Shown here piece by piece: positions 1 through 64,000 of a DNA stretch of 64,000 nt. How positions within the stretch are numbered: position 1 is the first letter of the stretch; every line of letters begins with the position of its first letter. The position numbers and the translations under genes were made by a program. Origin of the DNA: Dicyema japonicum (lineage: Eukaryota > Dicyemida > Rhombozoa > Dicyemidae); contig RDEW01000019.1 of assembly GCA_011109175.1 (NCBI GenBank), forward strand, positions 136,406 through 200,405. Reading direction: 5' to 3'. A model generated the notes under the pieces. That model did not search any database, was not told where the DNA came from, and worked only from the letters and a program-made list of their open reading frames with translations.

Positions 1-215
1 TCATTCCGTGGCAGGCCTAGAGTGACGTTGCCTTCAGTACTATATGATGACCTAATCCGAATAAACAAAACTCTACGAAATAATGAAGACCTTGACTCAC
101 TACGAGCAATGGCCCGGAACAGGGGAACATGGAAGAGGATGTGTGGGAGGATACTGATGGGAACTTAATTAATCTAATTAATTTTTAATTTCCCGGGAGT
201 GCTTAAAAAAAATTT
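1..215 (+). mobile_element. RTE-like LINE, 3' end (RT C-terminus and tail)
   Basis: Frame 1 from the window edge reads the C-terminal end of an RTE-like reverse transcriptase (…DDLIRINKT…DLDSLRAMARNRGTWKRM…) and stops near 168. A short 3' tail follows, ending in gtgcttaaaaaa. The same peptide and tail occur on the minus strand at 58713-59082, and the tail recurs at 17326-17370, so this is a 3' family signature. The 5' part lies outside the window. Confidence 0.85.
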
Positions 216-325
216 TTTAAACTACACAAAACAGCATATTACAATTTATGGATAAAAATTACTAAATTAATTTTTTATCAAAATAACAGTATCTTATCAA
301 ATATGCTCTTTTATATTAAAAAATG

Positions 326-1229
326 TCAAAAATGACCTGTTTTTTTTGCCAACTCGCAAGTGATTGTAACTTTCTCTTTTTGAGGATTTTCCCACGATGC
401 ACCATCATAGTAAAATAAATATGATATGTCCACATCATGTATTATATAAACCCCTCCACCAAAAGCACCAATTTCACGGTGGTTAGTGCCAACAAAAAAA
501 ATTGAATTCTTCCATTCGGAATTTTGGTTTGATAGTCCATCAACTCCAACGAGGCTGTATATTTTCCAATGTGAAGATTGGTGGAAATCATATTTAAGGT
601 AAAAGTCATAATTAACCGAACTCACATGCATTACATCAAAAATCATTTTTGATTGACCAAAGTTCACTCCAAAAAGTAAGGAGGTTCCTAAATTCGTTAA
701 AATCAAGAAAACCCAGGATATATAAAATAATCAGAATACCAGTCATCATAAACTGCTCCTTTCTGTAAAACAATTTAAGTTCGTGATTTCTGTTTTTGAA
801 GATTATGGGTTTGGGGGAGGAATTAATCTTTTGATTTTCCCTCGAACGATTTTTGTTTAGCTGGAAAGGCAGGATTGGGTGTGGATACTTTGGATTAGTT
901 CGACCTATCACTCTAACCTCGACTTTGTGAGTTTCCCTCGAACGATTTTTGTTTAGCTGGAAAGGCAGGATTGGGTGAGGATACTTTGGATTGGTTCGAC
1001 CTATCACTCTAACCTCGACTTGGTCGTTGAAACAAAGTTTGAAAGTCCTGTGGGGGATGTATTCTTCGGCAGCATTCAGTTGGGAAACGTAAAAATGAGT
1101 TGTGGCTATTGGAAGTGTATTTATCGCTTCTTCAGAGTTTACATCCTGAAAACTGCTGGATGATTCAGTATAAGAGTCAGATGATTCACTAAATATACTG
1201 TGGATTTCAAAATCATCATCTTTGTACAT
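326..1229 (-). CDS. Type II single-pass membrane protein, unknown family (copy 1)
   Basis: Two overlapping minus-strand reading frames join across a 25-nt GT...AG intron (712-688, phase 1, inside a Gly codon). The product has an acidic Ser-rich N-terminus (start ATG at 1229, MYKDDDFEI), a basic stretch, one membrane helix (MMTGILIILYIL-G-TSLLFGV) and a C-terminal ectodomain ending …GHF. The ectodomain contains GAFGGGVYIIHDVDIS and an ITC cysteine motif. The gene at 59187-60466 is a paralogue: same layout, same intron position, phase and length, and a matching GFFGEGFYIIGGKNIS motif. A 32-residue segment is duplicated in frame (841-936 and 937-1032). I do not recognise the family. The N-terminal region is repeated upstream, probably artificially (see 1259-1890). 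A short intron could also be hidden elsewhere in the long first exon. Confidence 0.7.
688..712 (-). other. 25-nt micro-intron in membrane-protein gene copy 1
   Basis: GT...AG, phase 1. Splicing joins …ILYILG to TSLLFGV and makes one membrane helix out of two frames. Position, phase and length match the intron at 59542-59566 in the paralogue. Confidence 0.75.
841..1032. repeat. 96-bp tandem duplication, 2 units, in-frame
   Basis: Units 841-936 and 937-1032 are nearly identical. On the minus strand they encode two copies of a 32-residue segment (VEVRVIGRTNPKYPHP…). Because 96 is a multiple of three, the frame stays open. Confidence 0.85.
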
Positions 1230-1258
1230 TTCAAACAAAAAACGTGTTGTATTATTTA

Positions 1259-1890
1259 TTAATTTTTATATCTATTTTTGACGATAACATTTGAAGACAA
1301 ATTTAGAATTTTGTCAAATAACGTTTCTGCATTAAACAGGACTTTAAANATGTATTCTTCGGCAGCGTTCAGTTGGGAGACGTAAAAATGAGTTGTGGCT
1401 ATTGGAAGTGTGTTTATCGCTTCTTCAGAGTTTATATCCTGAAAACTGCTGGATGAATCTTCAGTATAAGAGTCGGGTGATTCACTGGATATACTGTCAA
1501 TTTCAAAATCATCTTCGTACATTTCAGGCAAAAAGCGTGTTGTGTTATTTATAATTTTTTGTATCTATTTTTGACGATAATAATTTGATTGACATTTGAA
1601 GACAAATTTAGAATTTCATTAAATTTCGTTTATTTCCCTACGGGCGTTGAGCAAGAAATGGGAGTCACCCCTTATGATCGCAANATTTCAAAATCATCTT
1701 CGTACATTTCAGGCAAAAAGCGTGTTGTGTTATTTATCATTTTTTGTATCTATTTTTGACGATAATAATTTGATTGACATTTGAAGACAAATTTAGAATT
1801 TCATTAAATAACGTTTATTTCCCTACGGGCGTTGAGCAAGAAATGGGAGTCACCCCTTATGATCGCGAGTCCTGGAAGAGCCATCGTCTC
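1259..1890 (-). other. Repeated 5' end of the copy-1 gene across two N joins (probable assembly artefact)
   Basis: The gene's first exon (MYEDDFEIDSISSES…) appears again at about 1351-1522, with its start again near 1706. Each repeat begins beside a single N (1350, 1684). The segments 1495-1680 and 1685-1868 are nearly identical, including the flank that reads ccctacgggcgttgagcaag. This is what overlapping, unmerged contig ends look like. True tandem duplication is the alternative. Confidence 0.6.
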
Positions 1891-2149
1891 ATTCTAGGCT
1901 CTCCCTTCATTAGTCCTGCAAGCCGTCCGATCAACCTGCTTACTGAGACGTAGCTGAGCCAGGCACACAGACGTCATAACAGAGATCGGTTGGATTGTGA
2001 ACCGATCTCCAATGTCGCAGTACTTCCTCCTTTTCGAATCTTCAGCAATATTTGCTGGGGGACCAACGTAACGATGACTTGAACAGTTTCGCATTGGAGA
2101 ATGTGTTACTTACTGTCGGAGATAATTTATAAGTATTTTTAACATCCTC

Positions 2150-2300
2150 GGATATATCTGAAAGAGGTTTTATACAGTTCCCATGGTCGGAATGGAACGC
2201 ATCCTTTCCATTGCGGTAACCCCTCCACTTGAGTAGGAAGAGAAGGATTCTTTTTTGATGGATCCATGACAGATCCTATCCCATAACCCCTCTTAAAAAT
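2150..2300 (+). repeat. Dispersed repeat family X, partial copy
   Basis: Contains a stretch (…ggtaacccctccacttgagtaggaagag…) that aligns with the centre of the better copies at 24190-24480 and 33545-33850. Confidence 0.4.
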
Positions 2301-2469
2301 TGAAGAAGGAATAAAGCTAAGAAGAATCCTAACTCTTAATGACTGGGTTTGAGGGGTTAGTTATCGCCATTCCGAACTAAGTCTCACCGGGAATTGAAGG
2401 ATGACGTTTTTACAGCAATCGATTACGACATATCTTAAGCTAGATTGGCTCAAATAGCCAGCAGCGTTC

Positions 2470-2600
2470 ATGGCGATCTTCTGTTCGGGTAGAAATCCGA
2501 TTCTGTGGATGACTCAGGAATTCTAACCTCGCAGACTCAAGGACACCAGACTTTACGACCACTAGCGGAACAAACAGAAAATCCTCCATTGTACATTGGA
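2470..2600 (-). mobile_element. R2-like element, C-terminal endonuclease-region fragment
   Basis: The minus strand resembles the end of the R2-like C-terminal region seen at 62170-62340 and 21300-21460 (the …LGNRIS… block). It is too decayed to read as a continuous protein. Confidence 0.4.
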
Positions 2601-4900
2601 AGATTATTGTTTGCAATTGTTACACAGATCCACAGTTTTTTAATATTCCATACCACCTCCTCATGTACAATAGCTTAAAGAACATTCTAAAGTTGGAATG
2701 AGCAGACTTCCCCCATCTAAATGTGGCTGCAGTTCCTGATGATGCAACCGAAAGGACCAATTTTCTCTTAATTATATTAAATGTTTTTTAATTATTTCTC
2801 TTTGCAGTATACAAACTATGTGAATCATCCCTTCCAAACAGTAAACATTTGGGAGTCGACGATTGATTTCGTTACTCGATCTTCACATTATATAATTTCG
2901 TATTATTCCTTGTTCATAACTCAACGACGTGGTAGACACAAGTGCACGCTATATTTTATTTTACTGGCATTTTGAATTTAATGTAAAATTATTAATAAAA
3001 CTTCATATTCGATTTTTAATAAACTAATCGACAAATTTTTAGTAAATTTGGTTGTAGTCCAGACTTATCATTAGCCCTAGGCGGACCTAGTGAAATTGAT
3101 TTTAAGATATGGTTGCTCAAAAAACTGCACTTATACGCAGAGCCATGTTAGCTATAGCTCCGCTCCGGTTACTCACAATGCCAAAAAATTCAAAAAGTTC
3201 ATATTTATATTCCTTAGATAGTAACTAACCTACCAATAATCAGTAAATCAGGTTGCAGTGGAGACTCACCATTGGACATATTGTATTCCATATTAATGTC
3301 TGCATGACTCGTAGTTCAATATCTTTGCATAAATTTTCTGTAAAATTATCCCATAATTTCTTTGGGTTTGGACAGATAGCGATCATAAATATGAAAGGTA
3401 AATGTAATTTCTTAAAATATATATCAAGTCTCGATTAAAGTTTGATTCCAATACTAATAATCTACTGATCGGCAAGTGGAGTTATTATGAATTGAAAACC
3501 CGAATTCCGTGTAGCTATTGTATATACCTTCCATGTTGATATTTTTTGATTTCGTCTTTGAGATTGCTTAACCAGTTACATATTTGGACTAGCTCTACAA
3601 TACCTTTTCAGTCATCTTTGATCCTTGTAGATTCTCTAATGTTAAAGTTAGTGATCAGTTTTAATGCTTATCAGAGTTTCAAATTCCATCTCATAATCTA
3701 CTTGGATCCATATTTACAGAGTCTCAGTCCCTCCCCCGCTATACATACTCCACCCTGTGGTCGTTCATATCGGAGATCCAAGTTTTGGGCACTACATTGT
3801 TTATAGGAGTCCCCAGTGCAACCATCAGATAGGTTATTTAGCAACCCAAGTGGCTTAAATTTGACGATAAAACTGTGTGGTGGTGCGACGAGGCTGACGT
3901 TATTGACGGAAATTTAGGAGTTACACGGACTACCATGTGGAATTCTATTGCTTATATGCTAGGGTTTCAGAGATTGGTTTATATATTCAGGAATAGAGAT
4001 TCTGTTGATGGGAGCTTCTACTAAAGATTCGTAACCGTCCCCTGTGATGCTACTATTCAGAAACTGACTTCAACTGTCCTCATCCCGCTATCCGATTGTG
4101 GCCTGTCTTTTTGGACTTTTCATTTGTATACGATTTAAGCACTTTCTGAGCTATTGTACGGGGGATCTACTAACATACTTGGTCAGTCACGTTGGTCTCA
4201 ACTCCTTTGTTGCAATGAGGAACCCTGGTCTGTTTAATGAATTTATTCCGAATTGTTTGTTTAGAAATTATTAAGAAAATTGTTGTATTTTTGTGAAATA
4301 CTTTGAAGATAACGAATATGCCGGGTTTTGTTGTAAGAGAGTATTGGCTCTTATGCGGACTTTACTACCAAAATGAAGTCATCTGTACGAAACGGGCAAA
4401 TACTCCAAGGGGGAGTTAATGTATAATTTTTTATTCCAATGATTAGAGCTTCACTATTTCTATTTTATGATACTACAACCCTCAAGTCCTGAAGTTCTCA
4501 TCAAATAGACAAGTCCTAGGAATATGATAAGATCTCGAATGTGTGGGCTTCTGGAAAATTAGGACGAGAGTCTCCAAATCTACTTCCATTCAAAGTATAA
4601 ACTATTTACTGTAGTCTGCTAACACTGACAGACATTGAATTTAGCAAAGTCATTAGTCTGATCGTTTCTGAAAGATGACTGCTGTTCTTTAACTACAGAG
4701 TAGTCTTCTCGGATGAATGTGATGGTTATGTGGAGGAACTCAGACTCCACAAAGATATGGTGGTAATTGTTAACCTTAGTGAACCTTTATGCTAATCATT
4801 TGAAGGACTGCGAGATAGATAATTTAGGGTCAATTCTTTTACAATTTTTGCACAACCATCAGAATGACTGAGAAAATAAAGAATATTCCTCACACAGATG
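2600..4900. other. No gene recognised
   Basis: AT-rich sequence with short chance frames only. Near 3130-3180 the minus strand has a short match to the LINE/SINE 3' tail (gcggagctata…atggctct). I see nothing else I can support. Confidence 0.5.
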
Positions 4901-5159
4901 GTTGCTATTACTGTGACGAACTTACCTCCTTTGATGATGTCACATGGCCGACTGGTTAAGCATGGGCAGAAGGTTACATTTTTTTACCTAGAAAAGGTCA
5001 AATCAAATATCTTTGATTACCAGAATTTTATTTTTATGGTGGCAACCCTAAATTTCTATCGTGATATTTTTATAGGTTTTGTGAAAGACACCTTTCGCTG
5101 GAGAAACTATAGTTCACATCCCATGTAGTGATTCCTGCTAAAGAGGGAGAACATAGGGT

Positions 5160-5935
5160 TAAATCAGGAGAGGTTCAGCTATCAGTGCTCCTTAAAGGGG
5201 TTCTTGTGTGTAATTTAGGGTCATTCAGGATAAACATATCAATAGGACCATTTGCGATGAACTCGCCTCGGGTGTCAGAGGACTGTGAAGCTAGCCAAAC
5301 GGAGTGTCGGGCATTTAGGTCACCGCATATTAGAGCGTTCTTTAGTACTGAGAGGCAGGGTATATTTGGGGTGTAGGATTTTGGGCAGGATCCTTGTGGT
5401 GGAATAAATAGGTTAATCAAGTTGATCCAAAAAGATGAGTACAGCTCCATTTTGATGGTGATCTGCTCCATGGTATCGTCTGAGTCCAAAAGTTCTGAGA
5501 TCCGTCGACTCACGTCAATGAAAGGTATACCGTTTTTTATAATTGTGAGTAGTCCTCCACCTGGTCTTCCCTGACGGTCCTTACGGATTACTGTGTATTC
5601 AAGGAATGAGGGTGTTTGCGTGGAGGATGAAAACTTGGATTCCTAAATGAGAGCAAGTTAAGCTCGAGTTGCGGAGAGGAGAGCTTGAAGTTCCAGGATC
5701 TTCCTTTTAATCCCATTTGTATTTAGTTGTAGAATTATTAAATCTCCGCGTAGACCCGGGTTTTTTCCAATGTCGCCACAACACAAGACAGAGGCACATA
5801 GCTTGCGGGAACCCCCATGAAGTGGAGAGAAGTTATTGCCTCTTTTGTTCCTTTCCGGAATGGGTGACACCTTATCTGGTGAGCCACAAGACAGCACGTT
5901 AACCAAATCAAAATGTAATTTATGACCCAAACTAT
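5160..5935 (-). mobile_element. CR1/Jockey-like LINE, 5' part with AP-endonuclease and 2A-like motif
   Basis: Reading from 5930 down, the first frame ends …CCGDIGKNPGLRGDLIILQLNTNGI…, where the endonuclease domain begins. After frame breaks, the domain continues with GRPGGGLLTIIKNGIPFIDV and then ALICGDLNARHSVWLA…, the GDxNAxH active-site motif of APE-type LINE endonucleases. It stops near 5175. The RT is missing. The GDI-x-x-NPG stretch just before the endonuclease resembles a 2A peptide with two consensus positions changed. Related copies: 10480-11970 (-), 24838-25270 (-), 20035-20640 (+), 55517-55660 (+). Confidence 0.8.
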
Positions 5936-5984
5936 ATGCNTTTTAATTTTTTTATACAAAAATTTTAACAATTAAACAAATGTC

Positions 5985-6245
5985 AGTTGAGGAAGCCTGC
6001 TGCGTGGATTGCAAACGAGTTCCCTCGGAGTATGGCTATTCCAATCTTTTGTCTTAGCCATAACCCTTCTCGTTGATCCCTTTTCTTTCTGGCAAGCAAT
6101 CCTCCGAGTTCTCGCAAAAACTCAGCCGTCAATGGACCAACGGCTCCCGATGATTCGGTCGCAACAGGAGTAAATCAGTAGCGATCCCCGAGGCAAGAAT
6201 ATTTCTTGATTTTTAGGTTCTCCGCAGTCGAAGCAGCTGCTCCAG
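5985..6245 (-). mobile_element. R2-like element, C-terminal fragment (direct copy at 56405-56700)
   Basis: About 260 bp nearly identical to 56405-56690 in the same orientation. The better copy translates on the minus strand to …YSCLGDSYQFTPVATESS…GPMTAEFLQELGG…, the pattern (F-x-P-V-A-x-E-x-S, then FLQELG) that ends R2-like restriction-like-endonuclease proteins. Position 5940 (N) lies just beside it. Confidence 0.65.
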
Positions 6246-6691
6246 GTGTCTGAACCGATTTAAAAATGTTCGTGCTTGAATTGAAAAATACATGTGTAAT
6301 TAAGAGTATTTTGACATGTGTTTATTAAAAATTGAATACACGTAACATGAAACATTTTTGAACATGTGTTTATCTAATTTCTTGGCCAATTTTCAAGACC
6401 CATCGACGACGTTTCTTCTCAAGACCTGTTACGAAGACAAACTGGATGAGTCATTACGTTTCGTAGTCATCATGTTTCTGAGCGAAGTGATACATAAATA
6501 TAAAATGGCTAATCATTCAAACAAATAATATAACCTCTTTGGAATACTATAGTACCTCCTTTACGGTTAATCAGAAAAAGTCATTTATCTTCTCAAAATA
6601 TTTGATGATTATATTAATATTTTAAACTAATAGTGTATGTCACACGGGAAAGGTTAAATTAACGTTTGACCGCATAGCCCCATGTGGTAAA

Positions 6692-6870
6692 ATGTGTCAA
6701 GTTGGTCAAAAATTATCTCCTTCCCTCCGATGGCGTCATTGGATCCATTTTACTGAGAAGACGCCTAATGCTTGGACGGCATTAAAACAATCCAACTATT
6801 CTGTCCCCGGGGACAATGTCGTTACCTCAAGACAAGTTCTGGAACGAGTCAGGATCAAGAAGTTAGTTAG
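6692..6870 (+). repeat. Dispersed coding-like fragment (TPNAW repeat), copy 1
   Basis: Translates to …TEKTPNAWTALK…VPGDNVV…, sharing T-x-E/K-TPNAW-x-A-x-K and the later GDNxV with copy 2 at 30840-30970; a shorter match lies at 50695-50765. Probably part of a transposable-element protein. Family not recognised. Confidence 0.45.
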
Positions 6871-7165
6871 TTTGGTTACCCTTGATCTTCGGAATAATTT
6901 TTATTTTTAATTAATTCTATAAGGTCTCAAAGTGAAGACATATTTGTAAACCTTGATGCCAAGATTGCCATAAGGTGTAGCCAATAATTATCAAGGATTG
7001 GTGTGAAAACCGTGATTTGTGAATATTACTTGTAGACTGATTTACTGAAACTGAAGATATTTGATTTCGAGATAACTCACATGTGCTATGTTGGGTTTAA
7101 AGCTAAAATAGAGTAAGTTGATCCGAACATTAAAATATTCATGTGTGCATTATTCACAAGATTCT

Positions 7166-7453
7166 TAAATTTTTCTTTGGGTAGAGATTGGTAAAATTCG
7201 ATAAGAGAAGTGTTGTTAAATAAAGCGTTCACCTGTAGAATTCAGTCAATGGCTTCACGTGCTTTGCAATAAGATGAATTCTTGTTGAAGCCATTGAGAT
7301 TCAATGTTCTAAATTTTTCTTTGGGTAGAGATTGGTAAAATTCGATAAGAGAAGTGTTGTTAAATAAAGCGTTCACCTGTAGAATTCAGTCAATGGCTTC
7401 ACGTGCTTTGCAATAAGATGAATTCTTGTTGAAGCCATTGAGATTCAATGTTC
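7166..7453. repeat. 144-bp tandem duplication, 2 units
   Basis: Units 7166-7309 and 7310-7453 are almost identical apart from a one-base indel at the left edge. Confidence 0.85.
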
Positions 7454-7570
7454 ATGAAACTCCATCTAATGGGAATTTGCTCTACTTTTTGTTTTGGATT
7501 ATGTAGGTTTTTTATTACAAAAACAATTAATTAAGTAACAAGACAATCAAAAAAATCCAGCTAATGAGAT

Positions 7571-7874
7571 AGAATGGCTATTTCCCCTGACAAGTGTCAA
7601 AGAACTTCTTTGAAACAGCCATTCGTTTTCCCGACGTTCATTGCTCATTTTAGAAAATATTGAATAAAGCGATCTTAGAAGGAGACCATCTTGGACCCGA
7701 AGACTCCGCTCGATTCACGACTAGAATGGCTATTTCCCCTGACAAGTGTCAAAGAACTTCTTTGAAACAGCCATTCGTTTTCCCGACGTTCATTGCTCAT
7801 TTTCGAAATTATTGAATAAAGCGATCTTAGAAGGAGACCATCTTGGACCCGAAGACTCCGCTCGATTCACGACA
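7571..7874. repeat. 152-bp tandem duplication of an R2-like C-terminal fragment
   Basis: Units 7571-7722 and 7723-7874 differ at a few bases. On the minus strand both match the C-terminal tail of the R2-like element at 43690-43850 (the …EWLF.RISLAVVRGN… block). Confidence 0.8.
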
Positions 7875-8056
7875 ACGGCCTGTACGTGGAATCTGGTGGA
7901 GACTTTTATGCCACAATAAAACATCTGCATACAGATAAATTCACTCATCATGATCGTCAATCCAGAGACATATCTGAATCTGCTAGTGAAGTCTGAAATT
8001 ATGTCCACGACGTCGACACCCTGCATCTGGTTCAGCAAGTAGAGGAAAAAAGTTAG

Positions 8057-8388
8057 TATCCGACAGTCAACTGTTAAAATTAAACCTCAAAAGAGGCACA
8101 AAAATTAGATATTCATTGATATCCCTACACACGGAAATCTTTAGTAAAAGGCGAAAGATTTATGCGTTATGTGTAGAAAACAGAACAAAATTTTATGTCA
8201 AGAATCGAGCAGAATTTGTATTACATTATGATTTTATATATGATTACTGGATGCTTTAAGAATATAATATTTATAATAAAACTCATTTTGAATAAATAAT
8301 ATTTTATTAGTTATGGTAAATAATTATTTTAAATAATGAATCAATTTAATTCATTAATAATAATAATAATATTCCCAACTTCATCAAC
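8057..8388. repeat. Inverted duplicate segment, left arm (partner 23450-23770)
   Basis: Reverse complement of 23450-23770 at high identity. Together with 9455-10045 (partner 22852-23440) it forms one duplicated segment interrupted here by an RTE insertion. Confidence 0.85.
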
Positions 8389-8389
8389 A

Positions 8390-8634
8390 TGTACACTCCA
8401 CAGGGTTACCCATTATCACCTATATTTTTTGTCATATACCTTGAAGCTGCTTTACGGAAGTCAAAACCGATAATGGGTGAAAAGACAAACATTATTGCGT
8501 ATGCTGACGACGTGTACACTCCACAGGGTTACCCATTATCACCTATACTTTTTGTCATATACCTTGAAGCTGCTTTACGGAAGTCAAAACCGATAATGGG
8601 TGAAAAGACAAACATTATTGCGTATGCTGACGAC
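8390..8634 (+). repeat. 123-bp in-frame tandem duplication inside the RT
   Basis: 8390-8511 and 8513-8634 repeat the segment from TPQGYPLSP to the YADD motif, so the protein carries two YADD boxes. The junction contains GTAC, which is also the end of the target-site duplication. Confidence 0.85.
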
Positions 8635-9450
8635 GTAGACTTTACTTCAAATGACAAAATACCGCTCACCCGCTTGATGGAAGAAGTGTCTGGAAGACTA
8701 GCCGAATGGTTCCTAACAGTAAATCCGGACAAGACTGACGTAACTGAACTCAAGAGGGAAGAAACAAGGACAGAGGAGTACTGGCGCAAATGCAAAAAGC
8801 TTGGCTCCCTCCTAGGAGACCATGAAGAAATTACGAGAAGGAAAACCCTAGCACAAACTGCCCTCTCCAGATTAAAGAACATCTGGCTTCACAAAACGGG
8901 CCTTGACATTATAACAAAAACTCGATTATACAACTCGCTAGTGAATCCCATACTACTATATAACGTTGGTACCTGGGCCTGCTCAAGAAATGAACTGAAG
9001 AGGCTTAATGCGTTTCATAGAGACCAACTACGGCATATGATGTTCGAAAGAAGTGATACGAGGATGTCATCTAATCTTCTCTATAAGAGGACGAAGACCT
9101 CAGAAATTTCTAATGAGATTCTGGATACACGATGGAGGCTTTTCGGCCATATTCTGCGACTGGACCTAGATGCCCCCGCGAACGTAGCCATGGAGGATTA
9201 CTTCATGTTGGAGGCCCCCCGTTTCCGTGGTCGCCCAAGGACGACACTGGCAGTCGTTCTCGACGAGGACCTTAAAGAAATGGGACGGCATCTTGCAAGT
9301 GGAGAGGATCTGGACTGGTTGCGCGCTGCGGCTTTGAATAGGAGGAAGTGGATGAAACTAACCAGTGATTTGCTAACTCGTGTTGCACATGCTTTGTCAA
9401 GTCCTATGACATAGCGATAAGTGCTTATAATAATAATAATAATAATCAGC
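8390..9450 (+). mobile_element. RTE-like LINE, 5'-truncated insertion
   Basis: An open frame at 8389-9414 encodes the RT from the TPQGYPLSP block through the YADD catalytic motif to the C-terminal region (…LEEY/MEDYFML…FRGRPRTTLAVV…). Part of the RT is tandemly duplicated (8390-8634). The 3' end is gtgctta plus a (TAA)n tract. A 12-bp target-site duplication (ATCARCATGTAC, one mismatch) flanks it, and the paralogous segment at 22852-23770 shows the same site without the element. It is truncated 5' of the palm domain and lacks the endonuclease, so it is inactive. Confidence 0.9.
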
Positions 9451-9454
9451 ATGT

Positions 9455-10045
9455 ACGAAGCTGGTGACTGAAGCTATAATGGTATTCCAACTCATAGCAT
9501 TCACGAGATCCTCTGGAATGTAATATTCCGATGGAAATGTGATATTCAGAAACCATGGTGATTTTCAATTTTATCTGATCCTATTTGATCACTGATTTTG
9601 GAGTCAACTAATCTCACACGGAGTGATGGCAAACGCCCCAACGGGATGACAACATTCCTTTTTGCTAATCGTCGGAACCTGGTTTGGGATGCTACATGTG
9701 TTGATACGTATTCTCCGACGAAATGCTCACTTCAGTCTCAGATCCAAGTCATACTTTTATGGAAGCTGAGGATCAGAAGTGGAAAAAGTACTGAAGCATT
9801 TCGGAGGATCATTGTGTATCTCATTCGCTGTTGATACATCAGGAATCCTCGACCCACAAGTGGGCGATCTCTTCCATCGGATGGGCTCAATTATCAAATA
9901 AATCACCAAGGATCTAAATGAGATTGGATGGTTTCGAGAGCGTATCTCGATAGCCATTGTCAGAGGTAATAGTAAGCAATCAGGAGATGTATTGGATTTA
10001 GAAAACTGAGTAGATCGTCAGAGAAGGTACTTTTCATTAAGGTTG
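9455..10045 (+). mobile_element. R2-like element, C-terminal restriction-like endonuclease region
   Basis: Encodes …TRSDGKRPNGMTTF…LVWDATCVDTYSP…, the (K)RPDG…WDAxCxDT signature of R2-like endonucleases, here with D changed to N in RPDG. The decayed C-terminal tail follows to about 9960. It is the same segment as 22852-23440 on the minus strand. Confidence 0.75.
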
Positions 10046-10084
10046 TCACAATGGAGTTCTTATAAATACTTGTATTCAAACGGT

Positions 10085-10378
10085 CTAAGTTGGCCTATCT
10101 CCCCCCTTTCGAACCAAAATCTTACGTTCATCCAACACTTCTTTTTGCATAAATCCGAATTTCCAAGGACAAGAGTTATCATCTAATAAAGTGATCCAGG
10201 AGTCCATATCAGTTTTTTTCCTGCGGTTAGTTTTGGAATCCTGGATTAATCTCCACAATGGGAAAGGTTTCCTCTCGTATCTCGGGTATTCTTCCAGATA
10301 CAATGTGATGTATGGCCAGAGAGAATGATCAGGATTTCGTACAACAAATATACGTAGCCACCACAACATTCCGTCCAA
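10085..10378 (-). mobile_element. LINE 3'-region fragment, shared with 58000-58110
   Basis: The open minus-strand frame (…RYERKPFPLWRLIQDSKTNRRK…) has a DNA match in the same orientation at about 58000-58110. It lies downstream of the CR1-like RT at 10480-11970, so it may be that element's 3' end. No family recognised. Confidence 0.4.
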
Positions 10379-10479
10379 TTATTATTATTACTTCCAGGAT
10401 CACTGGGTCAAAGAGAAAGAAATAGAAGGTTCTCAACTAACTAACTGATCCCAGACCGACAAGGGAGAGGACAAGTCCG

Positions 10480-11970
10480 GTGGAGTCAAGAATCCTTAAC
10501 AGCTCTTCTCATTGGACATGACATCGGCTCATAATTTCTGTATGACTGTAGATATTTCGGAATAGAGAGCAGCTCGGTAAACTAGCCTCCTTTAAGAGTT
10601 TCCGTTGAAATTCGATTAAGAGATTTTCTATGGGCTGGATTTTTTGGTCTGGTCCAATTATCCATATTGCGGTCTCCTCGAATGCGGATAGTTTCAATGA
10701 GGAGGATCGTAAAATCTGCATTGCCCACGAAGGACTTGCATAAGTCATCGTGGGTCGGATAAATTGTTCATAAATCGTGGCAAGGCCACCAGTTTGGTTT
10801 CTAAGTGTTTTTGAGAGCACTTTTAAAATTCTCATTTTCCTCAGTGCAGAAGTACTATGTTCTCAACATGTCGGATAAAGGTGAGTCCCTGATCGAAGGT
10901 GACTCCCAAAATCTTTGCTGTTTTTTAATAGGAATAGCCTCGTTCTTCATATAGATTTTTGGTTCGACACATAACTGTCTTTTGTAAGTGGTAAACAACG
11001 TGACAGAGGACTTTGTTGCTGATGCGTCGAGTCTCAGCTTTGAGAGCCATAGTTCCAGCTTGTCAAGCATTTGTTGAGCGGACTGAGTCTCTGATTGAAT
11101 GGTTCTGTCCTTGGAGGCAAGAATAATATCGTCGGCATAGGAGAAGATTAAGCAGTTTTCATTATAGGTTTGTGGCATGTCGTTTATGTAGAGATTGAAG
11201 AGGGCAGGTGATAGTGGGGATCCTTAATGGACTCCATTTGGTATGAGACGGGATTTTAACTTTATGTTATTGAAAATCACTTGCCCATGTCTCCCACTTA
11301 AGAAGTTGGCATTTTATTGTTTTATGTTTGGGTGGATGCATGTTTCGTAAATTTTCTCAGTAAGGAGTTTTCTTGAGACTGCGTCGAAAGCCTTTGTTAT
11401 ATCAACAGAGACCAAGTATGGAGTGACTTTCGATAATTTGATCTTTTTTTAATTTGTAAAATGATCGGATTATGATCACAGTTTCGTATTTCACTCTCCA
11501 TAAAATTTGAAGAAGCCAGAAGGGGAGAAGCGATTGAAACGTCAGGGGATGATGGCTTATCATTTTGTCTTGAGGAGGTTCTTGTGTGAAAGCTAGAGTC
11601 ACTTAGGATGCAAAAGGTTCCCAAGTCTTTGATTAGCATGTCTCCCCGCCTGTTTGACGTCTGACTTCTCAACCAGAGCAGGTGTTTTGTATTTAGGTCA
11701 CCGCAAAGAAGAACGTTCCTTAGTGAACTGATCGACGAAAGTTTTGGGCAAGTGGCTGATGATGAAGGAGGTAGATATGAATTGATCAGAATTAGACGTA
11801 ACCCTGGGAGTTAGATTTTTGTGGCCAGAATTTCGTTACTTTTAGGGTTTTGGAGACGGTTGTAGACGTATTTGGTGATATCTTCATAAGGGATCCCGTT
11901 TCGTATGATAGTTAGTAAGCCTCCCCCAAGTTTTCCACATCAATCTCTGCGGATAACTGATTAAAAATAT
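10480..11970 (-). mobile_element. CR1/Jockey-like LINE remnant: endonuclease and reverse transcriptase
   Basis: From 11960 down: the endonuclease block LGGGLLTIIRNGIPY, then a domain end with SPDVSIAS and HNPIILQI (11672-11397). RT motif A follows (TKAFDAVSRKLL, about 11390), then motif B (GSPLSPALFNLYIND), motif C (FSYADDIIL, about 11130), and the C-terminal part (KVLSKTLRNQTGG…IRPTMTYASPSWA, to 10509). Several stops and frameshifts break it. It is the most complete CR1-like copy here. Confidence 0.85.
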
Positions 11971-12059
11971 AAACTATTTTTAAACTAAAATAACCTTATT
12001 TCTACTAAAATAACCTTTTTTATATAAAAAAATGTAGTGCAAACAAGAAAATCAAAATA

Positions 12060-12245
12060 ATCCACAAGATAGAATGGAATGGCTGTTTCTCCTGATAACT
12101 GCCAGAAAAATCCTTTGGAACAACCATTCGATTTCCCGATGCTCATTACTACTTTCGAAATCATTGACCCAAGCGATCTTAGAAAAGAGATCATATTGGC
12201 CCATATCAGAGGCATCACGAGCTAGCTTCCCTGGCGAAGGCCGAG
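12060..12245 (-). mobile_element. R2-like element, C-terminal tail fragment
   Basis: The minus-strand sequence matches the tail block of 43690-43850 and the 7571-7874 units (…gaatggctgttt…gccagaaaaatcctttgg). Confidence 0.6.
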
Positions 12246-12269
12246 GAGACAGATATAATAAAAAAATTT

Positions 12270-14240
12270 AATTCCATTATTGGACAAAGATGTGTCCTCA
12301 AAAATGTTAGTGTCTTTCATTTAATTATTAGAAAGTAATTTTGAATTCAGACATTAATGAATGTTCTTTGGGGCATTCAACATGTATCAAAACAAATTAA
12401 ATATAAATTTATACAAAGTTTTAATAAAAATTTGATGAGATATCTATCAGAAAATTCTACTAGGAATTAGAAACAATTCTTAAAATAACTTTTACGTACA
12501 ACACAACAGCACATGCTACAACCAATGAAACGGCGTTCGAAAAATTCGAGACGCTTATTTTGCAATCAACCGAAGGGATGGACGTTGAAGATAATTCAAA
12601 TGTGCATGGTACATTTTCCTTAAACTATGTTAGAAATAACGAATAACGTTGACCTAACTTTCTGTCCACCATACCTTAATTCATCCTATTTCAAAAAAAT
12701 GAATAAAAATGTATGTTCATCAGTCAAAATATGGCTTAAAATAAGAGATAAAATATTTTTATAATTAATTTTTTGGTTCGCATGGTAAAGGATTATGGAA
12801 CCCGTCATTAAGACTTAACCGTTTATGAACCAGCTTAAATTACTAATATTTTATAATCGCCTGTAAATATTAATAATTTATATACTCAAAGAACCTTACT
12901 TTTCAGTATCAGACGAGCCCACGCTTCGAAGAAATGAAACCTCAGCTTTAGTTGAGCAAGAGAATCGAAATGGCAACAAATGATATTACTAAAAATACAG
13001 TAAACATTTTGAATCTGCCATTTTTGGACTTTTTTGAGTATTCAAGTTAGCGGAGAAAATTGATTTTTAATTTAATAAGTTTTCTGTATTTGAGAATATA
13101 AGTAAATCAAATAAATAACATAGTAAGCCTAAGAGTTCCAGTTAGCCGCCGGGTTCCTTCAATTAAAAAGACCGAAAAAGCGATTTGGAACCTAGAATCC
13201 CCGAAGTTTCGATGAGAACATACTTAAAACGAACTTTCATCCAAGGTTATCTTTAAGGGTTTCGGCCTTAGTTGAGCCCGATCCTGGGTGATTAGATAAT
13301 TGAAATTAAAGAGGAGGATCACTTATTTGTCTCATTTGCTGTGGAGACGTCTCCTCGCCCCACAAAACCTAGTCCTTTGGATCAGTTCAGTGATCAAAAA
13401 GGTCACCAAGGATCCACGCGAGACGGGTGGCTTCGAGAGCGTGTCTTGATATCTATCGTCAGGAAGAATTAGTTTGGGGTAATTATCAAGATTAAAAAAG
13501 ATATTGGATTAAAATTCTTGTAATTGAAAAATTATTTGAATCAGTATTTAATCTTCTATTAAACCCAAATAGTAATAAAATGAACAACATTAACAATCAC
13601 ATGCCCAACGTTAAAATTTACTCATTTCACAGCGACAATTCTTTGTGAGGATGCATCTTCAAACTAAACTGCAATTAGAAAAGGCTTTAAAAATCATTAA
13701 GTACTCATAAAACTCATAGACAAGCTTAGGCATATTTAAGAGGATGTCTAGGAAAACTTGATTGTCTCAGAGACTCATTAATTGGTAAGAAACATTAGCA
13801 ATTTCAGAATACATTAATTAGCCAAATTGAGTGAACTATGATTGTGAAACAATAGCAACACAATGGACCAATTCACAATGGAATAATTAATGGTTCTTTA
13901 GTCTACAAATTCAGCAAAAATGAAAGTTTATATGAACCACACTTTAAGACAGTTTGAAATGAGTAGGATTTATTATTCAACAGAACCACGACTGACTGGA
14001 TTTATTTTAAAATTGATTAGTAAAGTGGAGAAAATCGTTTAAATCATATTAGTCCTGTCTGAACATGTTAATTAAAAGTTGATTTGAAAAAAAGTTAATA
14101 AAAATTTTATGATTAATTTATTTAAATTTAAATTAAAAAATTAATTTATTAATAATAATTATAAAGCGGAGAACCCATTAACAATAAAATATGGTTGCTT
14201 GGATCAATCTCCAAACGGTAACAGTATCTATCAACAATAT
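12270..14240. other. AT-rich interval with one R2-like fragment
   Basis: No gene recognised. At 13250-13480 (+) a decayed R2-like C-terminal region reads LFVSFAVETS… and ends in the …RERVLISIVR block. The rest is low-complexity AT-rich sequence. Confidence 0.5.
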
Positions 14241-14242
14241 CT

Positions 14243-16151
14243 ATGCAACTATTTCTATGTTACTTAATTATTTTATCGCCTCAACAGCATAGTAATTTGT
14301 CCGCAATACAAAAGCGTGAAATTTATTTTTTTGAAAATCATGATTATTACAGGTTAAAAAAGACCCGCCACCATGCAACCAAATATGTCGAATTTATCGA
14401 TAGTAACTTAGATGGTAAATGTGTAGGGAAGATCAACCCCCAAATTTGTGAAATCAAACTACCCACGTGATCGTTAGTCATTCCAACATTCCGAAATCCA
14501 TTACATAAAACAATGTACAACTCGCATGCTTATTTATCAGTAACAACGTCTCCGATGGATAGTAAACAAAATTATTCCAAAGTGGATTTTTTCCCAGACA
14601 AAGGGTTTGAAATAAAATTATTTAGAATTTCATTCGGCCAACCAATGATTTACTCAAACCCATTGTATCAACAGGTAATTAATATTTTGGATATTCAGGA
14701 CACATTCTACAATTTTCACAGTGAAATGCGCTACACACAAAGTCCAAGTTTGCAATACGACGACAACTACCAACGTTATTCCTCCTTATATTCACATTCC
14801 TTAATAGAAACGGTCTTTATGAGTAAATTATTTCAGGCCAATTGGCTTCTTGAAATCTACAAAACAGCTGAAGGAGTCAGTCTACCACGATGCTTTCTTT
14901 ACTCCAACTACAGAGGATTCTGCACTGAAAGCTATCATCCTCAAATGAATCAAGCATCGTTCGGAAAACTAATTCGTACAGTTTTTCCATTATTAAAAAC
15001 GAAGAGACTTGGAACGAGGTTTTATGAGTTTAGTATTGCAAGGGACACTCCAAATACCATTATTACGGAATAAAAATAAAAATTGGGTCAAAATTAAACA
15101 GGATAAAGGACGAATTTCAAACTCCTCAAAGACTTCAAGCATTTAAGATTCTCACTCAGTTGTTTATGTAAAATTTTTTAGGCCGAACTACAAGAACCCC
15201 TTTTTAAAAAAAGTTATTTTATTCGGAAAATCTGGATCGAATTTTTTGAACAAAAATACCGCCATGACAAGAAGAGTTTCAGGAGTTTCAACGGAAATGC
15301 CACCTTTCGGGCAAATTGACGTTAGAAAAATAACCGTAAATATTAACAAACTCCACGAACTCGTGAATATTTTTCAGAATCTCTACAGAAAACACTGCAA
15401 TGTAAAAATACATGAAAATCTCTAGGAAATCAAAGAAGCAGTGAATCAATTTAATTTCAAACTCGTGCCAACGTTTTGGACGGATTTTTGGGGAAATTTT
15501 GTAAAGAAAAGGTATTTTGCTGTTAATATTAGAAATTCCTTCGAAAACATGATAGAACTTGTAAATTCTGATGAGGTTGTGGATTATATATTCACTTCCG
15601 ATTGAATTTTATACCAGCATCTCGTTTCCTTACTGATTCCTGACATTTTAGAAGAAGCCCCATGTAGCTTTCGGAATTAAATTTTAGTTTCTCAAACCCA
15701 AAATATCAGAACATTTTCCAAATCTCTGGAGATCAAGCTATCCTCCGCCTGACGTCATGTGAGTTTAGCGAAAGACCTGTTTCTAAAAAGGTTGTCTTTT
15801 CCGAAGATTTTTAGATCAATGTGGTTTCTGGGTTTGGCAAAACGCTAAAAAGATATACTAAGCTTCAACACCTTTTTCAATCTACACAGGAGATTTTCAG
15901 TGATCAATCACTGCTCAGTGAAATGTGCTCAGACATCTCAAAAATTGACCTCGGAGAAATTCAGGTTATTACATTTTTTTATTGCAGGATCAATTGTACT
16001 GGATTTCAAACTGCAAGGCTGATTTGTACAGAAAATCCAAACTGATTTTATTACTGGACTTTCCCAAATCTCAAAATCGACCAATGGACCACGTGGTTGG
16101 AAGATGTTGTCAACATTGTTCTCGTACCATTCACATCAGAAATTGAGTTTT
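14243..16151 (+). pseudogene. RFX-family transcription factor, micro-intron gene with frame breaks
   Basis: The RFX winged-helix DNA-binding domain is clear (ANWLLEIYKTAEGVSLPR…NQASFGKLIRTVFPLLKTKR, then after an intron GHSKYHYYGI). The conserved B, C and dimerisation regions follow: NLYRKHCNEIKEAV, PTFWTDFWG, LVSLLIPDILEEAP, NIRTFSKSLE, GFGKTLKRYTKLQHLFQS, IDQWTTWLEDVVNIVL. Micro-introns fit at 14675-14698, 15019-15042, 15159-15181, 15402-15425, 15664-15687, 15791-15814 and 15965-15987 (23-24 nt each). Apparent lesions are a one-base mismatch at 15019-15042, TGA (15603-15605) for the conserved Trp before ILYQ, and one-base shifts near 15750 and 16040. These could be a decayed gene or sequence errors. 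The N-terminus is unclear; 14243-14470 may hold a first exon. RFX proteins bind X-box promoters, classically of ciliary genes. Confidence 0.85.
14675..15987 (+). other. Seven micro-introns of the RFX gene
   Basis: GT...AG segments of 24, 24, 23, 24, 24, 24 and 23 nt at 14675, 15019, 15159, 15402, 15664, 15791 and 15965. Five remove an in-frame stop or shift and restore RFX homology exactly. The 14675 intron is open and in-frame, so its splicing is optional. The 15019 one leaves a one-base mismatch. Confidence 0.7.
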
Positions 16152-17055
16152 AAAAAGCGGGGGAGCAACTAATGCTCAAATAGTCGGCCCACATGTAATT
16201 GTTAACATAAGTTAAGGTTCATAATTATTTGGGATTTGACCTTACGATCTTGTCTCACCTTTGGGTCCCTTCATTTGATGAGGTTATTTTTCGACGACTA
16301 CATAAAATATTTGGTCGAGAGCAAAATCGCAGAGATCAGGAAAACAACACTCATTGAGTTTATTACAGAAAATAGACAAATATTTTCATTCATTTATGTT
16401 AGATAAATTTAAATAATGAAAGTGGCCAAGGATCTCTTGAAATTGACCAAAATATTTGATAAAAATATGTAATTCATTTTTTTCTTAACTTTCTTAATCA
16501 GTTTTTTACAGTAAACACTAAACTCTCTTAAATAGATTGATAAGTTGCGGGACAAATAATTTTGTAACGTAACGCTTGGTTGCTGTGGATAACCGCTACT
16601 CTCTAAGCATATGTAAATATCCTCTATTCTGTATAATAGAAACGTAAGAACCTTGGAGGACGAAGGATATTGTTTCAAGCTTTTTTGAAATCCGATTCCT
16701 TAGATGACCCAGGAATTCGAGGTGTAAGGGGACTGGATGTTCGAATTCCAGCTGAACAAACAAAACATCCCCGAGTATTAACCGTTCTTGTATAGATTGT
16801 CACTTATCGTTTGACGTTAAGCAGACTTATCCTTATAACGCAATATTTCGACTTTTTGGGCAATCGTAAGTCATGTGTAATATCAACAGAAGCAGTCCAA
16901 CCCATGCATGTTTGTAATTATTTTATTATTTTTTAAAATTAAAATTGCCGCTGTTCGGACTGTGTGTACTATTTTTAGCCAAATTATTTGCTCGCCTGAA
17001 ACAGTTTCTTTTCTGAAGAAAAAACACCCTCTTATGTTAGACGATAAACACCCTC
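16151..17055. other. No gene recognised
   Basis: AT-rich. Near 16640-16790 the minus strand carries a short, decayed match to the R2-like C-terminal tail, similar to 2470-2600. Confidence 0.45.
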
Positions 17056-17059
17056 TTAT

Positions 17060-17248
17060 GCCATGTGTGCCGATCCTTTTCAGGGGGACGTTTCTTCTGA
17101 CGATCTCCGTGGTGCCCTACGATCATTCCGCAAAAGTAGTAGTGAGGGAGTTGATAAGCTTAAGCCAGGACATCTCATGGGCCTTCTATCTCAATCTGTC
17201 GGCCAGCCAGCTATAATTATGGATTTTATGAACGCCTTGTTTTCTTGA
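17060..17248 (+). mobile_element. R2-like element, segment upstream of the RT palm
   Basis: Encodes DDLRGALRSFRKSSSEG-VDKLKPGHLMGLL…, the pattern found before the RT domain of R2-like elements (AL-x-SF…G…DxLxPxHL). Truncated on both sides. A frame without upstream context is all that remains. Confidence 0.65.
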
Positions 17249-17325
17249 AAAATCTCTGATTTTAGCCGAAAACTCTTTTTTTCTGAAAACTGCGTTGTGG
17301 AAAAAAGACAGGAATTTGTCCTATT

Positions 17326-19939
17326 TTTTTAAGCACTCCCGGGAAATCAAAAATTAATTAGATTAATTAAGTTCCCCTTGTGCCACGTCCAGTATCCTCC
17401 CACACATCCTCTTCCATGTTCCATGTCCCACAGTTGTATGTCAGGACTGGAACCACGAATGTTTTATACAATTTTAGCTTTGTATTCGTAGTTATGCTCT
17501 TCTTAGAACGCCAGATAGTTAAGAATTTTTTATATGCAGCAGTGGAAAGGATTTTTCTGTGGGTAACATCTTCTGAGTCTCCAAGTAGTGAACCAACTTT
17601 TTTATGCCTTCTCCATGATTCATCGTAAGTGCGTACAACTCGTACAAGTTTTGTATATTCAGTTTTTTCTTGGTTGACAACTAAGAACCATTTAGAAAAG
17701 ACATTTGGTAAGTTCTTGAGAACGTGATGAAGAATTTCAACATCTTCAGAAACAAAGTCAAGATCGTCTGCATATATTAACTCGATTATTTTGTTGTTCT
17801 CAATTAAAGGCCTGAAATCTCTCAGTGCAGCCTCCAGGTAGATTATGAATAGAACTGGTGACAAAGAGTCTCCTTGCGGAATTCCACGTGAAGTATAAAA
17901 GAATTCTGAAGTAGTTTTTCCGAGTTTGGTTGCTAGTTGCGTATTCTGCAGTAGTTTTTGTATAATTTTGACATCATCCGTTGTTAGGAAGCTTGTGAGT
18001 ACTTCAAGAAGTTTGCCTCTATGAACCGAGTCAAACGCTCTGGACATGTCTATTCCGAGAACATCTATGCACTTTTTATATTTTTGGCATAGAGCACTTG
18101 ACCATCTGTGTGTCCAAATGACATCGGCAGTGGATCTGCCTGACCGGAAACCACTTTGTCCTGGTGACAGAAAATACTCCACCTTGTCTTTGATTCTTTC
18201 CAATGTAATAATTGACAAGATTTTTCGCAGCGTAGTTAGTAGGATGATTGGTCTTAGGTTGGAAAGGGGCCCTTTGGGTTTTCCCGGTTATTGCAGTGGA
18301 ATTAACCAACCCTTGCCAATGTCTAACGTAGTGTTTTCTTCAAATATTTTGTTGAGTATATTGGTAATGATTGTTACCAACTTCACTGTGGCATACTTTA
18401 TAAGTTCGGCTGGGATATTCTCTGGTTTTGCCGATCTGTCATTTTTCAATTTTTTAATTGCATCCAGTGTTTCTTGTGTATTTATTGGGATGTCCAAACT
18501 ATGGTTGACTTGTGCACCAAATTTATAGCCTATTTCGTTGTCCCAGTTGAGCATATGATAGTAATAAGCAGATATAGTAGCTGCTTTGTCCTTTTTATCG
18601 ATAATTATTCTGCCAAAGATGTCATTGATTATTATGGGGCTTGCACTCTTTTTCTTATTAATTAATTGAATAGCTTTGAACATTTTCACTCCATCTTTAT
18701 ATTTTTCAATGTCTTCAATTTGTTTTTCTATTTCTTTAGCCGTTAGGGATTTCTGAGTTTGCTTGATTTTTAATAATGTTCGGTTTCGTTGTTGCCGAAG
18801 TTCCTTGGCCTTTTCTGGAGACCTTGAGTTTTCTATCTTCAATCTCAAGGCTTTCTGGTTTTCTGATAGGACGCAAATATCATGATTGTAAAATTTACGG
18901 GGTTTTGTAATACTTCCCAACACATCACATGCTGTACCTTTTATCGACTTTGTGACTTTGTCCCAAATAATATGAACAGGTTTAGTTTCGTCGATATCAT
19001 TAAGTTCAAGATTTAGTTGATACGCATATTTCTGTTGAGTTGACTTGTCATGTAATAATTGGATATCATATTGCTCCTGCTTTTTATTGGAAGGTGTTTT
19101 CATTTGGTTATGGACTTTGTATAGTCCAATGCGAGTATGATCACTATTTGTCTCTAATCCTCCATATGACCTGGAGTCTACGAGGAGATGTTTGTGACCT
19201 CGTCTGCATAGTATGTAGTCAATTTGATTATATATTTTTATGTAATTTCCTTGCAAATCCTTCCTAGTTCCAGTCCACGTCGTCTTGTGTCTCGCTTGGT
19301 GACAAAATGCCGTATTGCACAAAAACAGATCCAAGGAAGTGCAAAAGTGGATTAATGCCATTCCGGGCGTGTTTCGCCGATTTCTTCCATGAGATCCGAT
19401 ACAAGTTTCTCCAGATCTGGCTTTCCCTGCTTTGGCATTCCAGTCCCCGGCAATTAAGCAAAAATATGAAGAACTGATAGTGTTGTAAACCCTTATGAGG
19501 GCGGAGTAGAATTCGTCTAGTTCTTCTGGATTGGCAGATGCCCTGATTCCAGTCGGGGCGTATATGTTGATGATTGTCACTGTAGAGTTTGGTTTGCTTC
19601 CCCACCAAAATTGCAGTACCGCAATCCTGTCTGTAACGACCCACATCCGAGATATACGACTATACAATGTGTGATGAATAGCAAATCCAAGTCCATAATG
19701 ACGACACGTTGTTGGAAGGGTAATCAAATGATAATTTCCCACCCGCATGCATGTGTTGTCAGTTATTTTTGTTTCCTGTAGGCAGCATACTGATACCTTA
19801 TAGTGATCCAAATCAAGTTTCTTGTATGTTGGATTGAGTGCTCTTACATTCAGGGTACCCACAGAAAAAGGGCAGTTAGATATTAGACGTGAGAAAGACA
19901 TATGTGCTATAGAGGGACGTCACCACCTCAACCAAAAAA
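17326..19939 (-). mobile_element. RTE-like LINE, nearly complete copy (AP-endonuclease and RT)
   Basis: One long minus-strand frame runs from ATG 19901 to 17367, interrupted only by an in-frame TAA at 18288-18290. The N-terminal endonuclease shows VGTLNVRAL, LQETKI, NIYAPTG, AGDWNAKAG, TTWTG…NQIDYIL and SDHTRIGL. The RT shows SNLRPIILLTTLRKIL, QSGFRSGRSTADV, GIDMSRAFDSVHRGK, GIPQGDSLSPVLF and IYADDLDF. The C-terminal region has lost about 0.4 kb: NCGTW is joined out of frame to the distal …GTWKRMCGRIL segment. A 13-bp target-site duplication (AATTTSTCCTATT) flanks it at 17313-17325 and 19940-19952. The endonuclease nicks target DNA and the RT primes on it. The TAA sits where IPLPK would be read, consistent with AAA to TAA. 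The youngest LINE in the window. Confidence 0.92.
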
Positions 19940-19954
19940 AATTTCTCCTATTGT

Positions 19955-20050
19955 AGCTGGAAACGTTTTCCGCCGCCTTTCTGGAAAGATTGAAAGTATT
20001 TCGCCCACTTGTGTCCATTAGAGCTGGGGTTTTCCGCCGCCTTATTCAAC
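19955..20050 (+). mobile_element. R2-like RT fragment
   Basis: VFRRLSGKIES… matches FVFRRLASKLAS at the start of the 41948 R2-like RT. A second ttttccgccgcctt occurs 70 bp on. Short and broken. Confidence 0.4.
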
Positions 20051-20059
20051 TTGCACTAA

Positions 20060-20820
20060 GCGATATTCCAACCAATTCCAAAAAACTTCTCCTATTGTAT
20101 GCGGATGATTTGATTATTGGCTTTTAAGATATAGACGTCAACGAAGCAACGAATGATGTTCAGAACCACTCAAACACTCTTGAAAGAGTGGCTTGGAGAA
20201 AACCACCTATCCCCCTTACCATAGAAATCCACCATCACTGTATTCACGTCAAATCCCAGCCAACAAGATTTTCAACCAATTTTAACAATTAATGGACAAA
20301 CACTCCCCGTTACGAAACATCTCAAATTTTTGGAGTTATTTATGACCACTACTAACTTTTTCTAAATATGTGGAGGAACAATGTACAAAGACCTCTCGCA
20401 AGATCAACATACTTAAAGCTGTGTCAGGCCATTCCTTAGGCCAAAGCAAAGAAGCCCTAACCATCATATGTAAACAATTCATTCGAACAACTATTAACTA
20501 TGCAAGTCCTTGCTGGTCAATCTCTGCCTCTCTTACTTCTATTGACAAACTACAAAAAGTCTCATATCAACTCCTGTTGATCATCTACATTGGGAATCAA
20601 ATATCTTCCCAATTGGGGACCATCTGGAAATGAGAGCCCTGCAGTTCATCTCCCAAGCCTACAGCCTAGACATCCTTGCCACTCTATGCAAACCGCAAAG
20701 CAAAGAAAAATTATCATGACAACCAGTGACCGGTCTGGCTGAGGCAACGAAGTGGTATCGCAGTTGTCTGCGGAAACGCTTACTCCGTGATGTCAGCAGC
20801 CGCTCTCCCCATAGTTAATA
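20060..20820 (+). mobile_element. CR1/Jockey-like LINE, RT motif C and C-terminal part
   Basis: Begins KLLLLYADDLIIGF (motif C) and, after frame breaks, continues INILKAVSGHSLGQSKEALTI…RTTINYASPCWS, matching the 10509-10835 protein. Ends in stops near 20820. Confidence 0.75.
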
Positions 20821-21289
20821 AATAATATTTTATTGTTAATAATTTTTCACATTAAAAAAAACCAGTGACCTATCTCGAATGTTATTATCCATCCCTTCCA
20901 GCCACAATGATAGGAGTCGTCTGAAACAGATACACGATTTCGTTTCTACATCTGCTGCGTCTACTTAATAGGCTGCTGGCCTCCTACAGTTAGTGAAGCT
21001 GGGGTTACTTAACTAACTAAGCTGGAGTGGATGTAGAGGGATGCAAGTGGGGGTCCATGTAGTTAGAAATTCGCAGGCTATCATCTGAAGCTGAGGATAG
21101 CGCCATTTCAAGTTGGATCTGCGCAACGCTTTCAACCGCCACTCAATTTAAATAACACGCCCTCTTTCATAAAGTCTGGCTTTTCTGCCACTCTCAGTTC
21201 AGCCGAACAACAATCCGACAATTCAGAGAAATTCCAAATTCTGCAAATCTAATCTGAATGAAATATGATTTATAAAGGGGTGTATTGCC

Positions 21290-21470
21290 AACTAAATCAA
21301 AATATAGATCCACATTGTGACGCTGGAATTTCTGTGTCCGTCTGGGGAATCGGGTTTCAGGACGTACAGGGGATCCCCGTAAGCGCTGCCGGTTATCTGA
21401 GAAAATCTCTCCTGCCATCCTGTAAAGAGATAGCCACGGAGTCAGTGCGGCCGCTGTGTGACCATTTTGT
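21290..21470 (+). mobile_element. R2-like element, C-terminal tail
   Basis: WNFCVRLGNRVSGRTGDPRKR… followed by EKISPAIL matches the tail of the 62170-62340 copy (FLSRLGNRIS…SGDPRER…FKRISLAILKANSH). Everything upstream is missing. Confidence 0.65.
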
Positions 21471-21570
21471 TAATTTTATTTTGACAATAAAAAAGATATA
21501 ATTCGGAATATTTTTTGTGAGACACATCAGAGATAAGGCGTCAGATTCCTCATATTTTGTTTTTATTTCA

Positions 21571-21664
21571 GTCGAAACTCCACGTATCTACGATGCTTCT
21601 GGGATTAACAAGTGACGCCGTCATTAGTGATTAATCTGCGTAACCGGGTTGTGGTCAGGGACTC
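21571..21664 (+). mobile_element. tRNA-SINE, internal body fragment
   Basis: Matches the SINE body (…cgtatctacgatgctt…aagtgacgccgtcattagtga…) seen in full at 34696-35014 and 49773-50063. Lacks head and tail. Confidence 0.55.
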
Positions 21665-22495
21665 AAAAGAAAAGAACAAAGAGTCAATGATCCTTGATTT
21701 CGATTTCCTCATTGGATTCTTCTGTTCCTTCTTTTTTTGTTCTAAATAAATCATTTCCCCCCCACTCTATTGAAGAGATTCCCACAAGTCTAAAAACTGG
21801 ACTTTGTTCCGCCGACATTAAGTTGACTTATGATAGTGGATGGTCTGTTTCCGCGACCGTGGAATGTGTGATAAAACAGCTAATAAAACAAAACTTAAAA
21901 AAAAATTAAACAGATAAAGTTAAATATGGCACGTGGCGGTCGAAGTTAGTGTGATGCTGTGAATTAAAGATTATACGTGGCGTCGAAGTTGTGTGATGCT
22001 GTGATACATAAATATGATTCTTCTGTTCCTCCCCTATTGGTTGCAGGAGCTTGAATTGCTAGCGTGCGTTATGTGGTTCACCATCCCTGGTGGCAACAGA
22101 TATAATTCTAAATTATATGCAAAAAGGACCATTAGTCAACACCATCCAGAAGAGTTCCCTTGGACGGCACTTCCTTAAAGTCCAAGCATGCCTTTATCCT
22201 TCAAGTCAAAGACTGCTGAGGGAGGCCGGGATCACCAGAATTTTTTCATTCTGGCTATGACGGTGTTTTTTGGTTCAATAAATTTAAATTTAAAAATTTA
22301 AAGTAATTTATTTTAATTTTAAAACAAACAAAAGGAGTTAGTTAACAACAAATTCCATTTTCATTTTGACAAGTTTAAAAACTAATCTCCGATTTTCAAA
22401 CACTCTGACATGAAAACGTGACCGCCCAAAACGCATTCCATCGTTTTTTTTGATTGCCACCGTAGGCTCCTATTGGGCATTCCAATTTAAATAAC
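21665..22495. other. No gene recognised
   Basis: Mixed sequence. 22210-22240 holds a short inverted match to 27985-28025 (ggaggccgggatcacc). Two copies of cgtggc…gaagtt…tgtgatgctgtga lie in tandem near 21935-22005. Confidence 0.4.
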
Positions 22496-22499
22496 TTAA

Positions 22500-22850
22500 G
22501 TGTGTTTATAGTATTTGCTCACAACTCCATCCCAAGTAAGGACTATTGGGACCACATGCACTTTCGCTTTGTGTATTATACCCAGCTCACTTGCGAGAAG
22601 ATCGTACTTGCGGTCTTTCTACACTTCGACATGTTTCAAAGAATCCTGGGAGGTTATTCCCACCTCTATTAGCGTTATTATGTTCTTGATTTTGTCATAC
22701 ACGATTATATCCGGCTTGTCATTCTCTATTCTCGTATCAGTAACTATTGTTGCATCAACGCGAATTTCCACAAATTCAGTTACAACCGTTGATTGTACTG
22801 AATGAGTCTTTAGTTTTTTCGTTTTCTTTATTCCATACTGTTTGCACATG
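22500..22850 (-). mobile_element. PD-(D/E)XK nuclease-like C-terminal domain of a retroelement
   Basis: The minus strand reads …VEIRVDATIVTDTRIENDKPDIIVYDK-IKNIITLIEVGITSQDSL, a stop, then RKYDLLASELGIIHKAKVHVVPIVLTWDGVV. D…KPDIIV…IEV is the PD-(D/E)XK nuclease fold signature, and this arrangement is typical of endonuclease-like ends of some animal retroelements. It lies directly downstream of the R2-like fragment at 22852-23440 on the same strand. One in-frame TAG after HVEV breaks it. Confidence 0.65.
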
Positions 22851-22851
22851 T

Positions 22852-23440
22852 TAATGAAAAGTACCTTCTCTGACGATCTACTCAGTTTTCTAAATCCAAT
22901 ACATCTTGATTGCTTACTATTACTTCTGACAATGGCTATCGAGATACGCTCTCGAAACCATCCAATCTCATTTAGATCCTTAGTGATTTATTTGATAATT
23001 GAGCCCATCCGATGGAAGAGATCGCCCACTTGTGGGTCGAGGATTCCTGATGTATCAACAGCGAATGAGATACACAATGATCCTCCGAAATGCTTCAGTA
23101 CTTCCACTTCTGATCCTCAGCTTCCATAAAAGAATGACTTGGGTCTGAGACTAAAGTGAGCATTTCGTCGGAGAATACGTATCAACACATGTAGCATCCC
23201 AAACCAGGTTCCGACGATTAGCAAAAAGGAATGTTGTCATCCCGTTGGGGCGTTTGCCATCACTCCGTGTGAGATTAGTTGACTCCAAAGTCAGTGATCA
23301 AATAGGATCAGATAAAATTGAAAATCACCATGGTTTCTGAATATCACATTCCCATCGGAATATCACATTCCAGAGGATCTCGTAAATGCTATGAGTTGGA
23401 ATACTATTATAGCTTCAGTCACCAGCTTCGTACATGTTGA
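22852..23440 (-). mobile_element. R2-like element, C-terminal region (uninterrupted duplicate)
   Basis: Inverted partner of 9455-10045, containing the KRP…G and WDATC blocks. Beyond 23413 the match continues into 8388 and below without any RTE between, so this copy shows the pre-insertion state. Confidence 0.75.
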
Positions 23441-23449
23441 TGAAGTTTG

Positions 23450-23770
23450 GAATATTATTATTATTAATGAATTCAATTGATTCATTATTTAAAATAATTA
23501 TTTACCATAACTAATAAAATATTATTTATTCAAAATGAGTTTTATTATAAATATTATATTCTTAAAGCATCTAGTATTCTTATATAAAATCTTAATGTAA
23601 TGTAAATTCTGCTCGATTCTTGAAATAAAAATTTCGTTCTGTTTTCTACACATAACGCATAAATCTTTCGCCTTTTACTAAAGATTTCCGTGTGTAGGGA
23701 TATCAATGAATAACTTATTTTTGTGCCTCTTTTGAGGTTTAATTTTAACAATTGACTGTATTAATTTGAC
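23450..23770. repeat. Inverted duplicate segment, right arm (partner 8057-8388)
   Basis: Reverse complement of 8057-8388. The minus strand holds a short open frame (…ISLHTEIFSKRRKIYALCVENRTKF…) found in both arms. No family recognised. Confidence 0.8.
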
Positions 23771-23781
23771 ACTCGTTTTAG

Positions 23782-24189
23782 ATGAGTTTGATTGATTACT
23801 CATTCTTATGTTTAAACTACTTTATCTATACCGTGGAGATCAGTATATCGAACAGAACTGTTATGTCCATTTATTGTGTTCTATGTCATACACTATTACA
23901 CTTGTGCATTCAACCTGCGCACCTAAACGTCGTGGAGACTAATGTGATAAAGTCTATTTATGCAGAAGTGGAAAATAGTATTATGAATCTTATGAAGACT
24001 ATACTGAATAGTGTTAACTTCTTCAAGGAAATCAATGAGCATGCGACTTCCTCACATAATTATTATATAGGACTCGATGGAAAGCGATTTGGGCGTTCAC
24101 GTTTGCATGTCGGAGTACTTGTCAAAATGAAAATGGAATTTGATGTTTATTTATTAACCCCGGATACACCGAGAAAGAAGTTAAAGTAA
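23782..24189 (+). CDS. Unrecognised 135-residue open frame
   Basis: Open from an ATG at 23782, ending …TPDTPRKKLK. Nothing in it matches a family I know. Its last 60 bp (…acaccgagaaagaagttaaagtaaacaactaattaag) recur at 46040-46085 directly before the family X motif gtgtatccagtttccac, so at least the C-terminus lies in repeat DNA. Probably not a host gene. Confidence 0.25.
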   Translation: MSLIDYSFLCLNYFIYTVEISISNRTVMSIYCVLCHTLLHLCIQPAHLNVVETNVIKSIYAEVENSIMNLMKTILNSVNFFKEINEHATSSHNYYIGLDGKRFGRSRLHVGVLVKMKMEFDVYLLTPDTPRKKLK

Positions 24190-24480
24190 ACAACTAATTA
24201 AGTGTATCCAGTTTCCACTTCTACAAAAACAGAGTCCATCAGGAATTAGCATAAAGGGTAAGACGTCATTACATGCAGTTGTGGAAACCCCTCCAGTGGA
24301 GTGGGAAGAGCAAATGATCCTTTTTCATGCCGGCCTGGCACTGGGCGTCACCTAGACAGGTGGATCACATGACGCCACTCTATTAGGAAGAGAGAGGAGG
24401 AACAGACAAGCAAGCAGAAAAATTAAACCAATTAACCACGCAGCACCACATGGCGCCACGTGGCAAAAATGATTTAAATA
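24190..24480 (+). repeat. Dispersed repeat family X, best plus-strand copy
   Basis: About 290 bp from gtgtatccagtttccac to the palindromic cacatggcgccacgtgg. The inverted copy at 33545-33850 aligns along its length. Partial copies: 2150-2300, 30505-30690, 46085-46130, 48440-48640. No tRNA promoter boxes and no coding are visible. Confidence 0.7.
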
Positions 24481-24837
24481 AACTACTTTAATTTTATATA
24501 TTTTAATTTTTCATAATCTAAAACTTAATTTGATAGTAAATATTGGGGAAAAAATAAACCATCAAAATTAGTTGAGTCAGCATAAAATAGAATTTTTTTA
24601 ATTTTCGCACTAAAATAAAGAAAAGTAGTAATTGCCTATAAAAATTCTGCTATTTTGTCTTTTTCTGACTTGTTGTAAGCCATGAGGGTCGACTTCAATG
24701 AGATTCTTTATATCCGTTCACAAAAAACATTTAAAAAATATACATTTCCCACGATTTCTGGAATAATTAAATCGGGAACCTCGGAAAAGTCTCAATTCGT
24801 CAGATAAATTGTAGGATCTCCCACAAATGATCAATCA

Positions 24838-25270
24838 TTGCAGTATTTGCTCCAAGTGGAGTATTTTCAAGTGCCAAAAGTAACTCGTTGTATTTTCATG
24901 ACAGTTTTGATGTCTTGTGCTTCCATAAGAGTTTCCAGAGTAGTCGGTCCGGTTCCGATTGTTTCGGTAGTATCACCATCCCCAATAAGTTTCTTTACCA
25001 TCGAAGAGATGTCTCTGCATTTCAGGTTCTTTTTGAATAAAGTGAGTAGGCCTCCATCTCTTCTCTTTTTACGGTCCACCCAAATAGTCTTGTATCAAGG
25101 AATGAGGGAGTGTGGCCATTTAAAGTTAGTTTGGTCTCTTAAATCATAACCACGTTTTTCATGTGAATTTCCAGTAGTAGAGTTCCCTGACCTCTCCTTT
25201 AATCCCGTTGATATTCAATTGAAGAACAGTGAAGTTACTTTCTCTTAGCTGGGCTGAGGATTTCCTATAC
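24838..25270 (-). mobile_element. CR1/Jockey-like LINE, endonuclease start
   Basis: From 25270 down: SNFTVLQLNINGIKG, then DRKKRRDGGLLTLFKKN, equivalent to GDLIILQLNTNGI and DRQGRPGGGLLTIIKN in the 5160-5935 copy. Heavily broken. The 2A-like region preceding it is not preserved. Confidence 0.7.
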
Positions 25271-25869
25271 GAAACACGTCGCCTGGGATGAGAATGTCAA
25301 GAGAGGAGAATTCTGTGAAGAGTAACGAACTTGAAGGATATTTTAGTGAAATTCTATTCACAGAACAATTACTTCCTCAATAAAATATGCGGAACTCTCC
25401 TAGTCTTGGATGAAACCAAGATGTTGGGATTTAACTTTATGACTTACAGAAATTGAAAAAAGCATTAGACACCATAAGGAAACTTAATCCTGCAGTCCCG
25501 ATATGATACCAACTGTTGTAAAGAGATCGTCCTTTGGGGAACAAAACTAGGAGAACAAAATCGAAAAGCATAGTAATCGTTCAAGAGCCACCTTGTCTTG
25601 TTACAAAATAACCAGCCTTATGACACTGGCAACCCCTTTCGAGACCCTTATCTGGAGACCGTCGGCACTAGGATCTCACACGGAAAATCCCCTGAACAGC
25701 GTACTAATGTATAGAGTGTAGGACAAAGGGAGGAACAACAGGAGAGGATTAGGACGCTTTTGGAGATGCTGAATCACATGACGGGTCTTTTTACAATTAA
25801 CTGACTTTATGTATTTTCCAGGCAAAAAATGTCATAATCATCCTACGAAAACTTTTGTCTTCCGTAATT

Positions 25870-27180
25870 CAAAGATATCTAATTTACTAAAATATTAGAT
25901 TGACGTGACACTAAATTTGTCATAAAACAACTATAAAACAAAAATTTATACGTTAAGAGAGCACACAAGTGAACAGTAAGGACGTTGGTAGAGTCAAGAT
26001 CCCGTGACCCCAGAGCTGATTGGTTAGCCAGTATTCGTATATCTGCTCTAGTAATCGGTCTCCAATATCTCATACTCAAAATAGGTTGGCCACACTGACA
26101 GGAAGAAGCAGTCAGCAAATACATCCTCGTAATAAGGGGACCAGCCGAGTCGGAGTTATTCAGCAAAAAATCACGGATTCTTTGCACAACGGGGGACATT
26201 TTCCCCTTCAATTTAGTCGCAGAATACTGACTGATAAAGTAACTCCTCAAAATAGCGCGACCACAAAAATCCTTGAGCGAAACTATGGACTCGGAAACGG
26301 GGGGTTCTCTGCTTTGAGTTTGAATGGTCACTCGTTCGTATATGGCAGTAATAGGCTGGGATAAAGGTTCCATGACGAACGTGGGGAGTTGGACGATGGG
26401 ATTGGAACTAAAATCCAGCTTCCTAAAAATCCAAAATGCAGTAACCTAAGATTTCTTAGATGATAAAGCGAGTCGGGGATAAATTGGAGGGAATTTTCTG
26501 ATAGGTTGAGCTCCACGAGGTCAATAAACAGAAAAAAGTGGGGTTCAATCAGTTTAATATTATTCCTGCAGATTTCCAGGGATTTCAAAGATTTTTGAAA
26601 GTTGCCTAGAATACAAAAAAAACTTGACCTCGGCATACCAGTCCCGGGAGTACAGTAATACAGTTGTCACTCAAAATCAGGTGCTGAAGAGACAGGACAC
26701 TAAGACTGGCTGGAAATTTAGTCAAGTTGTTGTTGGAGAGATCACAAAACTACAAATAAGAGGGAAAAAACTGTCAGGTTGACGACGGAATTAACAAATC
26801 GGTTAATAAAGTCATAGTCCGAATGGGAAATAGTCAATCTGGAGATATTCTTCAAGTCTTGTTCACTGTACAAGGCAGGAACATTTCCACGGGATATCTT
26901 GAGCTCGCAGTTAACCCGCCTCAGCTAGAAATGATCAAAGTCAAAGACCTTTGCCGGCATGGTGAATTCTGGGACATCAGAATGGGGACGCTTCCCAGAT
27001 GCTTCATTGCAGTAACGAACAAGTGTGGCCGCATCTTCAGGAGTTGCCTGAAATTGTTTAAAATGCAAACATTTCTGATCAGAACTGTCCGTCCTGGATT
27101 TGAGAAGGATAAAGTAGCCTTTCCTTGACTGGTGAAGTTCCCGTGAACGGATGCTATGTTTTCCTACATAATGAGAAATA
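25870..27180 (-). CDS. LRR1-like leucine-rich-repeat protein, micro-intron gene
   Basis: From ATG 27180: a leading domain (…KCLHFKQFQATPEDAATLVRYCNEASG…), a 24-nt intron (26948-26925), a linker (KISRGNVPALYSEQDLKNIS), a 22-nt intron (26771-26750), then leucine-rich repeats (LSNNNLTKFPASL, LQHLILSDNCITVLPG, FQKSLKSLEICRNNI, LVELNLSENSLQFIPDSL, LRKLDFSSNPIVQLP) split by introns at 26638-26606 (33 nt) and about 26450-26428 (23 nt). The C-terminal part has SLKDFCGRAILRS and SCQCGQPIL. The QKSL insertion between repeats and a late CxCG motif match animal LRR1/PPIL5, a CUL2 ubiquitin-ligase substrate receptor that removes the replicative helicase from chromatin. Junction 26638-26606 leaves a one-base mismatch. 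The stop is near 25879. The assignment rests on remembered family features. Confidence 0.65.
26428..26948 (-). other. Four micro-introns of the LRR1-like gene
   Basis: GT...AG segments of 24 (26948-26925), 22 (26771-26750), 33 (26638-26606) and 23 nt (about 26450-26428). The first two and the last restore the reading frame exactly. The last joins …HLRNL to RKLDFSSNP within one repeat. Confidence 0.7.
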
Positions 27181-27189
27181 TTCATACCA

Positions 27190-29190
27190 AGGGGAAGATA
27201 TATTTTTTAGAGTTTATGTGATTTACGACTATGAATTCCCGTTCTCCCTTAGTTCTTAAGGAAACTGTCGATTTCTTAAATCTGTAAATTGACGTCCTTA
27301 GTCCTGGTTCGACCACCGCCACCTCGCACTCCATTTTTTTAATGAATAAATTTTTATTTTTTAAATTAAAAAATTATTAAATATTAAAAAATTAAATAAC
27401 TTTCCAACTGTTCCAGAGACAACTGTATTCAAAAAATGATCTCCTGAGTCAGTATGAAGTTACTTCAACTCATCAATAAACTCACTCTACACTTAACACA
27501 TACAACACACGGTCAGCTATGGATGCGCTGCGTGTGGTACGGTTTATCTTAAACGAATCTAAAGTAGATCTTCGATTTCTTAGTAACAGTTAAAATAACC
27601 ATCGACGTTTCTCGACAATCTTATTCGGCCGACGCCATTCAGATCTTTCTGGAGGGAATGGGCGCTCAAGTGATACCCCCGAAGCACCGGTGTGTTAAAT
27701 AAAAATAAAGCCACATGAAAAATTGGTTGTCATTTTACTCCCCTATGACCTTCAGACAACACGTGAGCATCATGCTGCCTTTTTGTCAAAGAAAACACAA
27801 CATCCTAAAGCGACTCCTTGAGAAAATTTGACTCCGACCTTACCCTTTTCGAGACCAAAGTGAGGAGAAAGAACAAGCGCTTCATCTCGCGTAAACGTCT
27901 GCTAGTAACGTAAGCCTACAGAAAGTACGTGATCTACTGTTAGGATTTATTTTATTTATTTAAAACCAAGAATCACCAACAAAATAAAATAAAGCGGGGG
28001 CTGTCAGGTGATCCCGGCCTCCTTAACCAGCGAGGATTACATACCGAAAATGAATTATTGAAAACACCCAGGATCACACTATGGCCACGTTTTCGTTTTC
28101 TTAAGCTTCCATAGCATTGTTTGCCGGAACTGCTTGATCCATTCTTAAGATATTCCAAATAACTTCTACCTCTTCCTTTAGGCCGTCAGTTCAATTGAAT
28201 TCTATATTCCGTAAAGTTCTTTGTTACAAATCTTTTCTGGAATCTTAGCTGACCTTAGCTGATTTCTGTGTGTAAGTTTATTTTTCCAGTGTGACTGATT
28301 GACGCCCCATGTTCCAGAATTTTACAGAAACCCAGCGAGGCAATTTTGTCTTCAATGATGCATGAGGACTACTCATCCATCTGGACTTCCTCACTCTTCT
28401 CAATGTTTTTTTCAGTTGACTGGCCTTCTTTTTTCATTTTTGTCCGTTTTTTCGATATTCATTTTCGATGACAATTTGTAGAATATTTAGGGTATTACGG
28501 AACTCGACCTTAGTTTCTTTTAAAGAACATTGAATTTTACAATTTTTCTGACAGCATCGCAAAGAAACTTCCCCCGATACAAATAGACCACATTGATGTT
28601 GTCTGATTCAGCAGTTTTCCCACATCAATTATCTCAGAGAATTCAGTTGTTAGTAAAATTTGTACTTACGTAACTCAAGGTGATGGTCAACAGCCTCTCC
28701 AATCCAGGAGGCGTTGGTGTCCCTCACTGCATTGAGGCCACCAACCATTCGACGTGAAACGAACTGACTCTTGGATCCCTTTTCCTTAACTATTTACTAA
28801 GTTATTCAGAAGATCTTGGCTCCGTTAAATATATGGTCCAAGACGATGGAACAATCAGGGAGACGTTCGATTATCGAGCCTCTAAAATCCGCTATTTCCA
28901 CTTTACCAGTACTTAGCCTACTAATAAACACGCAGATGCAGAGATTATATATGTTAGCTTTCCACTAAACGAGTTCGCCTTCTAAAAGAACTTAGAGTCC
29001 TTGTTTTAATTTATGCACGTATAGTCGATATTATCTCTCATATTTTTAATAAAAAACTATAGGAAACTAGTTGAGCCACAGTTGAGCTGCATGAGCTTGA
29101 TCCCCATACTAAGTTCCTCTCCTTTCTACCTCTTTCCGGAAAACCTGGAGAATTCAACAATCATATCGCCAAGGCTATTGAAGAAAATGA
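27190..29190. other. No gene recognised
   Basis: AT-rich sequence with scattered stops in all frames. 27985-28025 is a short inverted match to 22210-22240. I see no element ends or exons I can defend. Confidence 0.45.
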
Positions 29191-29199
29191 AGGTCAACT

Positions 29200-29830
29200 T
29201 CGATAGTATTGGATGATTCAAGCATTCTTACCCGTCAGATTTGGGGGCTTCTGTTGTGGACGTTTTTAGTCTTCCTTCCTGTCCTCTTTATCGAGCAAAA
29301 AATTTCTATCCGGACTGTTCTTCCAGATTTCTGCAAATCCACTCTGGACGACAAACTTGCTGATGGGCTGAAGAGTTAGTCGGGGGCCTTTGAAAAAAAC
29401 CCCTCTCGATCCACACAGATTGAGGAACTGGACTAACATTCGTACAAGACTACTCAATCGACCATTTTGGAAACGGACGACTTGCACCGTCAGGCTTGCT
29501 TTCAATCATCCTCTTCCCCCCGCAGCGGTGCTGCTGAACGTGTTTGGTTCCCTTCTGGAACAGGACCTCTTCCGAAATTTTATATCGATTCGTCTTAGGA
29601 TCGACCTGTGCCAACCTCATCAGTGCCGTTTTGGATCCGTTATGGATTGCAAAGGAGTTCACCAGCTTTCTTGACGTCTCAGAAATGCCCGGTTCCCAGG
29701 TATGCCGGTTGTGAAACACTATCTTGAGGCAGCTGGATTCCCGTCATCTCTGGATCGTGGAGATGGAAAGCATCATGACGGGATAAATGACGCCACTACC
29801 CCCCTTTAGCAGATCTCATAAGATCCTAGG
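29200..29830 (+). mobile_element. R2-like element, decayed RT-to-endonuclease segment
   Basis: Starts FLPVRFGG (compare ATLPVRFGGLGI at 42930), reaches ISIRLRIDLCQPHQCRFGSVMDCKG (the zinc-binding CxC…HxxxxC region) and then HYLEAAGFPSSLD. Many breaks. Closely parallels 33000-33410, so both may derive from one subfamily. Confidence 0.7.
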
Positions 29831-30132
29831 CGATTTTTGACATGCGCATATGCTCCTCGCCTCGAATTGAAACTGTTGTGACAAAATGGTGGAAGACCAA
29901 TGTATTGAACAATCTTGGTTATGGAATATTGGAAATCACCATATTCTAAAAACTCTCTACAAACAGTAATTTGGACCATGTTCTATTACCTATACACGTG
30001 GGCTCGAAAAACGAACATTGGACCATGATATGGTGATATGAGTGAAATTTTCACTAAATTTCACTTTGAAAGACTGGGAGATTGATATGAACACGTTGAG
30101 CCGCAAAATATAAATATCCTAACAAAACGAGG

Positions 30133-30531
30133 TCATTCTACGGAAAGCTTCTCATAACTATGTAAGGTGCCACTCAGCATATCGTGAGAGTGTTGTACGA
30201 GCATTATATCAAAACATGCACTCCTTATGCATACATCAAATATAGAAAAGACAACAGATATACAAAACATAGAGTGACGGGAAAGAGAATCACTTGCGAG
30301 CGAAAAGATTGCCTTCAAACACTCTGGAATTCTTAGCTTAAGCAGTGCAGGATGGCTGTTGATCCATGACCAAACAGTTCTATGTACATCACGAACTTTT
30401 TGGGGCTCAAAGGAGAAACATCGAGCAAAGTTGAGGGTTTTAGTAGAACATGTCAGGATCACATTCATTTGATTCCCATAAGGAGAACCTCTCCAAAAAG
30501 AAGCCAATGTAATGGATACAGCAAATGACAA
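30133..30531 (-). CDS. Unrecognised 132-residue open frame
   Basis: Minus-strand frame with a coherent composition (…EPQKVRDVHRTVWSWINSHPALLKLRI…). It overlaps the start of a family X repeat copy at 30505. I cannot name a family. An internal piece of a retroelement protein is the likeliest origin. Confidence 0.25.
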   Translation of the reverse strand: MSFAVSITLASFWRGSPYGNQMNVILTCSTKTLNFARCFSFEPQKVRDVHRTVWSWINSHPALLKLRIPECLKAIFSLASDSLSRHSMFCISVVFSIFDVCIRSACFDIMLVQHSHDMLSGTLHSYEKLSVE

Positions 30532-30840
30532 TTTTTCGAGTCACCATGGCATTGAAGGCCACGTGAGACGGGTGGATCACATGACGCCAAATTGATAGAA
30601 GAGCTATAGATAATGAGCCATGGTAAGTAAGAGGAAGTTTCGACTAAGCAGATAGTGGAGAAATTAAACCCATTGGACATAATTTATTTACATAACCGGA
30701 AAATAGCAAATTATAAAAAATCGCAAAAAAGCATTTTTTTCATTTTTTCATCTAAAATTAAAAAAGTGTATATAAAAAATAATTTAATTAAGTAATTTTT
30801 ATTAACCTAGTGGCCACGTGGTGTCATGTGGCTATTTGAT
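30505..30840 (+). repeat. Dispersed repeat family X, partial copy
   Basis: Shares acgggtggatcacatgacgcca with 24340-24370 and ends near a cacgtggtgtcatgtgg palindrome at 30815-30830. Confidence 0.5.
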
Positions 30841-30970
30841 TTAAGATTTATCTTACTCAGGAGACACCCAATGCCTGGTCAGCATTCAAAAGGATCCGTC
30901 TATTCATTCCACTTGGAGACAATTTTGTTTCCTGCGACGAGTTCTGGAATCGATCTAAGCTCCCCTAACA
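30840..30970 (+). repeat. TPNAW repeat, copy 2
   Basis: TQETPNAWSAFKRIRLFIPL then GDNFVSCDEFWNR, clearly related to 6692-6870. Directly follows a family X palindrome. Confidence 0.5.
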
Positions 30971-31150
30971 ACGCTATCTGGATAACTGTGGTTAGTTGAG
31001 GATTGGAACTAGTCAGTATCAGAAAATTGGTTAGTAATGATTTACCCTGGACTTTGGAATAATTTAATTAATACCAAAATAAATGTTGAAAAGCATGTTA
31101 GTTAATAAAGCTAACTTTTAAAAGACGTTGTAAACATATTCCGTTATTTT

Positions 31151-31370
31151 CTAAAGTAAAAAACATAAAAACCTTCCCAGATTCATCATACAACCGTGAT
31201 CGTGAGGATCATGTTTGACATTTTCGGCTAAATGAGTATTCCCTTCATCTTCTTTATAAAGAGCGATCTTAAACAAAGAGTGCCCTTTGATCATGATGTT
31301 ATCGAATGTATGCTCAAAAAAGTGGTTGTCGTAAATATTTTCCACATATTTCCAATTTTTATCGTCACAT
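31151..31370 (-). other. Short unrecognised open frame
   Basis: A 64-residue minus-strand frame (…DNIMIKGHSLFKIALYKEDEGNTHLAENVKHD…), possibly the last exon of the coiled-coil remnant upstream. No family recognised. Confidence 0.25.
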
Positions 31371-31399
31371 CCTTACACATCATCAGTTAGTCTACATTT

Positions 31400-32110
31400 C
31401 CGAGATTTTCCAGTAGAATTTAGCCGAAATGAGAACCCTCGATATTTATTTGAATTTGTTTAATCGCCTTGGAGTACTCGTCTTCCCACAAATCTCTTTG
31501 AACAGCATTTATTTTTGCAAGTTGATTTTTATAATCTTGAATTTTCTAAATATTTACGAATTTTGGCATAACATTCTCGTGAGCAGCTAATAAAAATTTT
31601 AGTTAATCTCTGAATTTATTGTTTTTGTCACAAATATTAAATTTTCTCAGTTGTTCTCGCGTAAACTTCTAAAATTAAGCAGATTTCCACATCTTTGAGT
31701 TCCGAGAGAATTTTGTTTAAAATTTTTATTTTGGCCTGATCCATCTTGTTTTTTTCGTCAATCAGGCAAATCCTCTGTTTTAACGTGCCTATTTTTATTT
31801 CCTTCGAACACTTCTTCTACGTTCAAAATTATTTGGTAGTTTTTGCTTTCAACGTCTTTTTCTAACAAATCAAGCCTAATTTCAGAATATTAGACTCTCT
31901 CGGTGATTAACGACAAAATATCTTCATCTAACCTTTTCTGCTTAGCATTTTGATTCTAATCTCCTCACAAGCGTTGATCAGTTCATTGGTTTGGGAGATT
32001 TCGGATACGTAAATATGCTTCACGTTTGATGTCTCGGTGTTTAGAAATTCTCTCAAAATTGTCAATTTTTGCAACATTTGGTAATATTTGAAACAGTTGT
32101 CGAAGGGGTC
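31400..32110 (-). pseudogene. Coiled-coil protein gene remnant with micro-intron candidates
   Basis: From 32100 down: FKYYQMLQKLTILREFLN…, EEIRIKMLSRK, then RLDEDILSLITER, IRLDLLEKD. A 37-nt candidate intron (about 31855-31819) joins this to KKCSKEIKIGTLKQRICLIDEKNK…NKILSELKD, and a 22-nt candidate (about 31690-31669) leads to KFTREQLRKFNICDKNN, LKFLLAAHENVMPKF and RDLWEDEYSKAIKQIQ. The composition is strongly Glu/Lys/Leu coiled coil. In-frame TAA/TAG codons between these blocks suggest decay or unmodelled introns. No family named. Confidence 0.45.
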
Positions 32111-32999
32111 CTCCTACCGTCCCCTCCCAACTCAATTGCTGAAGATTAACTTGAAACCTCTTCTCCTAAGAATAAAGTGATGTCCGCGATGGTAGGACGT
32201 GTGGTGAAAATGGAAGAGGTATATTTCTCCACTTTTCTTCTGAAGTGAAAGACTTTAATAGAATATTTGGGGTGGAGTTAGTCGGGACAAGCAGACGTTC
32301 TCCCTTGGGTTCTTTCCTTGACTTAATTAGTTGTGACTATTTGTGCTGGGTGGTTAAGGTGGTGAGGTACCTTTATGCACGAAATATCTTCATCTCAAGA
32401 TATATAAACTTATTTCACTTCTTTTGTAAATATTTAAAATGATGGACTCAAAAGACAGTGGATATGCAAAGTTAGAACAGCGAAGCGCTAAATACTAGGA
32501 AGGTTTAAATCCCGTAAGGAAAAAAATTGGGGGAACTTGGAAAAATCTACCTTGAGAAGGAACGAGACAATTCCCGAATGTTCTATATTCTATAAACGCA
32601 CGAATTATACCGGAGGGGTTGGGACAGTGACGTCCCCCTATAACACATTGTGTTAAATGAACGCTTGAAAAAAGGAACTTTCGCTCGGTTGTGTGGACAG
32701 TGGAGGACCACAGACGTTGGATGGCGCACTGGGATCACCTAACTGTTTGACGTTATTTCTATCTTTCTTTCCCAGCGATCTCGGTACTAATAATAAATAG
32801 ACGCTTGTCTATTCTAACGACTTTTCATTCTAACCTTAACGCCAAAGGATTAGATGACCATTAAAGAGAAGCTTAGAAAATATTGAATTTAATGTGTTAT
32901 CTTCTGAGCCAAAAATCAGAGATAGACTAAATGAATTTAATATTGAAAGTATCGCCAATATCAAGTTCACTGATATCGAATTGATATAAGCATTCCTAT

Positions 33000-33410
33000 T
33001 CGTCAGATTTAGGGCATCGCTTCATCACTGCTGTGCACATTTCTTTACCATCCTACCTGTTTTCATTATCATGCAACACACATTCATTCAGTTTTTCTTC
33101 CTGATTACAGCAGGGTTGAGGAGTAGGTCTATGACATATGAAGAGACCCCCATATCAGATCCACACAAATCGATCAACATGCCAACATAAATTACAAGAT
33201 CCTTTTGGAAGCAAACGACCCACAGCGTCGGTCATGCATTCTGTCAGCTTCTTCTCTCTACAGCGATACCTTGCAAAATGAATTCCCTTCCTCGTCAATT
33301 GGATGCCTTTTGGATCAAGAAGCCTTTGAGTAGGTCTTTCTGTCCGGCTTGGAGTCATCCCTGTCGATGTGGATCGGTTTTGACCGCAAATGGCTTCATC
33401 CCTTTCTTAT
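33000..33410 (+). mobile_element. R2-like element, decayed segment (sister of 29200-29830)
   Basis: IPIRQI, then LLEANDPQRRSCILSASSLYS and a CRCGSVLTANGF remnant of the zinc-binding region, each aligning with a block at 29200-29830. Confidence 0.6.
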
Positions 33411-33544
33411 CGACACAACAGTTCTATTACAAAAATACTTAATTAAAAATATGTATATTGACTAAAATAACAAAGTTAGGAAACATTTAATATTTTTGAT
33501 TCTAAAAACTATTTAAATTAATTAAATTTAATAGAAGATAGAAT

Positions 33545-33850
33545 ATAATTGGAATGTCACGTGGCGTCATGTGGTTGCGAATTAGTTAAATATTTCTGTT
33601 CGCTTGTCGGTTACTCCTCTTCCCCTTCCTACTAGAATGGTGTCACGTGACCTACCTGTCTCAGTTGGCTGCCATTGCCAGGCTGGAATGACAAAGGATC
33701 ATTTGTTCTTTTTCACTCTAATCGAGGGGTTTCCACAACTGCAAGGAATGGACGTCTTTTACCTTTTATGCTGGTTCCGGATGGACTTGTGAGACGATGA
33801 AGGACTCTGTTTCTGATACATTGGAAACTGGATGCGCTTAATTGGTTGAT
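33545..33850 (-). repeat. Dispersed repeat family X, best minus-strand copy
   Basis: Reverse complement aligns with 24190-24480 from the cacgtggcgtcatgtgg palindrome to gtttcca…. Together they define the repeat. Confidence 0.7.
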
Positions 33851-34065
33851 AACTGTTAACTTATTTCTCATCAAGTCTTCCAAAATAATGTTCCCTCCAT
33901 CATTGAAAATACACTAGAATGGCCAATAATTGAAAATGACTCGTGTGATCGTTGCATCGTCAAGTGATTATGTGCCAAATTAAGGCCGTTTGGTTTGAGT
34001 TGCTTTTAATATTTAAGAACTTTCTGACAAATTTAGACTGTCCATATTAATTCTTTTGGTTGCGC

Positions 34066-34115
34066 GTGAGTCCCTGATACAATCCAATTCTGTAGTAGTG
34101 AGTCACTGATGATTA
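34066..34115 (-). mobile_element. tRNA-SINE, short body fragment
   Basis: gagtccctgat…ttctgtag…gtgagtcactgatgatta corresponds to the body of the 34696-35014 SINE. Confidence 0.4.
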
Positions 34116-34695
34116 GGGCGATTTTTATTTTGACTTTAAAATTCAATAATTTGACCTTTTGTGACTTTATGGAAAATTTATCTAGAAAAAAAAATTTTTA
34201 ATATGAAAAAAACTAATCTAAATATTAATAATTAAAAACTATTTCAGGTTAAAAATTTCGGTTTTCAGATAATAATTTTATCAATAATAAAAATCTTTTC
34301 TATAATAATAACGATGTGGAAGGATATTTTTCAAATAGCCGTATATGAACTGAGAAATTTGTTGTTTTTCCATTTTTTAATAGAAAAAACTTATTAACAG
34401 AAAATTTAGATTCCAGATACTTCCTAATTTTGTATAAATTGTTACTGAAATACAATTTTTGAATATGCTTGCTGCGTCTTTTACTGTGAAGTAAGTTTTC
34501 CCTGTCATCTTTATCAATTTATAATCCAATATTGACATAATATAGCTAATAAATTGCTCCGTAGTTCATTTTAATAGATTACTTCCAAGCATCTTTATAT
34601 TAAAATTCCATTTCCATCAAAATTGTTTTTATTTTTTACCCCAATAAAATTTTTACAATAATATTTACAATTCCAAGACAATTTCCACTTTTTTA

Positions 34696-35014
34696 AAGAC
34701 TTTTCACGAGAGCCATAATATGTATAGCTCCGCATAGGCAGGACACACACTTTATTTAAGTAAAGAACAGTTAATTTTAACTAGTCGTAGAACCAAGGAA
34801 TGATCTTCACTTCTTTTTTTCTTTTTCTTGTGTGAGTGTCCTTTCTAGACAATCCAGTTCCGCAGTGAGTATCCACTGATGACGGCGTCACTCGTCCAAA
34901 CCCTTTTAGCATCGTAGATGCGTGGAACCTTCCACCAGGTGAACAGCAGCGAGAATCGAACCCGTAACCTAAGTCACTTTAGCCTGACATCTAACCACTA
35001 CCCGGCTATTTCCC
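34696..35014 (-). mobile_element. tRNA-derived SINE, full copy with LINE-like 3' tail
   Basis: On the minus strand it begins with a tRNA-like head (A box tagtggttagatg, B box gggttcgattc, about 35005-34940), has a body of about 150 bp, and ends gcggagctatacatattatggctctcgtgaaaag. That tail is nearly the 3' end of the RTE copy at 44085-45423 and the tail at 35800-35860, so this SINE probably used that LINE's machinery (inference from family knowledge). Confidence 0.85.
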
Positions 35015-35699
35015 CTTCTGATCAGAATTATTTTGAAAAGATAGCCAATTTCAGTAAAATTTTCTATTTTTTATGCAAGAAATTTATTAGTGGATTCATA
35101 TATATTTATATGGATCCCGTAGATCAAACCAACTTTTCAAAATCTATAATAAATACATTTAAAAAACTCAAAAATAGCTTCGGTCAAGTTACCTTTGCAT
35201 AAGTTTTCTACACTTTAACATAAAAGTAAAACGATATCCTAATACCCTCAAACAAGTTTTGTAAAATTTACTGTTCAACTTATGCAAGGAAAATCATATT
35301 CGACTAAGCATTAGTGACCTCATAGAGTCAGTGAATGGAATGAGAAAATCAAATATTTTTACAGTGGCACCTGTGAAATACTAATAAAAATGATAAACTT
35401 GTTAGTTTGAAATGTTTTTTAGACAAAAAAACATAATAAAAAGCTGTTGCTAGAAAATTCGTGAGTTGATAGAAAATTCACAGGATGTTTTCTAATAACA
35501 GTCTCAATCTTTTCAATGACCGTCCTGATTTGAATTCGGCATAACAGTTGCCACGCTATTATTTTATTCAAAAACTCTAAAAATTAATAAATAAAAAATA
35601 AAAACAATAAAAATTTTGACTTTATTGACCTAAAAAATTAAATTTTGACTATTTTTGACTTTATAAGTTTTAAATTATATAATATTTTTCGGTTTTACA

Positions 35700-35865
35700 A
35701 AAAGACCTGGTCAATATCAAAAGAAATCTAAAAAACGCCGACGACCTGGACAACATGAGAGCCTTGGCTAGGAACAGGGGCATGGAAAAGTATGACAACT
35801 AACCTTGTTTATTTTGCTGCACATGCGGGGCTATAATTAGTATGGCTCTCGTGAAGTGCTTAAAT
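35700..35865 (+). mobile_element. RTE-like LINE, extreme 3' end
   Basis: DLVNIKRNLKNADDLDNMRALARNRG… then stop and the tail cacatgcggggctataattagtatggctctcgtgaagtgctta, the same tail as 45361-45412. Confidence 0.8.
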
Positions 35866-35960
35866 AATAATATAATATTTTTTGATAAAAATCACATTTT
35901 TATAAGTTTTAGGCAATTTTAAAGAACATATAAATTTTTGACTTTATTGACAAAAATCTC

Positions 35961-36062
35961 CCTACTGATGATCAATCCCAGATTCATCGTAAATGACAGT
36001 AGCGAGATCGACCCTAGACCATCTGGATTTGGTCCGGGACTCATTACATTGCGCCATCCGAT
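35961..36062 (-). mobile_element. tRNA-SINE, head fragment
   Basis: Minus strand: gatggcgcaatgtaatgag…tagggtcgatctcgct, A- and B-box-like sequences in the order and spacing of the full SINE heads. Confidence 0.6.
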
Positions 36063-36275
36063 CGTTATCTTAAGATAAAGTGAAACTCATCTTTAAGGAA
36101 GAGGTCGAAAATAAGCAATTCCGTGGCTTCAAAAGTACAGATAATCTCATCCAAAAAACCAGTTTGTCTTACTTGGAGGTTCTCTCTTCTGTACTACCCT
36201 TTGAACCTGTTGGTATCGATTATTTCTAAAGATATCAAACAAAATCCTTGATCATCATTCAACTATTCATAATAA

Positions 36276-36605
36276 TCAGAAACCTTCTGAAGCAGTACTA
36301 CGTCGACATGTGTCTCCAACAGGAGACGAAAGTTCACATTCTTCCCACAAACTGACATTTCCAGAATATTCAGTTATCAGAAAGTATCGATCCTCTTGCC
36401 TTGAAGTAAAAATCATTACCCTCGTCAAAGGAAAATTTGTTGCAAGATAACGCCTTGCCATTACGAACCCCCATCCCCCGTAGAATATCTCGGGATTTCC
36501 ATAGATACAAATATTACAATGGTAACGTGCGTATCCCCCTGCCAGTTCTTGTCCAATGGATTGTATTTCATCAGACCTGACCCTTGCCTCCTTTAATATC
36601 GCCAC
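36276..36605 (-). CDS. Unrecognised coding exon(s)
   Basis: A 109-residue frame with balanced composition (…GYARYHCNICIYGNPEIFYG…ARRYLATNFPLTRVMIF…). The frame extends upstream in phase (ESQKSESINVAILKEA) to about 36640, after a plausible acceptor. It faces the plus-strand exons at 36706. I do not recognise the domain. Two regularly spaced Cys and many aromatics make a real domain more likely than chance. Confidence 0.4.
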   Translation of the reverse strand: MAILKEARVRSDEIQSIGQELAGGYARYHCNICIYGNPEIFYGGWGFVMARRYLATNFPLTRVMIFTSRQEDRYFLITEYSGNVSLWEECELSSPVGDTCRRSTASEGF

Positions 36606-36705
36606 ATTTATGCTTTCCGACTTTTGGGATTCTCACAATCCTATCATCCAGGCACGTTCACCTCTGAAAAGAAATAAAACACTTTCTGTATTACAAAAAC
36701 GTTAA

Positions 36706-37240
36706 TTGGGACATTTTAACCGAAAAATTCAGATGGCAATGAAACTTCAGATTGCTTTTCAGAATCAATTGGATGTGGGGAAGTTGAGGACGCCCCATTG
36801 GAATGAATCTTTTGCGAGCTTGGAGTATAATTTCATGAGGTTTCTGACGGCGGCGTCGATCGAACAGAAATATCCGGAAATCTTGAAGGATGTGAATTCG
36901 GGCCACGCTGGACGTGAGAAGTTGACAATGACTCTTTCTGGAGTGACTCCAAAATTGTCACCGAATCATCGATAATGCTATGATTTATGAGTTGGTTGAC
37001 GATCCCCGTAGTAGATAAAGAAGGCAATTCGTGAGTACAAAAATAAAGAAGAACTCAAAGTCAACGAAATGTTTGTGGTGGGTTTGTGTAAAGGTGCTGC
37101 CGCCAAGACAGTTATATACTCAATGGAGGTGAAAAAGACAAGATTGTATTTAACAATCTCCACAATCTTTCAATTTGGCAGTCAGATATTGGAAAGAGAG
37201 GAATGAGATCGTTTCATCGATGATATATTTCCAAACTTAT
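36706..37240 (+). CDS. Unrecognised gene, several exons
   Basis: The first frame (…MAMKLQIAFQNQLDVGKLRTPHWNESFASLEYNFMRFL…EQKYPEILKD) is followed by AMIYEL, which a 26-nt GT...AG intron (near 37000-37025) joins in phase to KAIREYKNKEELKVNEMFVVGLCKGAAAKTVIYSMEV. A further frame reads LAVRYWKERNEIVSSMIYFQ and GGTKLALYYVFDW up to 37310. Joins between the first and second blocks are unresolved. No family recognised. Confidence 0.4.
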
Positions 37241-37314
37241 TGGTATTCTTCATATGGGGGGACTAAGTTGGCTTTGTATTATGTTTTTGATTGGTAGAAC
37301 TTCAAAGAATAGCG

Positions 37315-38090
37315 ATAAAGAATTGTGCAAGTGGAGAATCAGGATTGGGTTCTCCAGCATATGGGATGCTAGTTCAACATGTGGAAAGCTTCTGAGATAT
37401 CCATAGCTTAGAAAGACTAAATTGCAGGCGATAGGTTGTTATGATTTTTTAAGGATCATCAAAGAAAAGTGGAAACTAGTATTTTTGCTGAGACTATAAA
37501 ACGGAAGAATTAACGGATTACCAAGAAGGTTAAACTCACTAATTAGGTGATCCCAGACTTTGTTATGGCGGTCAGTATCAACGTGAAATGGAAAGTACTA
37601 TTATGACCATTCAATTTGGTGTTTATTTATTATTTCGGCACTCAAACCCAGATATTTCAACACATATAGATGAGTTGCAGAGAGAGCCATTAACCAGGAC
37701 GTTCTTAAGATTATGCCTACCATAAGGAATTCAATCAACCACTACGAACCGTGTGATAGAAGAGAAATCTTCAATCGAGTACCCAAATAGTATCAAATGG
37801 CACCACGTGGTCAATTTAATTAACCTTTAATAAGCTAACAATATAAATTTTAATTATTTGAATTTTTATTTTATTTATTGTCACTGGTGGTCTATTGAAT
37901 CCGTGAAGCAGCATTAAAATAGAACACATTTCCCTGCTATCTCCCTTACCATCATAAATTAATTTCCCATTTAGTATTTTGCTCATAAGAAGCTTCAGTA
38001 TTCGGCCGGCTTACTGAAAGTAGACATATGCTGCGGTATATTTGATACAATTTTTTTTCAAAGAACATAAACCAAAACTTAAAAGAATTA
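37315..38090. other. No gene recognised
   Basis: AT-rich with frequent stops. A cacgtgg motif near 37803 resembles the family X palindromes. Coding from the preceding gene may extend a short way in. Confidence 0.35.
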
Positions 38091-38096
38091 AAAATA

Positions 38097-38500
38097 TCAT
38101 AACTTTTTGACCCGCCTCATATGTATGGTGTTAATTTCTTTATCTTCATCTAGAATTCTGACCATTTCTTCTTCGTGTTCGTTACTGTATATTTTTCGTA
38201 AAAATTTGGGCGTATAAGGGGTATTTTCTATTAGCGTCTTTGCGTCCCCATCGTTACTTATTAAAATTTCATCACCGTCTTAAATTTCGTCGTAGAATGT
38301 ACTAATACTGCCTCGTTTTCATTTTGGACGTCAAAATCTAGTAGCGCTTCTTCTTTTTTTTTTCATATTTTTTAGAAAGATTCAAATGGTCTTTGTTTTG
38401 TTGTATCGTGGACAGCATGGTTATGATCGCTAACAATGTCTTTTATCAAATTGATATAGCATCCAAAATTGCCTCTCGATGCACTCGCCGATGAGATTCA
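38097..38500 (-). pseudogene. Acidic coding exons downstream of an integrase
   Basis: A frame with no ATG reads DGDEILISNDGDAKTLIENT…KIYSNEHEEEMVRILDEDKEI… and stops at 38097. Upstream lies EEALLDFDVQNENEAVL. A 24-nt GT...AG segment (about 38304-38281) separates them but leaves a one-base mismatch. Its position just 3' of the integrase suggests it is the C-terminal part of the same protein. Confidence 0.4.
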
Positions 38501-38830
38501 TCATTTTATTGATTAAATCTATTGACATTAAACAAAAAATACCGTTCGACTTGTCCCTGTATCCATGGAGCTCGTGGTCGTCCCGAAACGTGGGACATAT
38601 TGTTGTTCCATATGGGAATTTTTGAATTCCCTTCCATTATCTGTATGGAGAATAATTGGAGATCAATTATGCAAAAAATTCCATTCAGGATTCGGCGAAT
38701 CTCATTTGCAGATTTGCCAACGGCACCTTCTACCACACCAAATTTTTAACTAGAATTGAGAGAATTAATAATTTTACCTGACAATAAACACGTTTAGAAA
38801 CCTCAGTTAGCCACTTCACTACGTCTTGCA
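38500..38830 (-). mobile_element. Retroviral-type integrase core remnant
   Basis: In two frames: KSANEIRRILNGIF, then ILHTDNGREFKN (second catalytic Asp) and GRPRAPWIQGQVER (the catalytic Glu motif, GxPRxPQxQGxVER in family members). A further upstream frame reads VVKWLTEVSKRVYCQ near 38800. This is an rve-type integrase of the kind found in gypsy-like or domesticated integrases. At least one frameshift separates the TDNG and QGQVER parts. Confidence 0.7.
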
Positions 38831-39059
38831 ACGTAAATGGTAAGTGACAGTAAACTATATAATTTATCACGTCCAAAGTGATTTAGATTATGTTGAGCCT
38901 AATTTAAATCAACAAATATACAATTTCAATGTATTTTAGTTTTAATTCAGCTTCCTCAATACAAAAGAATCGCAACTCTCGACCATTTTAAGTGATGTAG
39001 GCTGCGGATTCCTTGAAACTTAAACTTCAAGCATATTGCTTGATATTTGCCCTTTCTCT

Positions 39060-39750
39060 CCTGTCAATGGATTTATCGAGTTAGTCCCGATTCTTCGTGT
39101 TAATTCCACCAGAACCATATTTTATAATTGATATTTTTTAAAAAATACTATATATAAGTTTTATTTTTTATTATTAATAATTTCTTCCAATGAAATGTTT
39201 TCTGAAAAAAAATATTTTTTTCGTATTTTGAGCATTGACTGGCTGGTCTGGACTGTGACAAAATATTCAAAAAATTAAGACTTGTCAATTGAATAAGACC
39301 GTTCCTGAAACGTCAGATTAAAAGGAAAGGTATAGGATACGATCCCTCTCAAAAAATATCACGTTTGAGGAGTCTGACGTGTACATGTACATGGGAAATA
39401 AAAAATCACTGTTCTACCCTATTGAAGAGATCAAATTGAACATAGAAATGATTGAGGTTTCTACATTAACTGACAAACATAAGCTCAGCAGTTTAAATCA
39501 TTTTGGTCGTGAAAGATATAGTTTGCTAAAAAAACAAAATTTAAGCCATCACGAGAAATGATGTCTATAATATCATATCCAAGTCTCTTTTTGCCAGGTT
39601 TAACTGCTTTAATAAGTGTAGTCTTTGCGTTTGATGCCCACTAAACTACAATTACACCAATAATAGCATATGCGCCGCGTGATTGATATCTTGTTGACTT
39701 AAGGAGACATTCGGAACTTGAGGAGTACTCTCGGGTCTAATTTCATAACA
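39060..39750. other. No gene recognised
   Basis: AT-rich. A 60-residue plus-strand frame at 39379-39561 has no recognisable features. Confidence 0.4.
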
Positions 39751-39756
39751 AATCGT

Positions 39757-39955
39757 AGAGGGAGAACCAAGGAATGCTCTTCATTTCTATAGACGATCTG
39801 GTTCCGCAGTGAAATGCTTACTGATGACTGCGTCACTCGTCAAGCCAAAGCATTGTAGATGCGTGAAACCTTCAAAAGGAATATACAGCAGCGAGATTCG
39901 AATAATGGGCCATCAGGCCTTTTGCCCGGCACTCGTTACACTGCTCCACCCGGAA
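39757..39955 (-). mobile_element. tRNA-derived SINE, head and body
   Basis: Minus-strand head gggtggagcagtgtaacgag and attcgaatctcgctgctg (A- and B-box-like), followed by the body …gcatctacaatgctttgg…gacgagtgacgcagtcatcagt…. The 3' tail is missing. Confidence 0.8.
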
Positions 39956-40319
39956 GAATTCATCACCAAATAGATTTTCGGTCGTCTAAGAGCATCTGAG
40001 TACAGAGGAAAGTAGAGTGGTTGTATATAACTATTTTTTGGTTTAACCAATCGATAGAGGTGGATATCGGTGGCACTCCGCAAATACAACACGGAGCATG
40101 TCAAAATTCTCAAAAATAGAGGCCACTCATTCAAACCGCAAAATGATCTAAAACTGTGTCATGGGAAATACAGTCTACGTAGGCAGCATATAGCACTTCA
40201 TTTATAAAAATAGTCCTCAGATCCCTCAGTTCCGCTTAGAGATAGACTAACACAGGGTATAGTGAGTCGCTTTGAGGTGTTCTAATAGTTGTTCTGAATT
40301 ATCTTGACTCTGTGGTTCC

Positions 40320-41850
40320 AATACAGCTGTGTGGTTCCATTACCTGACTGTGAGGTTCCAAATAAGTGTCGGCAACCAGCACACAAACCATCCTAACATA
40401 GTCGTAGTCCACGATTGTTTGAAGTTTTCCATTATTTTGTCTCTAAAAATTTTATCAAATACGCGACTCATGCCAATGCCAAATATGGTGGTCGCAATTT
40501 TGAATCTCTTAGATATGGCACAGAGCCCCCTATGCACTCATTACATCTGCAGTTGATCTTCCTGGCTTGAATCAACTTTGGGTAGCCGACGGAAGCTTCA
40601 ATGAGTCCTAACATTGCCAGAGAGAAAATTTTCTTTAGCGTATCCAAGAGAATAATTGAACGGTTATTTGGCGGTTTAAGCAACGATTCCCTTTCTCAAA
40701 CGGCTCTACCGTTGAACTTTCTTTCGAAGTAGTCGCCACTATTTCAGTTTGCCTTACAATTGTTTCCTAGCTTCGTCTGCATAAAGTTAGTCGATGGAGT
40801 AATCTAATAATCGTGTATATTTTTGCCCACATCTCAGGTCCTCGAGTTATAATATACGAGAGATTGTGAACGTTTCTTCAAAATATTCCAGTTTTTTGGA
40901 TCTTAACATGTCTCCACTTCTGGCAGGTTTTCTCCGATACCCATGGAATAGTCACCCTCGTAATCTCTGAGGGAATCAACTTTTCGACTGAACATCTCAT
41001 GGTTGAATTCATTCTATCTGCAAATAGTCTTTCCGGATAACCTTTTTAGTACTAGTCGGGCGACATTGACCTTGTGGTCGCTGAATTTACGTTCCCAACC
41101 ATAAGAACTGGTGTCCACTGGTCGACGTTTTCCTTCCTGTAGGAAAATAATATGATCGATTTGGTTGTCAAGATCGACGTATCCCCCATTTTCGTTTCTT
41201 CTACCTCCAATCCACGTCGTTTTAAGACGCGTTGCATAATGGAAGATTGTATTGGATATTACGAGTGAATATACTCCCAAAGTTGTTGGCATGTCATCGG
41301 GAGATTTCTTTTCCTCCTCCCTGATTTCCCACTCACAGCTCTTCACCACGGCATTTGCATGTTTTGGCATTCCAGTCCTCGGTAAGTAATACAAGAAAAG
41401 ATGGTTTTGTGCTCATGTAGGTCATTGACAACATGTGGTAAGAGTCTAACTTGTCCACTTTATTTCAGCCTTCCACTTGGTGGAGCGTAGACATTGATGA
41501 TGCTTATTATTCGATCCAGGTGAGTCACATTGTCGTGCTCTAGCTGTAATATGGACATCCGGTCCTCACATGCTAGTGCATGTATATTACATTCCAAATC
41601 CCAGGTGAATGCCGAACAAGTTCACATATAGTGTGATTCTGATGGAAGGAGGATTCTGTAATCGTTATTTATCTCAAAGTCCGCTCTTGATTTTCGTCCC
41701 GTGAAAGCATTCATCGTGAGTATTCAGTACTTAATTAAGATTTCTCGTTTGGAAATATCATTCAAACCACTAACATTGAACGATAGCTCGATGATTAAGA
41801 GTTCTTGAAAATGAGCTACGTCATTTTCTAACAACCTCATATGTGAGTAA
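40320..41850 (-). mobile_element. RTE-like LINE, decayed endonuclease and RT
   Basis: From 41830 down: ELSFNVSGLNDISKREILI, SILQLEHDN…IISIINVYAPPSG, then NTIFHYATRLKTTWIGG…LDNQIDHIIF…KFSDHKVNVARL (41394-41014). RT pieces follow: NRSIILLDTLKKIFSLAML (40670) and TIFGIGMSRVFDKIFRDKI (motif A, 40480). Equivalent to the 17326-19939 element, with many breaks. Confidence 0.8.
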
Positions 41851-41947
41851 GACTTCGTGCAATTTAGTTACGTCAAAAACTCAACCAAAAAACACCAAAA
41901 ACTATGACCTAAGCACCAGGATATAAATTAAAAAAATCCGTCATATT

Positions 41948-43865
41948 ATGTTTTCCGCCAAGTTAATTGCCTTTGATAAATGTGGAGGAGGAATTCGTCC
42001 TATTGCTGTTGGGTTTGTTTTTCGTCGACTGGCTTCTAAACTTGCTAGCAGAGCAATCCTTCCGATGCTTGTCAAACAACTGCGACCAACCCAAGTAGGG
42101 GTCGGTACTCCTGGTGGATGTGAGGCGGCGGTTCATGCCGTTCGGATGTTTACTGGAAACAGAACGAACATGCCTTGTGTGGTCCTCAAGATTGACATAA
42201 AAAACGCCTTCAATACCATACGGCGCGATGTAATTTTGGAAGATTGTCTTACCCATTACCCGTCTATATATAATTATGTTCATTGTTCGTATGGAAAACC
42301 GTCCAGTCTTGTACATGGGAAATACTTCATTCCCTCGTCGTGTGGAGTTCAGCAAGGAGACCCACTAGGACCGGCATTGTTCTGCCTCGGTGTCGACCGT
42401 GTCATGAGATGCCTTACTACTCCGCTGAACGTGTGGTATTTGGATGATTGCACCCTGGGAGGTCATCCTAACAATGTATATGACTGTCTACAGAGATTAC
42501 TAACCCAATTGGATACGCTTGGTTTAAAGCTAAACGCATCCAAATGCGAAATTGTTAATTATGGATTCTCCCGATATGAATGGAATCGAATCCTATTAAT
42601 GTTTCGGGGATTATTCCTAAAATATCGGAAATCGAGCCGGATTATTTGGAAATACTTGGATGCTTTCTGGCTGAAACTGGAATTAACGACACTCTGTTGG
42701 CTAAAGAACAGCAACTAAGAAAAACTTTTTTACGCCTTGGGATGCTGGATGCACATACCTCTCTTTTTCTCATAAAAAACGCTTTATTCACGCAGAAATT
42801 AAATTACGTCCTTCGAGGAGCTCCATGTTACCTGAAAATGCAACAACTCGGGGCGATTGACTCCCTATTCCGGTCTACGACCGAACGTATTACTAATGTC
42901 GAATTCGACGAACAAGGATGGGAACAAGCAACCTTGCCCGTTCGCTTTGGTGGACTCGGAATTCTCTCACCATCTGATTTACACCCGGCATATCAATCCT
43001 CATTGGACTCCAATCAGAATTTGATCATGATGATTCTCCAGCTCCCATCAGAGTCGTCAAAGATCGAAGATTTGGTACACCCTAAAGTCAAACAACTCGG
43101 GCAGAGAGACCTTTATGAGTCTGTTTGCGAGGATAAATACGAGAGGCTTTTGAAAATATCTAACCAACACCGACGAGCCTGTCTTTTAACTGCAAGATGC
43201 GAGTGGAGCGGGGCTTGGATCAATGCCCTACCCATTGGAAACGTGGGAACTCACCTAGACGATGAAACGGTCCGCACCGGAGTCTCCATCAGACTTGGAT
43301 TGAAAGTTTGTCAACCCCATGAGTGCCGATGCGGCCGGAAGGTCGACTGCTATGGACATCATGCCCTTTCTTGTCGAAAAAGCGCAGGTCGATTCGCTAG
43401 ACACAAGGCTATAAATGAAGTGGTGAAGCGCGCCCTCGAGTTGGCGGGATACCCATCCATTCTAGAGCCAACGGGCTTGAGTAGGGATGATGGGAAGCGA
43501 CCCGATGGAATTACTGTCTTCCCCTTCTCTCGGGGCAAATGCTTAATTTGGGATGCTGCCTGTACTGACAGCTTTTCCCAGTCGAAACTTTTGAGGTCGG
43601 CAATGAAAGCGGGAGAGGCGCCCGTTTATATGAAAACTCAAAAATAAAGAAATACAGCAGCCTCCTAAACCGTTTCCATGTACAGCCAGTGGTCGTCGAG
43701 ACGAGCGGAGTCTTTGGCCCCAAGACGGTCTCTTTCCTTAGAGCACTTGGGTGTCTATTGACCAAAGCCTCGAGGGAGCGTCGGGAAACCGAGTGGCTTT
43801 TCCAAAGGATATCCCTGGCAGTAGTCAGAGGTAACAGCCACTCGATCATATCCGCTGGACTTTAG
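41948..43865 (+). mobile_element. R2-like retroelement: RT plus restriction-like endonuclease, best copy
   Basis: Starts inside the RT (GGGIRPIAVGFVFRRLASKL), then VGVGTPGGCEAAVHA, motif A KIDIKNAFNTIRRD, motif B SSCGVQQGDPLGPALF, motif C VWYLDDCTLGG. One frameshift near 42600 moves to the second frame: QQLRKTFLRLGMLDAH, PVRFGGLGILSPSDL, the zinc-binding CRCGRKVDCYGHHALSC, then KRPDGITVFPF and WDAACTDSF of the restriction-like endonuclease. A second one-base shift near 43625 leads to KYSSLLNRFHVQPVVVETSG…RISLAVVRGN and a stop at 43863. 5'-truncated after the stop at 41924. The endonuclease would cut target DNA and the RT (YLDD) prime from it. Confidence 0.9.
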
Positions 43866-44080
43866 AACGATTTTATTGTTATAAATAAATTTAAAGTAAT
43901 TAAAAAAAAAAAAAAAAATTAAAAAATATTTTTTAAATAAAAAAATAAAATTTTTAATTTACTATTATCTGTAAATAATCTATTGTTTTATTAAATTATA
44001 ATAATTATTCTCCCTTTTTGAAAAAATCGCTACACTACTAAATGAAATGTTTTCAACTAACTCAACCTTGCCCTGGGTAC
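43866..44080. other. A-rich tail and AT-rich spacer
   Basis: Downstream of the R2-like stop is an AT-rich stretch with a run of about 17 A near 43902-43918, perhaps the element's 3' tail. No coding. Confidence 0.5.
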
Positions 44081-44084
44081 GGGA

Positions 44085-45423
44085 TTACTAATACCTATAC
44101 AAAAACCCAATAAACCCGAAAGGACCGGTTGAAAACTTACGACCTATTATATTATCAAATTCTCTACGGAAAGTCTTAGCTAACATTGTATTGGAACGAA
44201 TAAAAGGACCTGCCTATGAATACCTACCCGAAAGTCAAAGTGGGTTCAGAGAAGGAAGATCAACAGCTGATGCAGTCTGGAGTCACAGATGGAGATGTGC
44301 AACACATCAAAGATATTGCAATGCCATCCACATTCTGGGAATAGATCTATCGAAAGCCTTTGACTCGGTTAACAGAAAAAAATTGATGACAGTGCTGGAA
44401 GGGTTTATTGACGAATCGAGTCTAAGAATAATCCTTCTATCTAACACAGAGCTCCTTGTGAGAGTTGGAAAAACCTACTCAAGAAAATTTGAAACAAACA
44501 CAGGCACTCCTCAAGAGACTCCCTCTCTCCCCTACTATTCACAATATACTTGGAGGCCTCTATGAGGGAACTGAGACCATTATATCAAGGAAAAATAGAA
44601 GAAGTGATTTATGCTGATGATGTTGACCTAATTTCTGAAGACAAAGAACTCCTGGAGCATGTACTAGAAAAAGTACCAGATATACTTGAGAAATGGTTTC
44701 TCACCATGAACAGGGAAAAAACAGAACGGACAGAGATAAGAAGAATGAACAACTCACTCGAAGAAAAATGGAGACACATAAAGAAACTTGGCTCACTACT
44801 AGGAGATAGCGAAGACATCATACGGAGAAAAACATTGGCAAATGCGGCATTACAAAGGCTTAAAATCTTGGCTAAAACGGAAAGGGTACAACATAAAACA
44901 AAGGATTATGTTATACGACACTTTCATCAAACCAATTCTACTATACAACTCTGGGACCTGGGCCACCTCTAAAGAGGAATTGGAAAGGCTAGACTCATTT
45001 CACAGGAATCATCTAAGAAACATAACTGGAATGTCCTGGCCATCCAAGATCTCGCGGAATGGACTGTACAATAAATGTGACTGTATACCATTAAGTCACG
45101 AGATCATTAGCTCTCTTTGGAGACTTTTTGGACACGTCCTGAGGTTGGACCCGATATCCCCTCCGAACATCGCAATGGAAGATTACTACTCCTCCAATGT
45201 AAAACGCTTCCTTGAAGGACGGAGAACTACCCTCCCGGTCTTTTACAAAACGATCTGAAAGCCGTGAAGAAAACATTGGCATCTCGTGACGATCTGGACT
45301 CACTGAGGGACCTAGCAAAGAACAGAAGAGCTTGGAGCAACCTAACTAATTCTCTTATATTTTTTGCTGCACATGCGGGGCTATAAATATTATGGCTCTC
45401 GTGAAAGTGATAATAATAATAAT
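44085..45423 (+). mobile_element. RTE-like LINE, 5'-truncated RT with intact 3' tail
   Basis: LRPIILSNSLRKVL, QSGFREGRSTADAV, GIDLSKAFDSVNRKK, then frame 2 VIYADDVDLIS, EKWFLTMNREKTE, LGSLLGDSEDI, then frame 3 YDTFIKPILLYNSGTWA…LWRLFGHVLRLD, and a last shift into DDLDSLRDLAKN. Three frameshifts. The 3' end is gctgcacatgcggggctataaatattatggctctcgtgaaagtg plus (ATA)n, the tail shared with the SINE. It lies next to an R2-like fragment at 45480-45570. Confidence 0.88.
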
Positions 45424-45479
45424 AAACAATTTATTATTAAACAAGAAAAACAATTTATTACGCGGTCCTACCCAAGGAT

Positions 45480-45570
45480 TCTTTGTTTGTTCCACTTGCC
45501 GTTGAGACGTCTCGTGCGTTTCCAAGAGTGCCGAATGAGTATTTTTGTACAAAATGTTTGAAGATCAGAT
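45480..45570 (+). mobile_element. R2-like element, C-terminal fragment
   Basis: FVPLAVETSRAFPRV matches the F-x-PVAVETS block of other R2-like copies. It begins just after the RTE's (ATA)n tail. Confidence 0.5.
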
Positions 45571-45699
45571 TTCAATGTCAAAAATATTACTAACTAACTA
45601 AAAATATGATATTTCAATGTCAATATATTCGTACAGTAACGAGACTGAGCCATGTGAATACTCTAAGTACATCATAATGTCTGCACTTACAAATATGAA

Positions 45700-45945
45700 T
45701 TCCAGTCCCAACAAATAGCAAAGAAAAGCTGGTTTTATGGTCAGAATGTTGACAATCGTTGAGATAATGTGGTAAGTGAGTCTAACTCGCTCACATTATT
45801 TCAGCCAACCACTTGGTGGAGTGTAAACATTGATAATGCTTATTATTCTATCCTGGTGTGTCAGTTTCGTATTTTAGTTGCAATATGGATATCCGGTCTC
45901 ACATGTAGTCACTGTAAATTGCATTCCAAAACACTTGTGAAGAGC
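45700..45945 (-). mobile_element. RTE-like LINE, endonuclease fragment
   Basis: DNA match to 41400-41610 in the same orientation, covering the …INVYAPP… part of the endonuclease. Broken frames. Confidence 0.6.
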
Positions 45946-46039
45946 GAATAAAAATTTAATTTTTATTTTTTAGAATTTTTTATCTACGAACATTCCACGT
46001 TCTGATTACCGTTTATGCGGAAACAACTTAATTTATTTA

Positions 46040-46130
46040 TTAACCCGGATACACCGAGATTGAAGTTAAAGCAAACAACTAGTTAAGTGTATCCAGTTTC
46101 CACTTGTACAGTCGATGGTCGTAGAAACAG
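46040..46130 (+). repeat. Dispersed repeat family X, left end
   Basis: aacccggatacaccgag…gtgtatccagtttccacttgtac matches 24155-24230. Only the left end is present. Confidence 0.55.
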
Positions 46131-46289
46131 ACAAAATGTTTTTTATAAGCAAAAAATAATTATGGACAATTATTCACCCAGCATTGGATTTTTGATGGAA
46201 TTTTCAGGTAAACTAAAGAATGTTTCCTAATGGAAATTCTAGGTCGCAAATGGAAACACTTAAAAAAGCAATAATCGAAAATGTGACAC

Positions 46290-46574
46290 TTGGCTGAACA
46301 CTTATATCTGACTATTTACGAGGATATTCGACCAACAGTCTTCAGATATAGGCTTAGTACACGGTCAGTCATTGTTATAGCGTTATTGACTCGAGTACTT
46401 CTCTTCATACTCATCATATGGAAAGGTTCTAATCTCATTAAAATTATTGCAGAATCAGGGGTAGTGCTAAATGGGGAAAGAAAAGGGAAAGAAAGGGGCG
46501 AATTAAATATTTTCTTTTTAACTAAAAATACCATATATTTATTTTGTTGCAGGAAAGTAGTAGCCACTTTCTAA
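46290..46574 (+). CDS. Unrecognised membrane-protein-like frame
   Basis: Open frame without an ATG at its 5' end (EHLYLTIYEDIRPTVFRYR…SVIVIALLTRVLLFILIIW…), with one convincing membrane helix and a basic tail. It may be an exon. No flanking exon could be joined. Confidence 0.3.
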   Translation: MAEHLYLTIYEDIRPTVFRYRLSTRSVIVIALLTRVLLFILIIWKGSNLIKIIAESGVVLNGERKGKERGELNIFFLTKNTIYLFCCRKVVATF

Positions 46575-47140
46575 AGAAAAACCGAGTCAATCCAATAGTG
46601 TGTTCAGTTCTCAGGCTGGATATTTATAGCATCCTCAATTATTTATGTGTCCTTTACCAATTCTTGACAGCCATAGAATCCCACTAACTCGAATACTTTT
46701 CGAACAAACTCATCCTTGTCCTAATTTATCCACGTTTTGAGGGGAATATGATTAATATCCGGACATTTGTTTATCAAGACTCCAGTCTCCCATATCACCT
46801 GCCATCTGGTATATGCACACTAGAAGATCTGGGATTGCAACAGTGACGGAGAAATCAGGCATTCAATCCAATTGATTGTCCTCAAATACAGGGAGAAACA
46901 ACACAGCAGAAAAAATTAGTTGACTGTATCAAGTTCCAGTTGTTGGATGGAGACATTCCCCCCTCACCAAAGGGAAGAAAAGTCTCGCAGTTGAACATAC
47001 CCCAATAACTAAAATTAAACTTATAAAAATAAAAAAAATTGATTTTTTATTAAAAATTGAAAACTTTACTAACAACACTGATTAAAATGATACTTAAATC
47101 GGCAAGCATGATCGATTAGTGAAATTTTAAATGGCTTTCG
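46575..47140. other. No gene recognised
   Basis: Intergenic sequence before the 3' end of the PPP1R15-like gene. No repeats or exons I can support. Confidence 0.4.
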
Positions 47141-47204
47141 TCAATAAAGCAGTAAATACAATTCCATAACAAAATAACGATATATTATTGAAAATACAAA
47201 AGAA

Positions 47205-47873
47205 TTAGCAATTGAACCTATTAAATATAATCTCTCTATGTTTCGGATTGAGAATAGGACTAATAATGCTCTCCAAACTGATAATTCTATGGTTAAACCT
47301 TGCAATGTCGAATAGTTTCCAATCAAATCGGTCCTCGTCATTGTCATCAAACAAGAGAAACTCAACGATTGGAGAGAAGGCAATCTTTTTAACGTCACAA
47401 TTCTTCCTCTCTTTGCATACGTCGCAGACAACACGAACAGAAGTACAAGACTGCTCGCAGACGCACTCCTTGTCCTTATGTTTGTCCAACAAGGTGTTTA
47501 TGGCCGTATATGAATATTCAATGTTGGGGTTTTCGTTGTTTAGCGTCAAAATAGATCGGTAGTAGTTCTTGCACGTGTGATTGTTGACTGAAGGGGTTGA
47601 GTCAATAAAATTCAACTCTTGGGAGGAGTCCATAGAAACCAAGTCGTGGTTTTCAAATTTCAAGTCATCAAAGGGGTCTGTATTCTTTATTTGGTTAGAT
47701 ATCACTGTGGGTTTCAGGACATTTGAGAAAACAACGACGAGGCCACTGTCATCGTCCTCCTCCTCATTTTCTTGACAAGTTGGAATAAGAAGTGAGTCAT
47801 TGGAACCCCAGGAACTCAACTCCAAGGAATCAAGGGGAATATCATACAAGGATGATTCTGAATCTGAAGCCAT
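47205..47873 (-). CDS. PPP1R15-like (GADD34/CReP) eIF2-alpha phosphatase regulatory subunit
   Basis: Intact, intronless frame of 222 residues from ATG 47873 (MASDSESSLYD…); an earlier non-ATG extension is not needed. Acidic N-terminus (EENEEEDDDSG). The C-terminal quarter carries a PP1-docking motif, KKIAF (KVxF class), then EDRFDWKLFDIARFNHRI and ILNPKHREIIFNRF. This follows the order of the PPP1R15 core: docking motif, W-x-x-F-A-R-x-x-RF-x-x-RI, then HRExxFxR. The family targets protein phosphatase 1 to phospho-eIF2-alpha and so ends the integrated stress response. It is much shorter than vertebrate forms and close to other invertebrate ones. A CDVCKERKNC stretch precedes the core. Naming rests on the core only. 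Confidence 0.7.
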   Translation of the reverse strand: MASDSESSLYDIPLDSLELSSWGSNDSLLIPTCQENEEEDDDSGLVVVFSNVLKPTVISNQIKNTDPFDDLKFENHDLVSMDSSQELNFIDSTPSVNNHTCKNYYRSILTLNNENPNIEYSYTAINTLLDKHKDKECVCEQSCTSVRVVCDVCKERKNCDVKKIAFSPIVEFLLFDDNDEDRFDWKLFDIARFNHRIISLESIISPILNPKHREIIFNRFNC

Positions 47874-47889
47874 ATTACAAACACACAAT

Positions 47890-48430
47890 GATGAAATAAT
47901 ATTATTATTTTATTAATTATGAAAATTAAATATTTATATTTAAAAATTATTAATTTTTAATAATATTAAATATTCTCGGAATTCATTCTCATTTATTTAC
48001 GATTTTTTATTCCGTTTTCAAGGCAACAAATTTTTGTTCTATTATTAATTGCTTTGTCGTTAAAAATCAGAAAATTCAAAGAGAAAATTTTTCTTAGAAT
48101 TATATTTTTCATAATTGAACAACTTTAGAAGTTAGAAGCATTGGTAAAGGAAATCGGGAATCCAACTAGACGCGATTCGATAGATGGTTTTCGCAACGCT
48201 TGGGAATTGCCATCGTCCGTCAATGTCCTCATGAATCCTTTTTGTGCCAATATCATTGAATAAATTTTAGTTAAAATTTAATCGATATATTTTCTAATTA
48301 TAAAACACAAAAAACACGTGGGTAATAATTTATGGGAAATTATTATGGAATTGATTTATTTGGAATTTCCAACTTCCACTTTCATTGATTTATTTTTTTC
48401 TGCTTATTATAATGGACAAGTCTGTTGCAC
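47890..48430. other. No gene recognised (upstream of PPP1R15-like gene)
   Basis: AT-rich. The first 100 bp on the minus-strand 5' side of the gene could hold its promoter, but no element stands out. Confidence 0.4.
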
Positions 48431-48439
48431 TCAAATGAA

Positions 48440-48640
48440 GTAGAACTTTGAAGGGAATCCAATTAATCGAGTAACCTCCATTGTTTGAGACCTTCCAATG
48501 TCACCAGAACCAGTGAAATGGAGAAATATCCATTGTAGTTCGTGAACCCTCCAATGGAGTGGGGGGAAGCGAAGCTCCTTTTGTGTGCTATCTAGGTGTC
48601 GCCTGTGGATCGCATGAAAGAAGAGAAGATTGATGATGGA
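48440..48640 (+). repeat. Dispersed repeat family X, divergent copy
   Basis: …gtagttcgtgaaccctccaatggagtgggg… aligns with the centre of 24190-24480, then …ggtgtcgcctgtggatcgcatga…. Confidence 0.5.
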
Positions 48641-48855
48641 AGATAAGATAGAGTAATAAACTTTCTGCCTGGTCGGTAGAGCATGAACCCTGTTATTTAA
48701 GTATTTGAAGTGACTCGATCTGTTTACTATGGACTTTAAAGACAATTTAGTAATCTCTTATTTTCGAGGTTCACGTGTTTACATTAATTTATTCCTCATA
48801 TTGAATGAACAGTTCGAAAATAATGTAATAATCCTTCACATATTTCTTCTGGGCT

Positions 48856-49045
48856 GACGAGTGAGCTATCATCAGTGTTTCATCACTGCGGAACCAGATT
48901 GTCTTCTGGGACTCCACACAAGCAAAATAGATAAGAACGACAAGTAAAAAACATTGTCAATGTCTTGGATATGCCTTGGCTTAATTAGCAAGACTGTTCT
49001 TACTTCTCAAACAAAGTGTAGTTCTGCCTATGCAATGGAAACATT
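48856..49045 (+). mobile_element. tRNA-SINE, body and tail without head
   Basis: gacgagtgagctatcatcagtg…tcactgcggaaccagattgtct… and a tail ending …tgtagttctgcctatgcaatgg, matching the SINE body and tail order. The tRNA head is missing. Confidence 0.65.
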
Positions 49046-49049
49046 ACTA

Positions 49050-49770
49050 CTCCTTCCGGAAGAGCTATCTTTACTCCACTGGTCCATTGAGTCTCTAGGT
49101 CACTGATTTGAAATAAAGGCCTTTCGGACATATTTGAGATTGAAAATGGGATACCCAGCTAATCTAGCGATTAAGGAGTACTTAGTTGAGACTGGATAAT
49201 TCTCTACTTGCTTCCATCATTTGAACAGACCTAATCCCATAATAACCGATGATTTTTAATTTCAAAAAAATTTAAAGTATTCTATATTTCTTTTCTCGGT
49301 GTATCCTAAGTTAATAAAATTATAAAAAGAAGTAGTTGGTCGAAGGACGAGAAGTGACTTCCTTCTATATTCCGAGAAACATTTACAATTTAATTTACTT
49401 CCTTCCATAGAAAGTATGCAATGAGTTTATGTATCATTGTCTGAAAATAGATTTCATCATTGTCGGGAACAGAACAGGGTCGAGAGCTCAGGAGAGGTAT
49501 CCAAATGTTCAGGACATACAGCACATTGGGTGTGTCAACCTTGGTCGTTCAAAATCATCAAATCCGGAATATCCTGTTTATTTTGAAGGCTGTGCCTATC
49601 GAACTTGTGGAGGACACAAGGTAGAATGGTGGGCGATAAAATCACCGTTTAGAATATGTTAAATTGAAAAGGGGGAAGTAATCAGTTTGAATCTATTACA
49701 CTTAGTTACGAATCTGAGAATAATTTTTTTAAATCAACAATTATTTTTTTATTATTAAAATAACAAAAAA
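49050..49770. other. No gene recognised
   Basis: Holds one Cys-containing 77-residue plus-strand frame (49429-49662, …IGCVNLGRSKSSNPEYPVYFEGC…) without recognisable homology. The rest is non-coding. Confidence 0.35.
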
Positions 49771-49772
49771 TG

Positions 49773-50063
49773 CCGGGTGGCACAGTGTAACGAGTGTCGG
49801 GCGAAGGTCTGATGGCCCCTTGCTTTCGCTGATGTACATTCCAGCTGAAGGTTTCACGGATCTAAGATGCTTTAACTTGACGAGTGACGTCATCATCAGT
49901 GAACATCTCACTGCGGAACCAGAACGTCTACAAAGGGACTCACATCTAACATAAAGAAAAAAGAAGTGAAAAGCATTTCATGGTTCTCCCACATCGATTA
50001 GTTATGGTAACTGTTCTTTACTTAAAATAATGTGTGTCCTGCCTGGGAGGAGCTATAGCTAAC
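49773..50063 (+). mobile_element. tRNA-derived SINE, near-full copy
   Basis: Head gccgggtggcacagtgtaac (A-box-like), body …tgacgagtgacgtcatcatcag…cactgcggaaccagaacgtc…, tail …aataatgtgtgtcctgcctgggaggagctatagct. The B box is degraded. Ends 12 bp before the ORF repeat at 50075. Confidence 0.8.
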
Positions 50064-50074
50064 TTGCAAACGAG

Positions 50075-50440
50075 ATGGCAGATGCTTGGTTGCAAGGTCC
50101 TCGTTATTCAAATAGTAATGACGTGGGAGGAATTGCAACACAGTACCACAAGAGTTATCTGAAGCAATTGGTGGTAGATAGGAAGCTCCAGGTCTATCTA
50201 CAGTCCACTGTATTAAAGCGGACCCTAGAGAGCCTGACACTGGAGTATAGGAGGCAGAGCCCGGAGATGCCATATGGGCAGAGGGTTCAATTGGACAAGG
50301 CGCTCTCGGAGTTGTTTCAGCAACCAGAATCGAACCTGCATGAGGAGACTGGCGAAAGCAGGCGAGGAAGGTTGTTGATTATTAAATATTAGTTTTTTAT
50401 TGTTTGTTAAATAAAGTGGGATTATTTTTAGTAAAATAAA
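50075..50440 (+). repeat. ORF repeat, plus-strand copy (partner 57475-57740)
   Basis: An open frame (…KLQVYLQSTVLKRTLESL…YRRQSPEMPYGQRVQLDK…SELFQQ…) is repeated on the minus strand at 57482-57740. Both copies end in the same gttgttgattattaaatatta. The two copies disagree in frame upstream of the shared KLQ…LQSTVL block. Likely a transposable-element or retroposed ORF. Family not recognised. Confidence 0.6.
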
Positions 50441-50694
50441 ATAAATTTTATATATTGACTGTGTTATAGTGTTTTTTCGTTACACATCTTTAAGTCGCAA
50501 TCAGAAACAAGAAATCACTACAAGTGAAAATGGACATTCTTTATGTGGAACTGTTAAGGTGCTCAGATAAAAGATCATCTTATATCTCATAAAGCTCAAT
50601 TTGTGCTAAGATGTCGACATTTAATCACTTTTCTATGAATTTCTAAAAATTTCATAAATTATTCCGACAGTGACATATATAATCTTGATGAGAC

Positions 50695-50765
50695 TCCTTA
50701 CTCGACTTACTCAAGAGACGCCCTATGCCCGGACGACATTCCGTATTTGCAGACTAAGAACTCTT
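50695..50765 (+). repeat. TPNAW repeat, copy 3 (short)
   Basis: ttactcaagagacgccctatgcccggacgacatt matches the first 30-40 bp of the other two copies. Confidence 0.35.
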
Positions 50766-50884
50766 GGATATAAACATTTCAAAGACTATCATCAGTGAAA
50801 ATTGACGCCGAATTAGATGACATTTAAAAAACTTTTACGAAAACAGAACTAATTGAAAAACAACGTAACGATGATCACTTCTGT

Positions 50885-52200
50885 AAGAAGGTGATAGCAA
50901 GGGATCGTAAAGGAGATAAAAGATTTGGCAGATGTCATATGTCATTTTTGATAAAAATTAATCAATACTTAAGGGTGTGTCAAGCTATCCCAAACCGTAG
51001 CGAGCGCGCTTGGAATATGGCATTTCCAGTCATGCCTTGGACTATGCAGGAGGTTCCCCGTATCCGCGCCACTGTTGACTCTCCCGTTAATTACCCATCA
51101 ACCACCACAAAACATTCCTACGTCTCATCTATGAGCGACGTTCTTCACGGAATATCCCTGTGAAGACTATCGTCCGGTAGCGAGGCACTCCACGTCCTGT
51201 CGCCGCGGATGCCCTTTCCAGTACGGTCGAAGATGCCTTCCGCACGAACGCAATACAGGACTGGGTGCGCTAATCAGTTTTGCGCTTTCCGCACTGGGAC
51301 CTGATCGAGATGGTCAGGGAAACAAGTGTCTCGCTACCGCTTTGAGGACCAATATTCATTCTCTTATGGAAGAAACACATATCCCCAGTTGGCCCACATT
51401 TTCTAATCATACTCGGAATACACGTGGTCCGAACTTCCCGAAGTAATCTTTCACGTCCTGTTTTCCGCCAATTTGATAGCCTTCGATAGAAGGGCGGCGG
51501 AGTACAACCGGTTAAGGTCGAGTTTGTCTTCAGGAGAATGGCTGCTAAGATTGCCTCCAGATTTCTATTCCACTCGTCACACAACTCTTCAACCCACCTC
51601 AAGTAGGCGTCGGTGTGTGCCTGGAATGTGAGACAGCTGTCCATTAAGTGAGAACATTCCTAAACCGCAGTATAGAAAATTCATCCTTACTTTAAGGGGA
51701 CTCTTCAATTCCGGAGTGCAACAAGGAAATCCCCTTAGACCCCTGTTGTTCTGTCTTACAATCGAGAAGATCCCCAATCATCATGCGTTCAATGGGGAGG
51801 GCTATTCGAGAAAACGTGTCTACTTGACGTACAGCTTCAACGTACAAGGCTTGCATATGTCCTGAGAACTGCCCCCTATTTTACCCAATGTGACCAACTC
51901 GCACAAATTTACGGGATTTTGCGTTAGACAGAGCAGCGTATCTTAAACGTCCGGTTTGAAGAATACTCATGGAAGCAGACCACACTGCAGATGAGACTCG
52001 GAGGGCTTGGAATTCACAACCCTGTAGACATTTATCTCCCTGCATATCTCTCGTCACTGATGACCTGTAATAACCTTGTCAAGAGGATTCCACACTCCTC
52101 CATGAATTCTCTATGACCAGGATGCAGGTCATTCTCGTGAGTCTGGAGCCGTACCTATTAGTTTTCCCAACCTTCCATGTTCTCTCAACGGGGTCTGGAC
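50885..52200 (+). mobile_element. R2-like element, decayed RT copy
   Basis: Around 51468-51560: FRQFDSLR… then GGGVQPVKVEFVFRRMAAKIASRF (compare GGGIRPIAVGFVFRRLASKL). Around 51705: SGVQQGNPLRPLLFCL (motif B). Around 51985: LQMRLGGLGIHNPVDIYLPAYLSSL (PVRFGGLGI block). Stops and shifts throughout. The 50891-51163 frame is probably part of the same element, but I could not place it. Confidence 0.75.
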
Positions 52201-52381
52201 AATGCCGTATGCCGGAAGTTTTTTAAAGATCTGCTAGTATCACTTAACCAACCATTTTTTCGAGGACATGGAAATTTAGAAAACAGATAAATTTAATAAA
52301 AAATTAATCGTCAAAAAATTATATATTTTTAATTTTATAATAAAATTAGCGCATTATTTTATTCTTACCTAGTGTCTTGTT

Positions 52382-53373
52382 ATGGATTATTCCCTGGCCT
52401 CCACACCTATTAAAAAACCTCGCGACCCAGCTGCAGCTAAGGTAAAACACTAAATAACCCTTTAGCTGCTAAAATCGAAACTGAAATTTTATAGTTCACT
52501 TCTTGAAGAGAAAAAAATTAATAAAATTAGATTCGAAGGAGAGATTCGTAGCAAAATCGTGGAAGAGATCAAAGAATCCGGAATCCTTTCAAAAAAGAGG
52601 TTTTCTTGTCTCGTAAAATCCATAGTCAAGTCTTAGACGATGATTTCAACAACGCCCTTAACACAACTCGTGGAGAAATAATTCGCCTCGTAGAAAGCGT
52701 TCGTCAACCAGAAACCGATAAAGTAAAACATGTTAACTTATTTTAGACAGAAAATCAAATTTTGGAAGCAAATCTGTAGTTTTGATGATTTATTTATAGG
52801 AAAAAATGCGAAGAAGAGATGAATGAGGTTAAACGGAAACTCAGTTTGACCGAATTTGAGCTTTTTGAAATGAAAATGTCGAGAAAATCTCAGGCCTGCA
52901 ACGAAGTTTTTAATTGTCTTTAGCTTAGCCTTTTCCTCAGCGAATTTTACGTCAGCTTAAACAGCTAAGAAAAGAAAACGCAGAAAACCGTGAATTTATC
53001 GCTAATCTCCACACTACTTTTACTGCTTTTAAGGACATTATAGCAATCCCCGACGCTAATGAAATCCTCCACCATAAGATACCAGTTGTCAAGAGCCCCC
53101 TAAAAGCGGAAAATCAGCAGAATACTCCGAATTTACAATTTTCCTATCGAAGTTCAGATATTTTCTCTTCGCGTGGTGAAATGGATATTGATTTGGGAGA
53201 TAAACCCGAAACTACTGGGGAAAATTCACCTATTCCGCTTTTTAAAAGAATACGCGAAAATTCTGGAATATATTCCGCCGGAAAATGCAACCGAAATGAT
53301 TCGGGTATGCTCTTCTACACTGCTGGGACTTCCATAAGCTACAGAACGTGTCAAATGTGACATCAATAATTAA
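52382..53373 (+). CDS. Coiled-coil protein, micro-intron gene, N-terminal exons
   Basis: ATG 52382 (MDYSLASTPIKKPRDP) starts a frame kept open by five GT...AG introns: 52442-52465 (24 nt), 52600-52625 (26), 52723-52746 (24), 52776-52799 (24) and 52906-52928 (23). The product is a long Glu/Lys-rich coiled coil (FYSSLLEEKKINKIRFEGEI…, KKCEEEMNEVKRKLSLTEFE, RILRQLKQLRKENAENREF), then a low-complexity part with …FSYRSSDIFSSRGEMDIDLG…. At ENSGIYSAGK a degenerate repeat starts that recurs at 53460 and 53660. The 3' join is uncertain: a 34-nt intron at 53308 gives an early stop (53371-53373), while a longer one could reach the next frame at 53437. Family not recognised. Confidence 0.6.
52442..52928 (+). 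other. Five micro-introns of the coiled-coil gene
   Basis: 52442-52465, 52600-52625, 52723-52746, 52776-52799 and 52906-52928: 24, 26, 24, 24 and 23 nt, phases 0, 2, 0, 2 and 0. Each one joins two open frames exactly and removes stops. For the last, acceptor 52940 (35 nt) is also in frame. Confidence 0.75.
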
Positions 53374-53436
53374 GGATTCTATAATCATCCAAAAGATTAT
53401 CGACGTGAAGAAACTGAGACAAACTGTGAAAAAAAG

Positions 53437-54581
53437 ACGGCTTGGATCAACCTAAAAATAATTCTGGGATATTTTCCATGGGAAAAAATCATCAAATTGA
53501 TACTGATGTGTTATCATGCATCTCTGAGGTTCCTCATAGTCAGAATGTTGAGCTACAGAACGCCTCATTAAGACCAATAATCGAAGAATCTCAAATCATC
53601 CGTGATGGCTACCAAGGTTGGGGAACACAGGCAAATAATGACGACTTGTATCAATCCATACGTGATAATTCTGCTATATGTTCCGCGATAAAAAGTTCCA
53701 CCATTGATTCGATTTTGTTGTCCCACACAGCTGAGGCATCTCAGAGGCCAAATTCAGAGTTACTGAACCCCTCATGTTTAATGCCAATGGTTGATGATGC
53801 TCTAATCGTCAATCAAAATCAGAGTGGGATGAATGAGACAGACAAAGATGGAAGTGACAGTATGAAAGATCATTCGCCTGTCTTTGTGAGTAAAACAAGA
53901 AATTTTGGTCAAACTCTTTCACCCTCGTGTGACTTTATGGCAAAGAAGTCATTTTTTGAATCCTTCGTGAGTCCTAAACCTTCGGAAAATGAAGATATTT
54001 GTTCCACAAAGTCGATGGATTTTGGTATTATTAACGACATGGAACCCTCAGGTATTTCCATCAAGTCTTTACTTTTAGTTCATAGCCCCAGAGTTGGTGA
54101 CGTTTTTGATGGCGTTCATCTTTCCGAGATTTCTGTTCCTGCTGGATGTCAGTCAGAACAGTGTTTTGATGCGACTACACATGCAAATAATCCCCCAAAT
54201 GTGCAAACACCATCAAAATCAGTTAATTCTCTTCGTGAAATGAAAATGACTACGTTTCCTGTGCATTCTCCCGCCAACAATAATTCACAGGAGAGCTGTG
54301 CTACACGTCATGATGCACTGGAATCCCGTCTTTCTGCTCTTACTTGTGATTTTGAGACGCTCAAACGACGATTCGAAGATTTCTTAGTACGATATGAGAC
54401 TGAAAAGGAATCACAGAGAGACGTTGAAGTGTCCAGGAAGCAGCATTCGTTAACTCCCTTACCCAAACGTTTCTGTTCTCCTAAAGACGATACAGTACAC
54501 TTTGATTCGTCTAATCAACATTCCACTCATGAATTTCGTGAACTGCTCACAGGTCTTCTTCAAGAAGAGTTCCTTAAATGA
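53437..54581 (+). CDS. Repeat-bearing acidic protein, probable continuation of the coiled-coil gene
   Basis: Open for about 380 codons; first ATG at 53478. The N-terminal part consists of degenerate units of about 70 residues: NNSGIFSMGK…ELQNASLRPIIEESQII, then DNSAICSAIK…ELLNPSCLMPMVDDALIV, then DHSPVFVSKT…. The preceding gene ends with the first unit (ENSGIYSAGK). A short coiled coil (ESRLSALTCDFETLKRRFEDFLVRY) lies near the end. The frame stops at 54579. Alternatively a 37-nt intron (54554-54590) continues into ESSLQHTITNPDLTLANQ…. A run of seven A at 53429-53435 sits where one more base would unite the frame with 53374-53430. Function unknown. Confidence 0.55.
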
Positions 54582-54590
54582 ACCTAAAGA

Positions 54591-55301
54591 GAGTTCACTT
54601 CAGCATACAATCACAAATCCTGATTTGACCTTGGCAAATCAGAGTTCTGCTAATGTTGAATGTACTGGGTCTCCCATTAAATCAAATTACTCTAAAAATA
54701 GTGCTACATTCAGGAGTAATTCCGTTTATTTATGTTAGGAATCCCTTCTTCAACACTAAATTCCTCGGAAAAACCCAAAAAAGAGTTTATTTGAAGGTGG
54801 TGTATGGTTTTATGATAGATGACGCAACAGAGAATAAAATTGGGTCTATTTTGAAGGGTAATGCTTTGTTTATAGCTTAGAAGCGAGAGAGTGTGCTGTG
54901 TCTCTAACAAGTGTTGGTCCCTGTGAAGAGGTTGGGAGATTTTTTAATGCAGGCTGTGACCACTTCTTTGATGGCTCTATGAGGAAATGGGACAGTTTAT
55001 AATAGACTATTCTGATGCTGGCTGTAATGAGCTTGAGGAAGATATTGACGACAGCGTACATTTTGAAGATTTACTGTAGAGTTCTGGGAGTACTGTCATG
55101 AGCAGAGTAATAAAACGGAGAAGGAATGCTACATTAAAGTCAAAGCTTTTCTCTTTAATGTCCCCACTCAAAAAACAAAGAAAAACAGAGGAAAAGAATG
55201 CGCCCAAGCATAAATACAAATTGAGGAGTAATAAATACTCGGATTATGATTGTACTACTTCTAATTTGTATTCTATGAAAACTAGATCAAAGAAAAAATA
55301 A
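54591..55301 (+). CDS. C-terminal exons of the coiled-coil gene, basic tail
   Basis: SSLQHTITNPDLTLANQ…NSATF-R is joined by a 23-nt intron (54716-54738) to RIPSSTLNSSEKPKKEF. Further frames: DDATENKIGSILK, a 23-nt intron (54858-54880), EARECAVSLTSVGPCEEVG. After one unresolved shift, LYEEMGQFIIDYSDAGCNELEED-IDDS is joined by a 24-nt intron (55056-55079) to SSGSTVMSRVIKRRRNATLK and a strongly basic tail ending TRSKKK (stop 55299-55301). The tail looks like a nuclear-localisation region. At least two joins remain open, so decay cannot be excluded. Confidence 0.5.
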
Positions 55302-55516
55302 ATAGTTTAAATTGCTATTTTGATTTTTGTTTTTTACTTTGCTATTTTTTGAGTAATTGTTTTTTAGCGTTGTTTCATGTGTTTCACAATTTGTTGAGTC
55401 GTTCAACATCAACGTGATATGGAAAGGATCCATTATACTCCCATACCCAACTGATTACCTCGAAGGGGTGACTCGATTATGTTCCTGTTCTAATCTTCTT
55501 GCTGTCTAGTGGTGTG

Positions 55517-55660
55517 GACCCTAACTATTCTACAACTGAATGTCAACGGGGTATGTAGTAAAGTTATGGAATTGGCCTTTCTGATTGCAGTCTTTAAAGT
55601 GGACATTGCTTTACGTCAATTCAACTCCAGAATATCGCAGCTGATTCGAGCTAACTAGAC
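55517..55660 (+). mobile_element. CR1/Jockey-like LINE, endonuclease start
   Basis: TLTILQLNVNGVCSKVMELAFLIAVFKVD… is equivalent to LIILQLNTNGIKRKILELQALL at 5700. Preceded by SGVDPN, a possible remnant of the 2A-like motif. Confidence 0.65.
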
Positions 55661-56290
55661 ACAAATGGACCCGTCTCTTTAGGCAAATATACCACCTTCT
55701 CTAAACGGTCTTATCAACGACGATGACAATGGTGGATCGCCCAGTCCCTACAGTCTAGCTACAATCATGTGAATAAACTAATAAAACACTACGTCGCCAT
55801 AAATCATAAAGACTTAGATCATTCCGTACGAATGGAGTACAGCAATCCAAAACCTACACTTCAATTACCTACTTTTCACCATCTCCAACCCGTGTATGTG
55901 GCCTTTATGTGATATTATAGATTCACTTTAAAAATCTTAGACCTCGGGCTTAATTATTCAATCAACACCACATTCCCCCAATATCTTAATTATTCTATCA
56001 ACTTCAAATTCCCCCAAATATCTGATAGAATTCCTTGATCACATCTATTTTGAAAACAGGAGAGCCAAAAGATGAATCTACGTTGTACCGCCAAGTCTCC
56101 CTTACATGCACAATGTCAATGTGCTGTAAAAACTTGTCCTAAGGATAATTTTCCCAGATCTTTTATCGCCTCCCTTCCAGCATGGCTTCAGACCGGATCG
56201 TTCAACTACGAAGCACATGGTCTATCTCACAGTCTATCACCGATGGTTCAGCACACTAAAACTCTTATATGAGCAGCCTTGTTCCAAGTT
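55660..56290. other. No gene recognised
   Basis: Two runs of about 40 bp resemble each other near 55945-56030 (…ttaattattcaatcaacaccacattcccccaa…). No gene found. Confidence 0.35.
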
Positions 56291-56294
56291 GACA

Positions 56295-57420
56295 TACTGT
56301 AGGCCAGGAGTCTCAAACACGCGGCCCAAAAATAATCTAAAAATTAATATATTTATTTATTTATTTTTTTTTTTATTTTTTTATATGAAAATAATTTTTT
56401 AACAAAGAAAATGTCAGTTGAGGAAACCTGCTGCGTGGATTGCGAACGAGTTCCCTCGGAGTATGGCCATTCCAATCTTTTGTCTCAGCCATAACCCTTC
56501 TCGTTGATCCCTTTTCTTTTCTGGCAAGCATTCCTCCGAGTTCTTGCAAGAACTCAGCTGTCATTGGACCAACGGCTCTCGATGATTCGGTCGCAACAGG
56601 AGTAAATTGATAGCTGTCTCCTAGGCAAGAATATTTCTTGATTTTTAGGTTCTCCGTAGTCGAAGCAGCTGCTCCAGGTGTCTGAATTATGTTATTCATT
56701 TTGAATTAAAATAATTTTGACACTCATTTTTTTAATATGAGACTAGACTTCAGATCACGGGAAGGTGGCCCTGAAAATTCAGGCAGTCCTGTACGTTCAT
56801 GCGCGGGCACGAAGGAAGAACACCGGGCAAAGATGAAGTCTCTGTCAGAATGCATCGGGATCACGTGATAATTAGTTTGTTTTACCGTGGTCTTGGGTTA
56901 AATAAATAAATTAATTTAAAAAATGTTTTTTGTTTGAGTGCGAAAAGAGTATAATATAAAAAAGCATTACGAGTCTTGCCACAAAGATGACGGTTGAGTA
57001 GAAGAAATGTACTGAAAATATTTTTTGCTTTGAGACAAGAAATTAATTTGTTTTTGGTAATAAGAGACAATCATGTTCCTGAGCTCTCTGAACAAATTTT
57101 TATGACAAATCTTGAATTCCAATGGAGATAGTAGAACTTCAAAATGACACCCCGTTAGAAAGAAAAACGTAAAGTTGGAATTCCATAATTACATATTTTA
57201 ACTACATGCTTTATCTTTACGATTTATGCAATGTTTGGCAATACTTACGTATGCGAACAATTTTTTTCAACTATGAAATTAAATAAGTCCTCTTTTAGAT
57301 CATGATAATGAGTGAGCATGTGCAGTCTTTATTAAGGCTGGCTACTTTAAAAAAACATAGTCTGACCAGAATCATTGCTTTACAAGAGAAGTTGTCAAAA
57401 ATCGTTGAATATTAAGTAAT
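56295..57420 (+). mobile_element. hAT DNA transposon remnant
   Basis: A terminal-like ggccaggagtctcaaacacgcggccc lies at 56301-56326. Near 57120, IVELQNDTPLE precedes the C-terminal dimerisation motif MFGNTYVCEQFFSTMKLNKSSFRS (57230-57300), and in the next frame SEHVQSLLRLAT. This is the hATC region of GTF2IRD2-like hAT transposases. Interrupted by the R2-like fragment 56405-56700. Confidence 0.75.
56405..56700 (-). mobile_element. R2-like element, C-terminal fragment (direct copy of 5985-6245)
   Basis: Minus-strand frame …TENLKIKKYSCLGDSYQF, TPVATESSRAVGPMTAEF, LQELGG…. See 5985-6245. Sits inside the hAT remnant. Confidence 0.7.
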
Positions 57421-57474
57421 AAACTGTTTTACGTTTAAAGCCACTCTATTTAACCAACAATAAAAAGTTAATAT

Positions 57475-57740
57475 TTAATAATCAACAACCTTCCTTGCCT
57501 GCCTGTTTGCCAGCCTTCTCAGGTAGGTTCGATTCTAGTTGTTGAAACAACTCCGAGTGCGCCTTGTCCAATTGAACCCTCTGCACATATGGCATCTCCG
57601 GGCTCTGCCTCCTATACTCCAGTGTCAGGCTCTCTAGGGTCCGCTTTAATACAGTGGACTGTAGATAGGCTTGGAGCTTCCTATATACCCCAACTGCTTT
57701 AGATATCCCTTGTGGTACTTTGTTGCAATTCCTTCCCACG
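57475..57740 (-). repeat. ORF repeat, minus-strand copy (partner 50075-50440)
   Basis: YRKLQAYLQSTVLKRTLESL…YRRQSPEMPYVQRVQLDK… High DNA identity to the plus-strand copy, which is flanked by a SINE; here the frame continues upstream to 57889. Confidence 0.6.
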
Positions 57741-57999
57741 TCATACAAACCTCCATGATGAGGATTTTGGCCAGACTCCTTATAGTGTACCGCAAGGCAA
57801 TTATAAAGAAACGCCCCTTCCCTCCTGTTGACTGAGTATTCAGATTGTATAACCAGGCAATCCCCCAACATGGTCAGAACAATGAACACTTATTTTGTTA
57901 TTCCGCTCAGACAGATTAAGATTTCCATCACTTTAATTCAATTTATTGACCTCGGAATAACAAGAGTTATTGTTAAGTTAAGTGATTCCTGTGTCCATG

Positions 58000-58115
58000 T
58001 GAGGTTTTCCCTTGCGGTTAGTTTTGGAGTCCTGAATTAATATCTATTAAGGAAAAGGTTTCTTCTCGTATCTCTCTGGCGTCTAGATATAGTTCAGCTT
58101 TCTGCCTGAGGGGAT
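58000..58115 (-). mobile_element. LINE 3'-region fragment, shared with 10200-10330
   Basis: …gcggttagttttggagtcctg…aaggtttcttctcgtatctc… matches 10220-10300 in the same orientation. Confidence 0.4.
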
Positions 58116-58439
58116 GTTCAGGAGACTTGACAATCTTGAGGAAGTCTCGATGGTGTTCTGTATGGTCTTCCAATCAATCTTATGTTTAGCCTTTTCTTCA
58201 GTAATATTTACTTATTCGTGATGCTTTTAGGGTATTAATTTGTGCTACCATTTTATAGGCAAAACATCCTCAATATTTTACATATAGGTCTTTTTGTACC
58301 TGCTACCTATAGACAGTATGGAAGGAACTGGGAACGTAGCCTTGGCGCTCGTCTCGTAGTCACTACTAGGCAAACTAATATTTGCTTGTAAGAGAGAAGG
58401 TGAGTCTGTTGGTTACAATTGTATGCAGTTTTCTCCAGA

Positions 58440-58675
58440 CAGTATGCATTCCTCCGAAATCTGGCCAATCCAAGGTGGTGTCTAAGCCAATATGCATTCC
58501 CCCAGACAATGGCCAATCCAAGTGGTGTCTAAGCCAATATGCATTCGCCCAGACAGTCAAATTCAATGCGATGTATAAGCCAATATGCATTCCCCAGACG
58601 CTAGCCAATACAAAGCGTTGTCTACGCCAATATGCATTTCCCAGACGCTGGCCAATCCAAGGCAGTGTCGAGACC
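58440..58675. repeat. 47-bp minisatellite, 5 units
   Basis: Units of about 46-48 bp start at 58440, 58488, 58535, 58581 and 58628, each with caatatgcatt…ccagac…gtgtctaag. Divergence between units is moderate. Confidence 0.85.
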
Positions 58676-58712
58676 ATAAGGCAGAATGAATTGATCTAAG
58701 AGACATCCAATT

Positions 58713-59082
58713 TTTTAAGCACTTACGGGAAATCAAAAATTAATTAGATTAATTAAGTTCCCTTTGTGCCACGTCCAGTATCCTCCCACACATCCTCTTC
58801 CATGTTCCCCTATTCCGGGCCATTGCTCGTAGTGAGTCAAGATCTTCACCATTTCGTTGAGTTTTGTTTATTCGGATTAGGTCATCATTTAGTACTGAAG
58901 GAAACGTCACTCTAGGCCTGCCACGGAATGATCCCTTCAGTTGTGCGAAATAGTTCTCCATTGCAATGTTTGGTGGAGTCAACATATCCATTCGTAAGAT
59001 GTGACCAAAAAGTCTCCACCTAGCCTTGAGAATCTCCTCTGATAATGGCCTTAAGCCACATCTTTTGTACAGTTCTGAATTT
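58713..59082 (-). mobile_element. RTE-like LINE, 5'-truncated 3' end with 11-bp target-site duplication
   Basis: Encodes NSELYKRCGLRPLSEEI…LFGHILRMDMLTPPNIAMEN…RGRPRVTFPSV…NRGTWKRMCGRIL and the tail ending gtgcttaaaaaa. The identical 11 bp GACATCCAATT lies at 58702-58712 and 59083-59093. No frame break inside. Confidence 0.9.
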
Positions 59083-59186
59083 GACATCCAATTGCTAAAA
59101 ATATAATTTCAAAAAAAGTATTTTTCGTTTAGTAAAAGTTAATTTAAACAAATAATAATTTCTTATAATCAAAACATCAGATATGT

Positions 59187-60466
59187 CTAATAATATAGGA
59201 ATCGTAGACAACTGAGAGAAATTTGATTGTCTACGACCTTGTCCTTTCTATTAATATCTGAGACGTGATAAAGCGCACTGATATTCTTTCCACCAATAAT
59301 ATAGAATCCTTCTCCAAAGAAGCCAACGTCTTCTTCATTTTTCCCGTAATAAAAGTCATGCTGCTTGTTGTTTTCTTCCACGGAATACACTATCCAGCCT
59401 TGTTTATAAAGGATTTGATATTAAGTTTCGTTTCCAGGCCGAATTTGTCCGATTTGAGTTTCAATATTTCGCATAATTTTTGATTCTTTGATTTTTTAAG
59501 ACCCCAACTCAAGGAGGCGGTTAAACTGAACAGTAGAAGGCCTAGAAAATCAGACCACGTTTGAACCAATAAGTAAGATTGCGACTCCATAATTCATTAT
59601 GTTCGATTTTTTCTGAATCTTCGGTTTTTCGGACATTTTTTGTGATTCCGGTTTACTAATTTTTAATAAAATTTACTTTCCCGAAGTCAACCTCCTATTA
59701 ATGTTGCTACTGGAAGATGAATCCTGGCTGTTCTGTGCTGTAGTTTTTCCACTGTCTTTGTATAAGTTAGAGTATCCACTCCCAGACATGCTATTTTCTT
59801 GGGGAACAGTCATCTCAAATGTTGCAGGATACTCAGTAGTGACCCATTCGTAATCTGTGGATGCTGGTTACTAAGAATAAACGTAGAATTAATACGAGAA
59901 AGATTCATGGTCAATTTTGAAAGTCTTGTCCCCTTTTATATTGGTCTCGTTTTTGGGATCAATTTCGAATCTCATGATTGATACCACATCCACGAAATTC
60001 TTCCATTATCGACTGTTTTCTTGATAAATAGATTTGTTGAGTTTTCACTGGGAAAACTAAAAGGCTTCTGAAGATCGTCCGTTACGGGAACGAGTTCTGA
60101 CGGGAGATTGGTAGTTGAATAATCTGGTTCCTGAAGATCTTCAGTTATGGTGACGACTTCTGATGGAGATTGGTAGTTGGTTTTGAAGATCGCCAGTCAT
60201 GGGGACGATTTCTGATGGGAAATCGGTAGTTGGTTCCTAAAGATCGTCAGTTATGGGAACAACTTCTGATAGAAGTTTGGTAGATAGGATTATTTTAGGA
60301 ATTAGGTCTGCCTGTTTGGGATCTTCTTCAGGTGAGGATGATGAGCTCTCGAGAGTATCGCTATCTATGGCAGTTCCTTCGCTCGATGAAACATAGCTTG
60401 ATGAACTTGAGTCATCCCCTAAAATTATAGAAATGAGTAAATACCACGATTAGGTCTTACAATCAT
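59187..60466 (-). CDS. Type II single-pass membrane protein, paralogue of 326-1229 (copy 2)
   Basis: Exon 1 is only 22 nt: ATG 60466, MIVRPNR, then a 26-nt intron (60444-60419). Next come an acidic Ser-rich stretch (GDDSSSSSYVSSSEGTAIDS), tandem copies of TTNLPSEVVPITDDLQE with an optional 27-nt intron (60263-60237), a 23-nt intron (59993-59971), FEIDPKNETNIKGDKTFKID, a 25-nt intron (59895-59871), DYEWVTTEYPATFEMTVPQE, a 21-nt intron (59676-59656), a basic stretch, and a membrane helix (YGVAILLIG-LLLFSLTASLSW) split by a 25-nt intron (59566-59542) exactly as in copy 1. The ectodomain ends GFFGEGFYIIGGKNIS…SCLRF. Frame breaks: one base in the repeat array (about 60160), one at 59895-59871, one near 59372. 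Function unknown; it may be a decaying gene. Confidence 0.65.
59542..60444 (-). other. Micro-introns of membrane-protein gene copy 2
   Basis: 60444-60419 (26 nt), 60263-60237 (27, optional), 59993-59971 (23), 59895-59871 (25, leaves a frame mismatch), 59676-59656 (21) and 59566-59542 (25). All are GT...AG. Four of the six restore the frame exactly. Confidence 0.65.
60055..60300 (-). repeat. Coding tandem repeat of 47-66 bp, 4 units, each with an internal GT...AG-like segment
   Basis: Units encode variants of TTNLPSEVVPITDDLQE. In unit 1 CAG has become TAG, which lies at the end of a 27-nt GT...AG stretch (60263-60237). The third unit contains a one-base shift. Confidence 0.7.
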
Positions 60467-60890
60467 TTTTGCCATCTTGGAGGTGGCAAAAACTCTCTAT
60501 CAGAGTAATCCAATGTCGTTAAATTTGGAATATTTTCTCGAATTTCTATATAAAATTACTAGTTTTTGAGGGAATTTCTGAGTCTACAGTGGTCACTTTC
60601 ATTTGGTCCTCATCTGACAACTCTTTAATGGTGGTAGAACCTTGTATTCTATATATGAGGCATGTGTTACTACTCGATTTTGGGAGTTCGTATCTTTCCA
60701 TATAATCCTTCTTTCTCTGACGTATGTAAGCAGGTACAATGATTGTCTGATACCGTGGAGTTGTTTCTTTGAATAAGTTAATCACTGACAATTTGTCCCC
60801 TATTTTTATGTAATCGTCAGGTGATGTCGTTTTTACGGTTGGCTTTCCCTTCATTCTTCGGTTTTTACGCTGCTGGATATTTATATACAT
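60463..60890 (-). CDS. Small unrecognised protein, two exons, stop overlapping the next gene's start
   Basis: ATG 60890 (MYINIQQRKNRRMKGK; the second Met is possible). Exon 1 ends at 60560, a 23-nt intron spans 60559-60537, and exon 2 reads NIPNLTTLDYSDREFLPPPRWQK, ending in TGA at 60465-60463. That TGA overlaps the ATG (60466-60464) of the membrane-protein gene. Product about 138 residues: basic start, an acidic middle (ELSDEDQMK) and a Pro-rich end. Function unknown. Both genes lie on the minus strand with no spacer, so one mRNA might carry both, or they may be one gene with alternative splicing. Confidence 0.5.
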
Positions 60891-61004
60891 ATATTTCAAA
60901 TTAGTCAATTTTTTTCTTGTTTGGCCAATTATAAAATAACTAAACTTTCCAAGTTTAACAATTAATCAAAGTGGGGGCAAAATTAGTTTTCCTTCGGAGG
61001 AATA

Positions 61005-61065
61005 ATCTATGTCAATGTTTCTCAACCTTTTTTTCTGGTGACCCCTAAATCTAGAAAATATTTTC
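61005..61065 (+). mobile_element. Possible hAT terminal sequence
   Basis: caatgtttctcaaccttttt followed by a gtgacccc-like stretch is typical of hAT termini in many animals. No partner end was found nearby. Confidence 0.3.
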
Positions 61066-61249
61066 CGGGACTTCTAATTTTTGATATTCAAATTGAACTA
61101 ATATTTTTATTCAGTCAACCCTCGCAAATTGGTTCCTTAGAATTTTGTGGCCAATTTGAGGAAATAAAATCAATAATTTTAAAAAGCAATTTTTTGTAAA
61201 ATTCCTTAAATGAACAAAAAACATTTTTAAGTTTTATAGCTTCTACGAA

Positions 61250-61545
61250 ATCATTTGAGTCCGGAAACTTTTCTCTATGTTATATAACTTGTATAGAACT
61301 ATTCCTGATTTATGGCTTTAAAGGATGGTTTGAAAGTGATGAGAGAAGTATTCTAGTAGAGCTTCTTGATAGGTCGAGGAGATATGCTATTAAACTGGCA
61401 TATGGATTTGATTTAAAATCTAAATTACCGCCTAGTTATGAGAGATGCGCAATATCTATTGAAAAAATATTGCACCACTTGAAAAAACAATTATTGTTCT
61501 GGTGCAAGGGGTCAATATTTCGAAGAGGAGACATATGATGTCTCG
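61250..61545 (+). other. Unrecognised coding-like stretch
   Basis: Without an ATG: GWFESDERSILVELLDRSRR, YAIKLAYGFDLKSKLPPSYE, RCAISIEKILHHLKKQLLFW. Composition is clearly protein-like. Possibly an exon. No family recognised and no flanking exon found. Confidence 0.35.
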
Positions 61546-61652
61546 TTATACCGGACCCCACCAACTAGGACAAACTCATTGGCTTCTCCATGTTCAATTA
61601 GTTTTTAATTAGTAACGAGTTTGTTATGTCAATAAGATTATCTATCTAATCC

Positions 61653-62340
61653 ATGAAACGTGATGAAAATTCTAATCTCAATTCCATAACCAACATCCCC
61701 CTGTTTGTTGCCGGGGGCGTCATCCGAGAGCGGTGCCTGGCTCAACGTCATTCCCAATGTAGTTTTGGTACCTTCCTGGATGATGAATGCGTTCGTATTG
61801 GGATCTCATTACGACTAGGATTAAAAGTCTGTGTTCACATCTGTGCCGATGCGAGACTAGATCGACTGTTTTGGCTCTCATTCTCCCACAGGAAGAGTGC
61901 AGACAGATTTCCCAGACACATGGCCTTGTACGAAGTCGTTAAGCGAGCTCTGGACGCCCCCGGACATCCCTCCATGCCCGAACCAGTCGGTCATGCAGGC
62001 GGGAAAAGACCAGATGGATGACAATCTTCCCTTTTGAAGTCGGGAAACATTGTCTGGGACGTCACCTGCACCGACACGTTTGCCTCTTGAGCCTGTTCTG
62101 CTGCTGATAGGACCATTAGGTTGAAACTGTCAAAGTACACGGTCTTAGCCAATGATTTTTTTGTTCGTTCCAATCTCGGGTGAGACGCTGGAATTCTTGA
62201 GTCGTCTAGGGAATCGGATTTCTACATGATCAGGAGACCCTCGTGAGCGCTGCTGATTATTTAAGCGAATCTCGCTCGCCATCCTGAAAGCGAATAGCCA
62301 CGCAGTCAGGGCAGCCCCATATGACTATTGCTCTCTTTTC
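61653..62340 (+). mobile_element. R2-like element, C-terminal zinc-finger and endonuclease region
   Basis: RCLAQRHSQCSFGTFLDDECVRIGISLRLGL…, then a decayed zinc-binding region, HRKSADRFPRHMALYEVVKRALDAPGHPSMPEP, GGKRPDG, then after a shift NIVWDVTCTDTFAS and the tail …FLSRLGNRIS…SGDPRER…FKRISLAILKANSH. 5'-truncated, several breaks. Confidence 0.8.
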
Positions 62341-62344
62341 TCCT

Positions 62345-63005
62345 AAATAAAATATTTTAAAATTAAAAAAATTCCTTAACTATGTTTGCATATTCATGAG
62401 CATCGGTAGGATTCGTATAAAGAAAATTCACAAAATGTGTCATATTTCATTTTTGTAATTGTAATTCTCACAACGTCATTTTCTTTTCAAAAGCAGTGAT
62501 TTGGACATATGTATAAATTAATTACTTCTTTGTAGTTTCAAATTTAGGTCATATAAATGCAAAGTTATCGGTTCCTGTCACTGTACTCATCATTGTAATG
62601 ACTTTGACAAATTCTTCAAAAATGTGGAATGTTTCAGTTATCCCTCGTACAAATACGGTAAGTTAAGAAGTATCTCCTGTCGGTACTAGTATCCAATGCG
62701 ATTGAAAATTATTCAAAATTGTCCTTAGATTGCAACAAAATTCCATCAATAACATAAATTCTCTGTTATAAATTAGTTATATTTTCCTGACTTGAGGACT
62801 TGCTCACGTTGGTTTTCTCAGTCAAAAGGATTACCAATACGAAATACGAAATGAATTTTTATTACATCCAGTCGAGATAGGCTATTTTTCTTCTAAAAGA
62901 TCCCGCGTATGGATCTTGCAGATGTACAGTCCGACCCCGAATTGGGGCACCAAGTGCCCCAAAAAGCGGGTGCCTCAAAAACAGGGGTTTAATAAAACAG
63001 AAATT
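62345..63005. other. No gene recognised
   Basis: AT-rich spacer. The stretch near 62925-62990 (cgaccccgaattggggcacc…aaaaagcgggtgcctcaaa) is unusually G/C-rich, lies just beyond the transposase gene's 3' end, and might be a transposon terminus. Confidence 0.35.
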
Positions 63006-63012
63006 TTAAACA

Positions 63013-63999
63013 TCAAAAATCAAATTTAGAAAAATAATCAGTTAATTTATCCCCAGTTATCCTTTTACTTCTTACATTTTTCATAAAATTAAGTCGAAAA
63101 TCGTAAAATTCTTTGAGCATTTCAGGAGATATGTAAAAAATTTTCTTCTCTAACTGATCAAGAGAATCTTGCGTTTCTTTTAGAATTGTTTCCATGTTAT
63201 TGTTTTCTAAACCTTCGTTGTAAATATTATCAACGAATTCGTCACTTTCCCCATTCAATGTTTCGTTTACGGCATTGTTGATCATTTCTTCTGTAATGGT
63301 ATCTTCAATTTTTACGGAATCACGAATCTTTTCAATTTGATTCCAACAATTAAATATTAAACTTGGATCAAGTTTTTCCCAGCTTTTAGAAATTAGCAGA
63401 ATTACATGACGAAGGTTTATTTTGTTTATCAACCGTTTGAATTCATCATCATCCTCCTCAAAACACAAATACTGAATCAGATAATTTGAGTAATAATCTT
63501 TAAAGGTCTTGATAATTCCCATATCCAATGGTTGCAAATACGGTGTTGTATTTTTTGGCAAAAATAAAAACTCAATATTTGAGCATTCAATAGTTTTATG
63601 ACATCCCGCATTATCAAGCAATATTAATACTTTTCTGTTGATTGTATAAAATCTTTCATTTATCCGAGTCAACCAGCTCATAAAAATATTTCCAGTCATC
63701 CATGCATTTTTAGAGGATGAATATGAAATTCCAAAATCTTTCACATTGAAATTTTTGAGACATCGAGGGTTTTTAAATTTTCCAACAATCAATGGCTCAA
63801 GTTTTTCCCCCATGGAATTGCAACAAAGAAGTACAGTGACTCTTTCTTTTCCCTGTTTAAAGCCAAAAGTATCGTCATTTATTCCGACAAAAGACTTTCG
63901 TGGAGTCCTTTTTATATAAAGAGCAGTTTCATCACAATTAAAAACATTTTGTCTTCCATATTGAATAATTTTATCAAGAATTTTAAAAAACTCATTGAT
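63013..63999 (-). CDS. pogo/Tigger-like Tc1-mariner transposase (partial, runs off window)
   Basis: One open frame from the window edge (63999) to the stop at 63013, about 328 codons. It holds all three catalytic acidic residues in order: NVFNCDETALYIKRTPRK, LILLDNAGCHKTIE and NTTPYLQPLDMGIIKTFKD. ITVLLCCNSMGEKLEPLIVGK-type spacing and the C-terminal acidic stretch fit the pogo/Tigger branch (CENP-B-like transposases). The N-terminal DNA-binding part lies beyond the window. There are no frame breaks, unlike nearly everything else here, which suggests recent arrival or retained function. Confidence 0.9.
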   Translation of the reverse strand: MNEFFKILDKIIQYGRQNVFNCDETALYIKRTPRKSFVGINDDTFGFKQGKERVTVLLCCNSMGEKLEPLIVGKFKNPRCLKNFNVKDFGISYSSSKNAWMTGNIFMSWLTRINERFYTINRKVLILLDNAGCHKTIECSNIEFLFLPKNTTPYLQPLDMGIIKTFKDYYSNYLIQYLCFEEDDDEFKRLINKINLRHVILLISKSWEKLDPSLIFNCWNQIEKIRDSVKIEDTITEEMINNAVNETLNGESDEFVDNIYNEGLENNNMETILKETQDSLDQLEKKIFYISPEMLKEFYDFRLNFMKNVRSKRITGDKLTDYFSKFDF

Positions 64000-64000
64000 G

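Follow-up and report, generated by a model that had tools for sequence, protein, structure and literature searches.

Related systems and the source genome

Tiny introns are already in print for dicyemids, as far as the accessible text of three reports goes. There the mean intron length is given as 26.2 +/- 1.9 nt for 16 introns in seven genes of Dicyema acuticephalum (PMC2222250), the median as 27 bp in Dicyema sp. (PMC6543705) and the mean as 38.2 bp in D. japonicum, whose 67.5-Mb genome with 4.1% gaps and a GC content of 36.7% was assembled into 377 scaffolds (PMC6736024). A mixed-stage transcriptome of D. japonicum is reported in the last of these. The dicyemid literature that we found contains, within its accessible text, nothing on RFX genes and, as far as pseudogenes are concerned, no description of the RFX copy considered here. 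RFX1/2/3 factors combine the domains RFX_DNA_binding (PF02257) and BCD_RFX (PF25340). Unprocessed (duplicated) pseudogenes form a general class of copies that keep their introns, have a sister copy elsewhere, carry stops and frame breaks, and do not share flanks with that sister.

The window analysed here is a stretch of 64,000 nt (C94:136406-200405; GC 37.5%) within a 64.67-Mb assembly of 191 contigs, which was the genome searched. It contains an RFX1/2/3-type gene body at 14555-16425 on the plus strand, with a start codon inferred from a second copy on contig C170. We consider this region to be very probably an unprocessed, intron-bearing duplicated pseudogene of a dicyemid. Like the dicyemid genes described in the accessible text of the three reports, it has short introns; unlike them, these introns lie in an apparently dead copy and, at 21-24 nt, are below the published means. 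Like RFX1/2/3 factors, the C170 copy contains both domains, and the closest relatives with a telling name, among the 120 top-scoring of 3177 database hits, are animal RFX1/2/3 proteins, although its product is short (535 aa, when most of the relatives listed have 550-850 aa); the window copy lacks a continuous frame over PF02257 and PF25340. The animal RFX identity proposed in the first-pass annotation, which had been made from the letters of the window, holds, with RFX1/2/3 as the closest type. Unprocessed pseudogenes are matched in all the features of the class named above and no difference from them was seen, the dN/dS of 0.18 between the copies making the loss young relative to the duplication.

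The source is almost certainly Dicyema japonicum, judged by the sequence of one gene. An actin gene built from contig C132, with three introns of 28, 25 and 25 nt, encodes a product of 376 aa that is 100% identical, at 100% cover, to D. japonicum actin B9ZYV1_DICJA and 95% identical to D. acuticephalum actin2. The dicyemid origin suggested earlier is thus confirmed by an actin from the same assembly. The published genome size and GC content of D. japonicum also agree with the size of this assembly and the GC content of the window, although the numbers of scaffolds (377) and contigs (191) differ, so that the two assemblies need not be the same. Profile alignment of eight actin loci yielded 22 introns, all of 22-28 nt save one of 78 nt, so introns of 21-24 nt are ordinary in this genome. 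It is plausible that gene-prediction programs set to the usual minimum intron length would fail here. Two pairs of actin loci have the same introns and equal match scores, namely, C94:965106-966273 with C94:1001667-1002834 (inverted) and C137:1183609-1184823 with C137:1197299-1198513, and either the genes were duplicated recently or the assembly is the cause.

Ultrashort introns in the window copy

The window copy contains 11 introns of 21-24 nt (mean 23.1), at least four more than first noted. Introns 1 (14605-14625, 21 nt; 23 nt in C170) and 2 (14675-14698, 24 nt; 25 nt in C170) lie beyond the region of RFX homology and are supported by the paralogue only. Intron 3 (14813-14836, 24 nt; 25 nt in C170, where it was placed by profile alignment) precedes an exon at 14837-15018 that encodes most of the RFX DNA-binding domain; its stretch 14837-15016 matches the Pfam RFX_DNA_binding profile with an E-value of 7e-19. 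It is followed by intron 4 (15019-15042, 24 nt). Intron 5 (15159-15181, 23 nt; 24 nt in C170) has an alternative start at 15162 (20 nt) in the same frame, which the profile chooses at some settings. Introns 6 (15402-15425), 8 (15664-15687) and 9 (15791-15814), each of 24 nt, were placed by profile alignment, as was the 22-nt C170 counterpart of intron 7 (15512-15532, 21 nt). Intron 10 (15965-15987, 23 nt) measures 22 nt in C170, and intron 11 (16195-16216, 22 nt; 23 nt in C170) lies past the span considered in the first-pass annotation. A further GT-AG segment of 22 nt at 15087-15108 (26 nt in C170) is doubtful, the stretch being more likely coding. All these features are on the plus strand. 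The first-pass annotation had listed introns 2, 4, 5, 6, 8, 9 and 10, all seven with correct positions and lengths, and had missed introns 1, 3, 7 and 11.

The bare number of such segments is not above chance. Between 14555 and 16400 there are 12 GT..AG segments of 23-24 nt versus a null mean of 7.6, and 49 of 500 random sequences reach 12. Thus, the earlier list of segments is by itself no evidence; the evidence is their position. We aligned the DNA to a profile built from 19 RFX proteins of animals (alignment A1) with a script that permits introns, frameshifts or both. The profile covers the window from 14843 to 16331 and recovers five of the seven previously noted introns exactly. For the segment at 15159 it gives other borders (15159-15194 or 15162-15181, depending on the run), and the segment at 14675 is outside its reach. 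Splicing was weighed against indels by swapping the GT..AG rule for each of the 256 dinucleotide pairs. In the window, GT..AG introns score 82 bits above frameshifts only and rank first; the runner-up, AA..TT, gains 66 bits from 501 possible segments, against 46 for GT..AG. The same rule ranks first out of 256 in C170 as well, with 91 bits above frameshifts only and 57 bits for the next pair. Between the two copies, 1 of 43 aligned sites differs at intron ends, 53 of 204 in intron interiors and 249 of 1614 in exons, the conservation of the ends being partly built in, since the introns were chosen as GT..AG.

All 11 GT/AG pairs are still in place in the window copy, and the segments interrupt conserved coding sequence with GT-AG ends and lengths within about 20-30 nt, as dicyemid ultrashort introns do. 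By homology and by comparison with the paralogue, the segments are true intron positions of the spliceosomal type, in line with what had first been proposed. We infer that they were, and are, spliced at the RNA level. The introns of the window copy are now, with high probability, relics within a copy that lacks a full protein.

A second copy of the gene

The RFX DNA-binding domain has matches at no fewer than three genomic locations, namely, C170, the window and C45. The last corresponds to a third, divergent RFX gene (C45:263300-269500), with the DNA-binding domain at 2540-2763 of this segment and a 26-nt intron where the window copy has intron 4. At the DNA level, the C170 copy shares 82% identity with the window copy over 1909 of 1928 query bases. 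The shared block spans 13753-16451 (plus strand) of the window and C170:1572925-1570120 (minus strand), with 79.7% identity over 2812 columns by blastn, and comprises an upstream or UTR region and the body of the RFX gene. Searches with either flank show that the match to C170 stops at the block borders, 13753 and 16451. When the window was compared with 24.9 kb around the C170 copy (flanks of 9.6-12.5 kb), the RFX block was the sole colinear match. A further 18 matches are scattered, none of them colinear, and are taken for dispersed repeats; one is long (window 10452-11409 versus C170:1564046-1564990, 970 columns, 87%) and the rest are short. As this homology does not extend beyond the borders of the block, the two copies belong to separate loci rather than being alleles, and a mixture of species or haplotypes was rejected on the same grounds.

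The 11 GT-AG introns occupy matching places in the two copies. Their retention in both means that the copy was made from DNA rather than from spliced RNA and, together with the unshared flanks, marks a dispersed duplicate formed at the DNA level. We propose that a block of about 2.7 kb including the RFX gene was copied in this way to a second place, that purifying selection would have acted on both copies through most of their divergence, and that the window copy would then have fallen out of frame by point and single-base changes, presumably losing its function, while the C170 copy reads through; the order of these events is our reconstruction.

Removal of GT-AG segments of 22-26 nt from the C170 copy leaves a stop-free frame of 535 aa, in which both RFX_DNA_binding (2e-32) and BCD_RFX (1e-81) score over the Pfam cut-off. 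The 120 top-scoring of 3177 database hits share 38-43% identity with this protein; those with a name are RFX1/2/3 proteins of animals or RFX-type proteins without further assignment, and none of the 120 is a near-identical entry from a dicyemid. With introns only, profile positions 12-469 are open in C170 (score 401, 10 introns, 0 stops), versus a score of 156 with 5 stops for the window copy. The C170 copy is thus likely to be intact, with splicing predicted from its sequence. Relative to the window copy, which keeps the older-looking frame, it has slipped by one base in the linker that follows the DNA-binding domain (about C170:1571450). This slip could be a lesion or an error, and it can be absorbed by splicing in two ways, as a 26-nt extra intron or as a 53-nt intron; when the costs of frameshifts and introns are both set to the same moderate value, C170 aligns to the profile with two frameshifts. 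A 12-intron model of C170 gives one open frame, but is held doubtful, because its fifth intron cuts a stretch resembling mollusc RFX coding sequence and would remove the piece SPLN, including the invariant S95 and L97 of alignment A1.

Lesions of the window copy

According to the first-pass annotation, removal of its seven segments rebuilds an almost full RFX protein. After their removal, stops remain in all three frames, and the RFX-like pieces of the spliced product sit in different frames. When introns and frameshifts were both permitted, 9 of 16 penalty settings left the window copy with four frame breaks and three in-frame stops. The stops are at 15603-15605 (TGA; a sense codon in C170), 16151-16153 and 16181-16183, and the single-base breaks are near 15043 (directly after intron 4, inside the DNA-binding domain), 15750 (15749-15751), 16023 (16022-16025) and 16073 (16072-16075), all on the plus strand and, apart from the C170 comparison, placed by profile alignment. 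The remaining seven settings give five breaks with three stops (three settings) or, with the cheapest frameshifts, 30-32 breaks with one stop (four settings). If frameshifts and stops are forbidden, a single exon, 14843-15019, is all that is left of the window copy. Direct comparison with C170 adds two stops, 16404 and 16410, in the unconserved C-terminal tail, and two self-cancelling pairs of single-base gaps, 14717/14722 and 15887/15892.

These lesions are disabling and beyond the reach of splicing, as in unprocessed duplicated pseudogenes. The window copy has no complete in-frame RFX DNA-binding domain, which is interrupted by the break near 15043, and no continuous BCD_RFX (B-C-dimerisation) region, which is interrupted by the three premature stops and the other three frame breaks. 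The copy that splicing would make whole, as first proposed, is not this one but the one on C170. The alternative that the first-pass annotation had named for its own reading, that frameshifts explain the RFX homology better than splicing, fails as an either/or choice: introns are needed, as the 82-bit gain indicates, and frameshifts are needed too.

A code in which TGA is read as tryptophan, considered on account of the TGA at 15603, was dropped, the standard code being sufficient for C170 and the remaining two stops being TAA and TAG. Coding sequence before 14555, whether an upstream exon or the tail of an upstream gene, was rejected as well. The stretch 14352-14554 has no codon-position bias, with 9, 5 and 5 mismatches at the three positions before a TGA at 14468 and 6, 6 and 5 after it. 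The region before 14555 is taken for UTR or promoter on the basis of this test for 14352-14554 and of inspection by eye for the earlier stretch.

Selection and the time of loss

Over 515 codons, dN/dS between the window and C170 copies is 0.18 (bootstrap 0.13-0.24), with dN 0.097 and dS 0.54; within the DNA-binding domain it is 0.11. This low ratio means that selection probably acted on both copies during most of their history and that the loss of the window copy came late, as far as the comparison of the two sequences can tell. A copy that had been neutral since the duplication would be expected to have a far higher dN. Assuming equal rates and that all non-synonymous change stems from a neutral phase of the window branch, this phase would occupy at most about 0.097/0.27 = 36% of the branch. 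The two copies differ modestly in how many invariant RFX residues they retain: 126 of 191 for C170 against 113 of 188 for the window copy. Within the DNA-binding domain, N25, E27 and H42, which all 19 reference animal RFX proteins share, are still present in C170 and have been lost from the window copy; C170 in turn lacks some invariant residues that the window copy keeps, e.g. Q20 and P278.

The apparently rebuilt gene is thus a relic on the preferred reading, and the gene to study sits on C170. The apparently working and the probably dead copy form a matched pair with 11 introns of 21-25 nt, which lets one ask which bases of a 23-nt intron stay. So far, in this pair, the ends are kept and the interiors drift, although these ends were also the basis on which the introns were chosen.

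Alternative explanations

Three other explanations were weighed. The window copy might be read as a short RFX protein with the DNA-binding domain only, i.e. a truncated but functional regulator, which would show one way in which an intron-rich gene can become a truncated regulator without introns. A frame starting at 14555 (or 14513) is open to 15073 whether introns 1-4 are removed or not, the ORF 14513-15073 (186 aa) covers most of the DNA-binding domain, and dN/dS in that domain is 0.11. Introns 1-4 of the window (14605-15042) are 21, 24, 24 and 24 nt long without in-frame stops, whereas introns 1-3 of C170 are 23, 25 and 25 nt. Nevertheless, the frame is gone before the GNSKYHYYG stretch, which we take to be the wing of the winged helix, and the invariant residues N25, E27 and H42 are changed. 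Stop-free 3n introns are also expected from relaxed constraint: 3n introns with a stop number 3 of 8 in the window copy versus 11 of 13 in working genes, a difference that is not significant (Fisher 0.056). Selection for stops in the 3n introns of working genes was considered and rejected, the observed 11 of 13 comparing with a shuffled mean of 9.0 and being reached by 876 of 5000 shuffles, which is not significant. On balance, the sequence makes a truncated regulator very unlikely.

Slightly less probable again is a working RFX gene with ultrashort introns, in which the lesions are assembly or sequencing errors. If they were errors, the dN/dS of 0.18 and the complete set of GT/AG pairs, with conserved intron ends, would fit a copy in use and speak against a pseudogene; at least three of the four frame breaks also lie, by eye, in or beside short runs of one base. 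On the other hand, the three stops are base substitutions, and four frame breaks within about 1.5 kb are many compared with the eight actin loci (about 1.1 kb coding each), which have two frame breaks and one stop in total. With these lesions the actin control is not perfectly clean, and frameshift and stop costs were somewhat dearer there than in the RFX runs. Both actin copies on C94, the contig of the window, are without frame breaks or stops. The changes in the window copy at three DNA-binding-domain residues that are invariant in the 19 animal RFX proteins and kept in C170 likewise speak against errors. A processed or frameshifted RFX relic without introns, in which the insertions of 21-24 nt are ordinary indels, does accommodate the real frameshifts of the window copy, but its probability is negligible, being refuted at the sequence level by the lead of GT..AG over the next dinucleotide pair (16 bits in the window, 34 in C170), by the opening of C170 through splicing alone and by the conservation of intron ends (42/43) against interiors (151/204), partly built in as the latter contrast is. 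An unprocessed duplicated pseudogene remains the preferred reading of the window copy.

Other elements in the window

Two genes for U5 spliceosomal RNA, at 8082-8188 (minus strand; 82.8 bits) and 23634-23740 (plus strand; 79.9 bits), lie in inverted orientation about 15.5 kb apart. They are inside a repeat whose two copies are 95% alike, and the 501 nt surrounding the first gene match the genome at 17 sites in full or in part, counting the stretch itself. A scan that covered 10 of the 12 window ORFs of at least 150 aa found reverse-transcriptase ORFs at 8389-9411 (plus), 17370-18218 (minus), 18291-19901 (minus; an endonuclease domain) and 41948-42715 (plus), probably from LINE-like retroelements; one pair of them lies shortly behind the RFX block. 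Short tandem duplications of 127-152 nt with 98-100% identity are present at 7166-7453, 7570-7873 and 8387-8636.
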